Under the pieces are notes generated by a model. The model ran no database searches. It saw nothing but the letters and a program-made list of their open reading frames with translations, and was not told the DNA's origin. 64,000 bases of DNA, taken from positions 1-64,000 of the forward strand of contig CAINLJ010000223.1 in the NCBI GenBank assembly GCA_903850335.1, in the 5' to 3' direction. The position numbers and the translations under genes are program-made. Origin of the DNA: an uncultured Bacteroidia bacterium. GTDB lineage: Bacteria > Bacteroidota > Bacteroidia > Bacteroidales > Prolixibacteraceae. Positions 1 to 64,000 of this stretch are shown piece after piece. Numbering within the stretch: the stretch's first letter is position 1; every line of letters begins with the position of its first letter.

Positions 1-1932
1 ACTCATATTTTTCGCCAGAAAGACGGAGAATTTATCAGATTACTAAATAATATCAGGGATAATAAAGCAGATCTGCAAACCCTGAATGAACTGAACCAGA
101 GATATATTCCTGGTTTTACAGATAAAAATGGGGAAGGATATATTTCGCTCACTACCCATAATTATCAGGCACATAATCTGAATGAATCGATGCTGGCAAA
201 ATTGTCATCTAAATTATGGAAATTTACAGCTACCATAGAAGGTGAATTTCCTGAATATTCTTATCCTGCAGATTATGAGTTAAATATTAAAAAGGGCGCT
301 CAGGTCATGTTTGTCAAAAACGATATATCTCATGATAAGCTATACTATAATGGAAAGATTGGTACGGTGGTTTCAATTGGGGATGAGGTGGTTGTTGTTC
401 GCTGCCCCGACGATGACCACGATATTTCGGTTGGGGCTGTTGAATGGCAAAATACTAAATACACGATCGACGAAGAGACAAAAGAGATCAAAGAATCCAT
501 CCTGGGTACCTTTACTCAAATACCCCTGAAGCTTGCCTGGGCAATCACTATTCATAAGAGTCAGGGATTAACGTTTGAAAGGGCAATCATCGATTCACAG
601 GCTGCGTTTGCGCATGGTCAGGTTTATGTCGCACTTAGCAGATGCAAGACACTGGAAGGAATGGTTTTAAGTTCTCCAATTTCTTCTCAGAGCCTTAAAA
701 ATGATTCCAAGATTTCTTCTTTTAATGAAGACATCCAGCTTAATCCACCGGGTAAAGACCTTCTTGAGGAATCGAAACTGACTTTCCAACAAACTCTGTT
801 ATTTGAACTTTTTGATTTTCAGCCCATACTAAGGCGCTCAGGTTATTGCAATAAGTTGAGCATCGAACATCAGGAAAGCATCCATTCTGTTCTGAGAGAT
901 AACCTTCGGCTGTTAAATGATGAGTTACATAAGAACCTTCTCGAGGTCTCAGAGAAGTTCAGAAACCAGATGATCAGCATATTGGAATCAAATAGAAATG
1001 CTGAGGAGAATAATCCATTACAGGAACGGGTACAAAAAGCCTGCGGTTATTTTTCTGCAAAACTTGAACTCATTTTAAATGAACGGTTAAAAAACAATGA
1101 AGTTGATATCGACAATAAAACAGTTAGGAAATCAGTAAACGACGCTGTTGCAAAGTTAAATGATGATGTCTTGTTAAAACTTGAATGTCTTAAAGGGTGT
1201 AAAGACGGATTTAGTGTGAAAAAATATATGGAAATCAGGGCTAAATCGGCTATTGGACCAGCTGACAAAAAACAAAAATTCAAGGCAGCCTCAGTTTCAT
1301 TTGATGGGTCACTGCCAAATCAGGAGTTGTATAAAACACTAAAAAACTGGCGTAATGAAAAGGCTGCCGAACTGAATCTGGAAGGTTATCTTATCTTGCC
1401 ACAGAAGACTCTTATTGAATTGATAACGCATTTACCTGTTTCACTTTCAGAGTTGAAAAGTATGAAGGGTATGGGATCTAAAAAAGTAGGTCAATTTGGA
1501 AAAGAGATCTTACATCATATTCATACATACCGGATCCGGCACAATATGGGTGTATCAGAAAATGCTTTTGAAGTTCCTTCGGAGGATACGAAATCACATA
1601 AAACAGATTCAAAAAGAGTTACTTTTGAACTCTTTCAGGAGGGTAAATCCATGGATAGCATTGCGGTTGAACGTGGCATGGCAAGGTCTACAATCGAAGG
1701 TCATATAGCTCATTACATCAGCATTGGCGCAATAAGTCCGGAAGGATTAGTCGCGGCTGACAAGATCTCAACAATCTCTGAATGGTTTTTACAAAATAAA
1801 CCCGCATTATTGAGTACGGCAAAAGCCGGTCTAGGCGACAATGTCAGTTACATGGAATTAAGATTTGTACTCAGTTATCTTATTTTTACCAAACAAATAT
1901 CACCCGAAAACCATACTTTTATCACCAATTAA
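1..1932 (+). CDS. Pif1/RecD-like helicase, 3' part, with HRDC and HTH ends
   Basis: The reading frame is open from base 1, so the gene starts before the window; the ATG at 190 is internal. The visible part carries the C-terminal helicase motifs of the UvrD_C_2/Pif1 type: AITIHKSQGLTFERAIID and ALSRCKTLEGMVL, which help bind ATP and DNA. The Walker A part must lie upstream. About residues 380-450 of the listed ORF form an HRDC-like domain (LKSMKGMGSKKVGQFG). About residues 475-530 form a helix-turn-helix of the kind that often follows HRDC (SMDSIAVERGMARSTIEGH). A role in DNA unwinding during repair or replication restart is inferred from the family. The 20-base gap to the hexosaminidase gene allows co-transcription, but the functions look unrelated. 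Confidence 0.85.
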   Translation, partial: THIFRQKDGEFIRLLNNIRDNKADLQTLNELNQRYIPGFTDKNGEGYISLTTHNYQAHNLNESMLAKLSSKLWKFTATIEGEFPEYSYPADYELNIKKGAQVMFVKNDISHDKLYYNGKIGTVVSIGDEVVVVRCPDDDHDISVGAVEWQNTKYTIDEETKEIKESILGTFTQIPLKLAWAITIHKSQGLTFERAIIDSQAAFAHGQVYVALSRCKTLEGMVLSSPISSQSLKNDSKISSFNEDIQLNPPGKDLLEESKLTFQQTLLFELFDFQPILRRSGYCNKLSIEHQESIHSVLRDNLRLLNDELHKNLLEVSEKFRNQMISILESNRNAEENNPLQERVQKACGYFSAKLELILNERLKNNEVDIDNKTVRKSVNDAVAKLNDDVLLKLECLKGCKDGFSVKKYMEIRAKSAIGPADKKQKFKAASVSFDGSLPNQELYKTLKNWRNEKAAELNLEGYLILPQKTLIELITHLPVSLSELKSMKGMGSKKVGQFGKEILHHIHTYRIRHNMGVSENAFEVPSEDTKSHKTDSKRVTFELFQEGKSMDSIAVERGMARSTIEGHIAHYISIGAISPEGLVAADKISTISEWFLQNKPALLSTAKAGLGDNVSYMELRFVLSYLIFTKQISPENHTFITN

Positions 1933-1952
1933 TTCTCAGTAATTTTAAAATT

Positions 1953-3521
1953 ATGCGTCGTCTAAAACACAATCATCCGGTTAAATTAATCCTTGTTGTT
2001 GGATTAGTGTTCCTGCAACTATTCAGCAAGGGGTACACTACTGATAATCTGTCAGCTATAAGTATCATTCCTAAACCTGTTTCTGTTATTCCTGCAAATG
2101 GATCGTTCACACTAACCAATAAAACTGTAATCTTTGTTCAGGCTCAAAACAATGAAGCTAAATCTGTCGGGGAGTATTTTGCCTCAAAATTAAGACCATC
2201 AACTGGTTTTGAACTCGCAGTGAAGACTACAACCTCGAAACCGTCCTCCGGGAATATCTACCTTAGAATTAAATCAGGTGATACAAAGTTAGGTAGCGAG
2301 GGTTACGAACTGACTATAAAATCAAATCTGATTATACTTTCTGCTCAGGAACCTGCAGGTCTTTTCAATGGTGTTCAAACGATCAGACAGTTATTTCCTG
2401 CAAGGGTTGAAAGCTCTGAAGTACAGGCTGGCTTGTGGAAAATACCTGCCGGAGTGATTCGCGATACTCCTGAGTTCGGTTACCGTGGTGCCATGCTCGA
2501 TGTTGCCCGTCATTTTTTTCAGGTTGAGGACGTCAAACGATATATTGATCTGATCGCAACCTATAAAATGAATATTCTTCATTTGCATCTTTCTGATGAT
2601 CAGGGTTGGCGAATTGAAATTAAGAAATGGCCTAATCTCACTTCCATCGGAGGAAGCAAGCAGGTGGGTGGTGGAAACGGCGGATTCTTTACCCAGGATC
2701 AATACAGCGATATCGTGAAATATGCTGCCGATCGTTATATGACAATTATCCCTGAAATTGATATGCCAGGTCATATAAACGCAGCAATGGCTTCATATCC
2801 TGAATTGAACTGTAATAACAAGGCCACAGAACTGTACACAGGAACTGAGGTCGGTTTTAGTTCATTTTGCACCTCCAAAGAAATCACCTATGATTTTATT
2901 TCAGATGTTCTTGGCGAAATTTCGGCCATTACTCCTGGTCCTTATATCCATATTGGCGGTGATGAATCGCATGTAACTAAGCTTGAAGATTATATTCCTT
3001 TTGTTAACCGTGTTCAACAGATCGTTAGCAAGCTTGGGAAAAAGGTTATTGGATGGGACGAAATTGCACTTTCTACTCTAATCCCAAATTCAGCAGTACA
3101 ATTCTGGGCAAAATCGGAGAATGCGGTAAAGGGGGTTGCCCAAAGTGCAAAAGTGATTATGTCTCCGGCTGCTAATGCTTACCTGGATATGAAATATGAT
3201 TCAACTACAACGCTGGGATTATTCTGGGCTGGTTATGTCGAAGCTGACAAGGCATACAAATGGGATCCTTCGACACTTGTTCCTGGAATAGGAAAGGAAA
3301 ATATTTTGGGTATTGAAGCCCCGGTATGGACAGAGACCCTAACAAATATGCACGATCTTGAGTATATGGTCTTCCCACGGATCCTGGGAATTGCTGATCT
3401 TGCATGGCGTTCTCCTTCTTCCGGAAATTGGGATGAATACAAAACGAGACTGGCTAAACAGGGTGACAGATTGAAATTTATGAAAGTTAATTACTATCCC
3501 TCCAAGCTTATTCCCTGGTAG
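1953..3521 (+). CDS. Secreted beta-N-acetylhexosaminidase, GH20
   Basis: Glycoside hydrolase family 20 enzyme that removes terminal GlcNAc or GalNAc from glycans by substrate-assisted catalysis. A basic N-terminus and hydrophobic stretch (residues 10-28) form a signal peptide. Residues 30-165 match the GH20b alpha/beta domain and residues 175-500 the TIM barrel. The barrel shows LHLSDDQGWR, PEIDMPGH and the catalytic Asp-Glu pair D337-E338 in HIGGDESH. The 522-residue length is typical of Bacteroidota exo-hexosaminidases. No SusC/SusD pair is adjacent, so it is not in a classic polysaccharide utilisation locus. Residues released could feed the amino-sugar genes near 50-54 kb; that link is inference. 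Confidence 0.93.
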   Translation: MRRLKHNHPVKLILVVGLVFLQLFSKGYTTDNLSAISIIPKPVSVIPANGSFTLTNKTVIFVQAQNNEAKSVGEYFASKLRPSTGFELAVKTTTSKPSSGNIYLRIKSGDTKLGSEGYELTIKSNLIILSAQEPAGLFNGVQTIRQLFPARVESSEVQAGLWKIPAGVIRDTPEFGYRGAMLDVARHFFQVEDVKRYIDLIATYKMNILHLHLSDDQGWRIEIKKWPNLTSIGGSKQVGGGNGGFFTQDQYSDIVKYAADRYMTIIPEIDMPGHINAAMASYPELNCNNKATELYTGTEVGFSSFCTSKEITYDFISDVLGEISAITPGPYIHIGGDESHVTKLEDYIPFVNRVQQIVSKLGKKVIGWDEIALSTLIPNSAVQFWAKSENAVKGVAQSAKVIMSPAANAYLDMKYDSTTTLGLFWAGYVEADKAYKWDPSTLVPGIGKENILGIEAPVWTETLTNMHDLEYMVFPRILGIADLAWRSPSSGNWDEYKTRLAKQGDRLKFMKVNYYPSKLIPW

Positions 3522-3608
3522 CTAAAAACAAGTCGTAAATCATTAATCTTCTGGAAGTAAGGAAAGCTTATTTACGCCCGGAGATCTTCTTAGAGGCACT
3601 TTTGGGGA

Positions 3609-4517
3609 TCATACCTCTGCCCGGATGAGTGCTGTAGTCTCATGGCACTCTCCGGGATTCAGAAGTATTGTATCATCAAATGAATTTACTGCTTCGACAC
3701 AAACGAAATCCGTGTAGGCATTATCTGGCATATCACTCATCTTTAGACAATTATCCGACCATGGATTCCATACTGTGGTAACCTTGCTGCCGGATTTATC
3801 TGCATAGATCTTTCGTTTATTATTCGGATCATCTATGATACAGGTGGTTTGCGTATTATAATAGTGCCGGTCAACAATTCCATGAATTTCCAGATTAGAG
3901 GTAGTCTGAATGAATTTCCCCGGTTTATCATTTTCGTAATATTCTGCACCTTCGAGGCCTTCAATTTTGATATCGTCAATACCGGAAATTTTGAAATAAG
4001 AGTGAAGTGCACAGGAATATTCAAACTGCCTTTCTGATACATTGGTCACTTTAAGCGTTACTTTTAATGTTTGGCCAACTAAAATGATTATCTCGGCTGT
4101 AAAGTCATGAGGCCAGTAAGCTCTTGTATTCTCAGATGAATCCAATCTTAGGATGATTTTTGTTTCGCCAGAAGTTTGTTGAGTGGTCTCTGAGATTTCC
4201 CAAACCATCAGTCGGCCAAAACCATGCTGAGGCATTCCTTTTTGAGTCTTATCCGGGCCAAACCAAGGGAAGCAAACAGGTATGCCTCCACGTATTGCCT
4301 TTCCGCGACTGAAATTACTCAGGGGACTCATCCAAAGTATTTCTGAGTTATTTTTATTGCAGAAGCTCAAAATCTGAGCTCCATACAAGCAAATACTGGC
4401 ATTTGCATGTGGGTTAGAAACAGTAATGAAAATAAAATCATTCTCCTGTTTATTGAAAGTTAGTATTCCGGGAATACTAAACCTTTCACTAATATGAAGA
4501 AAATCTGTGACTGCCAT
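3609..4517 (-). CDS. D-hexose-6-phosphate mutarotase (YeaD-like)
   Basis: Aldose-1-epimerase superfamily enzyme that interconverts the alpha and beta anomers of glucose 6-phosphate and related sugar phosphates in the cytoplasm. The 302-residue length and the family hallmark GGIPVCFPWFG (about residues 77-87) fit the YeaD branch rather than galactose mutarotase. The likely catalytic histidine is in ALHSYFKI and the catalytic glutamate in VCVEAVNS near the C-terminus. No signal peptide. It lies 68 bases downstream of the patatin gene on the same strand and may be read through from it. Confidence 0.9.
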   Translation of the reverse strand: MAVTDFLHISERFSIPGILTFNKQENDFIFITVSNPHANASICLYGAQILSFCNKNNSEILWMSPLSNFSRGKAIRGGIPVCFPWFGPDKTQKGMPQHGFGRLMVWEISETTQQTSGETKIILRLDSSENTRAYWPHDFTAEIIILVGQTLKVTLKVTNVSERQFEYSCALHSYFKISGIDDIKIEGLEGAEYYENDKPGKFIQTTSNLEIHGIVDRHYYNTQTTCIIDDPNNKRKIYADKSGSKVTTVWNPWSDNCLKMSDMPDNAYTDFVCVEAVNSFDDTILLNPGECHETTALIRAEV

Positions 4518-4585
4518 AGAAATAATATTAAAATCGGTTATAGATTGAATAATTTGATTTAATGCTTTGCTTTTAGACCGGCAGA

Positions 4586-6880
4586 TTACCTGTGCCCCCG
4601 GTTATAGAGCAGGTATCCGAAACTAAACTGAAGATAAAATTTAGGATCGCTTCCGCTGTAATAATTAAGCAACAGAGATGCCGGTCCAAACCTCGAATGA
4701 TACACGAAACCCCCACTTCCCAGATAGGCGTTTTTAGTAAAAAGCTTGATTCTATAATTTGGAATATTATCAATTCCATTCAGCAGTTCTTTGAATGGCT
4801 GAAAATAATATCCTTCAAATCGGAGATGTGTTGCAGATGTGATTGGAATTATTGCTTTCAGGCCCCCTGCTACAAAATTGTCAGATCTTAGGTACGGAAG
4901 GTATCTGATTGAACTGTTGACAGTGGGAGAGAAGCTCTCCGAGGCAAGAATTGTGGAGGTATAATTGTGAAATAACCCCTTGTTTGAAAAGTGCGATTCT
5001 CCTTCTACGCCAATAATCAACCATTTGGCAGTCTTAAAATAACGTTCGTAAGAAAGATTCAGTTGAAGGTAATCATGAACTTTATGATAGTTTACCTTCG
5101 AGATGTTGGTTGATCCCGGATCTTCCTTTTCTGTTCCGAAGATATAACTGGTTTCAAATTTAAACATCTTTCCTTCGGTTGGGTATTGCTTTTTGTTGAA
5201 TGCTTTCGATTCCAGTCTGAGATGCACATTTCCTGCGGTAAAAGTAGTACGGTCCGGGGTGTCTGTCTTCGTAAAATCAGATTTTTGATAATAATCATCA
5301 GACTGATTTAAAAAGTCTATACCTGTTTCCCATTTGGAAGTAGTTTTGGATGGAAAACATAAATTAAGCTGAATATTATCGTCGTTCCGGATCACGTAAT
5401 GAGATAAATTATTCTCAAAAAATAACTGTGTAGGTCCCGAAAAATAGTCTGTGCGGTTTTTAATAAAATAAAGTTCCAGTGAGAAAGGCTGTCTGGAAGT
5501 GAAGTTAAAACGGGAACCTGCCATAAATGACGTGTAGAATTTGCCAATATGCAAGTTCGACTGTATGGTTATCGGAAGGTTATTGAACAATCGATAGTCA
5601 ACGCCTATATATCCCTGATTTACATCCGTAAGCGAGAAGTAGCCACCTACACCTACTGCAAGAGGCTTTTTCTGCTCTGCCTTAAGTTGCAGATCGAATA
5701 AGCCGGACTCCTTATTATAATCAGCAGTAGGCATTAGCGACTTAATTTTGTCGTCAGCTAAAATTTTAAAATATTCTTTTCTTAGTTCTTCCAGGTTGAA
5801 GACTTTTGAGTTGTGCCGTATCGATTGGATTATATAATGTCTTTGCGAGCCATCCACTCCTGATACCTGGATATTATTAAAATTCAATACAGGTTTTTTG
5901 GATGCGAATTCCCTTCGCCGTATTTTTAGTTTTTCAGGATTGGCGCGCCTTTTAATCCTGGCTTTAATAGCCTCCATCTGGGCCATCGCAGATTCATAAC
6001 CTATCTTTTCAACTTCACTTAGTCGTTCAAATTCAAACAAGGCTATATGATCCAAAGATGATTTTATTGTGATTCCCAGACTATCTGGGATATAATAGTT
6101 GTTTTTACGAACCATCATATTTTCAATCTGAAGTTTAATATCGTCTTTTTTAGGCTTCTTGTCTTTTAAACCACCGACAGAACTTCCAATCATAAAGTCT
6201 GGCGAAAAATCATCATACATCACGTCGCAGGGAAAGTTGTTAACCAGTCCGCCATCGAAGAGTAAAACACTATCAATCTCAATTGGTTTAAAGTAAAACG
6301 GAAACGTCATGGAGGCGCGGATGGATGATCCAAGATCTCCGGACTTAAAAACAACAGGTTCACCATGATATATGTCGGTTGCAACGCATCTGAATGGTAC
6401 AAAAAGTTTATTAAAATCATTCTCTGCTACAGCGTTTGCCGCTCCGAATAATTCCATAAAACCAAAGTCCATCTGTCCGGAGGGAACAAGATTTGTAGGT
6501 AATGCGAGTTGCATCTTATCTTCCTTTCGGGCAAAGTCAAGATCAATAAACGATGGGTTTTCATCGAGTTGTTTAAAGAAATAGACATACTTTGGCGGAA
6601 TTTTACCTGTTGACCAATTTTTGAAATTTTCAGATTTTATCAGGGTTTCCATCTCGTCAGTTGAGTATCCTGCTGCATAAAGACCGCCAATGATTGCCCC
6701 CATCGAAGTCCCTGTAATGTAATCGATTGGAATATTGTTTTCTTCGAGTGCCTTAATAACTCCTATATGCGCAAGACCTCTCGCCCCGCCTCCGCTCAGA
6801 ACAAGTCCGACTTTCTGAGCTACTCCAGGAATTGGGATCATATAAAAGCACAATAGTATCAGATAATAAATCTTCTTCAT
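4586..6880 (-). CDS. Patatin-like phospholipase fused to outer-membrane beta-barrel
   Basis: Residues 1-21 are a signal peptide ending GVAQ. Residues 23-215 are a patatin domain: the oxyanion loop GGGARGLAHIG, the nucleophile S59 in GTSMG, and the catalytic D209 in DGG. Residues about 315-400 resemble a single POTRA-like domain. The rest, to residue 764, is rich in alternating aromatic and polar strands and ends in an Omp85-like (BamA/TamA superfamily) barrel. This is the architecture of PlpD-type (type Vd) proteins, in which the barrel anchors or exports the lipase. Lipase activity is expected from the intact Ser-Asp dyad; the substrate is unknown. It lies 25 bases downstream of the yitT-like gene, probably in one operon. 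Confidence 0.9.
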   Translation of the reverse strand: MKKIYYLILLCFYMIPIPGVAQKVGLVLSGGGARGLAHIGVIKALEENNIPIDYITGTSMGAIIGGLYAAGYSTDEMETLIKSENFKNWSTGKIPPKYVYFFKQLDENPSFIDLDFARKEDKMQLALPTNLVPSGQMDFGFMELFGAANAVAENDFNKLFVPFRCVATDIYHGEPVVFKSGDLGSSIRASMTFPFYFKPIEIDSVLLFDGGLVNNFPCDVMYDDFSPDFMIGSSVGGLKDKKPKKDDIKLQIENMMVRKNNYYIPDSLGITIKSSLDHIALFEFERLSEVEKIGYESAMAQMEAIKARIKRRANPEKLKIRRREFASKKPVLNFNNIQVSGVDGSQRHYIIQSIRHNSKVFNLEELRKEYFKILADDKIKSLMPTADYNKESGLFDLQLKAEQKKPLAVGVGGYFSLTDVNQGYIGVDYRLFNNLPITIQSNLHIGKFYTSFMAGSRFNFTSRQPFSLELYFIKNRTDYFSGPTQLFFENNLSHYVIRNDDNIQLNLCFPSKTTSKWETGIDFLNQSDDYYQKSDFTKTDTPDRTTFTAGNVHLRLESKAFNKKQYPTEGKMFKFETSYIFGTEKEDPGSTNISKVNYHKVHDYLQLNLSYERYFKTAKWLIIGVEGESHFSNKGLFHNYTSTILASESFSPTVNSSIRYLPYLRSDNFVAGGLKAIIPITSATHLRFEGYYFQPFKELLNGIDNIPNYRIKLFTKNAYLGSGGFVYHSRFGPASLLLNYYSGSDPKFYLQFSFGYLLYNRGHR

Positions 6881-6905
6881 GACTTAAATCTTATTATTCA
6901 GGTCA

Positions 6906-7829
6906 TTAGTTATATTCAATTTTGTGTTTTAACGACTGAAATCCCTCCCCCAAAATCTCACTTGCATCCATTATTGTAATAAAAGCTGAAGGGTCAATCT
7001 TATTAATGTGCTCTTCAAGTATTGCAACTTCCCTTCGGTTTACTACAGTGAAAATAATATGCTTTTCAGTATTCGTGTACATGCCGATCCCCTTGAGGTA
7101 GGTGCCGCCACGGGCCAGATCAATGATAATCTTGTCCCTGATATCTTCATGTTTGTCTGAAATAATAATCAGTGCCTTATTATAATTTGCTCCTTCAAGA
7201 ATAAGGTCGACAGCCCTTCCGGTGATATAAATAACAATCATGCTATACAACGGGATTTGCCAGTCCTTAAATGCTGCGAGCGCGACGAGTACGATTACAG
7301 TGTCGACCCAAATAAGCATTTGGCCGATCGGGATGCGGGTATAGCGAGTAATCACCATTGCTATAATATCGCTTCCACCTGAAGTTGCCCTTGCCTTAAA
7401 AATCATCCCTAGACCGATACCCGTAAGAACACCTCCGAAAATGCAAGATAACAGCACATCATTTACAAGGGGAGCATCACCCACCTCACGTAACCAGGTA
7501 ATCCCATCCATAAATACTGAGGATGAGGCGAAACCATAAATTGTCTTCGTCCCAAATCTGGGTCCCAGGAGTTTTATGCCAAAATAGGTCAATGGAATAT
7601 TCACAATCAGGTTAAAGAGCCCGATGGGGAATCCTTCATTCCAGAACGCCATACCTTTGGTCAGAAAATGCACGATGATTCCCAAACCATAGATTCCTCC
7701 GGGGACAATTTTATGTGGAGTAATGAAAAAGACAAACCCGGTAGCCATTATAAAGGAGCCGGCGGTGATTAAACTGTAGTCAATAAACCAGCGTTTGGCC
7801 GAAATTTTTTCTGGGGTCAGGAAGGTCAT
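6906..7829 (-). CDS. YitT family membrane protein (DUF161/DUF2179)
   Basis: Polytopic inner-membrane protein with about five or six hydrophobic helices in the first 215 residues, followed by a soluble DUF2179 domain with the family pattern ARGGTYLKGIGMYTNTEK. Members of the family are conserved but mostly of unknown function. The ORF track begins at a TTG at 7850; I prefer the ATG at 7829 (MTFLTPEKIS), giving 307 residues. It is the first gene of a probable operon with the patatin gene, and it begins just after the L19 terminator. Confidence 0.88.
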   Translation of the reverse strand: MTFLTPEKISAKRWFIDYSLITAGSFIMATGFVFFITPHKIVPGGIYGLGIIVHFLTKGMAFWNEGFPIGLFNLIVNIPLTYFGIKLLGPRFGTKTIYGFASSSVFMDGITWLREVGDAPLVNDVLLSCIFGGVLTGIGLGMIFKARATSGGSDIIAMVITRYTRIPIGQMLIWVDTVIVLVALAAFKDWQIPLYSMIVIYITGRAVDLILEGANYNKALIIISDKHEDIRDKIIIDLARGGTYLKGIGMYTNTEKHIIFTVVNRREVAILEEHINKIDPSAFITIMDASEILGEGFQSLKHKIEYN

Positions 7830-7856
7830 AACAACTGATAATTTTTTCAAAAGTAG

Positions 7857-7888
7857 AAAAAAAAGGGCTCCCTTTTGAGGAACCCTTT
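7857..7888 (-). terminator. Intrinsic terminator after rplS
   Basis: Read on the minus strand, AAAGGGTTCC and GGAGCCCTTT flank a short loop and are followed at once by a run of T. One pair is G-U in RNA but would be C-A on the other strand, so the hairpin favours minus-strand transcripts, that is, rplS. Confidence 0.8.
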
Positions 7889-7912
7889 GAAAGATTTTTA
7901 AAGTTAATGTTC

Positions 7913-8266
7913 TTAAAATCTCTTTTCCTTGATCCGGGCTTTTTTACCGGTCAATTCGCGAAGATAGAACAAACGTGCACGACGCACACGTCCCATACGG
8001 TTTACTTCAATGCCATCAATAAACGGCGAGAAGAAAGGGAAAATTCTTTCTACGCCAACATTTCCTGACATCTTACGAACTGTGAATGTCTTTGTTGTAC
8101 CAGTACCTTTAATCTGAATTACAGTTCCCTTGTAGTTCTGAATTCTTTCCTTTGCACCCTCAACGATTTTGTAACGGACAGTAATAGTGTCACCTGCGTG
8201 AAAAGAAGGTAGTTCTTTTTGTTCTCCTAAAAACGCACTTTCTGCAATTTTAATCAGATCCATCAT
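7913..8266 (-). CDS. rplS: 50S ribosomal protein L19
   Basis: L19 sits at the interface of the 30S and 50S subunits. The sequence has the family core: [24 protein letters not shown], the conserved [21 protein letters not shown] and the basic tail [20 protein letters not shown]. The ORF track extends to 8299, but the added residues ([11 protein letters not shown]) are not part of L19. Two consecutive ATG codons at 8266 and 8263 give the usual length of 116-117 residues. The gene stands alone here, without rpsP, rimM and trmD. It has its own promoter, a structured leader and a terminator. Confidence 0.97.
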
Positions 8267-8345
8267 GATTGATTTTAACAATAATATTAACGAACGCAAT
8301 ATTCACAGTGTCCAATCGTTTGCTGTCAGAGATTGCGTACGGAAC
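8267..8345 (-). promoter_or_regulatory. Structured 5' leader of rplS
   Basis: The roughly 80-base leader can fold into a nested hairpin. An outer stem pairs ACGCAAT (8332-8338 on the complement) with ATTGCGT (8294-8300), extended by two pairs beyond a U-U mismatch. Inside it, ACAG pairs with CTGT, and CAA with TTG around ACGA. The fold ends about 28 bases before the start codon, a position suited to autogenous control by L19. The fold was drawn by eye and regulation is inferred. Confidence 0.45.
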
Positions 8346-8351
8346 AGGGCG

Positions 8352-8359
8352 CAAAAGTA
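8352..8359 (-). promoter_or_regulatory. Promoter -7 element for rplS
   Basis: The minus strand reads TACTTTTG, an exact match to the Bacteroidota TAnnTTTG element, 86 bases before the L19 start. I see no clear -33 TTTG at the expected spacing. Confidence 0.45.
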
Positions 8360-8383
8360 GATAAAATTTCTATTAATAAATAA

Positions 8384-9586
8384 CTACAATTTAAGTTTTT
8401 TCCGAATTGTTTCCGGAATCGATGCCTTATTGACCAAAATTGCAGTTGTCTTATAACGTAAGTAAGGCTGAGAAGCATAAAAATATCCTTTCAGCTGATT
8501 ATAAGAGCCCCATGAGTTTTTCACTTTGTAATATAGAGTGCCATTTTGATCCCTTGCAAGACCAATAAGGTGCATTGCATGGTCATCTGTTGTTTCAAGA
8601 TTATCGAAGGCGGCCTGACGGATTTCCTGTGTTATTTTTCTCTCCCCTGACGGTTTATCGAATTTGTAATACGACGCTTCCTTGTCCTTCTCCGACAGAC
8701 TGTCCCATTTGGCCAATTCAGAACCAGCCATGTTCTTTAAAGTCTTATCAGGAACTACAGCGATCCCTTTCTGGGTGGTAGCAAAACCTTTATCGCTTAC
8801 ATCAGCTGCCCAAAGAACTGAGAATCCGTTAGTAAGGGAATAATCAACAATTTCCTGCAACTCATCCAACGGAACATTATAAAACTGACTCCAGAGCCAG
8901 TTGTCAGAAACCTCTAATCCAAATGTTTGATAATAAGGATGATGGGTAAAGGATGTAATCTGGACATAATCACTTGTGTTTATACCGCAATAATCCGATG
9001 CAAATGTTTTTGGAGTATATGTCTTCCCCTGATATTCAAATTTTTCTGGTAATTCGCCGAGGTATGAATCAATTGTCTTATTAACAGCACTATTCCAAAC
9101 AGTCGAAACTTTTTTGTTCTTTTCAGCAACAACAGCTTCTACCATCTTAAGAAGAACCTCATCCATTTCGCCATGATTGTGTTTCTCCTCGTTATATTTA
9201 ATTCCATGATAAGCACTCTCCGGCACCAGACCATAGTTTTCAGCAATATACAAATCATCATAAAGCTCTCCACCGGGTCCGAAATTGATCTTTCCCTGCA
9301 TCCTGACATACTTTTCAGCCTTATCACGGTAACAGTGGTTCACCTCGAACATCTCGGATAGATCTACCTCAGGCTTACCTAAACGAAGCATCTCCGATTC
9401 GAAAAAAGACATCCCGGCAAAAGACCAGCATGTGCCTGTTTGACTTTGATTTTTTACTGCTGTGTGAGGAATTTCTTTAATAAGCTCAAATTTGTAGCCT
9501 TCATCATTTTTGTTTCCACCATACAAAATTGTAACGCTCAGCCCTGCAATAAGCATAAGGATGAGCCCTTTTCCAATCATTCTCAT
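8384..9586 (-). CDS. Exported C1 family cysteine peptidase (PepC/bleomycin hydrolase-like)
   Basis: A papain-fold peptidase of 400 residues. A hydrophobic N-terminus (residues 6-22) acts as a signal peptide, so the protein probably works in the periplasm or outside the cell. The catalytic triad is visible: the cysteine in QTGTCWSFA, the histidine in DDHAMHLIGLA, and the asparagine in KVKNSWG. The large insert between Cys and His and the overall pattern match aminopeptidase C/bleomycin hydrolase relatives common in Bacteroidota. These trim peptides from the N-terminus, but cytosolic PepC lacks a leader. ATG codons at 9586 and 9580 are both possible starts. Confidence 0.92.
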   Translation of the reverse strand: MRMIGKGLILMLIAGLSVTILYGGNKNDEGYKFELIKEIPHTAVKNQSQTGTCWSFAGMSFFESEMLRLGKPEVDLSEMFEVNHCYRDKAEKYVRMQGKINFGPGGELYDDLYIAENYGLVPESAYHGIKYNEEKHNHGEMDEVLLKMVEAVVAEKNKKVSTVWNSAVNKTIDSYLGELPEKFEYQGKTYTPKTFASDYCGINTSDYVQITSFTHHPYYQTFGLEVSDNWLWSQFYNVPLDELQEIVDYSLTNGFSVLWAADVSDKGFATTQKGIAVVPDKTLKNMAGSELAKWDSLSEKDKEASYYKFDKPSGERKITQEIRQAAFDNLETTDDHAMHLIGLARDQNGTLYYKVKNSWGSYNQLKGYFYASQPYLRYKTTAILVNKASIPETIRKKLKL

Positions 9587-9678
9587 ACCGATTTAAATCA
9601 TTTTTTAAACCTTCGAAATTAATAAAAGAGATTGAGGTCAGGAATTATTTAAAAGTTAGAATAATTATAAACTATTTA

Positions 9679-10980
9679 TCAGTATTGTTTGAGGTCTTGT
9701 AATGCAGACCAATGATACAGATTCTCAACAGGCGTATCTGTGCCCTTGTATATTATTCTTTCTGAAGTGATTACTGATTTCACTGTTGGAAAAAAACCAA
9801 TCGATCCAGTCGATACGTAATTTAACGCAGCGGTAAGACACTGATCTGAAGCATCGCCCCAATCTTGTGCAACGTTGTCATTTATAGCGAAATCAACGGG
9901 TATGCCTTCGAAATAATCAGTGTATCCCTGAGAATTTACGTTTCTGAAACTTATCGGTGCCACGGCAATATTCAACTTTGTATCACTGGCAATATTCATG
10001 CCTACGGGTTTGCCCTGAGTTACCGATCCAATGAGTTTCATGTTCATATATGGCTTTAAACCCGAAATAACAAGCTCACTCGCAGAGGCAGTCGAAGAGG
10101 TGGTAATAATAGTTAGTTTATTGAGCTGAACACTGTTACCTTTAATTTTAATATTGCTCGAAAACCCAAGATTAGTATGTTTGTTATTGTAAATTAGCGT
10201 ATTGTATAATTTATCCTTGAAAGGCTTGCCTGCGATTAAGGCTACAAGTGAATCCGCACAGTCAAGAGTTCCACCACCATTATACCTCATGTCCAGAATT
10301 AAATCAGTTATTCCTGATGCAGAAAAGGTGTCAAACACTGTATTTAGCTCTTTTACCGAACTACCCAGAAACTCATTGAATACAAAGTAACCGATCTTTT
10401 TACTACCAACCATATAAACAGTAGAATATAGCACGGAATTAATACCTATTGTTCCTCTGGACATTTGCACTGTAGTCTCAGAACCATCATTTTTAATGAG
10501 TGTAAATGAGTTGCTGGAATTTAAAAGAGTTGTATTTATCTCACTTACAGCCATTGAGGAAATTAACTTACCATTTAAAGATTTTAGTTGCCATCCTCTT
10601 CTGACCCCGGCTTTTCCCATCGCACTATTGCTATAAACGTACAATATTCGTAATTTGCTTTGAGCGTCAAATCCTAACCCTACGCCCCATCCTGTTGTTA
10701 CACCATTTTGCAATAAATTGACCATATCCGTATACGACATTGTGAAACTCCATTTGTCTTTGGCATTCTTCACTTTACTCACATAATCCGCAGGCGTTTT
10801 AACAGTTGTCAGGTCAATTGCTGGAATCGTTTCATACCAAAGGTACAAATCATTAAAGGTATCTGCCGTAAATTTCACGACAGGATCGACAGATTCAACA
10901 GGACCTGTTTGTATACCTTTTTTACAACTGACGGTCAAAATGATTAACAGGATGTAAACTAAATATTTGAATTTATACAT
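9679..10980 (-). CDS. S41 family C-terminal-processing-type peptidase, lipoprotein
   Basis: A lipoprotein signal with lipobox LTVSC ends about 19 residues from the ATG at 10980. The track's start at 11004 is a TTG and less likely. An N-terminal helical part is followed by a PDZ-like domain (GWGVGLGFDAQSKLRI, AGVRRGWQLKSLNG) and the S41 protease core. The core shows DLILDMRYNGGG, the serine nucleophile in TASASELVI, and a downstream lysine in TQGKPVGM that fits the Ser-Lys dyad. It is probably anchored in the periplasm or on the outer membrane and cleaves protein C-termini. Substrate unknown. Confidence 0.9.
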   Translation of the reverse strand: MYKFKYLVYILLIILTVSCKKGIQTGPVESVDPVVKFTADTFNDLYLWYETIPAIDLTTVKTPADYVSKVKNAKDKWSFTMSYTDMVNLLQNGVTTGWGVGLGFDAQSKLRILYVYSNSAMGKAGVRRGWQLKSLNGKLISSMAVSEINTTLLNSSNSFTLIKNDGSETTVQMSRGTIGINSVLYSTVYMVGSKKIGYFVFNEFLGSSVKELNTVFDTFSASGITDLILDMRYNGGGTLDCADSLVALIAGKPFKDKLYNTLIYNNKHTNLGFSSNIKIKGNSVQLNKLTIITTSSTASASELVISGLKPYMNMKLIGSVTQGKPVGMNIASDTKLNIAVAPISFRNVNSQGYTDYFEGIPVDFAINDNVAQDWGDASDQCLTAALNYVSTGSIGFFPTVKSVITSERIIYKGTDTPVENLYHWSALQDLKQY

Positions 10981-11076
10981 GCTAAACTTGATATTTACTG
11001 GCAAAAAGAATTTTTAAATTTACCGGAGTACAGCTACAACTATCGTGCAATTTTTCAATTATCAATCCTTCCTTCA

Positions 11077-13161
11077 CTAATCTTTTTTTGGATAGGCACT
11101 CCTGACGTGATAGATATTGATCAATTTCTCCAGAAATATCTGCTTTAGGAGGGTAATATCTTTAAAGGTTAACGGAGCATCATCGAGCTGACCGGCTTTT
11201 ATTTTTTGCTGAAATATAGATTCAATTAGGTTCGAGAGTTTTAAATTGTCTTTTTTGTCAAGGCTGCGCGAGGCTGCTTCTATACTGTCAGCCAGCATAA
11301 CAACAGCTGTTTCACGAGTTGAAGGAATAGGTCCCGGATAAGAAAAGAGCGATTCATCAATCTTAAGATCAGGTTCCTTATTTAATTGAATATAAAAATA
11401 GCTTGTAAAAGTAGTGCCATGATGAGTTCGGATAAAGTCAATAATTTGTTCTGGAATCTGATGTTTTCTGGCCAGTTCGACACCGTTTGGCACATGCTCC
11501 ATAATTATTTTTGCACTCTCCTCAATGGTATGCTGGTCATGTGGATTTATACCAAGTGTTTGATTTTCTATGAAATATAATGGATTTAATAATTTTCCAA
11601 CATCATGATAAAGTGCTCCAGCCCTTACAAGCAATGGATTACCACCTAGTCTTGATACTGCCTCTTCTGCGAGGTTTGCGACCTGTAGCGAATGTTGAAA
11701 TGTTCCTGGCGCCTCTTCTGCAAGCCTTCGCAAAAGCTTTTGATTCGAATAGGAGAGTTCGATAAGTGTTACATCGGATACAAATCCAAATGATTTTTCA
11801 ATTACAAAAACCACCAGATAAGTAATTAATGTCAACGCGGCATTAATCAGAAACCATTTCATTACCTCCCAATTTATGGCCGATAGGTTGGCTTCCTGAA
11901 TAAGGGAAATTCCAATGTATGTAAAGGCGTAAACGAAAAAGATAATAAGTGATGTCAGAATTAGCTGATCCCGTCGCTGCAGATTGTTTTGGCTGATTAC
12001 TGCAATACTCCCCGCAGGAATCGTCAGTAAGACAAATTCGTATCCGTTAGGAACCATAAACCCAACTATAATCGCGGTAATCGTATTTACAAAAATCGCA
12101 AGCCTCGCATCCAAAAACGTTCTGATTATTAAGGCCAGTGCGGTAAATGGAACAATATAAATCGGGATCGTGCCTGATGTAACGATAAGCCTGCAGAATA
12201 AGATCATCAGCATCATCATAAACAACGTAAAAGTTATATCCCGTTTGGAACGTAATAACTTTCGGCGGATATTATAAATAAACAGGAAAAGTGTCAAAAG
12301 CAACATGCTGACAAATACGGCTTTCCCAATAACAATCAGATAGTATTTAGTCAGGTCTCCCCGGCTTTTTTCAACTGCAGATTTAAGTGATTCGAGAATT
12401 AAAAAAGTCCTGGGAGAAACTACATCACCTTGTGAAACAATTCTTTCGCCTTCCTGAATGACCCCATTAGTCGTTGAAAGATTCTCGAGGATTTTTTGCT
12501 TTTCCACCTCTGTTTTATCCTGATCGTAAATGAGATTAATCGCCAGGTAATCCTCAGGATTAAATTTTCCGATAATTAGTTTTAAGTCAGGATCGCTGTT
12601 TTTAAGTTGTTCCAGTGCAGTAAATGCCTCACCATAAGCTGTTTTTAATGAATATAATTGTCCGGCTGAAGTTTTTTCCGCCCTGTTATCTCTCACAATA
12701 AACAATTCTCCCTTTACTGATGACACGGGTGTTCCTGATGCAATTTGTTCGAGAATTCCAGTTTGGTAAATCTTCTCGAATATCTTGATTACTTTACTCT
12801 TAACAACACGTGAATAGAGAATTTCGGTGTTTTCTTTTAAGGTTATCTCATCAATTTTTGATGAAAGGGCAATGATTTCCTGTTTTCCTACCGAATCATG
12901 AAATTGAAAATAAGGTGTTAATGTTCTGATTAAGGAATCACGCTCATTGCTTACAGACTGATCTGATTTCATAATTGCAAAATCAAAAGGAGCGATCAGA
13001 GTGGCATGCATCCAGGGTCTCCCTTTTTGAAATTCGTATCGGAATCTTCCCTCCTGAGGCATGGCAAAATAAAGAACTAACCCTGTAAATATAAAGACAG
13101 AGGTCAGATATATCGTGTGCCAGTTCTCTGATTCAAACCATTTTTTCTTTTGCAACTTCAT
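11077..13161 (-). CDS. 7TM receptor with intracellular HD hydrolase (PgpH-like)
   Basis: The protein has one N-terminal membrane helix (residues 17-34), a long extracytoplasmic 7TMR-HDED domain (about 40-270), seven membrane helices (about 270-465) and a cytoplasmic HD domain. HD motifs visible are the first histidine in TFQHSLQVANLA, the HD pair in ALYHDVGKL, later histidines in HEHVPNG-type and RTHHGT segments, and the aspartate in VMLADSIEAASR. The order matches YqfF/PgpH proteins, which degrade cyclic di-AMP in Firmicutes. In Bacteroidota the substrate is not settled from sequence alone. Monocistronic on the minus strand and divergent from the DUF1801 gene. Confidence 0.92.
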   Translation of the reverse strand: MKLQKKKWFESENWHTIYLTSVFIFTGLVLYFAMPQEGRFRYEFQKGRPWMHATLIAPFDFAIMKSDQSVSNERDSLIRTLTPYFQFHDSVGKQEIIALSSKIDEITLKENTEILYSRVVKSKVIKIFEKIYQTGILEQIASGTPVSSVKGELFIVRDNRAEKTSAGQLYSLKTAYGEAFTALEQLKNSDPDLKLIIGKFNPEDYLAINLIYDQDKTEVEKQKILENLSTTNGVIQEGERIVSQGDVVSPRTFLILESLKSAVEKSRGDLTKYYLIVIGKAVFVSMLLLTLFLFIYNIRRKLLRSKRDITFTLFMMMLMILFCRLIVTSGTIPIYIVPFTALALIIRTFLDARLAIFVNTITAIIVGFMVPNGYEFVLLTIPAGSIAVISQNNLQRRDQLILTSLIIFFVYAFTYIGISLIQEANLSAINWEVMKWFLINAALTLITYLVVFVIEKSFGFVSDVTLIELSYSNQKLLRRLAEEAPGTFQHSLQVANLAEEAVSRLGGNPLLVRAGALYHDVGKLLNPLYFIENQTLGINPHDQHTIEESAKIIMEHVPNGVELARKHQIPEQIIDFIRTHHGTTFTSYFYIQLNKEPDLKIDESLFSYPGPIPSTRETAVVMLADSIEAASRSLDKKDNLKLSNLIESIFQQKIKAGQLDDAPLTFKDITLLKQIFLEKLINIYHVRSAYPKKD

Positions 13162-13203
13162 CCCTTTCTCGTTTCAAATTAAAAGTGACAACTAATTAAT
13201 ATG

Positions 13204-13211
13204 TATATTTG
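13204..13211 (+). promoter_or_regulatory. Promoter -7 element before DUF1801 gene
   Basis: TATATTTG matches TAnnTTTG exactly and lies 42 bases before the ATG at 13254. The nearest TTTC upstream is 28 bases away, longer than usual, so the -33 element is uncertain. Confidence 0.4.
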
Positions 13212-13253
13212 GGCGTATTCAAAAGTATATCTTTTAATTAAATTTTGTTCAGT

Positions 13254-13682
13254 ATGGCAAAAAATAAAACAACATCTACATCCTCCAGTGTTGATGATTT
13301 CATCCATGCGATAAAAGATGAAACTAAAAAAAAGGACTGTTTTGATCTGATAGAACTAATAAAAAAGGAAATTGGCCTTGAACCCAAAATGTGGGGGGCA
13401 AGTATTGTAGGATTTGATAGTTATCATTACAGGTATGAAAGCGGCCATGAAGGTGATAGCCCACTTGTTGCTTTTTCTCCCAGAGCTGCTGCAATTACTT
13501 TGTACCTGTCAGGACACTTTGAAAAAAGAGACGAGTATTTGGAAAAACTGGGAAAACACAAAACAGATCGGGGTTGTATCTATATTAAAACTCTTGATCA
13601 TATTAACATTGAGATACTTAAGCAGATGATAATTAATCATATTAAGCACATAAGAGAATTATATCCAGCAAATTTAGAATAA
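13254..13682 (+). CDS. DUF1801 domain-containing protein
   Basis: A small cytoplasmic protein of 142 residues from the DUF1801 (YdhG-like) family of unknown biochemical function. Recognisable family features are VDDFIHAIKDETKKKDC, the PKMWGASIVGFDSYHY segment and the C-terminal CIYIKTLDHINIEILKQMI. The track starts at a TTG at 13245; the ATG at 13254 (MAKNKTT) is preferred. There is no obvious functional partner, and the 77-base gap to the NlpC/P60 gene contains no terminator that I can see. Confidence 0.85.
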   Translation: MAKNKTTSTSSSVDDFIHAIKDETKKKDCFDLIELIKKEIGLEPKMWGASIVGFDSYHYRYESGHEGDSPLVAFSPRAAAITLYLSGHFEKRDEYLEKLGKHKTDRGCIYIKTLDHINIEILKQMIINHIKHIRELYPANLE

Positions 13683-13759
13683 CTAATAAATAAATGCCGG
13701 CTGCCGACGGAGCCTCATTAAAAATTCAATTGTAAAGTATTGATAACCAAAGTAGAATT

Positions 13760-14551
13760 ATGAGATACGGAATATCAAACCTGAGTATTGTTCCGGTGCG
13801 GTCTGAACCTCGCGAAAAAAGTGAAATGTGCACTCAAATTCTTTTCGGAGAACATTATACAATCCTTGAAGAACAATCCAAATGGTGTCAGATAAAACTT
13901 GCATTTGATGGAAACGAAGGTTGGATAGACCGGATTATGGTTAATGAAGTTTCAGAAAATAGCTTCCTGCAACTCCGTGATATTCCTCGGATAGTGACAA
14001 CTGATGTGTTTAATATCGTTCAGATGCATGGTGATTATTCGAATTTTCTAATCGTAGCCGGAAGTTCTTTACCTCACTTTGATTCTGCATCAAGAACCTT
14101 TCAAATAGGGGAAGTAATCTATCATATACAGGGAAACAGTACCTATCCATTGGCAAAAAATGTTCGTGAAGTAATAATCGAAAATGGGCTTAAATACTTC
14201 AATTCTCCGTATCTTTGGGGAGGAAGGTCTCCCTTTGGTATTGATTGTTCGGGTTTTTCTCAAATATTATATAAAATGGCTGGTCTCACTATTCCCCGAA
14301 ATGCAAATCAGCAATCTCTGTTAGGTGATAATTTGAGTTTTGTTGAAGAAGCCTTACCGGGTGATCTGGCTTTTTTTGACAGTGACGACGGGGCAATTAT
14401 TCATGTAGGTATTATTTGGGAAAAAAATAAGATTATCCATTCTTCCGGTAAAGTCAGAATTGATAATGTAGACCATTTTGGAATTTATAATATAGACACC
14501 AAAAGGTACACGCATCAGATGCGGCTGATGCGAAGGCTCATTAAAGACTAA
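13760..14551 (+). CDS. NlpC/P60 (C40) peptidase with SH3 domains
   Basis: A 263-residue peptidoglycan peptide hydrolase. Residues 1-65 and about 70-130 look like two bacterial SH3 domains. Residues 145-263 are the C40 catalytic domain: nucleophile Cys in FGIDCSGFSQ, His in IIHVGI, and a third polar residue in IHSSGK. YLWGGRSPFG is the usual preceding motif. There is no signal peptide, as in the cytosolic dipeptidyl-peptidase VI/YkfC group that cleaves gamma-D-Glu-diamino acid bonds in recycled muropeptides. Murein recycling is therefore a better guess than wall remodelling. Confidence 0.9.
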   Translation: MRYGISNLSIVPVRSEPREKSEMCTQILFGEHYTILEEQSKWCQIKLAFDGNEGWIDRIMVNEVSENSFLQLRDIPRIVTTDVFNIVQMHGDYSNFLIVAGSSLPHFDSASRTFQIGEVIYHIQGNSTYPLAKNVREVIIENGLKYFNSPYLWGGRSPFGIDCSGFSQILYKMAGLTIPRNANQQSLLGDNLSFVEEALPGDLAFFDSDDGAIIHVGIIWEKNKIIHSSGKVRIDNVDHFGIYNIDTKRYTHQMRLMRRLIKD

Positions 14552-14586
14552 ATACTTCTTTTTTTACAAGCTAAACTTTTAAAATC

Positions 14587-15126
14587 ATGGGACATCTCGA
14601 AATTGTAGGATATCTGGTTGCGATATTGATTGTCGTTTTTATTGTTTGGCAGAATTCAAATAAGGAGAGACAGGAAAAGAAGAGAAAAGAGGAGGAATTT
14701 AAATATTCCTATAAATATCCCCGCCTGGCAATGACTGTAGATGCTTTAGTCCTGGCAGGTAAGATTAATCCGAAAAAAGTACTTCTTATTCAGCGTAAAT
14801 TCGATCCATTTATGGGTTTCTGGGCTTTACCAGGCGGTTTTGTAGGAATGGATGAAACGCTGAAGGCCGCATGCAGCAGAGAGCTTTTTGAAGAAACAGG
14901 TCTGAAGAACATTCCTCTAAAGCAGTTTTATACTTTTGATGCAATTGCGCGTGACCCTCGTCACAGAACTGTTACAACCGTATTTTATGGTGAGGTCGAT
15001 GACGTACTAACTGTACATGGAGGAGATGACGCGTCGGAGGCTAAGTGGTTTGAAATTTCAGATCTTCCTGAAGTCGCCTTTGATCATGGCGACATCATTC
15101 GCAAATTCATGAGAGAAAAACTTTGA
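14587..15126 (+). CDS. Nudix hydrolase with N-terminal membrane anchor
   Basis: The full Nudix box Gx5Ex7REUxEExGU is present (GFVGMDETLKAACSRELFEETGL, about residues 80-102), so pyrophosphohydrolase activity on a nucleoside-diphosphate derivative is expected. The body resembles the ADP-ribose/NadQ-NrtR-like Nudix group (YPRLAMTVDALVL, ARDPRHRTVTTVF). Residues 5-22 are a clear membrane helix followed by a charged linker (NKERQEKKRKEEEFKYSYK). That points to anchoring on the inner membrane, with the positive linker suggesting a cytoplasmic catalytic domain. The gene lies 35 bases after the NlpC/P60 gene. Confidence 0.9.
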   Translation: MGHLEIVGYLVAILIVVFIVWQNSNKERQEKKRKEEEFKYSYKYPRLAMTVDALVLAGKINPKKVLLIQRKFDPFMGFWALPGGFVGMDETLKAACSRELFEETGLKNIPLKQFYTFDAIARDPRHRTVTTVFYGEVDDVLTVHGGDDASEAKWFEISDLPEVAFDHGDIIRKFMREKL

Positions 15127-15133
15127 GACTTGT

Positions 15134-15790
15134 CTATCGGCAACATGCTTTTAGATAGCCTATTGCATCCGGGCCTTCATTAAAAAGCAGATCCAGGATA
15201 CTTAAATTAGGTATAAACCCCCATTTTTCATTAAATACCTGAGTGTAAGGATTTACGACAAATCGGTTGTCTGTTGTTTGCTTATGTTGCTTGGGATGAA
15301 TGGAATATCGAAAATCATCTGTTCCCGGAGGAACTTCGCCCAAAGGAACGTAATCTGAAGTGTAGGTAATGCCCACCGGAAAGTTTATTGTTTTTAGAAC
15401 CGTATTTTGGATTTCCAGATTAAAATCCAGTAAATATTTCCACTTTTTCAGGTTATAAAAAGGTGCCAGATCGTCGGCGTAATACTCGAAATAGGGTGAA
15501 TTGTTATAGGCTGAGATTATACCGCGCCAATGCATCTGTTGCCATGGAAAATCGTAGGAAAGCTGCTGGTCACGGACAGGTCCCTTTGCACGGGGGCCAT
15601 TCAGGATAGGTAGTGTCAATTGTAAGGGACCGTTTGCAGCAATGACAATCGTACGGTTACGGTACGACTGTTTCAAATAACTCTCACAATACTCAATGAA
15701 AATTTTCCTGTAACTGACTAATTTAGTGTAATATTGTATTGGACCCAGATAGGCAGTACTTAATAAAACCGCGGTTTCAGCAGAATCCAT
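15134..15790 (-). CDS. WbqC family protein
   Basis: A 218-residue member of the WbqC family, first seen in O-antigen clusters and widespread in Bacteroidota, with no proven reaction. Family features are the N-terminal LSTAYLGPIQYYTKLV and the SYRNRTIVIAANGPLQLTLPI segment. The PFYNLKKWKYLLDFNLEIQNTV part is also typical. Its ATG overlaps the stop of the lapA-like gene by one base (TAATG), so the two are probably translationally coupled. It is the last gene of the dapB operon. Confidence 0.88.
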   Translation of the reverse strand: MDSAETAVLLSTAYLGPIQYYTKLVSYRKIFIEYCESYLKQSYRNRTIVIAANGPLQLTLPILNGPRAKGPVRDQQLSYDFPWQQMHWRGIISAYNNSPYFEYYADDLAPFYNLKKWKYLLDFNLEIQNTVLKTINFPVGITYTSDYVPLGEVPPGTDDFRYSIHPKQHKQTTDNRFVVNPYTQVFNEKWGFIPNLSILDLLFNEGPDAIGYLKACCR

Positions 15791-16137
15791 TAGTAATCGA
15801 AGAATTTATTTCCCGGTTCACCCTCAACAGATGTTCCCAGCTCAGAATTCGGATCTTCATATTCCTGAACCCGGGTGTTTTCTGCTGAATTTCCTTCGTT
15901 TTCTTTAATTTTACTTTGAAGTCTTCTGATCCTGCTCTTCAATTTTTGCTTATCAATAAAAGAAAACACAGCAGTTACAGTTACTCCAATCAGGGCAGAA
16001 ACTACGAGAATTGCGGCCAATGGAACATCCGAAAATTTCATCCATAGGATTTTAACAGGAACCGTAACTTGATTTTGCAAGGCAAAAATAACCATCGCCA
16101 CACCGAATAAAATTCCCGTAAACAATCCGCGTTGCAT
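15790..16137 (-). CDS. LapA/DUF1049-like membrane protein
   Basis: Two hydrophobic helices (residues 4-22 and about 38-62) separated by VTVPVKILWMKFSDVPLA are the signature of the LapA/DUF1049 domain. A basic coiled-coil-like segment (KQKLKSRIRRLQSKIKEN) and an acidic tail follow, giving 115 residues in total. Relatives in Proteobacteria act with LapB in lipopolysaccharide control; whether that role holds here is unknown. It sits 12 bases after the small lipoprotein gene and overlaps wbqC. Confidence 0.8.
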   Translation of the reverse strand: MQRGLFTGILFGVAMVIFALQNQVTVPVKILWMKFSDVPLAAILVVSALIGVTVTAVFSFIDKQKLKSRIRRLQSKIKENEGNSAENTRVQEYEDPNSELGTSVEGEPGNKFFDY

Positions 16138-16149
16138 CTTTTTGTTTGT

Positions 16150-16653
16150 TTAGTTTCTAATCTGAGACCTCTCTTTTTGCGGCTTAAGTTTTATTTTTCC
16201 TGTATCCGCTGTATTGATTTCTATTTTTTCGTCATCAGGAGCAAGATAATCATTCCTGAAATAGATATTATACGAAATTCCTGTTGGAACAATCAGTCTC
16301 ATCGACTTTTCGGGCGGCAACACAATATCACGAATGTCAAAATAGGTGGAATCCTTCCACTGCCAGTCAGTTACCATGTTCACGAAAAGTGTATCCCTGC
16401 AGACATTTAATAACTTCAATTTCCGGTATGATCGTATTTCAGGATGAGTATTAATATCTATACCCGTCAATACTGAAGCTGCTATTGATCCGACAACCAA
16501 AAATCCGTCACCGATATTCACACCTGTCCGGCGATTGTGCATCTCTTTTTGCCTTTTAATGCTTTGCGGGTCTGTAATATATCCGGATACAGTACAGGAC
16601 CAAAGCATTATAAGTACGACAAGAGCGGTAATTAATCCTGAAACTGCCTTCAT
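16150..16653 (-). CDS. Putative lipoprotein of unknown function
   Basis: I do not recognise the family. The ATG at 16653 (MKAVSGLITAL) is preferred over the TTG at 16659. Residues 1-20 are a lipoprotein signal with lipobox LWSC. A small hydrophobic stretch around DGFLVVGSIAASVLTGIDI follows. The C-terminal half is predicted to be mostly beta strand (FDIRDIVLPPEKSMRLIVPTG). It lies between lepB and the lapA-like gene in the dapB operon, with 47- and 12-base gaps, which suggests an envelope role. Confidence 0.7.
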   Translation of the reverse strand: MKAVSGLITALVVLIMLWSCTVSGYITDPQSIKRQKEMHNRRTGVNIGDGFLVVGSIAASVLTGIDINTHPEIRSYRKLKLLNVCRDTLFVNMVTDWQWKDSTYFDIRDIVLPPEKSMRLIVPTGISYNIYFRNDYLAPDDEKIEINTADTGKIKLKPQKERSQIRN

Positions 16654-16706
16654 AAACAAACCTTAACAGAAAAGCACTAAATCAAAAATGCCTTATTTTA
16701 AATATC

Positions 16707-18044
16707 CTATTTCACAGTCATAAAAAACCTTTCCCAACGAATCTTGGACAGGAAGCTTTTGTTCTTGTCTAAAGATAACCAAACAAAAGAAGCTTTTCCA
16801 ACAACATGATCCTCAGGAACAAATCCCCAATATCTGGAGTCTGCTGAGTTATACCGGTTGTCACCCATCATCCAGTAATAATCCATTTTAAAGGTATAGG
16901 TAGTAGCAACTGCACCATTAATCAGGATGTCGTTTCCTTTTACCTGTAAATCATTTTCCTCATAAACATCTATGATTCTTTTGTAGAGAGGAAGATTTGC
17001 CAGCGTAAGCTTTATTGTTACCCCTTTTTTAGGAATCCATAGCGGACCAAAATTATCGAGGTTCCATGAAAATTTAGTGTCACTTGGGAATATCGCCGGA
17101 TCATTGTTGTCAGCCGGCCAGGTAACGCGTTCTTTGGATTGTATGAATTTTAAACCATCAAGTTTTTGAGCCTGAGCAGTTGTCAGTGATAAAATATACC
17201 GTGAGTCGGAACCTTCAATTTCAGAACGCGAAATATCCAGTTTCTCCAGTGCATCCGAGTTAAAAGATGTCCCGTTAATCGTAACCAGATATTTATATTG
17301 AATTCCAGGGATCTCCTTCTGCGGTTTTCCATTCACATAAACCTGCCCCTTAACAATCTTAAGTGAATCACCCGGAATTGCAATACATCTTTTAATGTAA
17401 TTCTCCCGTTTGTCCACAGGTCTGTAAATAATGTCTCCAAAGGTTCTTTTATCACCCCAAACCCTGTCGCGACCATAGGATCTTACCATTTCATAATAGC
17501 TTCTTTCCTGCAAATTTACTGCAACAGTATCTCCCTCAGGGAAATTAAATACGACTACATCATCATTTTTAACTTTACCCGTACCTGCAATTCTACGGTA
17601 TGGGTAATGAATTAAGGTAGAAAATGACTGCATCGAGTTTGATAACGGCATTGTATGATGAACGAAAGGAAAGGAGATAGGCGTGTTTGGCATCTTTGGA
17701 CCATAGGCCGTTTTGCTGACAAAAAGATAATCACCAACCATCATCGATTTTTCCATTGAAGAGGTTGGAATCGTGTATGCTTCTATGAAAAAAAGCCGAA
17801 TAAAAGTTGCCGCAATAACTGCAAATATTATCGCATCAATCCATTCTACAACCTTTGTTTGTCTGCCATTTGGCGGATTTTTCTTTTTCCAGAATGCCCA
17901 GTGTACCCGTTTTGTAATATAAGTATCAAAGATTATAATGAGTCCAATCAGCCACCAGTAATTGCTAACCCAGATTACCCAAAGCAGGTATAAACCACCT
18001 GTAAGGCCTAACTTGAACCACTTACTTCCTAATAAATTATTCAT
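16707..18044 (-). CDS. lepB: Signal peptidase I
   Basis: Membrane-bound S26 peptidase that removes Sec and Tat signal peptides. Hydrophobic segments at about residues 9-40 and 68-88 precede the catalytic domain. The serine nucleophile is S96 in IPTSSMEKSM, and the general-base lysine is in NYIKRCIAIPGD. Box E-type residues are in MGDNRYNSADSRYWGFVPEDHVVG. At 445 residues it is longer than the E. coli enzyme because of an insertion of about 120 residues between the Lys box and the GDNR box, a known feature of Bacteroidota LepB. It starts 14 bases after dapB. Confidence 0.95.
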   Translation of the reverse strand: MNNLLGSKWFKLGLTGGLYLLWVIWVSNYWWLIGLIIIFDTYITKRVHWAFWKKKNPPNGRQTKVVEWIDAIIFAVIAATFIRLFFIEAYTIPTSSMEKSMMVGDYLFVSKTAYGPKMPNTPISFPFVHHTMPLSNSMQSFSTLIHYPYRRIAGTGKVKNDDVVVFNFPEGDTVAVNLQERSYYEMVRSYGRDRVWGDKRTFGDIIYRPVDKRENYIKRCIAIPGDSLKIVKGQVYVNGKPQKEIPGIQYKYLVTINGTSFNSDALEKLDISRSEIEGSDSRYILSLTTAQAQKLDGLKFIQSKERVTWPADNNDPAIFPSDTKFSWNLDNFGPLWIPKKGVTIKLTLANLPLYKRIIDVYEENDLQVKGNDILINGAVATTYTFKMDYYWMMGDNRYNSADSRYWGFVPEDHVVGKASFVWLSLDKNKSFLSKIRWERFFMTVK

Positions 18045-18058
18045 TCGTATATTATTTT

Positions 18059-18775
18059 TTAAAAGTTTAAAAGATCTGACATTGAATAAATTCCTTTTTT
18101 ACCGGCCGAATACTCTGCAGCAAGAACAGCTCCAATTGCGAATCCCTTCCGGTTATAAGCACTGTGAGTGATTTCTATAAAATCTACCTCAGAATCATAT
18201 TTTATTGTATGGATGCCTGGAACCGTTCCTTCGCGTAAAGGATTAATATGTAATTCGTTATTCGATTCCGGGCTGCTGATTGTCCATTTTGTCTTTGCGT
18301 CGCTCAATGCGATTATATCATCCGCCAGGGTGATTGCTGTTCCACTTGGGGCATCCAGTTTTTGTGTATGATGAACTTCAGTCATTGTAACATCATAATC
18401 GGGAAAAGCTTTCATTGTTTTAGCCAGATACTTATTCAAAGCAAAGAAGATGTTTACTCCCAGACTAAAGTTTGAGGCGTAAAAGAAACATCCCTGATGG
18501 TTAGAACACGCATTCTCAACTTCCGGTTTATGAGCCAGCCAACCAGTAGTGCCGCTGACAACAGGTACCCCCCCTTCAAAACACTTAAGATAATTGTTAA
18601 CCGCAGTCTCCGGACCTGTAAATTCGATGGCTACATCGGCCTCGGCAAGCTTCTCTATCGTAAGTTCATCCTGATTCTGGACGTCAATTTTAAGTACAAT
18701 GGAGTGCCCTCTTCCCAGGGCAATTTGCTCTATCTCCTTTCCCATCTTCCCGTAACCGATCAATGCAATCTTCAT
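18059..18775 (-). CDS. dapB: 4-hydroxy-tetrahydrodipicolinate reductase
   Basis: NAD(P)H-dependent reductase of the diaminopimelate/lysine pathway, needed for peptidoglycan. The N-terminal Rossmann motif is ALIGYGKMGKEI. The active-site segment EVHHTQKLDAPSGTA carries the conserved histidines and the lysine. The track extends to 18847, but the added residues do not fit the family. The ATG at 18775 (MKIALIG) gives 238 residues. First gene of a five-gene minus-strand operon: dapB, lepB, lipoprotein, lapA-like, wbqC. Confidence 0.96.
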   Translation of the reverse strand: MKIALIGYGKMGKEIEQIALGRGHSIVLKIDVQNQDELTIEKLAEADVAIEFTGPETAVNNYLKCFEGGVPVVSGTTGWLAHKPEVENACSNHQGCFFYASNFSLGVNIFFALNKYLAKTMKAFPDYDVTMTEVHHTQKLDAPSGTAITLADDIIALSDAKTKWTISSPESNNELHINPLREGTVPGIHTIKYDSEVDFIEITHSAYNRKGFAIGAVLAAEYSAGKKGIYSMSDLLNF

Positions 18776-18816
18776 AATTATACTCTGATGATATAAACCT
18801 TCTACATTTTGAAATG

Positions 18817-18824
18817 CAAAGATA
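18817..18824 (-). promoter_or_regulatory. Promoter -7 element for the dapB operon
   Basis: The minus strand reads TATCTTTG, matching TAnnTTTG, 42 bases before the dapB ATG. No convincing -33 element is seen. Confidence 0.4.
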
Positions 18825-18883
18825 AGATTATTGATTAAACCACCCATCTTTACGATGATACAAACCCTTCCTCCACGACATGT

Positions 18884-20827
18884 CTAATTATTGACACTAA
18901 ACTGATGAATTCTGCAGGTGTAACCCGTACTTTTTGTATTTTTTGCTGATGAAATTCTTACTTTTAACGTATGCTTTCCTCCAGACAGATTATCCTCAAG
19001 CATTAGTAACCACGGGAGATGCAGTATTGAGCTCCATTTTGTGAATTGATCAATTGTTTTAAATTTATTACCATCGATGCTGTATTCAAGCATTCCGGCA
19101 TCAGGTCCTGAGGTTATAAAAACGCCGATGGCATTACCCCTGAATTTAAGTTTAAATTCGGCTCCAGGTGCCGAGCCTTCGAGCACAGGAACATTCACAA
19201 ACCCCTCACGAGTTGGAAACTTGTCACCCGGAATCCAGTTTTGCACTAAATTCCAACCCGATTTAATCCGGGCTTTTTCAATCGGTTCAAAATGCCCCTT
19301 ACTATACGAATTGGGATCTAAAAGGTTGGATGGTAAGGTTTTCGAAACCATTGCTATGGATGGTAGCTTTTGCCATGAGGTCTCGAAAAAATGTTTTATA
19401 GTCCTGAAATAAAGCTCTTGTCCAAATGGTGATGGGTGTAAATCTTTAAAATCTTCACGCCATGTAAATTCTCCGTTCAGGATTCTGTCATTTACCTCCT
19501 TTGCAAGATTTATAGTTGAAACAGAGTAATATTCAGCGACTTTTTCATGCTGCTGTATGACTTCCGGAATAGCTCCCTTATTGTAATCGGCCATTTTATC
19601 CTGATCGGTAAAATAAAGTAAAACGACATCCGTTTTTGGATTGGATTCCAGGGCATGACGGATTATCCCTTCCATTCCTCTAACCTGAATTTCTGGTTTT
19701 ATCCCGTTAGTTGCATCATTTACGGCAGCTTCTTCAAATAGAAGATCAATGTTTCCTTTCGACAGGACATCACGCTCAAGACGAAAAGCACCGGGTGTGG
19801 AACCTGTTGAGGGTATACCTGCACTTATAAATTCAAATCTGGTCGAGGGGAATTTTTCCCTGAGATAATCACAAACTTTATCCCTCCATCCTGGATTATA
19901 AGTTATGGAACCACCTAGAAACGCTACTCTGCCAAACTTTTCCTGTTCAAATTTTATCCTGCAATTATCCAGGTTTCCTCTGAAACTAATTGACATTTTT
20001 GAATCCAGTGGCAATGGGGGATCGCGTAGTTCAGGTACAGTATGTGACAATATGAAGTCAACGATAGGAGCAGGGTCTTTAAGACTGTGGGGATGGTGTC
20101 CGCCGCCCTCTTTAACTATGATTTTAATCTCACCTCCTGCATCCCGGTAGTTTTTAGCCAGAACATCTGTATTTTCTTCCATCGGAACAACCTCATCCTT
20201 AGCACCACAAACATGAATTACAGGTATATGTGCACTCGCAAGTTTAACTGCATTGTAAATGGGCATTCCTTTAAAACTGTCAATATTTTCCTCATTAACG
20301 TTGTATGCGATCAGATGTGCCTTCCAGTCTGCCGGCGACCCTTGTCCTTTTCCCTTTCCTCCCGGCCAGCTGCGCAAATCACAAACAGGAGCATCGGCAT
20401 ATATACACGCTACTTTTTCACAATTTTGTGATCCCCAATTGTAAATGTAGAGTCCACCGCGACTGAAACCTTCGAGAACGGCTTTTGAATTCAAATGATA
20501 CTGATCAATCAGGTAATCATAAAAGTGATCCCATAATCTCACTGCATCCTGATTACCACAATATTCCGCACCATCAACATAAACAAGGTGGAACCCCTTT
20601 TTAAGTAAAGCGATTTCTGTCTGAGGTTCGTGTCCCCAGAAACGGGCACGCCAGATCCAATGTTTTGCCTGCTCTGCTTTATCAGGAAATACAATTTTAG
20701 CATCATGCCCCTCAAATTTAAAATCAAGACACTTAAAACCATAATAGTCAAGATCCTGAGCCTGAATCTTTAATGCCGGAAAAGAAATTAATATTAGAAG
20801 GCAAAATGATATTAATAATTTATTCAT
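18884..20827 (-). CDS. Two-domain secreted esterase: alpha/beta hydrolase plus SGNH hydrolase
   Basis: After a signal peptide (about residues 1-23, ending KIQA), residues 25-260 form an alpha/beta hydrolase. It has the nucleophile in LEGFSRGG and a late histidine in GGGHHPHSL. Residues about 275-480 are an SGNH/GDSL hydrolase with block I VAFLGGSITYNPGW and block V DLHPSPFG. The last 130 residues look like a beta-sandwich of the kind found before or after carbohydrate esterases. Two esterases in one chain suggest deacylation of a decorated polysaccharide. The substrate is not known. The gene starts 71 bases after the AsmA-like gene. Confidence 0.85.
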   Translation of the reverse strand: MNKLLISFCLLILISFPALKIQAQDLDYYGFKCLDFKFEGHDAKIVFPDKAEQAKHWIWRARFWGHEPQTEIALLKKGFHLVYVDGAEYCGNQDAVRLWDHFYDYLIDQYHLNSKAVLEGFSRGGLYIYNWGSQNCEKVACIYADAPVCDLRSWPGGKGKGQGSPADWKAHLIAYNVNEENIDSFKGMPIYNAVKLASAHIPVIHVCGAKDEVVPMEENTDVLAKNYRDAGGEIKIIVKEGGGHHPHSLKDPAPIVDFILSHTVPELRDPPLPLDSKMSISFRGNLDNCRIKFEQEKFGRVAFLGGSITYNPGWRDKVCDYLREKFPSTRFEFISAGIPSTGSTPGAFRLERDVLSKGNIDLLFEEAAVNDATNGIKPEIQVRGMEGIIRHALESNPKTDVVLLYFTDQDKMADYNKGAIPEVIQQHEKVAEYYSVSTINLAKEVNDRILNGEFTWREDFKDLHPSPFGQELYFRTIKHFFETSWQKLPSIAMVSKTLPSNLLDPNSYSKGHFEPIEKARIKSGWNLVQNWIPGDKFPTREGFVNVPVLEGSAPGAEFKLKFRGNAIGVFITSGPDAGMLEYSIDGNKFKTIDQFTKWSSILHLPWLLMLEDNLSGGKHTLKVRISSAKNTKSTGYTCRIHQFSVNN

Positions 20828-20898
20828 ATCAGCACACTTATTTCAATTTTTATTTTGATGCTGTAATCCTATAATCTTTATGACAAATTTTGGATTTT

Positions 20899-23349
20899 TT
20901 ATTTAAACAACTGATCGAGTCCAAACTTTTTTATAGTCTCCTGAATTGTTGAACCGGCTTTCTTTTTAAATTCCTTCTCAACAAGATCTTTAGCTTCAGT
21001 GAGGTCAACCTTTACGTCCGGTTTGTCAAAAGTTCCCTTTAAATTAATACCAATCGGGTATTTGGCGATATTCTCCGTCCCCGGAACAAACCCTATATAT
21101 TGATTAACCTCTTCACTAAGGTCATTTTTATTTACTTTGAAGTCAATTCGATAGTCAATACTATTTGAAGCACTTTGTTTTCCGGATACTGTAACATCCT
21201 GACCGGCTACTTTTGTAGTAAACGGGGTTACACTCAACCCACCATCAACAATCTTGAAATTGGTCAGAAAATCATTGACCTTTACTCTGTTGAAAAGATC
21301 TTTTCTAAAATATTTTCCAATTTCTTTAAACATTTCAGCACCAACAAGTTCTATGTTTCTTGTAGTCAAAAGCCCTGAACCATTTAACGTTGAGAAGACA
21401 GGACTATTTCCTGCGCCCATTTTACCTGCAAGTGAAATATCTGTATTAAAAGCACCGGTGCTCTGGCCTGCGATTGGGAGAAAGTGGCGGATTGTACCTG
21501 ACGACTGGTAAGCTGTGGGCAGATCAAAATCTTTAAGCCCCATTTTGAAATCAAAATCCGGAGTCACATCCTTGGGCGTAGAATAGGTGCCTGAGACCAG
21601 AACCTTTCCACTCAACATGCTCATGTTTAATCCATCGAGAATCATTTTACGTTCTCTTATAGTTACCTTTCCTGTAATTCCTGTTATAACAACCCTGTCA
21701 TACAGAGCCTTAGTGACAGAGGACTGGATTGTCAGATTCAGATTATCAGGAACTTCGGCAGGTTTACCTATTGAAGTTGTATCCTTGGAATTAGAATTTG
21801 GAATTAATTGATTAAGATTTAAATAGTTAGAGTTTAGTGCAACATTCCCGGTTAAAACACCGTTTTTAAGAACATAGGCCCAGTAGTTTGTGATTGTTCC
21901 GTTTGCCGAAAAATCACTCTCACCCATACTCCCGGATAGATTTGACAAAGAGATTGCTTTTGGATTAAGTCCAATATTGGCAGATTTAATTTCCAGTTTT
22001 TGGGGAAGGCTTTTAGATGCAAACATGAAATTTTGTAAAACAACCTTTCCATCTGTTTTAAAATTCTCATATTTCCCTTTTTCAATAGAGGAGTATTGTC
22101 CGTTAAATTCTATTTCGGTGTCCATTATTCCACTTATATCAATAGAATCCATTGGAATGGCTTCTTTCAATGAACCAAAATTTATTCGCCCGTTCAGGTT
22201 TCCCTTTATCAGAGGATCGCTTACTGGTGTTGCGACGAATAGAGACGCATTTAAGGTATTACCTGAAACAGAAGCACTGAATTTACCAATATCCACTTTC
22301 GTGAGGTCCATTGTCCCCTGAGGTTTGCTTATATTTGCCGTAAGGTTTATATTGTCAATCTCTTTGGGTAGATCCTGATACTTTAGATGACCATTTTCAA
22401 TTTTAAAATCCAATCCAAAACCGGGCATTGTAGTGGTAGAATAAGCTCCTTTTAGAAATCCTTCAAAAACGATATTTCCTTTTGCTTCGATTCCTTTCAG
22501 ATTTTTTTGATACTGAAGTGGAGTGAATCCCAGTAGTTGATTTAATGATGAAGCAGGTGATTTAAAGCTAAGATCAAAATTTTTCTCCTTTTCACCCATG
22601 ATAAAGCTACCTTGAATCCCGATAGGTAAGTTATTGATTAATAATTCATTTTGAAGGAAAGTAAATGACATCTTGTCAAAATCTGATTGAAGACCCCCTT
22701 TTATTCCAACCCGCAATTTTGAAATATAATGCGATCCATTGTATTCAAAGTTTATACTGTCTGCCATTCCTGTAATATCGAGTTTGCTGCTGCTCCCTCT
22801 TAATGCTCCGGAAAGATCAAAATTTCCATTTCGCAGTGACATTTTCATAGGAGCTGTATCATCCTGATAGGAGAATTCTGCATCCTTGATACTAATACGT
22901 GTAAGATTAATAACTGAACTATTTTTGTCGTTAGTTACATTTTTATCCGTTGAAGGTTTTGATATGTCCCAGTTGGCTTTACCACTTTTATTAACAATAA
23001 GGTTAATCTGTGGGTTTTCCAGCTTTAAAGAGGAAACAATCAGCCCGTCGTTACTCCATAAACTGGATAGATTTACAGAAGTTGAAAGCTGCCTTACTGA
23101 TATCAGCAGGGTGTTATCGAAGTCACCTTTGCCAGTAACAGAAAGATCTTTTAAGGCAATATTTAACCTTGGAAAGCTGCTGAATAGCGATAGATCTACT
23201 TCAGTAAAATCAACTTTCGCATTAATTGCCTGGTTCGCAGACTCTTTGACCTTTTGCGATATTTTGCTTTTAAATAGTATTGGAATTGTGAACATCAAAA
23301 TGATCACTGCACCCACTATTGTGCCTCCGATAATGAATCCTTTTTTCAT
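20899..23349 (-). CDS. AsmA-like inner-membrane protein
   Basis: 816 residues. One N-terminal membrane helix (GTIVGAVIILMFTIPILF) is followed by a long periplasmic beta-rich repeat structure. The AsmA N-terminal hallmark SLFSSFPRLNIALKDLSV is present, and the AsmA_2 C-terminal region carries SGKQSASNSIDYRIDFKV. AsmA/TamB/YhdP-group proteins are thought to form hydrophobic-groove bridges that carry phospholipids between membranes. The gene lies 13 bases downstream of cinA, so it is almost certainly co-transcribed with it. Confidence 0.88.
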   Translation of the reverse strand: MKKGFIIGGTIVGAVIILMFTIPILFKSKISQKVKESANQAINAKVDFTEVDLSLFSSFPRLNIALKDLSVTGKGDFDNTLLISVRQLSTSVNLSSLWSNDGLIVSSLKLENPQINLIVNKSGKANWDISKPSTDKNVTNDKNSSVINLTRISIKDAEFSYQDDTAPMKMSLRNGNFDLSGALRGSSSKLDITGMADSINFEYNGSHYISKLRVGIKGGLQSDFDKMSFTFLQNELLINNLPIGIQGSFIMGEKEKNFDLSFKSPASSLNQLLGFTPLQYQKNLKGIEAKGNIVFEGFLKGAYSTTTMPGFGLDFKIENGHLKYQDLPKEIDNINLTANISKPQGTMDLTKVDIGKFSASVSGNTLNASLFVATPVSDPLIKGNLNGRINFGSLKEAIPMDSIDISGIMDTEIEFNGQYSSIEKGKYENFKTDGKVVLQNFMFASKSLPQKLEIKSANIGLNPKAISLSNLSGSMGESDFSANGTITNYWAYVLKNGVLTGNVALNSNYLNLNQLIPNSNSKDTTSIGKPAEVPDNLNLTIQSSVTKALYDRVVITGITGKVTIRERKMILDGLNMSMLSGKVLVSGTYSTPKDVTPDFDFKMGLKDFDLPTAYQSSGTIRHFLPIAGQSTGAFNTDISLAGKMGAGNSPVFSTLNGSGLLTTRNIELVGAEMFKEIGKYFRKDLFNRVKVNDFLTNFKIVDGGLSVTPFTTKVAGQDVTVSGKQSASNSIDYRIDFKVNKNDLSEEVNQYIGFVPGTENIAKYPIGINLKGTFDKPDVKVDLTEAKDLVEKEFKKKAGSTIQETIKKFGLDQLFK

Positions 23350-23362
23350 AATATACTTACTT

Positions 23363-24604
23363 TTATTTCTTTAGAAGTTCCAGTCTGAGCATATTTAATG
23401 CAGTTTGCGAAGACCGTATAATGTTCCTTTCCCTGTTATTTGCAAATGAATATACCCCTGAGATGGTATGATCAGGACCGGCAATTGCAATCCACACAGT
23501 ACCAACCGGCTTATCAGTTGTTCCACCATCCGGACCTGCAATTCCTGAAGTTGCAATCCCGTAATCTGTATTCATAATCCCCCGAACACCCTCTGCCATG
23601 GACTCAACTACCTCTTTACTAACCGCACCTCTGTCGGAAATGCAATTGGATTCAACGCCGAGTATATTGATTTTTACTTCGTTGGAATAGGCAATTATGC
23701 CACCTTTAAAATATTTTGAACTACCGGGATTCAAGGTTATGATATGGGCCAAATATCCCCCTGTACAACTCTCTGCCACGGCGAGTGTCATACCTCTGTC
23801 GCAAAGAATACTGCCAATATTCCCGGCCATAGTTTCATCGTCATAACCAAAGATATAGGAAGGAATGATCTCCTGAAGTTCCTGTATCTTCTGATCAAGA
23901 GATTTCAAAAGAAAATTTTTATTTTCGCCCCTGGCAGTAAGTCTTAGCCTAACACTTTGGGGACTTGGAAGATAAGCCAGGCTTATGCTGCCAGGTAAAT
24001 TATCTTCCCAATATTCAATCTTTTCAGCAAGAGTTGATTCACCTAACCCATATGTTAAAATTGTTCGGTGTATGATTGTTGGCGTATTGAAGAGTTTCCG
24101 GAGCCTTGGAATTACTTCATGATCCATCAGATATTTCATCTCGAACGGTACACCAGGCATAAAAACAAAGATTGTTCCTTTGTGATTGAACCAGAGTCCC
24201 GGTGCCGTACCAAGTTTATTGTGCAGGATAGTTGCTGTTTCAGGAACTAGAGCCTGATCCCGGTTTAATGAATTTATAGGGATACCACGGGGGGAGAGTA
24301 TTTGTCTGATGTGATCAAGGACAGTCAGATTTTCTATTAAGTGTGTTTCAAAAAATGAACAAACAGCTTTTTTGGTCCGGTCGTCTTTTGTAGGACCAAG
24401 TCCTCCTGTGACCAGTACAACAGCTACTTTACTTGCTGATTCATAAAGTGTTCCTGAAATATGTTCTGGCTGGTCAGAGATACTCGTGATCTGACGAATA
24501 TTGATACCTTCATCATTCAATCTTTGAGCCATCCATGCTGAATTTGTATCCACGATCTGACCAATCAATATTTCGTCTCCTATTGTAATTATATCTGCGT
24601 CCAT
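23363..24604 (-). CDS. cinA: CinA family nicotinamide mononucleotide deamidase-type protein
   Basis: A two-domain protein of 413 residues. The N-terminal MoCF-like domain (COG1058) has DEILIGQIVDTNSAWMAQ and VVLVTGGLGPTKDD and is linked to ADP-ribose pyrophosphatase activity. The C-terminal CinA domain has VAESCTGGYLAH and TSGIAGPDGGTTDKPVGTVW and deamidates nicotinamide mononucleotide in NAD salvage. Both halves look intact. It is the first gene of the minus-strand group cinA, asmA-like, esterase, and is divergent from the PAS kinase across a 382-base gap. Confidence 0.95.
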   Translation of the reverse strand: MDADIITIGDEILIGQIVDTNSAWMAQRLNDEGINIRQITSISDQPEHISGTLYESASKVAVVLVTGGLGPTKDDRTKKAVCSFFETHLIENLTVLDHIRQILSPRGIPINSLNRDQALVPETATILHNKLGTAPGLWFNHKGTIFVFMPGVPFEMKYLMDHEVIPRLRKLFNTPTIIHRTILTYGLGESTLAEKIEYWEDNLPGSISLAYLPSPQSVRLRLTARGENKNFLLKSLDQKIQELQEIIPSYIFGYDDETMAGNIGSILCDRGMTLAVAESCTGGYLAHIITLNPGSSKYFKGGIIAYSNEVKINILGVESNCISDRGAVSKEVVESMAEGVRGIMNTDYGIATSGIAGPDGGTTDKPVGTVWIAIAGPDHTISGVYSFANNRERNIIRSSQTALNMLRLELLKK

Positions 24605-24986
24605 ATATTAATGTTTCAAAAAAGGTTAGAACCTATATTAAGGCGTGTAAATTTAAGGATGTTTTCGAAGTTCAAAACCTTTCGCTCACTTAAAACCGCT
24701 TCAAATCTTTTACACAAGTCATCTTTTAAAGTTCTTTAACACCCAAACTATGATCAGGATAAAATTGTTTTGGAATTTTAACTGTTTGTAATTTTTTTAT
24801 TTAAATTAGCCAAATGTCCTTATATGATTTATTCAGGGAATCATTTATTACCTGATCTGAAACTGAGGTAACAATTTGTGTGAGTAAACAATTAAACGAA
24901 TAATTCCCGAAGTCTAAAGTGTTTCACTTTGATACCTGTGAATATTTCGTATGATATATTCGTTTATATATAAATAAAAAATTTTC
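24605..24986. other. 382-base divergent intergenic region, cinA / PAS kinase
   Basis: AT-rich with no ORF, RNA gene or hairpin that I can support. It must carry the promoters of both flanking genes; only the plus-strand candidate near its right end is convincing enough to list. Confidence 0.6.
24928..24962 (+). promoter_or_regulatory. Candidate promoter of the PAS histidine kinase
   Basis: TTTG, 23 bases, TATATTCG: close to the Bacteroidota consensus with one mismatch in the -7 box. It ends 24 bases before the ATG. Confidence 0.3.
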
Positions 24987-27653
24987 ATGGAAAAAATCCA
25001 ACAAATGACAATCTTGGAAGATTCCGGATCAAAAGCAGCTCAGGATTTACTTATCCTGAATAATAAAAGATTACGTAGAGCAGCATTAGTTTCAAAATCA
25101 GGGAATTGGGAATATGATCTGAACACTGGCAAAATTTCGGCATCAGAGGGTGCGCGAAAATTGTATGGTATTGAAGGTGAAAACTGGGATTATAATCATA
25201 TTAAACACATCCCTTTACCCGAATACAGGACAATGCTCGATGAGGGCCTTCAATCACTAATTAATGAGGGCAAACCATATGATTTTGAATTTAAAATAAT
25301 TCAACAGGATACGGGTCAGATAATCGATATTCATTCGATTGCAGAATACGATAACAAAAATAATACGTTATTCGGAGTCATTCAGGATATCAGCGACCGC
25401 AAAAAGGTAGAAGAGGCCCTTCATAAAAGTGAAGAAAACTATCGTTTATTGATCAACAATCAAGGCGAAGGTGTAGGTACTGTTGATTTGAACGAATATT
25501 TTGTTTTTGCAAACCCCGCTGCCGATCAGATGTTTGGTGTACCCGAGGGGACACTGGTTAACCGTTGTCTTCTTGATTTTATTTCCCCCGAATATACTAC
25601 TCGTATTAAGGAACAATCAGCTTTGAGAGCCCGCTATGAGAAAAGCAGTTACGAGATTGAAATTACAACTTTAACAGGGGAAAGACGCCATTTGCTTGTT
25701 ACAGCAACTCCACAAACGGACAATCAGGGAAAGCTTACCGGTACCTTTGGTATTTTCAGGGATGTTACAGACCGAAAGAATTCAGAAAGGGAATTGGTTA
25801 TCAGTGAACGAAAATACAGGGAACTTGCGAATTCCTTACCCGTTGGTGTTTTCGAAGCTGACCTGGAGGGAGTTATAACATTCGCAAACGAAACCCTTAT
25901 AAACTGGTTGAATTATTCCGGTGAAGAGTTTATGACCGGACAGAATATGTTGCATTTTATTCTTGAGACTGAGCACCAAAAGGCTCAGGAACGATTTTCA
26001 GATCTTGTTTCAAGGGATCTTCAGACGGCTAGTGAATACAATGCAATACGAAAAGATGGTTCATATTTCCCGGTCCTCGTCTCTGTTTGTGTTATTAAGA
26101 AAAATGGTTTAACCGTTGGAATCAGGGGCACTTTAGCCGACATTACAGATCGCAGGCAGATTGAAGAAGCCTTAAGTGCCAGCGATAAATTGCTCAGCAA
26201 TCTGGTTGAAAAAATGCCTGATGGCGTATATAAAAGCACATCTGAAGGAAAATTTGTTTCGGTGAATCCAGCAATGGTATCCATGCTGGGCTATTCGTCA
26301 AAGGAAGAACTATTGGCAATCGACATCAAAAAAGAACTCTATTTCGACCCTGACGAGCGGAATATGGTTGTCTCTACCAGCCATGTCGGAGGAACTGATG
26401 TTTTCAGACTCAGAAGAAAAGATAATTCTGAAATTTGGGTCGAGGATCATGGCTGGTATAATTTTGATGAAAAGGGAAATACGCTTTACCATGAAGGTAT
26501 CATCAGAGATGTGACGCATAGGAAACGTGTTGAAGATAAACTTAGAATCCTGTCCAAAACAGTTGAACACAACCCTTCGTCAACAATAATTACAGATGCG
26601 CGGGGCAAAATAGAATTTGTGAATGATGCATTTACAACTCTTACCCAATACACTTTTGAGGAGGTTAGTAATAAATTACCACGGATATTTAACAGGGGCC
26701 ATATCCCGGATGCCGATTTTGATCAAATGTGGGAAACTTTAAAGTCCGGTAAGATATGGAAGGGTGAATATCAGAACCGGCGCAAAGATAAGGCAATCTA
26801 TTGGGAGGATGTTACCATTTCGTCACTGATGAACGTAAATGGGGATATCAGTAACTACATTCTGATTATGAATGATATTTCAGAAAATAAAAAGTTATTC
26901 GATGATATGATTCAGGCAAAAGAAAACGCAGAAGAGAGCAACCGCCTTAAGTCGGCTTTCCTGGCTATGATGAATCATGAATTAAGGACCCCACTTACTC
27001 ATATACTAGGATTTAGCGAATTGATTATGTCTGGTGTAGCTACAGAGGATAATGTCAGCTTTGCCGCAAGTATTCAGTCCAGCGGCCAGAGTTTGCTTAC
27101 CCTCATTGAGGGCGTATTTGACCTTGCCCTTATGGATCATGCCAAAATAAACCTTAATAATCAAACCTTCAGTATCATGGATCATTATATGGAGTGCAAG
27201 ACTTCGTTTGACCATATATTGAGAACTGCTGCAAAACAATCCCAGATAAACCTTGTTTTTAAACCTGATATTCATTGGTTGTCAAGTTATATCAGTGCAG
27301 ACAGGGCAAAGATTAACCAAATTCTTACCAATTTATTTAAGAATGCGGTGAAATTCACAAACTCAGGGTATATTGAATTCGGTTTTACAGTTGAAAGTGA
27401 ATCCGAAATAAAATATTACATCAGGGATACAGGAATTGGTATCCCTGAAGATAAACAAGAAATAATTTTTGATTATTTTACACAGGTAGAAGATTCATAT
27501 ACAAGATCTTACGGAGGAATAGGTGTTGGCTTGGCAATCTCTAAAAAGATTACACAAATACTTCATGGTGAACTAATTGTCCAATCCAAGCCAGGCGAAG
27601 GAAGTACATTCTCCCTGATCTTGCCGGTTGAACTATCCTATATAAAGGAGTAA
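24987..27653 (+). CDS. Soluble multi-PAS sensor histidine kinase
   Basis: 888 residues without membrane helices or signal peptide, so it senses a cytoplasmic signal. About five PAS/PAC units fill residues 30-645. Each ends in a PAC-type stretch such as FGVIQDISDRKKVEEAL, FGIFRDVTDRKNSE, RGTLADITDRRQIEEAL or EGIIRDVTHRKRVED. HisKA carries the phospho-acceptor H664 in MMNHELRTPL. The ATPase domain has N box NQILTNLFKNAVKF, G1 box RDTGIGIPEDKQ and G2 box GGIGVGLAISKKI. No receiver domain and no adjacent response regulator, so it is an orphan kinase. Its stop codon directly abuts the stop of yccF on the other strand. Confidence 0.92.
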   Translation: MEKIQQMTILEDSGSKAAQDLLILNNKRLRRAALVSKSGNWEYDLNTGKISASEGARKLYGIEGENWDYNHIKHIPLPEYRTMLDEGLQSLINEGKPYDFEFKIIQQDTGQIIDIHSIAEYDNKNNTLFGVIQDISDRKKVEEALHKSEENYRLLINNQGEGVGTVDLNEYFVFANPAADQMFGVPEGTLVNRCLLDFISPEYTTRIKEQSALRARYEKSSYEIEITTLTGERRHLLVTATPQTDNQGKLTGTFGIFRDVTDRKNSERELVISERKYRELANSLPVGVFEADLEGVITFANETLINWLNYSGEEFMTGQNMLHFILETEHQKAQERFSDLVSRDLQTASEYNAIRKDGSYFPVLVSVCVIKKNGLTVGIRGTLADITDRRQIEEALSASDKLLSNLVEKMPDGVYKSTSEGKFVSVNPAMVSMLGYSSKEELLAIDIKKELYFDPDERNMVVSTSHVGGTDVFRLRRKDNSEIWVEDHGWYNFDEKGNTLYHEGIIRDVTHRKRVEDKLRILSKTVEHNPSSTIITDARGKIEFVNDAFTTLTQYTFEEVSNKLPRIFNRGHIPDADFDQMWETLKSGKIWKGEYQNRRKDKAIYWEDVTISSLMNVNGDISNYILIMNDISENKKLFDDMIQAKENAEESNRLKSAFLAMMNHELRTPLTHILGFSELIMSGVATEDNVSFAASIQSSGQSLLTLIEGVFDLALMDHAKINLNNQTFSIMDHYMECKTSFDHILRTAAKQSQINLVFKPDIHWLSSYISADRAKINQILTNLFKNAVKFTNSGYIEFGFTVESESEIKYYIRDTGIGIPEDKQEIIFDYFTQVEDSYTRSYGGIGVGLAISKKITQILHGELIVQSKPGEGSTFSLILPVELSYIKE

Positions 27654-28022
27654 TTATCGTAAATCGTATCCAAAGGGGTAAAATGCGAGCCGCATAAGTT
27701 TGAAATGCTGGATGCCAAAGGGTATTCCCAGGATCGTTGCACATAATAATATCCCGAAAAGAAGTTGAGTCAGCGCAATCCATAAACCGGCAAAAATAAT
27801 CCAGATAACATTTAAAACGAATGAGATCACAGGGATCGATCCACCCGTTGGCACTACTTTCCGACCAAAAGGCATCAGGTGTGCCATACCAATCTTAATC
27901 GCCTGTAAACCCCATGGAATGCCAATTATTGTAAGGCACAGTAAAAAACCTCCTAAAAGATATTCCAGGCAGGTTAAGAGTCCTCCACAAATCAACCAGA
28001 TCACGTTACCTATAAGTCGCAT
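27654..28022 (-). CDS. YccF domain-containing membrane protein
   Basis: 122 residues with two tandem copies of the YccF unit: NVIWLICGGLLTCLEYLLGG and NVIWIIFAGLWIALTQLLFG. Each is followed by a LTIIGIPWG or ATILGIPFG motif, which is diagnostic of the family. Four membrane helices are likely. Function unknown. The last codon abuts the stop of the PAS kinase on the opposite strand, with no base between them. Confidence 0.9.
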   Translation of the reverse strand: MRLIGNVIWLICGGLLTCLEYLLGGFLLCLTIIGIPWGLQAIKIGMAHLMPFGRKVVPTGGSIPVISFVLNVIWIIFAGLWIALTQLLFGILLCATILGIPFGIQHFKLMRLAFYPFGYDLR

Positions 28023-28090
28023 AGTTTTAGAATTGAGGTTTTTATATTCCTGGATGCAAGCTACAATAATTTAACCTGGTATCCAAATAT

Positions 28091-28127
28091 GAAGGCCGGA
28101 ACTATTTATAAAATAGCCCCGGCCTTC
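28091..28127 (-). terminator. Hairpin terminator after the glutathione peroxidase gene
   Basis: GAAGGCCGG and CCGGCCTTC form a 9-bp GC-rich stem; inside it CTATTT pairs with AAATAG around ATA. It lies 24 bases past the peroxidase stop. The following T-tract is short (ATATTTGG), so termination may be partial. Confidence 0.6.
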
Positions 28128-28150
28128 ACTATAAACTCATGTTAGTGGAT

Positions 28151-28702
28151 TTAATTTGTCTTTTTACCTTCAATCCAGCTGATAATCTTTTCTGAGTCAG
28201 GTTTTTCTTTAGGCGAGGCATAATCTACAACCTGACCTAGCTCATTAATCATAAATTTCTGAAAGTTCCACTTAACCTCAGCATCAACAACGCCATTCAA
28301 TGATTTTGTTGTAAGCCATTTATATAATGGATCAATATCACTTCCCTTCACGGATATCTTTGCCATCATCGGAAACGTAACTCCATAATTACGCGTACAA
28401 AATTCTTTGATTTCAGAATTTGTCCCTGGTTCCTGCCACATAAAATTATTTGCCGGAAAGCCAATAATTACAAAATTCCGGTCTTTGTAGGTGTCATAGA
28501 GCTTTTGAAGCGTAGCATATTGCGGTGTAAAACCACACTTTGAAGCAGTATTTACGACAAGAACTTTTTTGCCCTTCAATGACGATAAATCAAAAGGTTC
28601 ACCACCTAATGTTGTAGCTTTAAAATCATAAATTGTTTTTTGCTGAGCTATAGATGCAATAACAACCATCATCAGACAACTAAGAATTAATATTTTTTTC
28701 AT
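28151..28702 (-). CDS. Exported glutathione peroxidase family protein
   Basis: Thiol peroxidase of the GPx fold, 183 residues. A signal peptide (MKKILILSCLMMVVIASIAQ) directs it to the periplasm. The track start at 28777 adds an unlikely extension; the ATG at 28702 is preferred. The peroxidatic residue is a cysteine, encoded TGT, in NTASKCGFTPQY rather than selenocysteine. FPANNFMWQEPG and the tryptophan in VKWNFQKFMI complete the catalytic set. Bacterial members usually use thioredoxin-like donors, and the reductant here is unknown. Confidence 0.93.
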   Translation of the reverse strand: MKKILILSCLMMVVIASIAQQKTIYDFKATTLGGEPFDLSSLKGKKVLVVNTASKCGFTPQYATLQKLYDTYKDRNFVIIGFPANNFMWQEPGTNSEIKEFCTRNYGVTFPMMAKISVKGSDIDPLYKWLTTKSLNGVVDAEVKWNFQKFMINELGQVVDYASPKEKPDSEKIISWIEGKKTN

Positions 28703-28802
28703 TTTGACAGTTTTAAATATTTTAAATTGTTTTTCTAACGTATAATCATAACAAATACCTGCAATAAAAGTTGTCATTCTTCCAATCTTAAATATCGGAT
28801 AT

Positions 28803-28835
28803 GTTCATAGGTTCAATTTAAAATTGATATATTTG
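28803..28835 (+). promoter_or_regulatory. Candidate promoter of dnaX
   Basis: TATATTTG (28828-28835) matches the -7 consensus exactly, 27 bases before the ATG at 28863. GTTC lies 21 bases upstream as a weak -33 element. Confidence 0.4.
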
Positions 28836-28862
28836 ACTCCCAAAAATCGTCTGTTAAGTTTT

Positions 28863-29987
28863 ATGGAAAACTATGTAGTTTCAGCACGCAAGTATCGTCC
28901 CGACACATTCAGTTCTGTCGTAGGCCAGCCTTCGATTACCTCAACCTTGAAAAATGCAATACGAAGTAATCACCTTGCGCATGCATATCTCTTTTGCGGA
29001 CCAAGAGGCGTTGGAAAAACTACCTCTGCACGTATTTTTGCAAAAACCATCAACTGTCTAAACCTTGACTCCAATACTGAGCCTTGTAATATATGTGAAT
29101 CATGTCTGTCCTTTGCCGAAAACCGATCCTACAATATTCATGAGTTGGATGCCGCATCAAATAATTCGGTTGACGATATCCGCTCACTTGTCGATAAGGT
29201 CAGGATTCCGCCACAAATTGGGAAATACAGTGTTTACATAATCGATGAGGTTCATATGTTGTCGCAGGCGGCATTTAACGCATTCCTCAAAACACTCGAG
29301 GAGCCTCCGGCACATGCAATTTTTATCCTTGCTACTACCGAAAAGCATAAAATTTTACCTACTATATTGTCGCGTTGCCAGATTTACGATTTTAACAGAA
29401 TTTCAATTCCTGACATAGAGAAATATCTTTCTGAAGTAGCCAGGAAGGAAGATGTAAAAGCTGAAGCTGAAGCCCTGAACGTAATTGCTCAGAAGGCGGA
29501 TGGTGCAATGCGGGATGCCTTGTCAATCTTCGATCAGGTTGTGAGTTTCTGTGGAGCGAATGTTACCTACAGAGATACAATTGCAAATCTCAATGTGCTC
29601 GATTATGATTACTACTTTAGATTGACAGATTGTTTTCACGCAGGTGATATTCCAGGTACCCTGATGATATTTAACGAGATACTTGACAAAGGATTTAATG
29701 CACACCATTTTATTATGGGACTTGGTCAGCACTTCAGAGACCTGCTGATTTGTAAAGATGTGGTCACTGTCCAGCTACTTGAGGTAGGTGGTGAAATTCG
29801 CGAAAAGTATAAAAAGCAAGCTGCTGCGTGTTCAATAAATTTCCTGATTGGGGCACTTCAGCTCGCCTCAGAATGTGATATACAATATAAATCATCATCA
29901 AATCAACGGTTTCTTGTTGAATTAGCCTTAGTCCGAATAGACCAGCTTGAAGAATTGTTTAAAAAAAAACAATTGACGACGCCATAG
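28863..29987 (+). CDS. dnaX: DNA polymerase III clamp-loader subunit, gamma form
   Basis: AAA+ ATPase of the clamp loader. I start at the ATG at 28863 (MENYVVSARKYRP), not the track's 28824. Visible motifs are Walker A GPRGVGKTTSA, a four-cysteine zinc module (residues about 62-82, with EPCNICESC), Walker B YIIDEVHML, and the sensor/SRC motif ILPTILSRCQ. Frame 0 runs through TTT followed by nine A residues and stops five codons later at TAG, giving a 374-residue gamma-like product. The C-terminal tau region continues at once in the -1 frame (separate entry). Confidence 0.92.
   Translation: MENYVVSARKYRPDTFSSVVGQPSITSTLKNAIRSNHLAHAYLFCGPRGVGKTTSARIFAKTINCLNLDSNTEPCNICESCLSFAENRSYNIHELDAASNNSVDDIRSLVDKVRIPPQIGKYSVYIIDEVHMLSQAAFNAFLKTLEEPPAHAIFILATTEKHKILPTILSRCQIYDFNRISIPDIEKYLSEVARKEDVKAEAEALNVIAQKADGAMRDALSIFDQVVSFCGANVTYRDTIANLNVLDYDYYFRLTDCFHAGDIPGTLMIFNEILDKGFNAHHFIMGLGQHFRDLLICKDVVTVQLLEVGGEIREKYKKQAAACSINFLIGALQLASECDIQYKSSSNQRFLVELALVRIDQLEELFKKKQLTTP
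29961..29969 (+). other. A9 slippery site in dnaX
   Basis: Nine consecutive A residues fill three in-frame AAA codons. The -1 frame downstream is open from here to 30631, whereas frame 0 stops at 29985-29987. This is the type of site that yields tau and gamma by ribosomal or transcriptional slippage in other bacteria. A missing A from sequencing or assembly would look the same. Confidence 0.6.
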
Positions 29988-30631
29988 CATCTGTATCCCT
30001 ATTGTCCTTCTTTTCGAATATCGGCCCAAATAAAAATATAAGTAATACAAATTCAAGTGTTTCGGTTAAAGTTGAATCTGCTTCTCTGCCAGTTGTTGAG
30101 GAACCTGTAATTGTCAGGCAATCAACAAAAAGGATTCCAGTCAGAGGTGCCATTTCAACACCATCTATTCTGGATGCATTAAAAGATGAGGAGGAATCCA
30201 CAGCTTCTCCTTCTGTCAGTGAAGATGATCAAAGCAAATACATTAAAAAGGAGGCGAATAAATCTTTTTTACAAGCTCAGTTGCTGGAAGCGTGGAAGGA
30301 TTTTGTAAGTACGATCGATGCCCCTCAACTTAAATCGGCCCTTGGTACCCGGGAACCTGAGTTGATCAATCAATGGCAAATTGAATATGTTCTGGATACA
30401 GAACTTCAGTACAACAGGCTTACGCTCGACCTGAAACCAAAATTACTTGGGTTTTTGCGTCGCCGCTTTGAGAATGAATCTATTGAAATTCTCTTCAAAG
30501 TATCCGATCAGACAATTAACAAATCAGAAGTTCCATACACTGACGAGGAAAGATGGAACTTGCTTGTGACCAGATATCCTTCACTTAGTGGTTTAAAATC
30601 AAAATTTGGTCTGGATTTTGAGCATTATTAA
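29969..30631 (+). CDS. dnaX: DnaX tau-specific C-terminal region, -1 frame
   Basis: Continues dnaX after a -1 shift: the joined reading is FKKK-TIDDAIASV. The sequence up to the TTG at 30002 is open, so the track's start there is artificial. A low-complexity linker (residues rich in S, N, V, P) leads to a conserved C-terminal domain (FLQAQLLEAWKDFVSTI, YTDEERWNLLVTRYPSL, KFGLDFEH). Its form suits the part of tau that contacts the polymerase and helicase. Full tau would be about 589 residues. I see no start site that would suggest independent translation. Confidence 0.75.
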   Translation, partial: TIDDAIASVSLLSFFSNIGPNKNISNTNSSVSVKVESASLPVVEEPVIVRQSTKRIPVRGAISTPSILDALKDEEESTASPSVSEDDQSKYIKKEANKSFLQAQLLEAWKDFVSTIDAPQLKSALGTREPELINQWQIEYVLDTELQYNRLTLDLKPKLLGFLRRRFENESIEILFKVSDQTINKSEVPYTDEERWNLLVTRYPSLSGLKSKFGLDFEHY

Positions 30632-30650
30632 TAAACAGTGATTACTTTTG
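30617..30650 (+). promoter_or_regulatory. Promoter of isocitrate dehydrogenase gene
   Basis: TTTG (30617-30620), 22 bases, TACTTTTG (30643-30650), a full match to the Bacteroidota consensus. It overlaps the end of dnaX and lies 77 bases before the icd ATG. Confidence 0.5.
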
Positions 30651-30727
30651 CAAATTATTTGTGATACCTCTCAATTTTGGGAGACGATGATCGTGCAGTG
30701 TATAATTTCTAATATAAAATCTTTTCA

Positions 30728-31957
30728 ATGCAAAAAATTAAAGTACTTAATCCCGTTGTGGAACTCGACGGGGATGAAATGACGCGAATTATCTGGAAAA
30801 TGATCAGAGAACAACTAATCCTTCCTTTTCTGGATATTGATATCAAATATTATGATCTTGGAATTGAGTATCGCGACGCTACTGATGATCAGGTGACTGT
30901 TGACGCTGCCAATGCAATAAAAAAGTACAAGGTAGGTATTAAATGTGCCACAATAACACCGGATGAAGCACGCGTTGCAGAATTTGGGTTGAAGAAAATG
31001 TACAAATCGCCAAATGGAACGATCAGAAATATTCTGGACGGAACCATTTTCCGCGAACCGATCGTTGTTTCAAATGTTCCAAGATTAATCCCGCAATGGA
31101 CTGCTCCAATTGTTATTGGACGTCATGCATTCGGTGACCAGTATCGTGCTACCGACATCGTAGTTGATCGTCCGGGAAGTCTGACGATGACATTCACCCC
31201 GGATGATGGTGCTGGTGCCGAGGTTCATAATGTCTATCATTTCGATGGTCCGGGCGTCGCACTTACTATGTATAACACAGAGGCTTCTATCCGGGGATTC
31301 GCGCATAGTTGCTTTAAAATGGCACTCTCAAAACAATGGCCTCTTTATCTTTCTACCAAGAATACGATCCTTAAAAAGTATGACGGATTCTTCAAGGATA
31401 TTTTTGAAGAAATTTTCATTAACGAGTATAAAGATAAATTCAAGGAAGCAGGAATTATTTATGAACACCGTCTTATCGATGATATGGTTGCCTCTGCATT
31501 AAAATGGAATGGTAATTTTATCTGGGCATGTAAGAATTATGATGGTGACGTTCAATCTGATACTGTCGCTCAGGGTTTCGGTTCTTTAGGCTTAATGACC
31601 TCTGTACTCATAACTCCTGACGGCGAAGTGATGGAAGCTGAAGCTGCTCACGGAACTGTGACCCGTCACTACAGGGAACATCAAAAGGGACGCCCAACAT
31701 CCACAAATCCAATCGCTTCGATTTATGCATGGACTCGCGGTCTCGCTTTCCGAGGGAAACTAGATAATAACCAGCCACTTATAGATTTTGCTCTTCAACT
31801 CGAGAGCGTATGTATCGACACAGTCGAATCGGGGAAAATGACCAAAGACCTTGCGCTTTCGATCTATGGGGAAAATCTCAAGCCGGAACATTATTTGACA
31901 ACCGAACAGTTTATGGATGAGTTGTCTAAATTAATGAACATCAGAATGGGTAACTAA
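30728..31957 (+). CDS. icd: NADP-dependent isocitrate dehydrogenase
   Basis: Oxidatively decarboxylates isocitrate to 2-oxoglutarate. The 409-residue sequence belongs to the homodimeric, eukaryote-like type II group: it begins [19 protein letters not shown] and contains [30 protein letters not shown] and [16 protein letters not shown]. The substrate residues (Ser and Arg of SPNGTIRN and the downstream Arg, Tyr and Lys) are retained. It has its own promoter. The 2-oxoglutarate product is a candidate substrate for the KorAB-type enzyme at 54 kb. Confidence 0.96.
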
Positions 31958-32025
31958 TTCAATGATTGTGATTCCTTAAAACAGTTGAATCCTTGTACTA
32001 ATTTAATTTTAAAAAACATCATCCT

Positions 32026-32541
32026 ATGATCAAAAAAGCTGTTGAAGATGCACTGAATGAGCAAATTAACGCAGAATTTAAATCGGCATACCTCTACTTG
32101 TCCATGTCTGCCTATTTTCAAGGCACCGGACTTTCAGGTTGTGCAAACTGGATGAGGGTACAATATCAGGAGGAGCTGGCACATGCAACACGATTTTTTG
32201 ATTATGTTCATGAGCGTGGAGGCAAAGTTTTATTGTCCCCAATAAACGAAGTTCAGGTTGAATTTTCAGGTATCGTCGATGTCTTTGAAAAAACACTTGA
32301 ACATGAACAGGTTGTTACCGGAATGATCGATCGTCTTATGGATATTTCAATTCAGGAAAGTGATCATGCAACTAAGAGTTTTTTACAATGGTTTGTTGAT
32401 GAACAGGTTGAAGAAGAGGCTAATGTAGGTCAGATTTTGAATAATCTATCCCTGATCAAAGGAGAAGGGCAGGGACTCTTAATGATGGATCGTGAAATGA
32501 AATCCAGAGTTTTTGTAAATCCATTTCCAGCCAAAATCTAA
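32026..32541 (+). CDS. Ferritin
   Basis: Non-haem bacterial ferritin of 171 residues that stores iron as a 24-mer shell. The ferroxidase ligands are visible: the glutamate in NAEFKSAYLYL, the ExxH pair in QEELAHATRFF, and later glutamates in TLEHEQVV and VDEQVEEEANV. No haem-ligand methionine signature of bacterioferritin is apparent. The gene is monocistronic, with a strong terminator 30 bases downstream. Confidence 0.95.
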   Translation: MIKKAVEDALNEQINAEFKSAYLYLSMSAYFQGTGLSGCANWMRVQYQEELAHATRFFDYVHERGGKVLLSPINEVQVEFSGIVDVFEKTLEHEQVVTGMIDRLMDISIQESDHATKSFLQWFVDEQVEEEANVGQILNNLSLIKGEGQGLLMMDREMKSRVFVNPFPAKI

Positions 32542-32570
32542 GATATACAATTGATTCAATACAATTTTTA

Positions 32571-32608
32571 AAGAGCAGGTTCCTTCCGGGAGCCTGCTCT
32601 TAATTTTT
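32571..32608 (+). terminator. Intrinsic terminator after ferritin
   Basis: AAGAGCAGG pairs with CCTGCTCTT (inner TTCC/GGGA partly paired), followed by AATTTTTAT. It resembles the rplS terminator in its GGTTCC...GGGAGCC core. Confidence 0.85.
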
Positions 32609-32639
32609 ATGAAAGGCCTGATGACATTTAAACAATTCA

Positions 32640-32671
32640 TTTCGGTACTTTCAACTTTTGAGTTACCTTTG
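32640..32671 (+). promoter_or_regulatory. Promoter of secA-lgt
   Basis: TTTC (32640-32643), 20 bases, TACCTTTG (32664-32671), close to consensus and 44 bases before the secA ATG. Confidence 0.5.
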
Positions 32672-32715
32672 TAGCTGAATGATTTTTTAGATATTAATTT
32701 ATATAAGATAAGATA

Positions 32716-35700
32716 ATGTCATTTCTTAACAAAGTTCTATCAAGTTTTTTTGGAAATAAATCTCAAAAAGATATTAAAGAGTTAACACCTGTCTTACTGC
32801 GTGTTAAACAGGAATACCTTAGGTTTCCAGGCCTTACAAATGATCAGTTACGCCAGGAATCCACTCTGCTCAGAAATAAAATATTTGAATATGTAAAGGC
32901 AGAGGAAGAAGAAATCGCTTCACTCAAAGAACAGGCCGAAAGTGGTGAAGTACCACTCGAAGAAGGTGAAAAACTTTATGACAGAGTTGATAAACTGGAA
33001 GAGATAATCCTCAAAAAGATCGAGGAAGTATTAAATGAGGTTCTTCCGACCGCCTTTGCAATTGTGAAAGATACGGCTCGAAGATTCATGGAAAACGAGA
33101 CTATTGTGGTTACTGCTACTGATTTCGACCGTGAACTCGCGATTACAAAGGATTTTGTTTCTATCGATGGGGATAAGGCAATTTATAAAAATGAATGGAT
33201 TGCCGGTGGATCAGTCCAGAAATGGAATATGTTGCATTATGATGTTCAGCTGATTGGAGGTATAGTTTTACATAGCGGTAAAATTTCGGAAATGGGTACC
33301 GGTGAGGGGAAAACTCTTGTAGCAACACTCCCTGTGTTTCTGAATGCCCTTGCCGGAAGAGGAGTTCATGTGGTTACCGTAAACGATTATCTTGCAAAGC
33401 GTGACTCCGAATGGATGGGCCCGATTTATCAATTTCATGGTATCTCTGTTGACTGTATCGATAAACACCAACCCAATTCAACAGAACGCCGTAAGGCTTA
33501 TGAAGCCGACATAACCTTCGGTACAAACAATGAATTTGGTTTCGATTATCTGCGTGATAACATGGCAGTTAGTCCTTCAGATCTGGTTCAACGTAAGCAT
33601 CATTACGGCATTGTGGATGAGGTTGACTCTGTATTAATCGATGATGCACGTACGCCACTTATCATTTCAGGTCCCGTTCCAAAAGGGGAAAATCAGTTGT
33701 TCGATGAGCTTAAAGCTCCGGTTGAAAGACTTGTAAAGGCGCAACGCGACCTCGTAGGACAGTATTTAGTGGAAGCAAAAAAGAAAATAGGTTCATCCAA
33801 CAATAAAGAGTCAGAAGAAGGGGCCCTTGCACTCTTCCGCGCCTACAAAGGGCTTCCAAAACATAAACCGCTGATCCGGTTTTTGAGTGAGGAGGGAAAC
33901 AAGGCAAAGATGTTAAAGATCGAAAACTACTACATGCAGGATAATAACAAAAATATGTATGTAGCAACCGATCCGCTTTATTTTGTGATCGAAGAGAAAC
34001 TGAACTCAATTGAATTAACCGACAACGGGATCGAAATCCTTTCAAAAGATAACGAGGATAATGGATTCTTCGTGTTGCCCGATGTCGGAGCAGAAATCGC
34101 GGATATTCAAAATAATAAAAATCTTTCCGAAATAGAAAGCCTTGAACTGAAAGATACGCTGTTACAGAATTTTGCTGTTAAATCGGAACGTGTACACACA
34201 GTAAATCAACTGTTAAAAGCTTATACAATGTTCGAAAAGGATGTCGAATATGTCCTGATTGAAGGTAAGGTTAAGATTGTTGATGAACAGACAGGACGTA
34301 TCATGGAAGGACGCCGGTACTCCGATGGCCTCCATCAGGCAATTGAAGCGAAAGAACGTGTTAAGATCGAAGATGCAACACAGACTTTTGCCACAATAAC
34401 CCTCCAGAACTACTTCCGTATGTACCATAAACTAGCCGGTATGACAGGAACAGCTGAAACAGAAGCCGGTGAACTCTGGGACATCTATAAGCTGGAGGTT
34501 GTTGTAATTCCAACGAACCAACCTGTGATCCGAAAGGATTTTGAGGATCTGGTTTATAAAACGAAAAAGGAAAAATACAACGCGATTATCGATGAAATAG
34601 TCAAGCTTAATAAAAAAGGTCAGCCAATGCTTGTTGGAACGACCTCGGTGGAGATCTCCGAATTATTGAGCCGAATGCTTCAAATGCGTGGGATCAAACA
34701 TCAGGTACTTAATGCTAAACTTCATCAGCGTGAGGCGGATATTGTTGCAGAGGCTGGTAAACTCGGGATGGTCACCATTGCTACCAACATGGCTGGTCGT
34801 GGAACCGATATAAAACTGACTCCTGAGACCCGCGAATTAGGTGGTCTTGCAATAATTGGTACCGAAAGACACGAATCACGACGGGTTGACCGCCAGTTAC
34901 GAGGTCGTTCAGGAAGACAGGGAGATCCGGGTTCTTCTCAATTCTTCGTATCTCTCGAGGATGATCTTATGCGCCTGTTTTCATCGGATCGTATCGTCAG
35001 GATCATGGATAAGCTTGGACTCAAGGACGGTGAGGTCATACAGCACTCCATGATTACAAATGCAATCGAGAGAGCTCAGAAAAAGGTGGAGGAGAATAAC
35101 TTTGGAATCCGGAAACGTCTTCTTGAATATGACGATGTGATGAACTCTCAACGTGAAGTCATCTACAAAAAAAGGCGGCATGCACTCTTTGGTGAACGTA
35201 TCGATGTCGATATCCTGAATATGATTTACGACATGAGTGACACGTTAACAGCTGAACATCACCCAAATGGCAGAGAAGGATTCGACGATTTTACACTCGA
35301 CCTAATTCGTTCCTTGTCACTTGAATCACCTGTTAGTGAAAAAGAATTTGTTAGTATAAAGCCAGATGAGATAAGCGATAAAGTTTATCATGCAGCAATT
35401 GCTAATTTCACACGCAGATCACAGGCAATCTCAAAGCAGGCAATGCCGGTGATCAAGAATGTATATGAGACGAAATCACATATTTATAACAACATAGTAG
35501 TTCCGATTACAGACGGTTTAAGGTTATTCAACATAGTAACAAATCTTGAAAAAGCCTATAAGACCCATGGTCTCGATCTGGTTAAATCTTACGAAAAACA
35601 GGTGATTCTCGCTACAATAGATGAACATTGGAAGGAGAATCTCCGTGAACTTGACGAATTGCGTACCTCAGTTCAAAATGCCTCCTACGAGCAGAAGGAT

Positions 35701-36030
35701 CCATTGTTGATTTACAAGCTTGAGTCATTCAATCTGTTTAAGTCGATGATGGAACGCGTGAACAAAGGTGTTGTTTCTACATTAATGAAAGGGCAGATTC
35801 CTATTAGTGAGGCTGACGAGGTCAAAGAGGCACCTGTCGTTCGTCATCATGCCGATCGTTCAAAGTATCGCGAAGAGAAGAGTGATGCTTCTGAATCCTC
35901 CTCCGGCAAGCAACCTGAGGAAAAACACGTTCAGCAGGTCAGGGTCACACCAAAGGTTGGAAGAAATGAACCTTGTCCCTGTGGAAGCGGAAAGAAATTC
36001 AAAAACTGTCACGGTCACGGAATGGAGTAA
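32716..36030 (+). CDS. secA: Preprotein translocase ATPase SecA
   Basis: Motor ATPase that drives unfolded proteins through SecYEG. Visible features are Walker [31 protein letters not shown], the [23 protein letters not shown] segment, [10 protein letters not shown] and [16 protein letters not shown]. The C-terminal zinc-binding tail is [18 protein letters not shown], which binds SecB or ribosomes. At 1,104 residues it is some 200 longer than the E. coli protein because of inserts, for example around residues 320-470; this is usual in Bacteroidota. lgt follows after 34 bases. Confidence 0.97.
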
Positions 36031-36064
36031 AAGTTAACAATTAAGCATTCAAATCTAAAAAATT

Positions 36065-36910
36065 ATGAGTACACTTTTGGCAATACACTGGAATGTAAGC
36101 CCTGAATTGTTCAGTCTTGGTCCGATTTCAGTACGCTGGTACGGATTGATGTTTGCTTTAGGCTTTCTTTTTGGATTTTCAATCATGACACGGATGTTCA
36201 AGTTTGAAGGATCTGATCCTGTCTTGGTTGAGAAACTTTTTGTATATGTGATAATAGCTACTATTGTGGGAGCCAGACTAGGACATGTACTTTTTTATGG
36301 CTGGGATTACTATTCGAAACACCTGATCGAGATATTTCTTCCTATTGCCCAGGTTGACGGTAGTTGGAAATTTGTCGGATTTCAAGGGCTCGCAAGTCAT
36401 GGGGGAGCGTTGGGAATCTTATTGGCTGTCTGGCTCTATTCTAAAAGAGTATCCAAAAGACCCATATTGTGGACTCTTGACCGGCTGGTTGTTCCTGTAG
36501 CCCTGGTGGGTGCGATGATCAGAACCGGGAATATGATGAACTCTGAAATTTATGGAGTTGCTACAAATTTACCATGGGGATTTATTTTTGAACGTAACCA
36601 CGAAACAATTCCCAAACATCCCACAGGGTTTTATGAAGCTATTTGCTACCTTATTTCCTTTGGTTTGCTATTGTTCTTTTATTTTAAAAAGAAAGATCTC
36701 AAGGACCGGGCCGGATTTCTTACTGGAGTATTCTTTATTGGTATCTTCCTGACCCGCTTCCTAATTGAGTTTATAAAGGAAAATCAGGAGAGTTTTGAAG
36801 CTGGAATGACACTTAATATGGGTCAGATTCTGAGCATTCCATTTATTATTGCCGGAATATGGCTGATATATCATTCACTCCAACACGACCCGGTAGTGTA
36901 TAAAAGTTAG
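36065..36910 (+). CDS. lgt: Prolipoprotein diacylglyceryl transferase
   Basis: Integral membrane enzyme that transfers diacylglycerol from phosphatidylglycerol to the lipobox cysteine, the first step of lipoprotein maturation. The 281 residues include about seven membrane helices. Family signatures are SVRWYGLMFALGF, the ASHGGALG motif with its essential histidine, and GAMIRTGNMMNSEIYG, the Lgt signature region. Its position 34 bases after secA suggests one transcript for two export functions. Several lipoproteins in this window are its likely substrates. Confidence 0.95.
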   Translation: MSTLLAIHWNVSPELFSLGPISVRWYGLMFALGFLFGFSIMTRMFKFEGSDPVLVEKLFVYVIIATIVGARLGHVLFYGWDYYSKHLIEIFLPIAQVDGSWKFVGFQGLASHGGALGILLAVWLYSKRVSKRPILWTLDRLVVPVALVGAMIRTGNMMNSEIYGVATNLPWGFIFERNHETIPKHPTGFYEAICYLISFGLLLFFYFKKKDLKDRAGFLTGVFFIGIFLTRFLIEFIKENQESFEAGMTLNMGQILSIPFIIAGIWLIYHSLQHDPVVYKS

Positions 36911-37068
36911 GTTTGAAAAGAAGAGTCTCCTGATTGGCGTTTAATTAAGGATTTTCCCAAAATTTCCAAACCAACTATGGTTACATAAAAATCAGTCAGT
37001 TGCTCAATTCTGTTGGTATGTCTTGCCAGCCTGAAAATCATATTTTCCTTATTTAATGGGATGAATAT

Positions 37069-39999
37069 TTATACCCTCATTTCTTTCGCAATCGCTCCAT
37101 ACATGATTTCAATGGGATGTGATGCATTTCTCCCGGTTCCATCTTTAATCTGGTGCCTGCAGCTCGTTCCTGAAGTCGCAATGATTACCGAAGCGGCACT
37201 CTTTCTGACTTCCGGGAAAAGTATCATTTCGCCAATTTGCATCGAGAGTTCATAATGTTCCTTCTCGTACCCAAATGATCCAGCCATTCCACAACAACCG
37301 CTTTTAATCTCCTGTACTGAATAATTTTCTGGTAAGGTAAGCATTTGCCTGGTTGTCAGTGATGATGCAATAGCTTTTTGCTGACAATGTGTATGTAGCT
37401 TGATTTCTAGCTTTTCAGATGTAAACTGCTCAGATTTAATCTTTCCGGCTTCCATCTCACGAACAAAAAATTCGTCGAATAAGAGTGCGTTCTTACTTAA
37501 TTTTATTGCAGCTTCCTTTAAGGATAAGTCTACTAATTCCGGATATTCATCACGGAAAGTTAGTATGGTCGATGGTTCAATGCCTATCAATGGAGTTTCA
37601 GTGCTTACAAGATCTTTAAGTAAAATCACATTTGTGGCAGCTATTTTTTTTGCTTCACGTACCAATCCTTTTGAGAGATATGTACGGCTGCTCTCCTTGT
37701 GCTTAGGAATGATTACCTGATACCCCAGCTGATTTAAAAGCAGAATTGCCTTTATTCCAATATGTGACTCCAGATAATTAGTAAACTCGTCGGCAAATAA
37801 ATAAACACAACCGTTTATTCCTGGTTTAACTGGTGTATTGAGTGACCAGCTTCTAAGACTTTGAACAGAATAACCCGGGATTTTGCGTTTGGTATGAAAC
37901 CCAATTATCCGGTTAAACCAATGCCTGTTTAAGAGCAGGTTGGTTACGGGTCTCATTGATATAGCGAGTTTACCTAATTTGGGCAAATAGGCTACCAATA
38001 ATGACCTTATTGGCGTTCCATTTTCATCATAATATTGTTGCAGAAATTCAGCCTTTATCTTGGCCATGTCGACATTTGATGGACATTCTCCCTTGCAGCC
38101 CTTACATGATATGCACAGATCCAATACTTTATAAATTTCTTTCTGAATAAATGGTTTATCCTTTGTTGAATGGTGCATATATTCCCGCAGAATATTGGCA
38201 CGTGCACGAGTCGTCATATCTTCGTCCCTTGTTGCCATGTAAGTAGGGCACATTGTTCCGCCAATTAGTTCAGATTTGCGACAGTCGCCCGATCCATTAC
38301 ACTGCTCAACAGCACGGAGATATCCATGAGTAGATGAGAAATCAATGGTAGTTGCAATGTCAGGATACCTGTTTGATAATTCGAAACGAAGGTTTTGAGT
38401 GATTGGTGGAACATCCGTTATCTTTCCCGGATTTAATACATTGCCTGGATCCCATGTTTTTTTAATCGCCTTAAAGAGTTGGTAGATCTCTTCTCCAAAC
38501 ATAAAAGGTATAAAAGCCCCTCTTAACCTTCCATCACCGTGTTCACCTGAAAGCGATCCCCTGTGTTTTTTTACGAGTGAGGCAACATCTTGTGCCAATG
38601 ATGCATAGATTCTTTGATCCTCAGGATCTTTAAGATTGAGTAACGGTCTGAGATGAAGTTCTCCAGTGGCAATGTGCCCGTAAAAAACACAATTCATTCC
38701 GTATCCGGCAATTAATGTTTTAAACCCGGCGATATAATCGGGAAGTCTTTCGGGTGAAATTGCCGTGTCTTCGATAACCGTCGTACTACGTTTGTCGCCA
38801 GGAATATTGGATAGCAGGCCCAATCCTGCCGTGCGTAATTCCCATACCTTCTTTATCCTGTCGTCACCCAGGACTAATGGGAAGTGGTAACCGTAACCAG
38901 CTGCAGTAAGGTCACGAACGATTCCTGCGTGCAATGTTTCAATTTCTTCAGGTGTATCAGCTGCAAATTCAATCATTAATATTGCTTTGGGATCACCATT
39001 GATGAAAAAACGATTTTCCCTTTGTGAGAGACTCTCTTTTGTGCAGTCCATTATGATATCATCCATAAGTTCAATTGCCGTAGGATGATGTTTTAACACA
39101 ATAATATTTGCGTAAAGCGCTTCTTCGAGGGATGAAAAATGTGCAGGAATCACACATTTTATTTTCGGCGGAAGCGGAATAAGGTTAAGCTTAATTGTTG
39201 TAGTAAAAGCAAGCGTCCCTTCTGAACCAGCCAGTAGTTTGGCGAAATTAAAGGGCTGACCATTAGCTGTAAAAGGATCAGTATCCATTAAAAAATCCAC
39301 TGCATAACCCATATTGCGACGAACAACAGCAGGCTCGGGGTAGACCTCAGCAATCTTCTTTCGTACCTGTTCGACAGAGAGCACATTCTTAATCTGCCTG
39401 TAAATCCGTGTTTCTAGCTTGTCAGGGTCTGAATTGCATTTAACCTCAAATTCATCTTTTGAAAGGGGCCCAAAAATAACTTCAGAGCCGTCAGAAAGTA
39501 AGGCCTCAACTTCCAGTACATGTTCGCGAACACTTCCGTAAATCAGTGACCTTAGACCGCAGGAGTTGTTTCCAAGCATTCCTCCCAGGCGACATCTGTT
39601 GCTGGTTGATGTCTCAGGTCCGAATTGTAACCCGTACGGTTTAAGATAAATATTTAATTCAGAAAGGTTTACACCAGGTTCAACTCGTATCCATTTTTCG
39701 GATTTATTGAATTCAAGAATCCGGTCCATGTATTTCGAAATGTCAACAACAATGCCTCCTCCTACAACCTGTCCGGCAAGGGATGTCCCAGCTCCACGAG
39801 GAATTACAGAGGTACCGTTTTCTCTGGCAAAGGCCAGTATCTTCCTAATGTCCTCCTTGTTTCGTGGAATAAAAACTGCCTGAGGAAGTTCACGATACGA
39901 AGAAGCATCTGTTGAGTAAACGATTCTGTGGGTTTTATCTGTATAAAGATCACCATCGATAGTTGCTGATAATCTTTCATAAGGGAAGCTGTTTTTCAT
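37069..39999 (-). CDS. FAD- and Fe-S-containing D-2-hydroxyacid dehydrogenase (D-lactate/glycolate type)
   Basis: A 976-residue fusion, read from the ATG at 39999; the track starts at a GTG. Residues about 15-460 form an FAD_binding_4/FAD-oxidase_C unit (PRGAGTSLAGQVVGGGIVVD, SGEHGDGRLRGAF). Residues about 560-640 hold ferredoxin-like cysteines (CNGSGDCRK, CISCKGCKGECPSNVD). The C-terminal part has the CCG-type signature SGCCGMAGSFGYEKEHYE. This is the Dld/YdiJ/GlpC-like architecture, oxidising D-lactate, D-2-hydroxyglutarate or glycolate and passing electrons to a quinone or other carrier. The exact substrate is unclear. Lar maturation genes 1.1 kb away favour lactate or a related hydroxyacid. 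Confidence 0.88.
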   Translation of the reverse strand: MKNSFPYERLSATIDGDLYTDKTHRIVYSTDASSYRELPQAVFIPRNKEDIRKILAFARENGTSVIPRGAGTSLAGQVVGGGIVVDISKYMDRILEFNKSEKWIRVEPGVNLSELNIYLKPYGLQFGPETSTSNRCRLGGMLGNNSCGLRSLIYGSVREHVLEVEALLSDGSEVIFGPLSKDEFEVKCNSDPDKLETRIYRQIKNVLSVEQVRKKIAEVYPEPAVVRRNMGYAVDFLMDTDPFTANGQPFNFAKLLAGSEGTLAFTTTIKLNLIPLPPKIKCVIPAHFSSLEEALYANIIVLKHHPTAIELMDDIIMDCTKESLSQRENRFFINGDPKAILMIEFAADTPEEIETLHAGIVRDLTAAGYGYHFPLVLGDDRIKKVWELRTAGLGLLSNIPGDKRSTTVIEDTAISPERLPDYIAGFKTLIAGYGMNCVFYGHIATGELHLRPLLNLKDPEDQRIYASLAQDVASLVKKHRGSLSGEHGDGRLRGAFIPFMFGEEIYQLFKAIKKTWDPGNVLNPGKITDVPPITQNLRFELSNRYPDIATTIDFSSTHGYLRAVEQCNGSGDCRKSELIGGTMCPTYMATRDEDMTTRARANILREYMHHSTKDKPFIQKEIYKVLDLCISCKGCKGECPSNVDMAKIKAEFLQQYYDENGTPIRSLLVAYLPKLGKLAISMRPVTNLLLNRHWFNRIIGFHTKRKIPGYSVQSLRSWSLNTPVKPGINGCVYLFADEFTNYLESHIGIKAILLLNQLGYQVIIPKHKESSRTYLSKGLVREAKKIAATNVILLKDLVSTETPLIGIEPSTILTFRDEYPELVDLSLKEAAIKLSKNALLFDEFFVREMEAGKIKSEQFTSEKLEIKLHTHCQQKAIASSLTTRQMLTLPENYSVQEIKSGCCGMAGSFGYEKEHYELSMQIGEMILFPEVRKSAASVIIATSGTSCRHQIKDGTGRNASHPIEIMYGAIAKEMRV

Positions 40000-40042
40000 G
40001 AAATACACTTATATCGGACTAAAATACAATAAATTTTACAAA

Positions 40043-40076
40043 AAAATCCCTCATCGGTAGTACGATGAGGGATTTT
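40043..40076 (-). terminator. Strong intrinsic terminator, possibly bidirectional
   Basis: A perfect 14-bp stem, AAAATCCCTCATCG / CGATGAGGGATTTT, with loop GTAGTA. On the minus strand it is followed by a T-run, so it ends the OB-fold lipoprotein transcript before the dehydrogenase gene. On the plus strand it also ends in TTTTGTCT. Confidence 0.8.
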
Positions 40077-40238
40077 GTCTCTAATCTGAATAATTCAGGA
40101 ATACTCTTAACTTATTGATTATTAGAGTTTTTAAGTATTTGTGACTGAATATTTTATTGTGTCCAAGAACCTAAGGCACAAGGGTTTCACAAATTTTATA
40201 AATTATTCAGCCAATAGGCTCACCTAATAGTTTGCTGA

Positions 40239-40943
40239 TTATTTAATTGTTTTAGCCTCTTCAACGATCACATCATAAGAATAACCTGCACCAAAATCTT
40301 TGTTCAATGCAACAACACCTTCAAAAGTAACAACATCACCAACTTTTACTTCTTCATTGGTGGTTATTGTAAGATCAAATGAACCATTGCTGTTGGTCCC
40401 ATCCTGAATGTGTAACCAATTTTTACCCATTATCTGTGCATTATACTTCACAACCTCACCCTTTATCTTAACTGTTTTACCGGCATACGCATCCTTTTTT
40501 CCGAAAAGTTCGGCTATAGTAATACCATTGGCAGCACGTTGTACCTTGATTCCCTCTTTCGCTACCGCAGGTTGCTTTCCCTTAGGCGGATCAGATATCA
40601 TAACCTTTTCAGCTGCAACAATAGGCATACTGCTGAATTTGGCAACAAAAAGAATAACCGGAAAAGTTCTCTTAAGCTCTTTGCTTGTGAAATTAGTCAT
40701 CTCAATACTAGGCTCAAAATAATAGGTCTTGGCAACCTCAACTTCTTGTCTGGTTATCGCTATCCAGCTCTCTTTACTGTCTTCTGCTACACGTACATAT
40801 GTGTAATTACTAGACTGAATTACCTCTTGTGCTGTAACTTTATGAATATTAGGTGCCAGATTTTCACTGGGTTTACTCTTAGTCTTGCACGAGGTGCCCA
40901 GAATTAAAAACAAGGCAATTACCAGGATAGTATTTAATTTCAT
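40239..40943 (-). CDS. OB-fold (NrfJ-like) lipoprotein
   Basis: A lipobox (LILGTSC) follows a short signal. Residues about 35-110 form a domain with YVRVAEDSKESWIAITRQEV, a GW/SH3-like pattern seen in c-type-cytochrome-associated proteins. Residues about 145-230 form an OB-fold (GKTVKIKGEVVKYNAQIMGKNWLHIQDG, GDVVTFEGVVALNKDFGAGY) of the tRNA_anti/NrfJ type. Function unknown; such proteins accompany periplasmic redox or heme proteins. It is divergent from larE across a region with an inverted repeat, and upstream of the hydroxyacid dehydrogenase on the same strand but separated from it by a terminator. Confidence 0.75.
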   Translation of the reverse strand: MKLNTILVIALFLILGTSCKTKSKPSENLAPNIHKVTAQEVIQSSNYTYVRVAEDSKESWIAITRQEVEVAKTYYFEPSIEMTNFTSKELKRTFPVILFVAKFSSMPIVAAEKVMISDPPKGKQPAVAKEGIKVQRAANGITIAELFGKKDAYAGKTVKIKGEVVKYNAQIMGKNWLHIQDGTNSNGSFDLTITTNEEVKVGDVVTFEGVVALNKDFGAGYSYDVIVEEAKTIK

Positions 40944-40985
40944 AACTAAATCTTCTTTTAAAATTAATAATTGAATATATTTTTA

Positions 40986-41080
40986 CCGTGTAAAAGTATT
41001 TATATTTTTAGAATTTTATTAGAATTTAATACAAAAACATGTTTATCTCTTCTTTGTTAATAATGTATAGCTTTACACGG
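40986..41080. promoter_or_regulatory. Divergent inverted repeat TTTACACGG between lipoprotein gene and larE
   Basis: CCGTGTAAAAG at 40986-40996 faces CTTTACACGG at 41071-41080, 74 bases apart. On each outward strand the repeat is part of a TAnnTTTA-CACGG string that resembles a -7 box. It could therefore be paired promoters with a common start region or two operator half-sites. No -33 elements are convincing. Confidence 0.4.
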
Positions 41081-41133
41081 CAATAAGTGATCAAAATTCA
41101 TTATTGTATGTCTAATTCAATTTTTAATCTACG

Positions 41134-41979
41134 ATGAATGTTCTAAATCCTGTTGTTTCTGAGAAACTGTTATTACTTGAGGAATGGTTTCAAAAGAGAA
41201 AAGGTTCAATTGTTGCTTTTTCAGGTGGAGTCGATTCTTCACTGGTTCTGTTTCTGGCAAGGAAATACCAGGGTCGTGAAAATTCCATTGGTGTGATTTC
41301 GAATTCGGAAAGCCTCAAAAATAAGGATTTTAATCTGGCAAAATCATTCTGTGAGACTTTTGATATCGAACTCAAAATAATAAAAACGAACGAGCTTAGC
41401 GACATTCGTTATAGTCAGAATCCAGTGAACCGCTGTTTTTATTGTAAGGACCATCTGTTTAAGGATCTTCAGAAACTCAAATTAGAATATCCTGAATTTG
41501 ATATTCTAAGCGGAACAAATTATGACGATCTGGGAGATTATCGTCCTGGAATAGAGGCAGCAGAAAAAAATTCTGTAAGCTCACCCCTTGTGGATTGTAA
41601 GGTAACTAAGGAGGAAGTCAGAGAAATTGCGAAGAATTTTGATCTTCCTAATTGGGATAAACCGGCCAGCCCCTGCCTTAGCTCAAGGATCCCTTATAAC
41701 CAGGCTGTAACAGGACTAAAACTTAGACAAATTGAAGCTGCGGAGGACCTGCTTAACAGGTATGGATTTGAAGATGTCAGGGTCCGTCATTTTGGGACTT
41801 TTGCCAAAATAGAGGTTAAAAAAAATGATCTTGCAAAACTTGACACCCTTAAGGATTTCATCGCCAATGAAATAAAGGAAATTGGATTCGAAAATATTGA
41901 GATTGACATCGAAGGTCTGGTGTCCGGCAAATTAAACCGTGTTCTTAACCCTTCGCATATGAAAAAAAATTTGTTATGA
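41134..41979 (+). CDS. larE: LarE-type ATP-dependent sulfur transferase
   Basis: Inserts sulfur into the nickel-pincer nucleotide (NPN) cofactor precursor. The PP-loop AFSGGVDSSL (residues 28-37) binds ATP. Conserved cysteines are C101 and C104 in NRCFYCKDHLF and C181 in KPASPCLSSR. The C181 position matches the sacrificial cysteine of Lactobacillus LarE. Having all three suggests the group that carries a [4Fe-4S] cluster and uses sulfide catalytically, as described for Thermotoga; this assignment is inference. The gene overlaps larC by four bases (ATGA) and heads the larE-larC-larB operon. Confidence 0.9.
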   Translation: MNVLNPVVSEKLLLLEEWFQKRKGSIVAFSGGVDSSLVLFLARKYQGRENSIGVISNSESLKNKDFNLAKSFCETFDIELKIIKTNELSDIRYSQNPVNRCFYCKDHLFKDLQKLKLEYPEFDILSGTNYDDLGDYRPGIEAAEKNSVSSPLVDCKVTKEEVREIAKNFDLPNWDKPASPCLSSRIPYNQAVTGLKLRQIEAAEDLLNRYGFEDVRVRHFGTFAKIEVKKNDLAKLDTLKDFIANEIKEIGFENIEIDIEGLVSGKLNRVLNPSHMKKNLL

Positions 41980-43148
41980 GAATTTTGTATTATGATTGTT
42001 TTGCCGGGATCAGCGGTGATATGAACCTGGGAGCCTTACTGGATCTTGGTGTAGATCCTGAGTTGTTAAGGAAAGAACTCCGGAAATTAAATATAGATGG
42101 ATTTCATCTCGATATAACGAAAGACAGCCGAAGAGGTATTTCTGGCACAAAAGCTACAGTTGTTGTAGAAAATCCTGATAACGAAAAACACCGTCACCTA
42201 AGGCACATTGAGGAATTGATTAATCAAAGCACCCTGTCTGAATCTATCAAAGTAGCATCACTTAGGATTTTTGATCTGATTGCAGAGGCTGAGGCCCGGG
42301 TTCATCAGATCGATAAGCGGAGCGTTCACTTTCATGAGGTTGGGGCACTCGATTCTATTGCAGATATCGTCGGAGCCGCAATTTGTCTTGAATTGCTTAA
42401 TGTAGATAAGGTGATTTCTTCTCCTATTCAGCTGGGAGGAGGAATGGTAAAATGTGCTCATGGGATTATGCCCGTACCTGCGCCGGCAACTGCCTTGATT
42501 GTGACTGGTGTTCCGGTTAAATCGGGACTGGTACAACACGAGGCGACAACACCAACTGGGGCTGCAATACTCGTCGGAATGGTGAATGAATTTTCTGATC
42601 AGATTAATTTCCCGATCCAAAAAGTTGCATACGGTATAGGGCAGCGTGATGTGTCGGAGGTACCAAACGTCTTGCGGGTATACCTTTTGGATTCAGGCAC
42701 CGGGTCGGATGATTCTGCCGTAGAACAAGCCCGGATTGTTGAGTGTAATATCGATGACATGAACCCCGAATGGTATGAATTTCTCTTTCAGAAACTCTTT
42801 GAGGCAGGCGCTTCGGATGTCTTTTTAACTCCGGTGATCATGAAAAAATCCAGACCAGCCAACAGACTGTCTGTACTGTGTAAAAATGAAGTTCTTTCAC
42901 ATATAAAGGAAACCATTTTCAGACACAGTACCTCAATTGGACTTGTCGATTTTCCTATGTCAAAGACGGTTCTCGAACGAAGCGAAAGGGAAGTTGAAAC
43001 AGAGATCGGGAAAGTTCGCATCAAATACAGCTCCTACAAGGGGAAAGAGATACATGCAAAGCCTGAATATGAGGATATGAGAAAGTTAGCCCTGGCAAAC
43101 AATATTACCCTTGGTGAAGTGGAAAAAATTATAAATAAAATAGGTTAA
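41976..43148 (+). CDS. larC: Nickel-pincer cofactor nickel insertase LarC
   Basis: Cyclometallase that inserts nickel into the NPN cofactor using CTP. The N-terminal signature is YYDCFAGISGDMNLGALLDLG. A histidine-rich stretch (KHRHLRHIEELI) and VHFHEVGALDSIADIVG fit nickel binding. The C-terminal LarC2 part has VECNIDDMNPEWYEF and VIMKKSRPANRLSVL. At 390 residues the LarC1 and LarC2 parts are one uninterrupted frame, unlike Lactobacillus plantarum, where they are joined by frameshifting. Overlaps larE; one base separates it from larB. Confidence 0.92.
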   Translation: MRILYYDCFAGISGDMNLGALLDLGVDPELLRKELRKLNIDGFHLDITKDSRRGISGTKATVVVENPDNEKHRHLRHIEELINQSTLSESIKVASLRIFDLIAEAEARVHQIDKRSVHFHEVGALDSIADIVGAAICLELLNVDKVISSPIQLGGGMVKCAHGIMPVPAPATALIVTGVPVKSGLVQHEATTPTGAAILVGMVNEFSDQINFPIQKVAYGIGQRDVSEVPNVLRVYLLDSGTGSDDSAVEQARIVECNIDDMNPEWYEFLFQKLFEAGASDVFLTPVIMKKSRPANRLSVLCKNEVLSHIKETIFRHSTSIGLVDFPMSKTVLERSEREVETEIGKVRIKYSSYKGKEIHAKPEYEDMRKLALANNITLGEVEKIINKIG

Positions 43149-43149
43149 G

Positions 43150-43887
43150 ATGGATTATCAGACAATCCTTGAGAAATATAAAGCCGGAGCTCTAAATCTG
43201 GATGAAGCAATGTCACAACTCTCAAATCAGGGTAGCGAAGACATGGGATTTGCCAATATAGATACTGAAAGACAGAAAAGGACGGGGATTCCCGAGGTTA
43301 TTTATGCCTCAGGAAAGACAACTGAACAGGTTAAATTAATCGTCGAAAGAATGTACCACAAAGGGATGGATATTCTTGCTACCCGAGTCAATGACGATAT
43401 GTATGAAGCTGTAAAAACTGTAGTTCCCAATGCTATTTATAATGTACTGGCCAGGACTATAACTTATAAACATAAGGAAGAAATATTAACTGATGATTAT
43501 ATAGCCATCATTTCGGCGGGAACTTCTGATCTTCCTGTTGCTGAAGAGGCAGCTGAAACGGCAAGATTTCTAAATAATAAAGTGATTACAATATATGATG
43601 TTGGAGTTGCAGGCATCCACAGGCTTTTTCATAAATGGGATGTTATTCGCAACGCACGGGTAATAATCGTTGTTGCAGGTATGGAAGGTGCACTGGCAAG
43701 TGTAGTTGGAGGACTCGTGGACAAGCCCGTGATTGGTGTACCTACAAGCGTAGGTTATGGTGCCAGTTTCCAAGGAATATCAGCACTCCTTTCGATGTTA
43801 AATAGTTGTGCAAGTGGTGTTTCTGTAGTGAATATTGATAATGGTTTTGGTGCCGCATGTCAGGCATCACTTATAAATAAATTGTAA
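43150..43887 (+). CDS. larB: NPN cofactor biosynthesis carboxylase/hydrolase LarB
   Basis: Starts the NPN pathway by carboxylating nicotinic acid adenine dinucleotide and hydrolysing the phosphoanhydride bond. The C-terminal half matches the PurE-like AIR-carboxylase fold: IISAGTSDLPVAEEAAETA, VVAGMEGALASVVGGLV and PTSVGYGASFQG. The conserved cysteine lies in LNSCASGVSVVNIDNGFGA. 245 residues, a normal length. The next gene, an exported chorismate mutase, begins two bases after the stop. Confidence 0.93.
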   Translation: MDYQTILEKYKAGALNLDEAMSQLSNQGSEDMGFANIDTERQKRTGIPEVIYASGKTTEQVKLIVERMYHKGMDILATRVNDDMYEAVKTVVPNAIYNVLARTITYKHKEEILTDDYIAIISAGTSDLPVAEEAAETARFLNNKVITIYDVGVAGIHRLFHKWDVIRNARVIIVVAGMEGALASVVGGLVDKPVIGVPTSVGYGASFQGISALLSMLNSCASGVSVVNIDNGFGAACQASLINKL

Positions 43888-43889
43888 TT

Positions 43890-44237
43890 ATGAAGCGGTT
43901 TATCCTCCTGGCACTTTTATTTTCAAGCATCTTTTTTAATGCTGAAGCGCAATCTGATAGTCTTCAGGTTATGCGTAAGAGTATAGATAGCCTCGACCTG
44001 CAAATCATCCGCCTATTGGGAAAGCGGATGGAGGTGGTTACCAGTATTGGAAAGTATAAGGCAGTTCATCAGATTGCACCTCTTCAACCTAAACGTTTTG
44101 AGGAGGTGGTTCAGAAGAATATTCTTTCAGGTCAGAAGGAGCAACTTTCTGAGCCCTTCATACGAGCACTTATGGATGCAATTCACGAGGAAAGTCTGAA
44201 GAAGGAGAGAGCATTGCAAGAGAAAAAAGTGCCATGA
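43890..44237 (+). CDS. Exported AroQ-type chorismate mutase
   Basis: Signal peptide MKRFILLALLFSSIFFNAEA, then an all-helical AroQ domain of about 90 residues. Key positions of the E. coli enzyme can be matched: an Arg in VMRKSIDSLD, an Arg in LLGKRMEVV, a Lys in IGKYK, and Arg-Phe-Glu in QPKRFEEVV. I cannot place the equivalent of Gln88 with confidence. Chorismate mutases that make Phe and Tyr are cytoplasmic, so an exported single-domain form is unusual. It is in the lar operon, two bases after larB, and its role there is unknown. Confidence 0.8.
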   Translation: MKRFILLALLFSSIFFNAEAQSDSLQVMRKSIDSLDLQIIRLLGKRMEVVTSIGKYKAVHQIAPLQPKRFEEVVQKNILSGQKEQLSEPFIRALMDAIHEESLKKERALQEKKVP

Positions 44238-44308
44238 AAGAGATCCTGTTTTAGGGAATACAGATATGTACTACTCAAATTAACTACAAACTAAAGGAAC
44301 CGCAACCT

Positions 44309-46114
44309 ATGAACGCAATGCCATTTGTTATAGGAGCTTTTGCTTTTTTCGCTCTTGCCTACCGGTTTTATTACAGTTTTATATCTGCAAAGGTGCTGAT
44401 GTTAAATGATAATGAAGTAGCACCTTCTATCCGTCTGTTCGACAAAAATAATTATTATCCTATGCCCAAGTGGATTGTCTTTGGACATCACTTCGCCGCA
44501 ATTGCAGGTGCCGGTCCTCTTGTTGGTCCTGTTCTTGCTGCACAGTTTGGATTTATGCCCGGATTTATATGGATGCTTGTTGGAGCTGTCATGGCTGGTG
44601 GAGTTCACGACATGGTCATTCTTACCGCCTCAGTCAGATATGATGGTAAATCGCTTGCTGAAATTGCTAAAGCCGAGATTAGCTCACTAAGTGGTACAGT
44701 CACATCAGTAGCAGTTCTTATCATAATGATTATAGCACTTGCCGGATTGGGTGTTGTTGTTGTTAATGCCTTGGCTGAAAGCTCATGGGGTACCTTCACA
44801 ATCGCAGCAACAATTCCAATAGCTCTGTTTATGGGATTATGGATGTTTAAATTCCGTAAGGATAAGACAGTCGAGGGAACAATAATTGGTGTTATTCTAC
44901 TTTCACTTGCAGTCATTTATGGAAAATATATCCCTGGCTCACCTCTTGAATCATGGTTTACTTTCGATCGTAAGACCCTAACTCTTCTTTTAGCCGGATA
45001 TGGATTCCTGGCTTCAGTACTTCCTGTTTGGCTCTTATTGTCACCTCGTGATTATTTGAGTTCAATCATGAAACTTGGAGTAATCTTTTTACTCGCAGTC
45101 GGAATTGTAATTGTTGCTCCAGTGATTCAGATGCCCTCACTGACACCCTATATTCGTGGTGGAGGTCCGATAATTCCAGGTACCTTGTTCCCTTATCTTT
45201 TTATAACAATTGCATGTGGTGCAATCTCAGGATTTCATGCACTTGTTAGTTCCGGGACAACCCCCAAAATGATCATGAAAGAGTCACATATTCAGCAAAT
45301 AGCAGTTGGTTCAATGCTTGCTGAAGGGATGGTAAGCATTCTGGCTTTGATTGCAGCGACAAGTCTGTTCCCGCTTGATTATTTCCAGATTAATGTCTCA
45401 CCTGAAAAATTTGCCCAGATCCTACCGCAGCTTAAGGCGTTAGGATTTACCCAGACTAACCTTCTTGCATTATCATCTGAGGTAGGGGAAGTTATTGCCG
45501 GCCGTCCAGGTGGTGCTGTCTCCCTGGCAGTCGGGATGGCGCAGGTCTTTTCTGCAATCCCCGGGCTTTCAGGTCTGATGTCCTACTGGTATCATTTTGC
45601 AATTATGTTTGAAGCATTATTTATTTTAACAACGATAGATGCCGGTACCCGTATTGCCAGATTTATTCTTCAGGAAGCCTTAGGTAAGGTTTACAAACCA
45701 TTTGGTAACACGAGTTGGTTACCGGGTAATCTGATTACCAGCCTGATCGTAGTCTTTGCATGGGGATATTTTATTTACACAGGAAGTGTTTCAACGATTT
45801 GGCCAATGTTTGGTGTTGCTAACCAATTGCTTGCAACTCTTGCCCTGGCTATCGGAACATCATATCTCATAAATCGAGGGAAACGAAAATATATCTGGAT
45901 TACACTAATTCCAATGATATTCGTTGGTGTAACTACCATTACCGGAGGAATTATGAATATGATAAATATTTATATTCCTCAGATCAGCCTTCAAAAAACG
46001 CAAATCCAGGGGACGATTAATACCTTACTTACGTCAGTTATCCTGATATGTGTTTCGCTTATTATTTTGGAAGCAGCGAAGCAATGGATTAAAGGAGACC
46101 GAAAAGGTCACTGA
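44309..46114 (+). CDS. CstA-family carbon-starvation transporter
   Basis: Polytopic membrane protein of 601 residues with about 15 hydrophobic helices. CstA hallmarks are FGHHFAAIAGAGPLVGPVLA near residue 50, the GAVMAGGVHDMV segment, HALVSSGTTPKMI and TTIDAGTRIARFI. Members of the family (CstA, BtsT) import pyruvate or peptides; specificity cannot be read from the sequence. It lies 71 bases after the chorismate mutase gene without an obvious terminator. A pyruvate or hydroxyacid link to the lar genes is inference. Confidence 0.92.
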   Translation: MNAMPFVIGAFAFFALAYRFYYSFISAKVLMLNDNEVAPSIRLFDKNNYYPMPKWIVFGHHFAAIAGAGPLVGPVLAAQFGFMPGFIWMLVGAVMAGGVHDMVILTASVRYDGKSLAEIAKAEISSLSGTVTSVAVLIIMIIALAGLGVVVVNALAESSWGTFTIAATIPIALFMGLWMFKFRKDKTVEGTIIGVILLSLAVIYGKYIPGSPLESWFTFDRKTLTLLLAGYGFLASVLPVWLLLSPRDYLSSIMKLGVIFLLAVGIVIVAPVIQMPSLTPYIRGGGPIIPGTLFPYLFITIACGAISGFHALVSSGTTPKMIMKESHIQQIAVGSMLAEGMVSILALIAATSLFPLDYFQINVSPEKFAQILPQLKALGFTQTNLLALSSEVGEVIAGRPGGAVSLAVGMAQVFSAIPGLSGLMSYWYHFAIMFEALFILTTIDAGTRIARFILQEALGKVYKPFGNTSWLPGNLITSLIVVFAWGYFIYTGSVSTIWPMFGVANQLLATLALAIGTSYLINRGKRKYIWITLIPMIFVGVTTITGGIMNMINIYIPQISLQKTQIQGTINTLLTSVILICVSLIILEAAKQWIKGDRKGH

Positions 46115-46121
46115 AAATAGA

Positions 46122-47288
46122 TTAGATTTTTAATTTGATTTTTATTCTACCTAAAAATTCGGTTATTCCAATGATTATCAGCGCATATACAAATGATTTA
46201 AACAATCCTGGTATACCGGTTTTGATAAATGTTGGTAATGTAAAGGCAAAGGTTGCTAAACTGTAATAGATATAAGGAATGAGATAACAGGTAAGCGTTG
46301 AAGAGCCTGCAGGTTTTAGGAAATTAAACCATTTTGCCTTGCCATATAGATCTGCAACCAGATAGACAAAACCAAAAACACCCAGTGCTATTCCATTGCA
46401 TAGAAAAACCCAGGTGGGCGTAGCGTGAATTTTTGAAATGATGAAAAAGTTACGCAATCCAAATCCGGCAATAATCATAAGTATTCCTGCTGATAAGTAT
46501 ATAAAGGGAAGTTTGCGCTTCTGATCTGATGATCCTGCCCGGTCGTTAACAAGTGTGGCGAGTATACCGGCAAAGGCAAACCCTTCGAATGCCCCTCCAC
46601 CGGGTATGATCGTGCGAAACCAATGTGCCTGATCTGCAATGTTCAACATAGTAAACAGAACCCAGGTAAAAATTAATAACAGCTGCGATTTGTTTGCGAA
46701 AAGATAAATAGTAGAGGTGATAAGATAAGTCCAGCCAATTAAACCAAGAATGCCCCACCAGGAATGTGACATAGATCCTGTACCATCCTTACCACCTCTG
46801 AAAACCAGGTAAAGTGCAATTAAAATTAGAATGCCAAAAACTTGAAGACCAACATAAAGGTATTTTTTCCATGTTTCAGTTTTAGGATAAATATTCCATA
46901 TCAGGAAAAATGCTATTGTCATTATGATTTCAAAGACTTCCCGGCTGATGCCGGATGCAATAACATTCAAATGATCAATGTTAACAGTAAAATATCCCAT
47001 CACTAAAAGTGCCAGTGAGCGCAAAATAATATGTTTTAAGATCTTCAGCTGATTTTCCCCCTTCTTGAGCCTGTTGCGAATGGCATAGGGTATAGACATC
47101 CCCACGATAAAAAGAAAGCAAGGGAAAATAATATCAGAAAATCCCAAAAAATCCTGATCTGCTTTGGCATGTTCGAGCCATAAAGGAATGCCGGACAGTG
47201 TCCAGAAGTCATTCACAAATATCATTAACAACATGGTTATGCCACGAAAAATATCAATTGAGATGATACGGGTTTGATTGTTGTTCAT
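46122..47288 (-). CDS. DUF5009/HGSNAT-like acyltransferase membrane protein
   Basis: A 388-residue membrane protein with about ten helices. It opens with RIISIDIFRGITMLLMIFVND, the typical start of the COG4299 family, which includes the catalytic region of heparan-alpha-glucosaminide N-acetyltransferase. Further typical segments are DIIFPCFLFIVGMSIPYAIRNR and a terminal pair of helices. Family knowledge suggests transfer of an acetyl group across the membrane to an amino sugar. It sits 58 bases downstream of a GH20-like gene on the same strand, in keeping with glycosaminoglycan or chitin-oligomer use. Confidence 0.85.
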   Translation of the reverse strand: MNNNQTRIISIDIFRGITMLLMIFVNDFWTLSGIPLWLEHAKADQDFLGFSDIIFPCFLFIVGMSIPYAIRNRLKKGENQLKILKHIILRSLALLVMGYFTVNIDHLNVIASGISREVFEIIMTIAFFLIWNIYPKTETWKKYLYVGLQVFGILILIALYLVFRGGKDGTGSMSHSWWGILGLIGWTYLITSTIYLFANKSQLLLIFTWVLFTMLNIADQAHWFRTIIPGGGAFEGFAFAGILATLVNDRAGSSDQKRKLPFIYLSAGILMIIAGFGLRNFFIISKIHATPTWVFLCNGIALGVFGFVYLVADLYGKAKWFNFLKPAGSSTLTCYLIPYIYYSLATFAFTLPTFIKTGIPGLFKSFVYALIIIGITEFLGRIKIKLKI

Positions 47289-47346
47289 TATAAGTCCATT
47301 ATTCTTTGTATTTTTCTTGAAAAAGCAGGATCATTCCTTCATTTAT

Positions 47347-48456
47347 CTATATTTTTTCATTGTGTTTCCTGATGGTTTCAAATAATGTCTTAAAACAATT
47401 GCTTTGTGTGTTTTGTCCTGCTTTTGGATTCGTTTTACGTCCATAATATTCATCCATAAACGATCCTGCGCCACTCCAGATTGTTTGCATCATCCCCTGG
47501 AACCTCTCCTTCATCTCGGGTGTAGCTGCGACCCTGAACCGAAACATGTCTTCTGTCTGTTTAACTGCATTTTCCGGCATCCTCCAGGGACAAGTAATTA
47601 CGCTAAGGCCCTTAATTGCAAAATAAGCGGGTGTAAGGTCCGGGCGTTCATAATGCCAGTCACATATCATGACATCTTTATTTATCAGATCAACAGCACG
47701 GTATGTATTATTCATGCTTGCTTCCCACATGCCCATCCCTGTCGTCTTACCATCGATTAACCTGTCACCCCAAATCCAAAGCTGACGGTTTTTTAATGCA
47801 AGGTGATTACGAAGGAGGTTGACTTCACCGGCAAATAACTCAGCTTTATCTCTTCCTGAACATCGTGGACACTGATCTTCTCCGATATAAAATACCTCAT
47901 CCATGCCTGCATGAAATGCATCGGATTCAAAGGCATCACATATTTCGTCTATTAAGGCGAACACAATGGGATGAAGATCCGGATGAAGAGGGCAATAACT
48001 CTTGCAATACAGACCATCAGGATTTGGCCATTTGTATTTGTCCGGCATTTTTACCTTGGGAGTTTCATCAAACTGAGGATAAACACTTAGTAACCGGGTT
48101 GTCTTTGAAGCCCAGGATTGATGTCCGAGAAGATTTATCTGTGGTATAATGCGAATGTTATTTTTGCGACAGGTATTTACCATTTTTTTAACATCGTCCG
48201 GCGACAGAGATACTGAGTCGCTTAGTTCAGGATGACTGCTAAATTTGTAACTGTAATCGATCCTAAGAATCAGTGTGTTAACATTTCTGCTTGCTAATTC
48301 TTCTGCAATGAACTTGTTAAATTCTTCAATTTCTGATGGTTTAGGAGTTCCAATGCAAAAGCCCCTTACAGGCAGTGTCTCCTGTGCATAAACGGAATTC
48401 AAAATAAAACAAAAAAAGAGCAGGACACTCTTCAGGATAATTTTAGTCATTTTCAA
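47347..48456 (-). CDS. Secreted GH20-like glycoside hydrolase
   Basis: After a signal peptide (about residues 1-24, ending VYAQ) the 369-residue chain is a TIM barrel resembling GH20. The adjacent acid pair D186-E187 in FHAGMDEVFY takes the position of the GH20 catalytic Asp-Glu. IRIIPQINLLGHQSW matches the typical strand before it. It lacks the GH20b N-terminal domain of the enzyme at 1953 and is shorter. A distant GH20 member of unknown specificity is the best call. Co-transcribed with the DUF5009 gene. Confidence 0.78.
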   Translation of the reverse strand: MKMTKIILKSVLLFFCFILNSVYAQETLPVRGFCIGTPKPSEIEEFNKFIAEELASRNVNTLILRIDYSYKFSSHPELSDSVSLSPDDVKKMVNTCRKNNIRIIPQINLLGHQSWASKTTRLLSVYPQFDETPKVKMPDKYKWPNPDGLYCKSYCPLHPDLHPIVFALIDEICDAFESDAFHAGMDEVFYIGEDQCPRCSGRDKAELFAGEVNLLRNHLALKNRQLWIWGDRLIDGKTTGMGMWEASMNNTYRAVDLINKDVMICDWHYERPDLTPAYFAIKGLSVITCPWRMPENAVKQTEDMFRFRVAATPEMKERFQGMMQTIWSGAGSFMDEYYGRKTNPKAGQNTQSNCFKTLFETIRKHNEKI

Positions 48457-48548
48457 GGGTATATTTAGCGTTTGAATTGTAGGGTAAAGCTGGTTAAAAA
48501 TCTAAACATTAGCAAGAATAACAGGGCATAATGTTCTCCCAGTTTCTT

Positions 48549-48765
48549 ACCCTCAGTTTCGCTGAGGGTCATTTACATTTAACTCCTTTCGGAGTTGCTT
48601 ATAAATTGATAATTAAGCATTTAAATAAATAATTATCCATTTTCCAAAAACATATTATGCTTATTGCAATTATAATTCCACCAAAGGTGGAAAAATATTA
48701 ATGGCCCCCAATTTTTATTGGGGGTTAATGAACTGGTATAGAATTTCAACCCGAAGCGGGTTGAA
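48549..48765. repeat. Cluster of five short hairpins in a 525-base intergenic region
   Basis: Perfect stems at 48549-48569 (ACCCTCAG/CTGAGGGT), 48581-48596 (AACTCC/GGAGTT), 48676-48692 (TTCCACC/GGTGGAA), 48705-48724 (CCCCCAAT/ATTGGGGG) and 48745-48765 (TTCAACCCG/CGGGTTGAA). Loops are 3-5 bases and mostly T/C-rich on one strand. Arms differ but each is exactly self-complementary. The region 48457-48981 holds no gene that I accept. Confidence 0.7.
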
Positions 48766-48882
48766 TCCTTTCTGATTAGTTTTAATTAAGTCAATAATAA
48801 CCATTTTCGCTCTACTCACCGATTTCATTTGATAAGGTAACAAATCCACTTTAAGTGAATTGTAATCAGCATTTATTTCAAA

Positions 48883-48914
48883 CTTGCTAAAATTGTTTTT
48901 AAACGGTATATTTG
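48883..48914 (+). promoter_or_regulatory. Promoter of GAF histidine kinase
   Basis: CTTG (48883-48886), 20 bases, TATATTTG (48907-48914); the -7 box is exact. The ATG is 68 bases downstream. Confidence 0.45.
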
Positions 48915-48981
48915 AATGTTGAAGCATTATTTATTGTTAACTGAAATGGTTCAAAATCAGACCATGTAAAATACTCAAAAG

Positions 48982-50187
48982 ATGAGATTTCCCGATATAC
49001 CGGTAAACGAGGTGCAGAGACTGGAAGCTCTCAGGAGTTATTCAATATTAGACACAATGCCTGAACCCGAGTATGATGATATTACCTACCTGGCTTCCCA
49101 GATATGTAAAACCCCTATTTCGCTAATAAGCCTGATTGATAATAAAAGACAATGGTTTAAGTCTCATCATGGGCTTGACGCCACAGAAACTCCCAGAGAA
49201 TTAGCGTTTTGTGCACATGCTATCAATGACAAAAACAACATTCTGATCGTAGGAGATTCCCGTAAAGATGAGAGATTCTTTGATAATCCCTTAGTCACTG
49301 AAAACCCTCATGTGATTTTTTATGCCGGCATTCCATTGGTTGATAGGGATGGATATTCTTTGGGAACTCTATGTGTTATTGATAATCAGCCAAATACACT
49401 CGATAAATTTCAACTTAAAGCATTGGAGGCACTCTCAAATCAAATTATTAGCTTGTTTGAGTTACGAAAGAAATCGGCAGAACTGGAACTTAAAGCAATA
49501 GAGATTGAGGCTCAAAATCATGTTCTGGAGAAGTTTGCCGGCACTGCTGCTCATGATATAAAATCACCGCTTGCGACAATTGTAATGATCATAGATGTGA
49601 TCGAAAATCAATATGGTAAGCAGCTGGATAGTGAAGTGATGGACCTGATCGGGATGATAAATTCATCAGCACATTCACTAATTAAAATTATTGATGGAAT
49701 TCTAAATTATAGCCAAAATATAAAAGTATTGCTTGAAGAAAAAGAACAAATTAATGTTCAGGAATTAATCGACGGAATCATTCAGCTTATTGATCCCAAT
49801 AAAGAGGTTACTGTGAATATTTCTCCTGAATCGGATACCTACCTGTTTACAAACAAAATAGCTCTTGAACAGATTCTATTGAATCTGTTAGTCAATTCGA
49901 TAAAATATAACGATAAATCCGAAAAAACTATCTCTATCATCCTTGGGGAATCGAAAGACATGATAAGGTTTAATATTGTTGATAACGGACCCGGAATAAA
50001 GAATGAAGATCAGGAACGGATATTTGGTGTTTTTGAGACTACCTCTAACATAAGCAATACCGGAGACAAAGGAACCGGAATAGGACTAGCTACGGTTAAA
50101 TCGCTTGTCGAAGGATTAGGAGGTAAAATCCGATTACATTCTGTTCAAGGCCAAGGTGCAGATTTCGAATTTACCCTGCATAAATAA
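48982..50187 (+). CDS. GAF-domain sensor histidine kinase
   Basis: A soluble kinase of 401 residues. Residues 1-160 are a GAF domain of the common form that begins NEVQRLEALRSYSILDT and contains FAGIPLV-like and LGTLCVID motifs. A coiled-coil linker leads to HisKA with H191 in TAAHDIKSPL. The ATPase domain has N box EQILLNLLVNSIKY, G1 VDNGPGIKNEDQ and G2 GDKGTGIGLATVKSL. No membrane helix and no adjacent regulator gene. The signal sensed by the GAF domain is unknown. Confidence 0.92.
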   Translation: MRFPDIPVNEVQRLEALRSYSILDTMPEPEYDDITYLASQICKTPISLISLIDNKRQWFKSHHGLDATETPRELAFCAHAINDKNNILIVGDSRKDERFFDNPLVTENPHVIFYAGIPLVDRDGYSLGTLCVIDNQPNTLDKFQLKALEALSNQIISLFELRKKSAELELKAIEIEAQNHVLEKFAGTAAHDIKSPLATIVMIIDVIENQYGKQLDSEVMDLIGMINSSAHSLIKIIDGILNYSQNIKVLLEEKEQINVQELIDGIIQLIDPNKEVTVNISPESDTYLFTNKIALEQILLNLLVNSIKYNDKSEKTISIILGESKDMIRFNIVDNGPGIKNEDQERIFGVFETTSNISNTGDKGTGIGLATVKSLVEGLGGKIRLHSVQGQGADFEFTLHK

Positions 50188-50198
50188 TATTTACATTC

Positions 50199-50235
50199 AT
50201 ATCCACAGAATTTTCAATAACTATTCTGTGGATAT
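50199..50235. terminator. Bidirectional terminator between convergent genes
   Basis: A perfect 13-bp stem, ATATCCACAGAAT / ATTCTGTGGATAT, with an 11-base loop. It lies between the kinase stop at 50187 and the sugar-kinase stop at 50242. The stem is AT-rich and T-tracts are weak. Confidence 0.55.
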
Positions 50236-50241
50236 TGAGAA

Positions 50242-51345
50242 TTAATTTAAGCAACTTTCTCTGACAATCTCTTCCATTACGGATCTGTTCTCTTCAAGAA
50301 CTTCCAAATATCGGATTTGAGCCTTAGCTCTTACAAGATTATGTCCTTGATAATCAGTTTTATAATAAGTATCTCCATTTAAAAAGTCACAAAGGAAACG
50401 CATCCCTTGTTCCCATGCCATGTATCTGCATGAAAAGGCAAGATTATCTATTTCCGCCTGGATTAGAAACGATTTGGCTTCAGAAAGATAACCTTTCGCG
50501 AAAGCCTCATAAATCGGTTTATTGAAAGTGATTTTAGATAAATCCGGTTCATCTTCAGGAGCAGTATTTCCCAGAGTACGAATAGCATCGCCAAAATCAT
50601 AAAGTGCAGATCCAGGCATTACAGTGTCAAGATCAATGATACATAAAGTATTATTATCCTGATCAAAGAGAATGTTGTTGATCTTCGTATCATTATGAGT
50701 GATCCGTAAAGGTAATGTCTTGTCGTTGAGACCACGTTGTATGGAAGTCATTTCATTGCCACGATCCAGAATGCTTTTTATAAGCCATTGGTTGTCAGAT
50801 ACTCTTCCAGCTGCATCATTTGAAATTGCTGTCTGAAAGTCCTTAAGTCGTGACAGACCATTATGGAAATTTGGAATCGTTTCAATTAATAAATCCCCCG
50901 GAAGATCAGAAAGCTGCTCCTGAAAATGCCCGAAAGCCCGTGCTGCACTATAAGCCTGATCCGGTTTTTGAATATTCTCAACAACAACACAATCGGCAAT
51001 AAATAGAAATAAAGTCCAGAAATTTCCATCCTTATCATTCACATACATTTTCCCGTCTTTTGCAGGTATATAGGTCATAACCTTCCTGTTCACCTCACTA
51101 ACACCTGCTTTTTCCAGTTTATTCCGAATGTGATCTGTCGTGATTACAATATTTTTCATCATCCCCTCCACATCTTTGAAAATCTTATGATTCTTCCTTT
51201 GAAGTATATAATCGGGTGCATCTTCCGGAAGTGTTGACACAAGAAAGGTATCGTTGATATGACCCGTTCCGTAAGATGCGATACTCTTGATATTTAGGTT
51301 GATGTCAAAGTCTGAAACCAATTCTGAAAATAAAGGATTATTCAT
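50242..51345 (-). CDS. Aminoglycoside-phosphotransferase-fold sugar kinase (NahK-like)
   Basis: A 367-residue member of the APH/choline-kinase fold. The catalytic loop is RITHNDTKINNILFD, with the Brenner-type aspartate, and the metal-binding aspartate is in CIIDLDTVMPGSALYDFGD. Close Bacteroidota relatives are labelled N-acetylhexosamine 1-kinase or phosphotransferase. Its pairing with a sugar nucleotidyltransferase 57 bases upstream supports an anomeric kinase that makes HexNAc-1-phosphate for the partner, as in the NahK/GlmU-type salvage route. Substrate is inferred, not shown. Confidence 0.82.
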   Translation of the reverse strand: MNNPLFSELVSDFDINLNIKSIASYGTGHINDTFLVSTLPEDAPDYILQRKNHKIFKDVEGMMKNIVITTDHIRNKLEKAGVSEVNRKVMTYIPAKDGKMYVNDKDGNFWTLFLFIADCVVVENIQKPDQAYSAARAFGHFQEQLSDLPGDLLIETIPNFHNGLSRLKDFQTAISNDAAGRVSDNQWLIKSILDRGNEMTSIQRGLNDKTLPLRITHNDTKINNILFDQDNNTLCIIDLDTVMPGSALYDFGDAIRTLGNTAPEDEPDLSKITFNKPIYEAFAKGYLSEAKSFLIQAEIDNLAFSCRYMAWEQGMRFLCDFLNGDTYYKTDYQGHNLVRAKAQIRYLEVLEENRSVMEEIVRESCLN

Positions 51346-51402
51346 AAGTGTTGAGATTTTGGAAATGCTATATAAAGAATTTGAAGGTTTAATGACTGGT
51401 GA

Positions 51403-52302
51403 TCAGGACCAAAGATTGTTTGGATATTCTTCCTGGTCAATAAGCTCTTTAATACGTTGTTGAACAAAAGGCTTGTCCTCTCTGTAAGTAACACCAAACC
51501 ATGGTGAGTCACATTTTATAACTTTAGTACGAATTGTTCCGTTAACAATATTATCGTTGATTAACAAGGGTATAAAATATTCAGATTTCAATTCATTTCC
51601 ATTATTGATAAGAAATTCCTTAAATCCTTTATTCAGATAGTGAAACACGTTGGGTTTTAGTCCCCAGAAATTCATCGAAACCGGAGTGTTTTCCTCAAGT
51701 TTGAAACGTTGATCATCTTCGTAATAGAAAATTCCATCCGGATCTCTTTTAATCTTTGTTCTCTCAACCACAGTTGTAAGATTGTTCTCATCATCAGTAT
51801 TACATACACCGCGAGAAACGGTGCCAAATTCAGACAGGGTATTAACAACATTATAGCCGACCATCGAATATTCATTCTCATCAATAGATGTATTCAGGAA
51901 TTCAGCCATCACCTGGTAGGCCCTGCGTCCGTAAAAATCGTCTGCATTGATTACTGCCATTGGCTCATGAACAGCGCCTTCAGCCATTAAAGTGGCGTGA
52001 GCTGTGCCCCAGGGTTTTTCTCTTTCGGGATTAACAACTGATCCTTGAGGTATTTTGTCAAGTGACTGATAAACATATTCAACTTCTATCCGCTGACCAA
52101 GTTTAGGCTCAAATCTCGCCTTAAACTCTTCAGCAAAATCTGTTCGGATGACAAAAACAACCTTTCCAAATCCTGCCCTGATTGCATCATAAAGCGAATA
52201 ATCAATAATTGCCTCTCCATTCGGGCCTACTTCATCAAGTTGTTTTAGTCCACCGTATCGACTGCCCATTCCTGCCGCAAGAATTACCAAGGTTGGTTTC
52301 AT
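51403..52302 (-). CDS. Sugar-phosphate nucleotidyltransferase
   Basis: A Rossmann-like NTP-transferase of 299 residues. The nucleotide-binding signature LAAGMGSRYGGLKQLDEVGPNG is at the N-terminus. The metal aspartates lie in VINADDFYG, and the TVSRGVCN and VVERTKIKRD segments match the family often annotated as UDP-N-acetylglucosamine or glucose-1-phosphate nucleotidyltransferase-like. No left-handed helix domain is present, unlike GlmU. It is upstream of and co-transcribed with the NahK-like kinase and has an excellent promoter. Confidence 0.87.
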   Translation of the reverse strand: MKPTLVILAAGMGSRYGGLKQLDEVGPNGEAIIDYSLYDAIRAGFGKVVFVIRTDFAEEFKARFEPKLGQRIEVEYVYQSLDKIPQGSVVNPEREKPWGTAHATLMAEGAVHEPMAVINADDFYGRRAYQVMAEFLNTSIDENEYSMVGYNVVNTLSEFGTVSRGVCNTDDENNLTTVVERTKIKRDPDGIFYYEDDQRFKLEENTPVSMNFWGLKPNVFHYLNKGFKEFLINNGNELKSEYFIPLLINDNIVNGTIRTKVIKCDSPWFGVTYREDKPFVQQRIKELIDQEEYPNNLWS

Positions 52303-52385
52303 AAATGATTATATGGTTTTAAAAATCGTGTTAACTGAATATTTAATCCGAAGGATTCGTAAACTGCCCTTTTTAACGGGGCACA

Positions 52386-52416
52386 CAAAAATATCTAAAT
52401 TTACCTATTATTCAAA
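52386..52416 (-). promoter_or_regulatory. Promoter of the nucleotidyltransferase-kinase operon
   Basis: The minus strand reads TTTG, 19 bases, TATTTTTG, an exact match to the Bacteroidota consensus in sequence and spacing. The start codon is 84 bases further. Two small hairpins lie near the start and in the leader: TGCCC/GGGCA at 52365-52383 and AATCC/GGATT at 52345-52357. Confidence 0.62.
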
Positions 52417-52502
52417 GGGCAATTTATGTGTAATCTTCTATATCAGGTTTTCTTAAATTATCCTTTGTAAACGTAAAACCTTAATACCATGCCATTAAAT
52501 TG

Positions 52503-52510
52503 TATATTTG
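52503..52510 (+). promoter_or_regulatory. Promoter -7 element of the sugar permease gene
   Basis: TATATTTG, exact -7 match, 42 bases before the ATG. No -33 box at normal spacing. Confidence 0.35.
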
Positions 52511-52551
52511 ATCCGATTCAAATCCTGTTTAATTAATAATTCTTAGATATT

Positions 52552-53802
52552 ATGACTGACACAACTAAAACTGTTAATAAAGTGAACGGCTATATCGTTC
52601 CCTTGGCAATCATTGGTATATTGTTCTTTGTCATTGGATTTGGAGTGGGGATAAGTGGGATCCTGATTCCCTTTTTACAAAATGCTTTTTCGTTAACAAC
52701 ATCACAGTCTTATCTTGTAACCGCGGCAATATTTTCTGCTTTCGTCATCTTTGGCGCCCCTTCAGGCCTTTTAGTAAAAAAACTGGGTTACAAGCACACA
52801 ATGCTTATTGCTTTTTTCGTTATGGCTGCAGGAATGGTGTTGTTTGTCCCTTCTGCACATTTTAAGAGTTTTCCATTTTTTCTGCTTGCCTTATTCATTG
52901 GAGGAGTTGGTAACACGATACTACAGGCAGCGGTTAACCCATATGTTACTATTATTGGGCCTCCACAGAGTGCTGCAATGCGAATTTGCCTGATGGGAAT
53001 CATGAATAAAGCTGCCTGGTGGATTGGTCCGCTATTTTTGGGAATGTTTCTCGATATCCATAATGCTAAACTTGAAGATGTAACCTTACCCTTTTATCTG
53101 GTCGCCTTCATATTGGTAGCTTTAGGAATCTTCATTTATTTTGCCCCGCTTCCTGAAGTCAGGGCAACGGGAGAAGATGAGGAGACTGATGATACAGCAC
53201 AATCAATCACAGGCACAAAAACGAGTATTCTACAATTTCCACATTTATTGCTGGGTATTTTGGCGTTGTTCGTATACGTGGGTGTCGAAACCTTACCAAT
53301 GGCTTCAATGCTTGATTTTGCAAGATCTGTCTATCCTCAGTCAGATCTTACCGGATATGCTAAGTTTGTACCCATTGGATTGGTGACAGGGTACATTACA
53401 GGCATTCTGACAATACCAAAGATATTATCGCAAACAGTTGCTCTAAAACTCGTTACGATCCTTGGACTGACCTTCTCTGCCATGTTGATCTTTCTTCCAG
53501 GTTCAATAGGGATTTATTCTCTCGGCTTAATAGGGTTTGCTAATTCTCTTATTTGGCCGTCAATCTGGCCACTAGCTATCGCGGACCTTGGGAAATTTAC
53601 AAAAACAGGTGCCTCCCTTCTTGTTACAGGTATTGTTGGTGGTGGGGTAATACCTTTAATCTTTGGTGTATTAGCGGACAGTTTTAAGGGTGCAAACGCA
53701 GTTAGTTCAACACAAAACTTTCAAAATGCCTATTGGATATTCATTCCATGCTATCTGTATCTGATCTATTATGCATTTGCAGGACACAAAATCAGAAGAT
53801 AA
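52552..53802 (+). CDS. FucP-like sugar MFS transporter
   Basis: A 416-residue major facilitator with 12 predicted helices. It resembles the fucose/glucose/GlcNAc:H+ symporter branch (FucP, NagP): GFGVGISGILIPFLQNAFSL in helix 1, GAPSGLLVKKLGYKHTM between helices 2 and 3, and NTILQAAVNPYVTIIG in helix 4. It is divergent from the nucleotidyltransferase-kinase operon, so a shared substrate, probably an N-acetylated or other hexose, is a reasonable inference. Confidence 0.9.
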   Translation: MTDTTKTVNKVNGYIVPLAIIGILFFVIGFGVGISGILIPFLQNAFSLTTSQSYLVTAAIFSAFVIFGAPSGLLVKKLGYKHTMLIAFFVMAAGMVLFVPSAHFKSFPFFLLALFIGGVGNTILQAAVNPYVTIIGPPQSAAMRICLMGIMNKAAWWIGPLFLGMFLDIHNAKLEDVTLPFYLVAFILVALGIFIYFAPLPEVRATGEDEETDDTAQSITGTKTSILQFPHLLLGILALFVYVGVETLPMASMLDFARSVYPQSDLTGYAKFVPIGLVTGYITGILTIPKILSQTVALKLVTILGLTFSAMLIFLPGSIGIYSLGLIGFANSLIWPSIWPLAIADLGKFTKTGASLLVTGIVGGGVIPLIFGVLADSFKGANAVSSTQNFQNAYWIFIPCYLYLIYYAFAGHKIRR

Positions 53803-53827
53803 ACGAATAGATTAGTACCACTTCCTT

Positions 53828-54352
53828 TTACTTTTCAATTTCCTTGTACCAGCCGGCATACATGTGGTAATTGTTTGCAATCCTGTTTATTTCACCTTCC
53901 AGTAATTGGGGACTAATATCCTTAATCTTTTTGGCAGGAGATCCGGCATAAACAGCACCTGATTCAATAATCGTACCTTTTGTCACAACTGCTCCAGCGG
54001 CGATAATAGAATCACTATGAATTACCGAGTCATCGAGTATGACAGAATTAATTCCAATAAGCACATTATCATGAATTGTACAACCATGCACAACGGCACC
54101 ATGGGCAATTGTTACGTTGTTGCCTATAGTAGTTGGGGATTTTTCGTATGTTGCATGAATTACTGCATTATCCTGAATATTAACATTGTTACCGATCTTT
54201 ATGAAATTTACATCACCACGAAGCACAGCTCCATACCATACACTGCATCCAGCACCCAGCGTTGAGTCACCGATGATAACAGCAGTTTCAGCCAACCAGC
54301 AATCCTGTCCAAAAACAGGAGTTTTTCCACGAAGAGATTTTATTATAGCCAT
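53828..54352 (-). CDS. Gamma-class carbonic anhydrase family protein
   Basis: A left-handed beta-helix (hexapeptide repeat) protein of 174 residues. Zinc-ligand histidines fit the gamma-class pattern: one in DNAVIHATYE and two in IAHGAVVHGC. The N-terminal region (WYGAVLRGDVNFIKIGNNVNIQD) also matches the YrdA/PaaY/CaiE group. It may hydrate CO2 or serve another hydrolytic role. It is divergent from korA, whose product releases or fixes CO2. Confidence 0.88.
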   Translation of the reverse strand: MAIIKSLRGKTPVFGQDCWLAETAVIIGDSTLGAGCSVWYGAVLRGDVNFIKIGNNVNIQDNAVIHATYEKSPTTIGNNVTIAHGAVVHGCTIHDNVLIGINSVILDDSVIHSDSIIAAGAVVTKGTIIESGAVYAGSPAKKIKDISPQLLEGEINRIANNYHMYAGWYKEIEK

Positions 54353-54460
54353 TCGATTAAAAATGTTTAAATTTGCACTCCAAAATTGGTGTCTCCAAAA
54401 TTAATATTAAGCACATAATATTCTACAATAAATACGGGTATAAATTATTATTTTAATTTT

Positions 54461-56299
54461 ATGATTGGTACAAAAATCATTGAACTGGAAGAAGTAGCAA
54501 TCCGGTTTTCGGGTGACTCCGGAGATGGAATGCAGCTGACCGGAGCACTTTTTTCAGATACTTCGGCCTTATTTGGTAATGACATCTCCACCTTCCCCGA
54601 TTATCCTTCCGAAATAAGGGCACCGCAAGGGACAATAGGAGGGATTTCTGGATTTCAGGTACAATTTGGTAAGGGAAGAGTTACTACTCCGGGCGATTTA
54701 GCTCATGTTCTGGTAGCTATGAACCCTGCAGCAGTAAAGGCAAACGCAAGCTTTATGCGTCCGGGTGGTACAATATTTTATGATGTTGACAGTTTCAATC
54801 AAAAAAACTTTGATAAAGCAAAGTTAAAGACTCAGGATCCTTTCGAAGAGTGCAACCTTCAGGATTATTTTAAGGTGGCTGTCCCCATCACTACAATGAC
54901 CCGTGAAGCATTAAAAGATCTCGATATCGACAACAAGAGTATACTTCGGAGTAAAAACATGTTTGCTCTGGGACTTGTTTGCTGGGTATTTAGCAGACCT
55001 CTTGATTATATAGAAAACTTTATCAAGCGTAAATTTGCTAAGAGTCCAGTTGTAGTTGAGACAAACCTGAGAGTATTGCATGCTGGCTGGAACTATGGTC
55101 TTACTCTGGAGCACCTGACTCCCAGGTATATCGTCCATCCGGCTGAAATTGAAAAGGGCACCTACAGAAATATCAATGGTAACCTGGCTACTGCCTGGGG
55201 ATTACTTGCCGCTTCACAGAAGGCAGGACTTGATTTATTTATAGGTTCATATCCTATTACTCCCGCTACAGAAATCCTTCAGGCACTCGCCGACAGAAAG
55301 GATCTTGGGGTCAAAAGTTTTCAGGCTGAAGATGAAATTGCAGGAATATGTACTGCTATAGGTGCTTCATTTGCTGGGAAAATGGCTGTAACAACAACAT
55401 CCGGCCCCGGATTTGCACTTAAATCTGAGGCGCTTGGCCTGAGCGTGATGGCTGAATTGCCGCTCGTAGTCGTTAATGTACAGCGTGGCGGACCGTCAAC
55501 GGGATTACCAACAAAGACAGAACAATCTGACCTTCTTCAAACCTTATATGGACGTAATGGCGAGAGTCCACTTGTTGTGATTGCTGCATCCACACCTTCG
55601 GATTGCTTCCATTATGCGTATGTTTCAGCAAAAATTGCCCTGGAAAGAATGGTTCCTGTCGTATTGCTAACAGATGGATTTCTTGGAAATGGCTCTGAAC
55701 CATGGAAAATACCTGCATTTAGTGAGTTGCCATCTATAACTCCAAGAATGGCAACTGATCCCGGAACCTTTAAACCTTATGCCCGCGATGAAAAAACACT
55801 GGCACGCGAATGGGCTATCCCTGGAATGGATGGATTCCAGCACCGTATTGGCGGACTCGAAAAAGACGAAGCAGGGAATGTAAGTCATGACCCTATGAAC
55901 CATCAGAGAATGGTTGACATTCGAAATGAAAAGGTTAACCGCGTTGTCGAAATGATACCTGACATTGAAGTCGCAGGTGATCAGGAAGGTGATTTATTAG
56001 TCGTTGGATGGGGTGGCACCTTTGGATATGTTGATGGTGCAGTACGAGAGCTTCAAAATAAAGGAGTGACAGTGGGACTGGCTCATTTTAACTATATTAA
56101 ACCCCTTCCGGCAAATACGGCAGATGTTTTTGCCCGCTTTAAGAAAATTGTAGTATGTGAATTAAACCTTGGTCAGTTTGCCTCATATTTGAGAGATAAA
56201 GTGCCAGGATTTGTTTATAATCAATATAATAAAGTGCAGGGTTTACCTTTTACAGTGCAGGAATTAGTTGAAAATTTTGAAAAACTTCTGGAGGAATAG
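54461..56299 (+). CDS. korA: 2-oxoacid:ferredoxin oxidoreductase, fused gamma-alpha subunit
   Basis: 612 residues. The first 190 form the gamma domain (IRFSGDSGDGMQLTGALF, PQGTIGGISGFQVQFG). The rest is the alpha subunit with GSYPITPATEILQAL and GASFAGKMAVTTTSGPGF. It joins KorB to oxidise a 2-oxoacid, probably 2-oxoglutarate, to its CoA thioester while reducing ferredoxin, or to run in reverse. The label Kor rather than Por is by overall similarity and is not certain. It is separated from korB by two bases. Confidence 0.92.
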   Translation: MIGTKIIELEEVAIRFSGDSGDGMQLTGALFSDTSALFGNDISTFPDYPSEIRAPQGTIGGISGFQVQFGKGRVTTPGDLAHVLVAMNPAAVKANASFMRPGGTIFYDVDSFNQKNFDKAKLKTQDPFEECNLQDYFKVAVPITTMTREALKDLDIDNKSILRSKNMFALGLVCWVFSRPLDYIENFIKRKFAKSPVVVETNLRVLHAGWNYGLTLEHLTPRYIVHPAEIEKGTYRNINGNLATAWGLLAASQKAGLDLFIGSYPITPATEILQALADRKDLGVKSFQAEDEIAGICTAIGASFAGKMAVTTTSGPGFALKSEALGLSVMAELPLVVVNVQRGGPSTGLPTKTEQSDLLQTLYGRNGESPLVVIAASTPSDCFHYAYVSAKIALERMVPVVLLTDGFLGNGSEPWKIPAFSELPSITPRMATDPGTFKPYARDEKTLAREWAIPGMDGFQHRIGGLEKDEAGNVSHDPMNHQRMVDIRNEKVNRVVEMIPDIEVAGDQEGDLLVVGWGGTFGYVDGAVRELQNKGVTVGLAHFNYIKPLPANTADVFARFKKIVVCELNLGQFASYLRDKVPGFVYNQYNKVQGLPFTVQELVENFEKLLEE

Positions 56300-56301
56300 T
56301 A

Positions 56302-57318
56302 ATGGCCGAAATATTAGAATATACGTTAAAAGATTTTAAAAGCGAGAATGAAGTTCGGTGGTGCCCTGGTTGTGGCGATCATGCTGTTTTAAACTCAATC
56401 CAAAAAGCAATGGCCAACCTGGGTGTCCGGCAAGAGGATTTTGCTGTCATCTCCGGTATAGGTTGCTCATCAAGGTTTCCTTATTACATGAGTACCTATG
56501 GGTTTCATACAATACACGGACGTGCCGCTGCAATCGCATCCGGTGTTAAGTGTGCGAATCCGAAGCTAAATGTGTGGGAAATTACAGGCGATGGTGATGC
56601 ACTTGCAATAGGTGGAAATCACTTCATTCATTGTATTCGCAGAAATATTGATCTCAATATTATCCTTTTCAACAATAAAATTTACGGACTTACCAAAGGT
56701 CAGTATTCTCCGACATCCGAACGGGGGGCAATTACTAAGACTTCCCCGCAGGGGACTATAGAAAGTCCGTTTATTCCCGGACAGCTTATCCTGGGTGCAG
56801 GCGGGACTTTCTTTGCCCGTGCTGTTGATAATAATATTAAACACTCACAGGAGGTCTTTGAAGAAGCAGCTAAACACAAAGGAACTTCGGTTGTGGAGGT
56901 GTTACAAAATTGTGTGATCTTTAATGATGGCATACATTCTGAAATCTCTGACCCAAAGATGCGCGAGGAGCGACAGATTTTCCTTAAACATGGTGAACCA
57001 ATGATCTTTGGTAATAACAAGGATAAAGGTTTGATTTTCGATAAGGCAATATTAAAGGTTGCTACAATAGGTGAAAATGGAATTACACGGGATGATATTC
57101 TAATTCACGATGTTAAAGAACCTAATGGGTACGTCCATCAGCAACTGATAGGAATGAAATTGCCTGATTTTCCTGTTGCCATGGGAGTAATAAGAGCCGT
57201 TGAGGCTCCTGTCTATGATCAGATGATGGAGGAACAAATTGCAACAGTGAGGAGTAAGGCGAAGATAAAATCGATCGATGACCTGCTCACAAGTGGTAAT
57301 ACCTGGGTTGTAGATTAA
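56302..57318 (+). CDS. korB: 2-oxoacid:ferredoxin oxidoreductase beta subunit
   Basis: 338 residues. The thiamine pyrophosphate motif is GDGDALAIGGNHFIHCIRRN followed by LFNNKIYGLTKGQYSPTS. Cysteines that probably bind one [4Fe-4S] cluster are in WCPGCGDH, GIGCSSRF and EVLQNCVIF. There is no separate ferredoxin-domain delta subunit in the cluster, as is usual for two-subunit KorAB. Followed by a strong terminator at 57338. Confidence 0.94.
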   Translation: MAEILEYTLKDFKSENEVRWCPGCGDHAVLNSIQKAMANLGVRQEDFAVISGIGCSSRFPYYMSTYGFHTIHGRAAAIASGVKCANPKLNVWEITGDGDALAIGGNHFIHCIRRNIDLNIILFNNKIYGLTKGQYSPTSERGAITKTSPQGTIESPFIPGQLILGAGGTFFARAVDNNIKHSQEVFEEAAKHKGTSVVEVLQNCVIFNDGIHSEISDPKMREERQIFLKHGEPMIFGNNKDKGLIFDKAILKVATIGENGITRDDILIHDVKEPNGYVHQQLIGMKLPDFPVAMGVIRAVEAPVYDQMMEEQIATVRSKAKIKSIDDLLTSGNTWVVD

Positions 57319-57337
57319 TACTTAAAATATAATCTTT

Positions 57338-57359
57338 AAAGGGGCTTCGGCCCCTTTTC
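57338..57359 (+). terminator. Intrinsic terminator after korB
   Basis: AAAGGGGC-TTCG-GCCCCTTTT: an 8-bp GC-rich stem with a stable TTCG tetraloop and a T-run, 20 bases after the korB stop. Confidence 0.9.
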
Positions 57360-57417
57360 TGCGTTAATAGGATTTTTTAATTAACTTTATCGTGTTAAGA
57401 CCTGATTCTAGAATCGC

Positions 57418-60399
57418 ATGGAAAAATTTGAAAACATTTCTATATCAGAGGTATATAAACGAAGAAAAACCGACCGCGACATATTTCAGGAGCTCATGCC
57501 AAATAAAGTAAAAGAGGTACTTCTCTTTGCTACACTTTATGACTCCTATGCAATCGAACGGGAAGGCCAGTTTTCTGATAAAATTTTTGGTGAATACCTT
57601 CAGCTTAACCTCTATGCAGCCCCAAGATTTACAAGCGTTAACACGGAAGAAGACGTATTCCGGGTATTAAATACCAGACATTTCGATCTTGCAATCATCA
57701 TGGCCGGTGTAGATAAGGAGATGCCATTAAAGATTGTACAGGAAATTAATGACTCTAAACCACGTATTCCAATTTTATTACTGGTTAATAACAACAGCGA
57801 CGTTAAGTATTTCAAAGTTGCCTCGACTAACATTCCCGCTATAGACCGGGTCTTTGTATGGAATGGTAACTCAAATGTTTTTTTGGCCATGATTAAGTAT
57901 ATCGAGGACAAAAAAAATGTTGCCAGAGATACGCGCCAGGGAGGTGTTAGAATTATCCTTCTTGTTGAAGACTCTATCAAATATTATTCCCGTTATCTGC
58001 CCCTGCTCTTTGCAAGTGTTATGACCCAAACACAAGCATTAGTCTCAGATGAATCAAATGATGAACTTCATAAGATATTCAAATACAGAACGCGCCCTAA
58101 AGTCTTGTTGGTTAGTACTTTTGAGGATGCTTTGGAAGTTATTCACGAATATAAGGAGAATCTTTTATGTGTGATTTCTGATGTTAAGTTTTTGCGTGAT
58201 GGAGTCGATGATGAAGATGCAGGAATTGAACTGCTTAAATTCGTTAAGCAGACACTTCGGTACCCGGTTCCACTATTGCTTCAGTCTCATGATATTGCCA
58301 ATGCATCAAGAGCAGTTGAAATCCACGCAGGATTTATAAATAAGAATTCTGATACCCTTTCACACGATATAAGTGAATTTATTAACAGTAATCTTGGCTT
58401 TGGCGATTTTATTTTCAGGGATAAGGATGGAAAACAGATTGCTGTTGCCCGTAATCTCCATGAATTCGAAAGATTGATTTCTGAAGTGCCCGTAGAATCT
58501 CTTGTATATCACGGAAAGTCAAATGATTTTTCTACCTGGTTAGTGGCGCGTGGTGAGATTAATATTGCGGAGAGACTAATTCCATATAAGATTGAGGAGT
58601 TTGCAGATCCTTCCAAACTTCGTGACATTTGTAATAGTGTCTTCGCCGATGTTCATGAAAAAAGAAACCGGGGCAGAATAATCAATTTCGATCCACAGCT
58701 GCTTGGCGGTCACCGGTACATTGTTCGAATGGGTCTTGGTTCGCTGGGTGGAAAGGGCAGAGGTCTTGCTTTTATGTCAAATCTGGTTGAGAACATCGAC
58801 ATGAAAACGCTGTTGCCGGGAATAAATATACGAATGCCTGCAACAGCCATAATTGGTGCCATAGAATTTGATAATTTTATGGAAGAAAATGACCTCTATG
58901 ATATAGCGTACCATCAAACGGATTTTAATCTTTTGAATGAAAGATTTATTAAAGCCAGTCTTAGCAATTCTCTAAAGGAAAAGCTATTACAATTTGTTCG
59001 TCAGGTTAATTGTCCCTTGGCAGTAAGATCATCCGGCCTTTTTGAGGATTCATTACTACAACCATTCTCAGGGGTCTATTCTACTTACTTAATTCCCAAT
59101 AGTCATCCCGACGAAAATGTTCGTTTCGAGCAGCTTAGAACTGCTGTAAAACTTGTTTATGCTTCAGTGTTCAGTGATGAGGCCCGCGACTATTTCAGGG
59201 CTGTTAACTATAAAATTGAAGAAGAGAAGATGGCAATTGTGCTGCAGCCTGTGGTAGGAAGAGATCATAACGGAAAATTCTACGCAGATGTAAGTGGTGT
59301 GGCTCAATCTTATAACTACTATCCATATTCATATATGGAGCCTGAAGATGGATTTAGTGTTATTGCAGTAGGTTTGGGGCAGGCTGTTGTTGGCGGTGAA
59401 AAAGCATTCAGATTTTGCCCTAAATACCCTGCTCTAATAAACGGTTCAATATCTGACCAGCTGCGTGATTCGCAACGTGACTTTTATGCTGTCGACATGA
59501 TGCATAACGAGTTCGACCTCACTATGGAGGGTGAGATGGCAGCTATACGTAAATATAAAATCACAGAGGCTGAAAAAGACGGCATTCTCGAGCATTGTGC
59601 ATCGACATATAGTCAGGAAAATGATGATATTATTCCAGGTATTTCAATCAGAGGTCCACGGGTTATAAATTTTGCAAATATTCTTCAGTATAATTATGTG
59701 CCTCTGGCAGATACACTTACGTTGCTGTTGAAACTCTTTAAACAGGCAATGGGAGCCCCTGTCGAGATGGAATACGCCCTCGATCTGAATAACGGTGAAA
59801 ACGGTTGGCCAACTTTTTATCTGCTACAGTTAAAGCCGTTAATTCGAAGAGAAACAGGAATTACAATTGATCTGGGATCCATCGAAATCAAGGATCTGTT
59901 ATTAAGGTCGACAAAAGGGATGGGAAATGGCAGTATCAAAAACATTACAGATGTGGTATATGTTGATGTAAGCAAATTTGACAGAACTAAAACAATCGAA
60001 ATTGCCAGAGAGATTGCCGAGGTAAATAAGACTTTTAACATACTTAATCATCAGTATGTGCTCATTGGTCCTGGACGGTGGGGAACCAGAGACGAATTTA
60101 CCGGTATCCCGGTTAACTGGCAACAGATCAATAATGCGAGAGTCATAGTGGAAATTGGCTTACCCGAATATCCTTTGGAAGCGTCGTTGGGATCCCATTT
60201 TTTTCATAATGTCACATCGATGAACGTAGGTTATTTTTCGATTCCGGATATTAAAGGCTCAGATTTCCTGAATATTGATATTCTTGATCAGCAGGAACTC
60301 ATCTGGGAAGGAAAATATGTCAAACAAGTCAGATTTTCTAAAGAACTTGAAATATTGATGGATGGACGAAAGCGAACTGCTGTAATTAGGATCCTTTAA
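57418..60399 (+). CDS. Receiver-domain / PPDK-type ATP-grasp fusion protein
   Basis: 993 residues, probably cytoplasmic. Residues 30-160 look like a degenerate receiver: the phospho-site aspartate is replaced in DLAIIMAG. Residues 177-325 are an intact receiver with E184-D185 (LLVEDS), phospho-acceptor D255 (VISDVKF), S290 (LLLQS) and K309 (INKN). After a conserved linker (STWLVARGEINIAERL), residues 430-830 match the ATP-binding domain of PEP synthase and pyruvate phosphate dikinase: K446 in GGKGRGL, AVRSSGLFEDS, AVGLGQAVVGGEKAFRF and YLLQLKPL. The swivelling phosphohistidine domain and the PEP/pyruvate TIM barrel are absent, replaced by about 150 residues I do not recognise. Its reaction is unknown. 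It follows korB but beyond a terminator. Confidence 0.82.
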   Translation: MEKFENISISEVYKRRKTDRDIFQELMPNKVKEVLLFATLYDSYAIEREGQFSDKIFGEYLQLNLYAAPRFTSVNTEEDVFRVLNTRHFDLAIIMAGVDKEMPLKIVQEINDSKPRIPILLLVNNNSDVKYFKVASTNIPAIDRVFVWNGNSNVFLAMIKYIEDKKNVARDTRQGGVRIILLVEDSIKYYSRYLPLLFASVMTQTQALVSDESNDELHKIFKYRTRPKVLLVSTFEDALEVIHEYKENLLCVISDVKFLRDGVDDEDAGIELLKFVKQTLRYPVPLLLQSHDIANASRAVEIHAGFINKNSDTLSHDISEFINSNLGFGDFIFRDKDGKQIAVARNLHEFERLISEVPVESLVYHGKSNDFSTWLVARGEINIAERLIPYKIEEFADPSKLRDICNSVFADVHEKRNRGRIINFDPQLLGGHRYIVRMGLGSLGGKGRGLAFMSNLVENIDMKTLLPGINIRMPATAIIGAIEFDNFMEENDLYDIAYHQTDFNLLNERFIKASLSNSLKEKLLQFVRQVNCPLAVRSSGLFEDSLLQPFSGVYSTYLIPNSHPDENVRFEQLRTAVKLVYASVFSDEARDYFRAVNYKIEEEKMAIVLQPVVGRDHNGKFYADVSGVAQSYNYYPYSYMEPEDGFSVIAVGLGQAVVGGEKAFRFCPKYPALINGSISDQLRDSQRDFYAVDMMHNEFDLTMEGEMAAIRKYKITEAEKDGILEHCASTYSQENDDIIPGISIRGPRVINFANILQYNYVPLADTLTLLLKLFKQAMGAPVEMEYALDLNNGENGWPTFYLLQLKPLIRRETGITIDLGSIEIKDLLLRSTKGMGNGSIKNITDVVYVDVSKFDRTKTIEIAREIAEVNKTFNILNHQYVLIGPGRWGTRDEFTGIPVNWQQINNARVIVEIGLPEYPLEASLGSHFFHNVTSMNVGYFSIPDIKGSDFLNIDILDQQELIWEGKYVKQVRFSKELEILMDGRKRTAVIRIL

Positions 60400-60437
60400 A
60401 ATGAGAATAAATCAATAAACAAATCCATAGACCTGAT

Positions 60438-61433
60438 ATGAAATCATTGAAAATTATTTTAGCGGTCATTCTAGTAATCCTTGCTGCTTATTTTGTTGGT
60501 CCGGAAATGCCGAAACCTATCCTGAATAAAAATTTACCCGTAATAAGTGGATCTGTATCCGATTATGTATCTCACATGGAGTCGCAGGAAAAGGTCCGTG
60601 CAGGGAATGAAGCGAAAATTATTTGGGCAAACGACTCCTCACATGCTGCAACGGAATTTGTGCTTCTTTATTTGCACGGTTTCTCTGCCAGCAGACATGA
60701 AGGATACCCTGTAAATGAGGATTTCCCTATGCGTTACAGATGCAATGCATATCTCGCCAGGTTAGCCTCCCATGGTCTTGAAACTGAAAACCCATTAATG
60801 GACATGACCCCTGACAGACTTTATGAGTCTGCTAAGCAAGCACTTGTAATAGCAGGTCAGCTAGGTAAAAAAGTGATTATTATGGGCACATCTACTGGCG
60901 GAACCCTTGCACTTCAACTTGCCGCTGATTTTCCGGATCTTGTAACCGGTTTGATTCTCTATTCGCCAAATGTGTCTATTAAGCAAAAGGCCTCCTTACT
61001 ACTTTCAAGGCCATGGGGATTACAAATTGCCAGAATTAATTTTGGTGGAAATTTTCGGGTTTTGTCTGATGATCCAACCGGTGAAATTTGCAAATACTGG
61101 TATTGTAAATATCGCGCGGAAGGACCTGTTTATCTCCAGCAACTAATTGATGTAACAATGAATGAGGCGGTATTTTCAAAGGTAAGGTGCCCCTTGTTTT
61201 TAGGTTATTATTTTAAGGACGAGGATCATCAGGATCAGGTTGTTGAGGTTAAATCTGCGCTGAAAATGTTTGAGAAGGTAAGTACTCCGCAATCCATGAA
61301 GCGGTCTCAGCCATTTCCTAATGCGGGTGCACATGTTATCGCGTGTGATCTCACATCCGGGAGTGTTTCCGAGGTTGCGGCTAAGACATACGAATTTGCA
61401 GAGGATGTTTTAAAAATGGTTCCGCACAAATAA
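60438..61433 (+). CDS. Alpha/beta hydrolase, probably membrane-anchored or exported
   Basis: 331 residues with an N-terminal hydrophobic segment (LKIILAVILVILAAYFVG). The hydrolase fold shows the oxyanion motif LYLHGFSASRHEG, the nucleophile elbow GTSTGG, and a late histidine in NAGAHVIACDL. An aspartate in YYFKDEDHQD is a plausible third member. Resembles carboxylesterases or lysophospholipases. The substrate is unknown. It starts 38 bases after the receiver/ATP-grasp gene, so the two are probably co-transcribed. Confidence 0.85.
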   Translation: MKSLKIILAVILVILAAYFVGPEMPKPILNKNLPVISGSVSDYVSHMESQEKVRAGNEAKIIWANDSSHAATEFVLLYLHGFSASRHEGYPVNEDFPMRYRCNAYLARLASHGLETENPLMDMTPDRLYESAKQALVIAGQLGKKVIIMGTSTGGTLALQLAADFPDLVTGLILYSPNVSIKQKASLLLSRPWGLQIARINFGGNFRVLSDDPTGEICKYWYCKYRAEGPVYLQQLIDVTMNEAVFSKVRCPLFLGYYFKDEDHQDQVVEVKSALKMFEKVSTPQSMKRSQPFPNAGAHVIACDLTSGSVSEVAAKTYEFAEDVLKMVPHK

Positions 61434-61573
61434 TTAAACTAATTATTAGGGCTGAAAACTTTATCTGATCCGGAATGAGGTTTACAGAAAAGTAAACAGA
61501 AATCAGGATAATGAAGCAAAAAGTAAACAGTTTTAGGGACGAATTAAAATTAACATAAACAAGTATTTATTTA

Positions 61574-61684
61574 GGTGCAGAGCACTGTTGATATTTATAG
61601 AGAAGAAATCAATAGTTTTTTGTCAGGTGCAGCGCACCGAAATATTACAGCTCTTGATTTTGATATTTCGGTGCGTTGCACCTG
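61574..61684. repeat. Nested inverted-repeat element (GGTGCnnnGCACC copies)
   Basis: A 22-bp inverted repeat, 61624-61645 against 61663-61684 (CAGGTGCAGCGCACCGAAATAT and its complement, one G-T pair), has a 17-base loop. Each arm contains its own palindrome, GGTGC-nnn-GCACC. A third partial copy (GGTGCAGAGCACT) lies at 61574-61586. It stands in the 275-base gap between the hydrolase and the Hpt gene, which are convergent. Confidence 0.75.
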
Positions 61685-61708
61685 CAAACTGTCAAATCAG
61701 ATCTGTTG

Positions 61709-62056
61709 CTACTTCAATTTAAGTAATTCCAGCTTTAGCTCCTCAACCGCAATCTGGCATTGAACTTCAAAACGACTAACATGCTCAGCATAAGTATCTT
61801 CTTTTGTTTTGTTGATGGTAGCGATTTGTAATGATTTTAAATCATGACCCAGATCATCCATTCCCATGATCATCACCGATGATTTCGCTTTATGTGCTTC
61901 TTTACCAAGTTCAATAAAATTATTTTCATTAAGATGGTTGTTCAAATTGGTAATGAATTCAGGCACCTGTTCAATAAAAAGATCTATAATTTCCCGTATT
62001 GTTTGTGGATCACCTCCAGTGATGTTATGAAGGTATGCTAAGTTTGTATAAGCCAT
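61709..62056 (-). CDS. Stand-alone Hpt domain protein
   Basis: A helical phosphotransfer protein of 115 residues. The phospho-acceptor histidine is in EAHKAKSSVMIMGM, matching the HxxKSS pattern of Hpt domains. LAYLHNITGGDPQTIREIIDLF is the usual first helix. No other domain. It would carry phosphate between a histidine kinase or hybrid kinase and a receiver. No kinase or regulator gene is adjacent, but a receiver occurs in the 57418 protein 1.3 kb away. Confidence 0.9.
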   Translation of the reverse strand: MAYTNLAYLHNITGGDPQTIREIIDLFIEQVPEFITNLNNHLNENNFIELGKEAHKAKSSVMIMGMDDLGHDLKSLQIATINKTKEDTYAEHVSRFEVQCQIAVEELKLELLKLK

Positions 62057-62191
62057 AATTAATGGTTGGGTAAATATTTTTCTTGGGACGTAAAATTAAT
62101 ATTTAAAAATTAAATCAAAGTTGAATTTTCTGCTTTTAGTCGCCTTGAAAGTTATAATTTTACATGAAATTAAAATATTAAATCAAATCAC

Positions 62192-63280
62192 ATGGCCCGC
62201 ACTCCTTTCTTTGAAATCCATAAACGTTATAATGCAAAAATTGTTGAATTTGCAGGATTCGAAATGCCTATAGAATATTCCGGAATTACTGACGAACACA
62301 TGACTGTCAGAAATTCTGTTGGGGTTTTCGACGTTTCCCACATGGGTGAAATATGGGTAAAGGGACCAAATGCGTTAGCATTTATCCAGAAGGTCACAAC
62401 AAATGATGCGTCCGCAATTCATCCGGGCCAGGCTCAATACTCATGTTTTCCGAATGGGAAAGGTGGTATTGTCGATGATTTACTTGTCTACCATTTCGGA
62501 CCGGAAAAGTATCTTCTAGTTGTCAATGCATCAAATATTCAAAAAGACTGGAATTGGTTAGTAACTCAAAATGATTTGGATGTCATATTGGAGAACGCAT
62601 CGGACCGGATCAGTCAGCTTGCGGTTCAGGGACCAAAGGCAATTGAGGTGTTACAAAGACTTACGGAAATTGACCTCTCCTCTGTCAGGTATTACACATT
62701 TACAACCGGTTCTATTGCAGGAGTAGATGATGTTATAATCTCTGCGACAGGGTACACTGGTGCAGGTGGGTTTGAGTTATACTTCTACAACGAATTTGCA
62801 GACAAACTGTGGGATGCAATCTTTGATTCAGGGAAAGAAGAGGGAATAAAACCTATCGGGCTTGGAGCACGCGACACTTTAAGACTCGAGATGGGCTATT
62901 GCCTCTATGGTAATGATATCGATGATACGACTTCTCCAATAGAAGCTGGTCTTGCGTGGATTACGAAATTTACTGAAACAAAGGATTTTATCGACAAGCA
63001 ATTGTTTCTATCCCAGAAGAGGGCAGGGGTTACACGTAAATTGAAAGGATTTGAGATGATCGACAGAGGGATTCCCCGTCATGGGTATGAGATTACAGAT
63101 GCTGAAGGCAGTGTAATAGGTATCGTAACTTCGGGAACTCATTCTCCGGTTTTGACGAAAGGGATTGGAATGGGATATGTTCCTACTGAATTTAGCCAGG
63201 TCGGGACCGAAATATTCATCTCTGTTCGTAACAAACGGTTAAAGGCAAAGATTGTAAATATGCCATTTATTGCCAATTGA
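62192..63280 (+). CDS. gcvT: Glycine cleavage system aminomethyltransferase (T protein)
   Basis: Transfers the methylene group from lipoyl-bound aminomethyl to tetrahydrofolate and releases ammonia. The 362 residues contain [15 protein letters not shown], the folate-binding [14 protein letters not shown], and [22 protein letters not shown], all signatures of GcvT. No glycine riboswitch is seen in the 135-base upstream gap. Other glycine cleavage genes are not in the window. serC follows 185 bases later, and serine and glycine metabolism link the two. Confidence 0.96.
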
Positions 63281-63334
63281 ATTAGTTTTCTATTAAATCT
63301 TTCATCTTCTGATTTAACAGGTTTTTTTGAAAAT

Positions 63335-63367
63335 CTTGTCCTATTTCTGACAAATGTGTTAATTTTG
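63335..63367 (+). promoter_or_regulatory. Candidate promoter of serC
   Basis: CTTG, 21 bases, TAATTTTG (63360-63367): exact -7 box, weak -33 box, 98 bases before the ATG at 63466. Confidence 0.35.
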
Positions 63368-63465
63368 CCTTTGAAAATTTGAATTTCTGACTTATTGTTT
63401 TTATTTTTTTATCAGACCTTAATGTATCAAGTACTCATAGTTTATCATTTTTTAATTTCCTCCAA

Positions 63466-64000
63466 ATGAAAAAGCACAATTTTTACGCAGGTCCATCTAT
63501 TCTTCCTGAATATACAATTCAGAAGACGGCTGAAGCAATCATCAACTTTGCTGGTACTACACTCTCGGTACTCGAGATTTCGCACCGGAGTAAAGAATTT
63601 ATAGCTGTTATGGATCAGGCAGTAGCACTTGTAAAAGAGTTGCTTGAAGTACCCGAAGGATATGAAGTCCTGTTTCTCCAGGGGGGAGCAAGTACACAGT
63701 TTTATATGGTTCCGTTTAACCTGTTAAAGACAAAGGCAGGTTATTACAATACAGGCGTTTGGGCGTCAAAAGCACTTAAAGAAGCTAAATTTTTTGGTGA
63801 AGTTGTTGAAGTTGCCTCTTCGAAGGATAAAAATTACAATTACATCCCTAAAAACGTTACAATTCCTTCGGATATTGATTATCTGCATATAACTTCCAAT
63901 AATACAATTTATGGAACCCAGATTTATAAGGATATTGATGCTCCCGTTCCTTTGGTTGCCGATATGTCATCAGATATTTTTAGCCGGCCAATCGACATCT
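63466..64000 (+). CDS. serC: Phosphoserine aminotransferase, 5' part
   Basis: Absent from the ORF track because it runs off the window. From the ATG at 63466 the frame is open to base 64000 (178 codons). The N-terminus [21 protein letters not shown], the [19 protein letters not shown] segment, [12 protein letters not shown] and [15 protein letters not shown] are diagnostic of SerC. The PLP-lysine is expected just past the window edge. The enzyme makes 3-phosphoserine in the serine pathway. Confidence 0.94.

Follow-up and report, generated by a model that had tools for sequence, protein, structure and literature searches.

The gene under study, here called Q, is one single open reading frame in the window, by which we mean the whole 64,000-nucleotide stretch of DNA that was analysed (Table 1). 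Its host belongs to the Prolixibacteraceae (Bacteroidales), with Mariniphaga, Prolixibacter and Sunxiuqinia of the same family as nearest named relatives, and Q is the sole gene of its type in the 5.5-Mb assembly. Because 79 relatives, sharing 59–85% identity with Q, align end to end and nearly all begin within residues 1–5, the assigned start and frame are correct. The encoded protein is composed of a pseudo-receiver, an intact receiver, a helical linker, an ATP-grasp domain of the pyruvate phosphate dikinase (PPDK)/PEP synthase (PEPS) type and a C-terminal domain of about 180 residues. In an AlphaFold2 model built on the 79 relatives (mean pLDDT 78), two receiver-like units are followed by the helical linker and the ATP-grasp, and the C-terminal domain is predicted well. 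The top PDB matches in a Foldseek search with Q were PleD, which has tandem receivers, and, for the ATP-grasp, rifampin phosphotransferase. Upstream lie genes for a KorAB-like oxidoreductase; the alpha/beta hydrolase encoded downstream is probably not part of the Q system.

Table 1. Features at the Q locus, with nucleotide positions in the window and residue numbers in the Q protein.
Feature	Residues	Position	Strand	Basis or remark
korA-like gene, 2-oxoacid:acceptor oxidoreductase alpha subunit (TIGR03710)		54461..56299	+	conserved upstream neighbour in the window's clade
korB-like gene, 2-oxoacid:acceptor oxidoreductase beta subunit		56302..57318	+	ends 99 bp ahead of Q, same strand
Gene Q (receiver–ATP-grasp–C-terminal-domain protein)	1–993	57418..60399	+	993 aa, ATG start
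Degenerate (pseudo-) receiver	31–170	57508..57927	+	AlphaFold2 beta/alpha order; sub-threshold Response_reg match
Intact receiver, with insertion after strand 1	177–327	57946..58398	+	AlphaFold2, PleD fold match, conservation
Codon of the putative phospho-acceptor	D255	58180–58182	+	
Helical linker	328–417	58399..58668	+	AlphaFold2; H365, N369, S372 and W374 invariant; weak DUF5752 match, under the Pfam cut-off
ATP-grasp domain, PPDK/PEP-synthase type	441–807	58738..59838	+	Pfam, Foldseek, conservation
Codons of key ATP-grasp residues	K446; R537; E785; Q804	58753–58755; 59026–59028; 59770–59772; 59827–59829	+	
Unrecognised C-terminal domain	811–993	59848..60396	+	conservation, AlphaFold2, negative domain searches
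Codon of the conserved C-terminal His	H927	60196–60198	+	
Alpha/beta hydrolase gene		60438..61433	+	38 bp downstream of Q; conserved neighbour in nearest relatives only
Hpt gene		61709–62056		near Q in close relatives only

To describe conservation, we used 122 relatives with identities down to about 28%, comprising 89 full-length proteins, 11 receiver-less forms of about 580 residues and 22 divergent forms, mostly of about 1060 residues. The first receiver of Q has lost the acidic pair, the phospho-Asp and the Lys, the alignment placing A38-T39, M95-A96 and W148 there instead. The Response_reg profile (PF00072) matches residues 71–129 of this receiver with 15.2 bits (E=0.025), which is under the cut-off, and reaches 39.2 bits, above the cut-off, in one relative (L133). 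For the second receiver, the AlphaFold2 model positions E184-D185, D255, S290 and K309 at the ends of strands 1, 3, 4 and 5, a predicted layout as in a phosphorylatable receiver. The full-length relatives retain D255 and K309 without exception (89/89 each), S290 in 88/89 and D185 in 87/89, bearing out the initial annotation, which had assigned an intact phospho-Asp to this domain. Among PDB folds, the Q receivers match PleD best (E=7.1e-6), with PorX also among the matches; Pfam probably misses the second receiver on account of the long insertion that follows strand 1.

The helical linker is missing from the 580- and 1060-residue relatives and its H365 is invariant in full-length forms only, which places this histidine outside the core of the family. 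A search for a cognate histidine kinase gene yielded no consistent candidate. The Hpt gene downstream of Q otherwise accompanies gcvT, without Q, and kinase/LuxR pairs occur near Q at two loci (L143 and L135), inconsistently across the set; in the surveyed flanks of the relatives, no single cognate kinase gene is conserved beside Q.

The ATP-grasp domain is recognised by PPDK_N (PF01326) over residues 442–811 with E=1.3e-33 and 117 bits, compared to a cut-off of 27. Its key residues K446, R537, E785 and Q804 are kept in 122/122 relatives, and E543, D544 and E603 are likewise invariant. Q thus has the PF01326 domain with the key Lys, Arg, Glu and Gln in common with E. coli PpsA and with PPDK, but differs from both in carrying two receivers in front and a new domain behind: Pfam matched neither the PF00391 swivel nor the PF02896 TIM barrel in Q, and about 185 residues are left after the ATP-grasp. 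For the ATP-grasp, the PDB fold that matches best is that of rifampin phosphotransferase (5hv1, E=9.7e-6). Of the His swivel and the rifampin-binding domain that this enzyme keeps, Q has no detectable trace, and the NCBIfam model RIF_Ptrans_rph scores Q with 15.6 bits against a cut-off of 999. The host genome also encodes a normal 913-residue PPDK and PtsI. Pfam, AlphaFold2 and Foldseek are therefore in agreement with the domain reading proposed initially, namely a degenerate plus an intact receiver ahead of a PPDK/PEPS-type ATP-grasp.

We next consider the C-terminal domain. Its hallmarks, invariant in 122/122 relatives, are GPGRWGxxD (residues 884–892; GxGRWGxxD across the family), E912, an SxG[ST]HFF motif containing H927, and Y939. 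H930 is invariant among close relatives but is Gln in most other family members, leaving H927 as the candidate catalytic histidine. When residues 806–993 were modelled alone, the prediction reached a pLDDT of 86 and a pTM of 0.85. Searches with this domain gave no PDB fold match at E<=0.001, nothing above chance level among PDB sequences, no Pfam family at a meaningful level in 58 members and no significant match among viral structures (BFVD). In plasmid records, matches came from Bacteroidota only, the genome searches themselves being centred on this phylum. The earlier description of the domain as unrecognised thus stands after Pfam, PDB sequence, PDB fold and profile–profile comparison.

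The order of predicted strands and helices, together with an invariant [ST]H histidine at the start of a helix following a strand, recalls the TSH/TCH motif of swivel domains, and we therefore asked whether the C-terminal domain could be a diverged PPDK/PEPS-type swivel with H927 as its phosphohistidine. Q would then be an autophosphorylating PEPS-like protein that has lost its TIM barrel. A diverged phosphohistidine domain was also the finding that the initial annotation had named as refuting its reading. Swivel profiles were prepared from PPDK and PtsI of related genomes and from PpsA of E. coli K-12. Comparing the C-terminal profile to the PPDK, PEPS and PtsI swivels with hhalign returned probabilities of 0.05–0.2%, whereas the positive control, the PPDK profile against PpsA, reached 96.7%. 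A swivel hidden elsewhere in Q was sought with the full-length profile, with an equally negative outcome (0.09%). Moreover, the best 50 of 620 PDB matches listed by Foldseek include no swivel, and PF00391 was not found in any of the 58 members. Judged by sequence and fold comparison, the swivel is absent from Q, as claimed before together with the absence of the PEP/pyruvate domain; a diverged swivel is improbable, and a solved structure could overturn this view.

When all 122 relatives are compared, the ATP-grasp and the C-terminal domain emerge as the invariant core that they have in common. Invariant or nearly so are G441, G444-K446, R537-S539, E543, D544, E603, E785 and Q804 in the former, and N870, G884, G886-G889 (GRWG), D892, G896, E912, S923, G925, H927-F929 and Y939 in the latter. 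The 580-residue forms, made up of just these two domains, represent the minimal core. Accordingly, the initial view of the C-terminal domain as a stand-in for the missing domains was incomplete, as this domain belongs to the invariant catalytic core and has an absolutely conserved histidine of its own. The invariance of the catalytic residues of both domains suggests that selection maintains the core as an enzyme. Many regulators have ATP-binding regulatory domains and Q has no recognisable product-forming partner domain, features that would also fit an inactive scaffold in which the ATP-grasp binds nucleotide only and serves as an energy-charge sensor docking on a partner. However, pure sensors usually lose some catalytic residues, while K446, R537, E785, Q804, E543/D544, H927 and R887 are all retained in 122/122 relatives, and we regard a dead scaffold as highly improbable.

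In contrast to the constant core, the input modules vary. Some members of the window's clade carry between one (about 1160 residues) and four (about 1530–1560 residues) N-terminal 'WQYP' repeats, which we read from sequence as a GAF-like sensor domain, in a region without any Pfam model match. The 'WQYP' domain also forms the N-terminus of the 1060-residue paralogues, which have a nucleotidyltransferase-like domain (NTP_transf_2) at their other end. Such a pairing of changing inputs with a fixed core is suggestive of a regulatory enzyme. Genes of the Q type are widespread, being present in 53/61 sampled genomes of a Bacteroidaceae-like family and in many other Bacteroidota.

To place the family in its genomic context, we collected the flanks of matches in a 297-genome sample of the phylum and in 41 relatives, and screened these flanks for KorA, KorB, GltBD and glutamate dehydrogenase (GDH) of two kinds. 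In the phylum sample, a GDH gene lies within 1.5 kb of 40/49 full-length loci, corresponding to 31/39 genomes, with a median gap of 122 bp. Given one to three GDH genes per 3–5-Mb genome, we estimate the chance of such adjacency at roughly 0.5% per locus. GdhA is directly upstream and on the same strand as Q in 35 of the 40 GDH-adjacent loci, and Pfam classifies the neighbours as Glu/Leu/Phe/Val dehydrogenases. In the Parabacteroides distasonis record, for instance, the neighbour is annotated as gdhA, NADP-specific GDH, and the Q-type gene as a 'PEP/pyruvate-binding domain-containing protein'. Receiver-less forms occur in an operon-like array of an NAD-type GDH gene, the 580-residue form and the 1060-residue paralogue; in all nine cases in which a 580-residue form has a GDH gene within reach, the form comes directly after that gene and before the paralogue. 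Some fusion forms adjoin gltBD. Adjacency is looser in the Bacteroidaceae-like family, where 13/31 Q genes (one of them in a Phocaeicola record) are within about 1.5 kb of a GDH gene and several more are 2–40 kb away on the same contig. Family-I GdhA is present in 40/40 genomes with Q-type genes, compared to 57/257 genomes without (Fisher p=5e-23, uncorrected for phylogeny, by which this co-occurrence is confounded). The main phylum-wide partner of the Q family is thus glutamate dehydrogenase, which the initial annotation had missed.

That annotation had instead proposed an association with korAB. The association is real within the window's clade, where KorAB is upstream of Q in 28/61 members with enough upstream DNA, Prolixibacter, Sunxiuqinia, Marinifilum and Labilibaculum included, and absent next door in the other 33/61. 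Where korB and Q are separated by an insertion, the inserted genes differ among genomes, which rules out a shared intervening gene. In an IQ-TREE phylogeny, all KorAB-adjacent genes fall into the window's clade and 42/44 GdhA-adjacent genes into its sister clade. Two genomes of other families (G327 and G334) have the order korA-korB-Q(clade I)-Q'(clade II)-gdhA, the copy with 49% identity adjoining korB and the copy with 37% identity adjoining gdhA. The korAB link is therefore clade-specific, a side branch of the wider GDH-linked family, and the shared factor is the 2-oxoglutarate/glutamate node. Likewise, the proposed connection to central 2-oxoacid metabolism holds for this ammonia-assimilation node but not for 2-oxoacid oxidation as such, and the kinase activity considered alongside a regulatory role in that annotation stays a supposition.

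Taken together, the data lead us to a tentative model in which Q could well be an ATP-dependent regulator, gated by a phosphorelay, of the neighbouring enzyme of the 2-oxoglutarate/glutamate node, although we hold this reading at somewhat less than even confidence. In all Bacteroidota that possess it, the family would couple a shared ATP-dependent core to differing input modules: tandem receivers in Q, added GAF-like repeats in some relatives, and a sensor plus nucleotidyltransferase in the 1060-residue paralogues. D255 would receive a phosphoryl group from a histidine kinase or Hpt protein, upon which the unit of pseudo-receiver, receiver and linker may shift position and switch the core. The core, presumed to be active, would bind ATP via K446, R537, E785 and Q804, with H927 most likely serving as a phosphoryl carrier or general base, and would act by modification or activation on the product of the adjacent genes, namely GDH in most of the family and KorAB in the window's clade. 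We infer the reaction chemistry, covalent modification or activation, as well as the direction of control. Against the model, the only GDH of the window's own genome, a GdhA, is encoded on another contig, 33/61 members of the clade have no korAB beside Q, and 57 sampled genomes possess GdhA but not Q.

Gene neighbourhood cannot tell action on an enzyme from action in the same pathway. The main rival to a regulator is accordingly a small-molecule enzyme, the core of which phosphorylates, ligates or activates a node metabolite (2-oxoglutarate, glutamate, pyruvate/PEP or a derivative) at a rate set by the receiver, the association with GDH and KorAB then reflecting pathway co-regulation instead of enzyme modification. 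PPDK, PEP synthase and rifampin phosphotransferase, which are the closest functionally characterised enzymes to the ATP-grasp, all end on small molecules, and a common metabolite would fit the fact that KorAB, GdhA and GltBD share 2-oxoglutarate. However, Q is often found about 100 bp from specific enzyme genes, with clades that track the partner beyond mere pathway membership, and the presence of modules for sensing, phosphorelay reception and nucleotidyl transfer speaks for regulation. We consider a small-molecule enzyme unlikely, if a serious contender.

Receivers with enzymatic outputs are known from PleD and other tandem-receiver regulators and from PorX of Bacteroidota, a receiver joined to PglZ. 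Q resembles them in this respect but differs in its output, which is an ATP-grasp plus a new domain, whereas PleD has GGDEF and PorX has PglZ. GlnE and GlnD are nucleotidyltransferases of ammonia assimilation. They may be a working analogue of Q in the sense of covalent control of an ammonia-assimilation enzyme; the 1060-residue paralogue carries NTP_transf_2, but Q lacks such a domain and shares no homology with GlnE/GlnD. The ATP-grasp superfamily and receiver-controlled enzymes are both already known. In the literature searched, we found no description of the receiver plus ATP-grasp architecture, of the C-terminal domain or of the association. Control of ammonia assimilation and of 2-oxoglutarate flux is poorly understood in Bacteroidota, dominant gut bacteria included, and a family annotated so far only as 'PEP/pyruvate-binding domain-containing protein' offers a concrete candidate regulator with a testable active site, which may be a missing ammonia/2-oxoglutarate regulator. 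If the model is true, two-component signalling would gain a new output domain, and the PPDK-type ATP-grasp superfamily a new domain.

A study of gdhA from 1996 reportedly found that GDH activity in E. coli depended on a downstream segment of about 3 kb supplied in trans, with the transcript unaffected. A gene of about 1000 codons next to gdhA would match the size of this segment, making Q an evident candidate for the factor. The reported requirement reads equally well if Q is a maturation or assembly factor that aids, in an ATP-dependent manner, the folding, assembly or cofactor loading of GDH or KorAB. However, 57 sampled genomes carry GdhA without Q, which is thus dispensable in general for GDH activity; moreover, a receiver would be unusual in a housekeeping assembly factor, and no cofactor is common to GDH and KorAB. 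A maturation role hence seems to us quite improbable. Extending the regulator reading to its furthest form, Q would represent two-component output of a new class: an ATP-grasp phosphotransferase, gated by a receiver and equipped with a new domain (SxG[ST]HFF) for phosphoryl carriage or catalysis, by which GDH or KorAB is switched covalently. It would then correspond, in Bacteroidota, to the nitrogen-control layer formed by GlnE/GlnD/PII and would explain the 1996 factor, a conjunction that is possible yet doubtful. For B. thetaiotaomicron, the title of the report, as given in PMC4539542, refers to 'trans-acting gene(s) downstream of gdhA' (Baggio and Morrison, 1996; PMID 8955404), and the Q family may be a candidate for this trans-acting factor. 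At two loci of the Bacteroidaceae-like family (L141 and L149), gdhA is followed immediately by a convergent Q gene, at distances of 88 and 301 bp; in these related Bacteroidales, the position and size of Q are compatible with those reported for the 1996 factor.

In the 993-aa ATP-grasp protein (window 57418-60399), residues 343-387, within the linker joining the receiver to the ATP-grasp domain, give a weak match to DUF5752 and carry an invariant YHxxxNxxSxW motif (H365). Because this linker is missing from receiver-less relatives, its DUF5752-like motif region is perhaps part of the coupling between receiver and enzyme. In the intact receiver (window 57946-58398, residues 177-327), strand 1 is followed by a long insertion. 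The domain draws no Pfam match, yet all five active-site residues are conserved. Architecture surveys resting on Pfam will overlook this domain.

Long versions of the protein, of 1531-1562 aa, begin with about four GAF-like 'WQYP' sensor domain repeats, and a gene for a LuxR-type response regulator comes after each of these versions; at L130 the protein's gene has gltB-gltD on its upstream side and gdhA on its downstream side. A second family, of ~1060 aa, combines, in this order, a GAF-like sensor, PPDK_N, the same C-terminal domain and an NTP_transf_2 nucleotidyltransferase domain. At the loci tabulated for this family, a gene for an NAD-type Glu/Leu dehydrogenase precedes it, with the receiver-less 580-aa form often lying between the two.

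Features of the window and of loci carrying relatives
Feature	Location	Strand
Stand-alone Hpt-domain protein	window 61709-62056	-
Long version, ~four 'WQYP' repeats	L130:4106-8701	+
Long version, ~four 'WQYP' repeats	L131:4197-8885	+
Long version, ~four 'WQYP' repeats	L132:3711-8363	-
~1060-aa family member	L136:805-3987	-
~1060-aa family member	L148:6646-9837	+
~1060-aa family members	L166, L167, L170 and others	
Downstream putative pyrophosphatase/dihydroorotate-dehydrogenase-like arrangement	L078:9279-11609; L080:9156-11483; L096:9169-11496	

In Draconibacterium/Mariniphaga-group genomes without adjoining korAB, the ATP-grasp gene is followed by a putative membrane-bound pyrophosphatase gene (775 aa) and also by what looks like a dihydroorotate-dehydrogenase-like gene. 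The Hpt gene of the window adjoins gcvT, an arrangement kept across Prolixibacteraceae whether or not the ATP-grasp gene is nearby. Two PLSDB 'plasmid' records with relatives, NZ_OY725790.1 (L150; Parabacteroides distasonis, 277 kb, carrying valS, ruvC and rapZ) and OY726056.1 (L267; Phocaeicola massiliensis), seem to be fragments of chromosomes and not plasmids.
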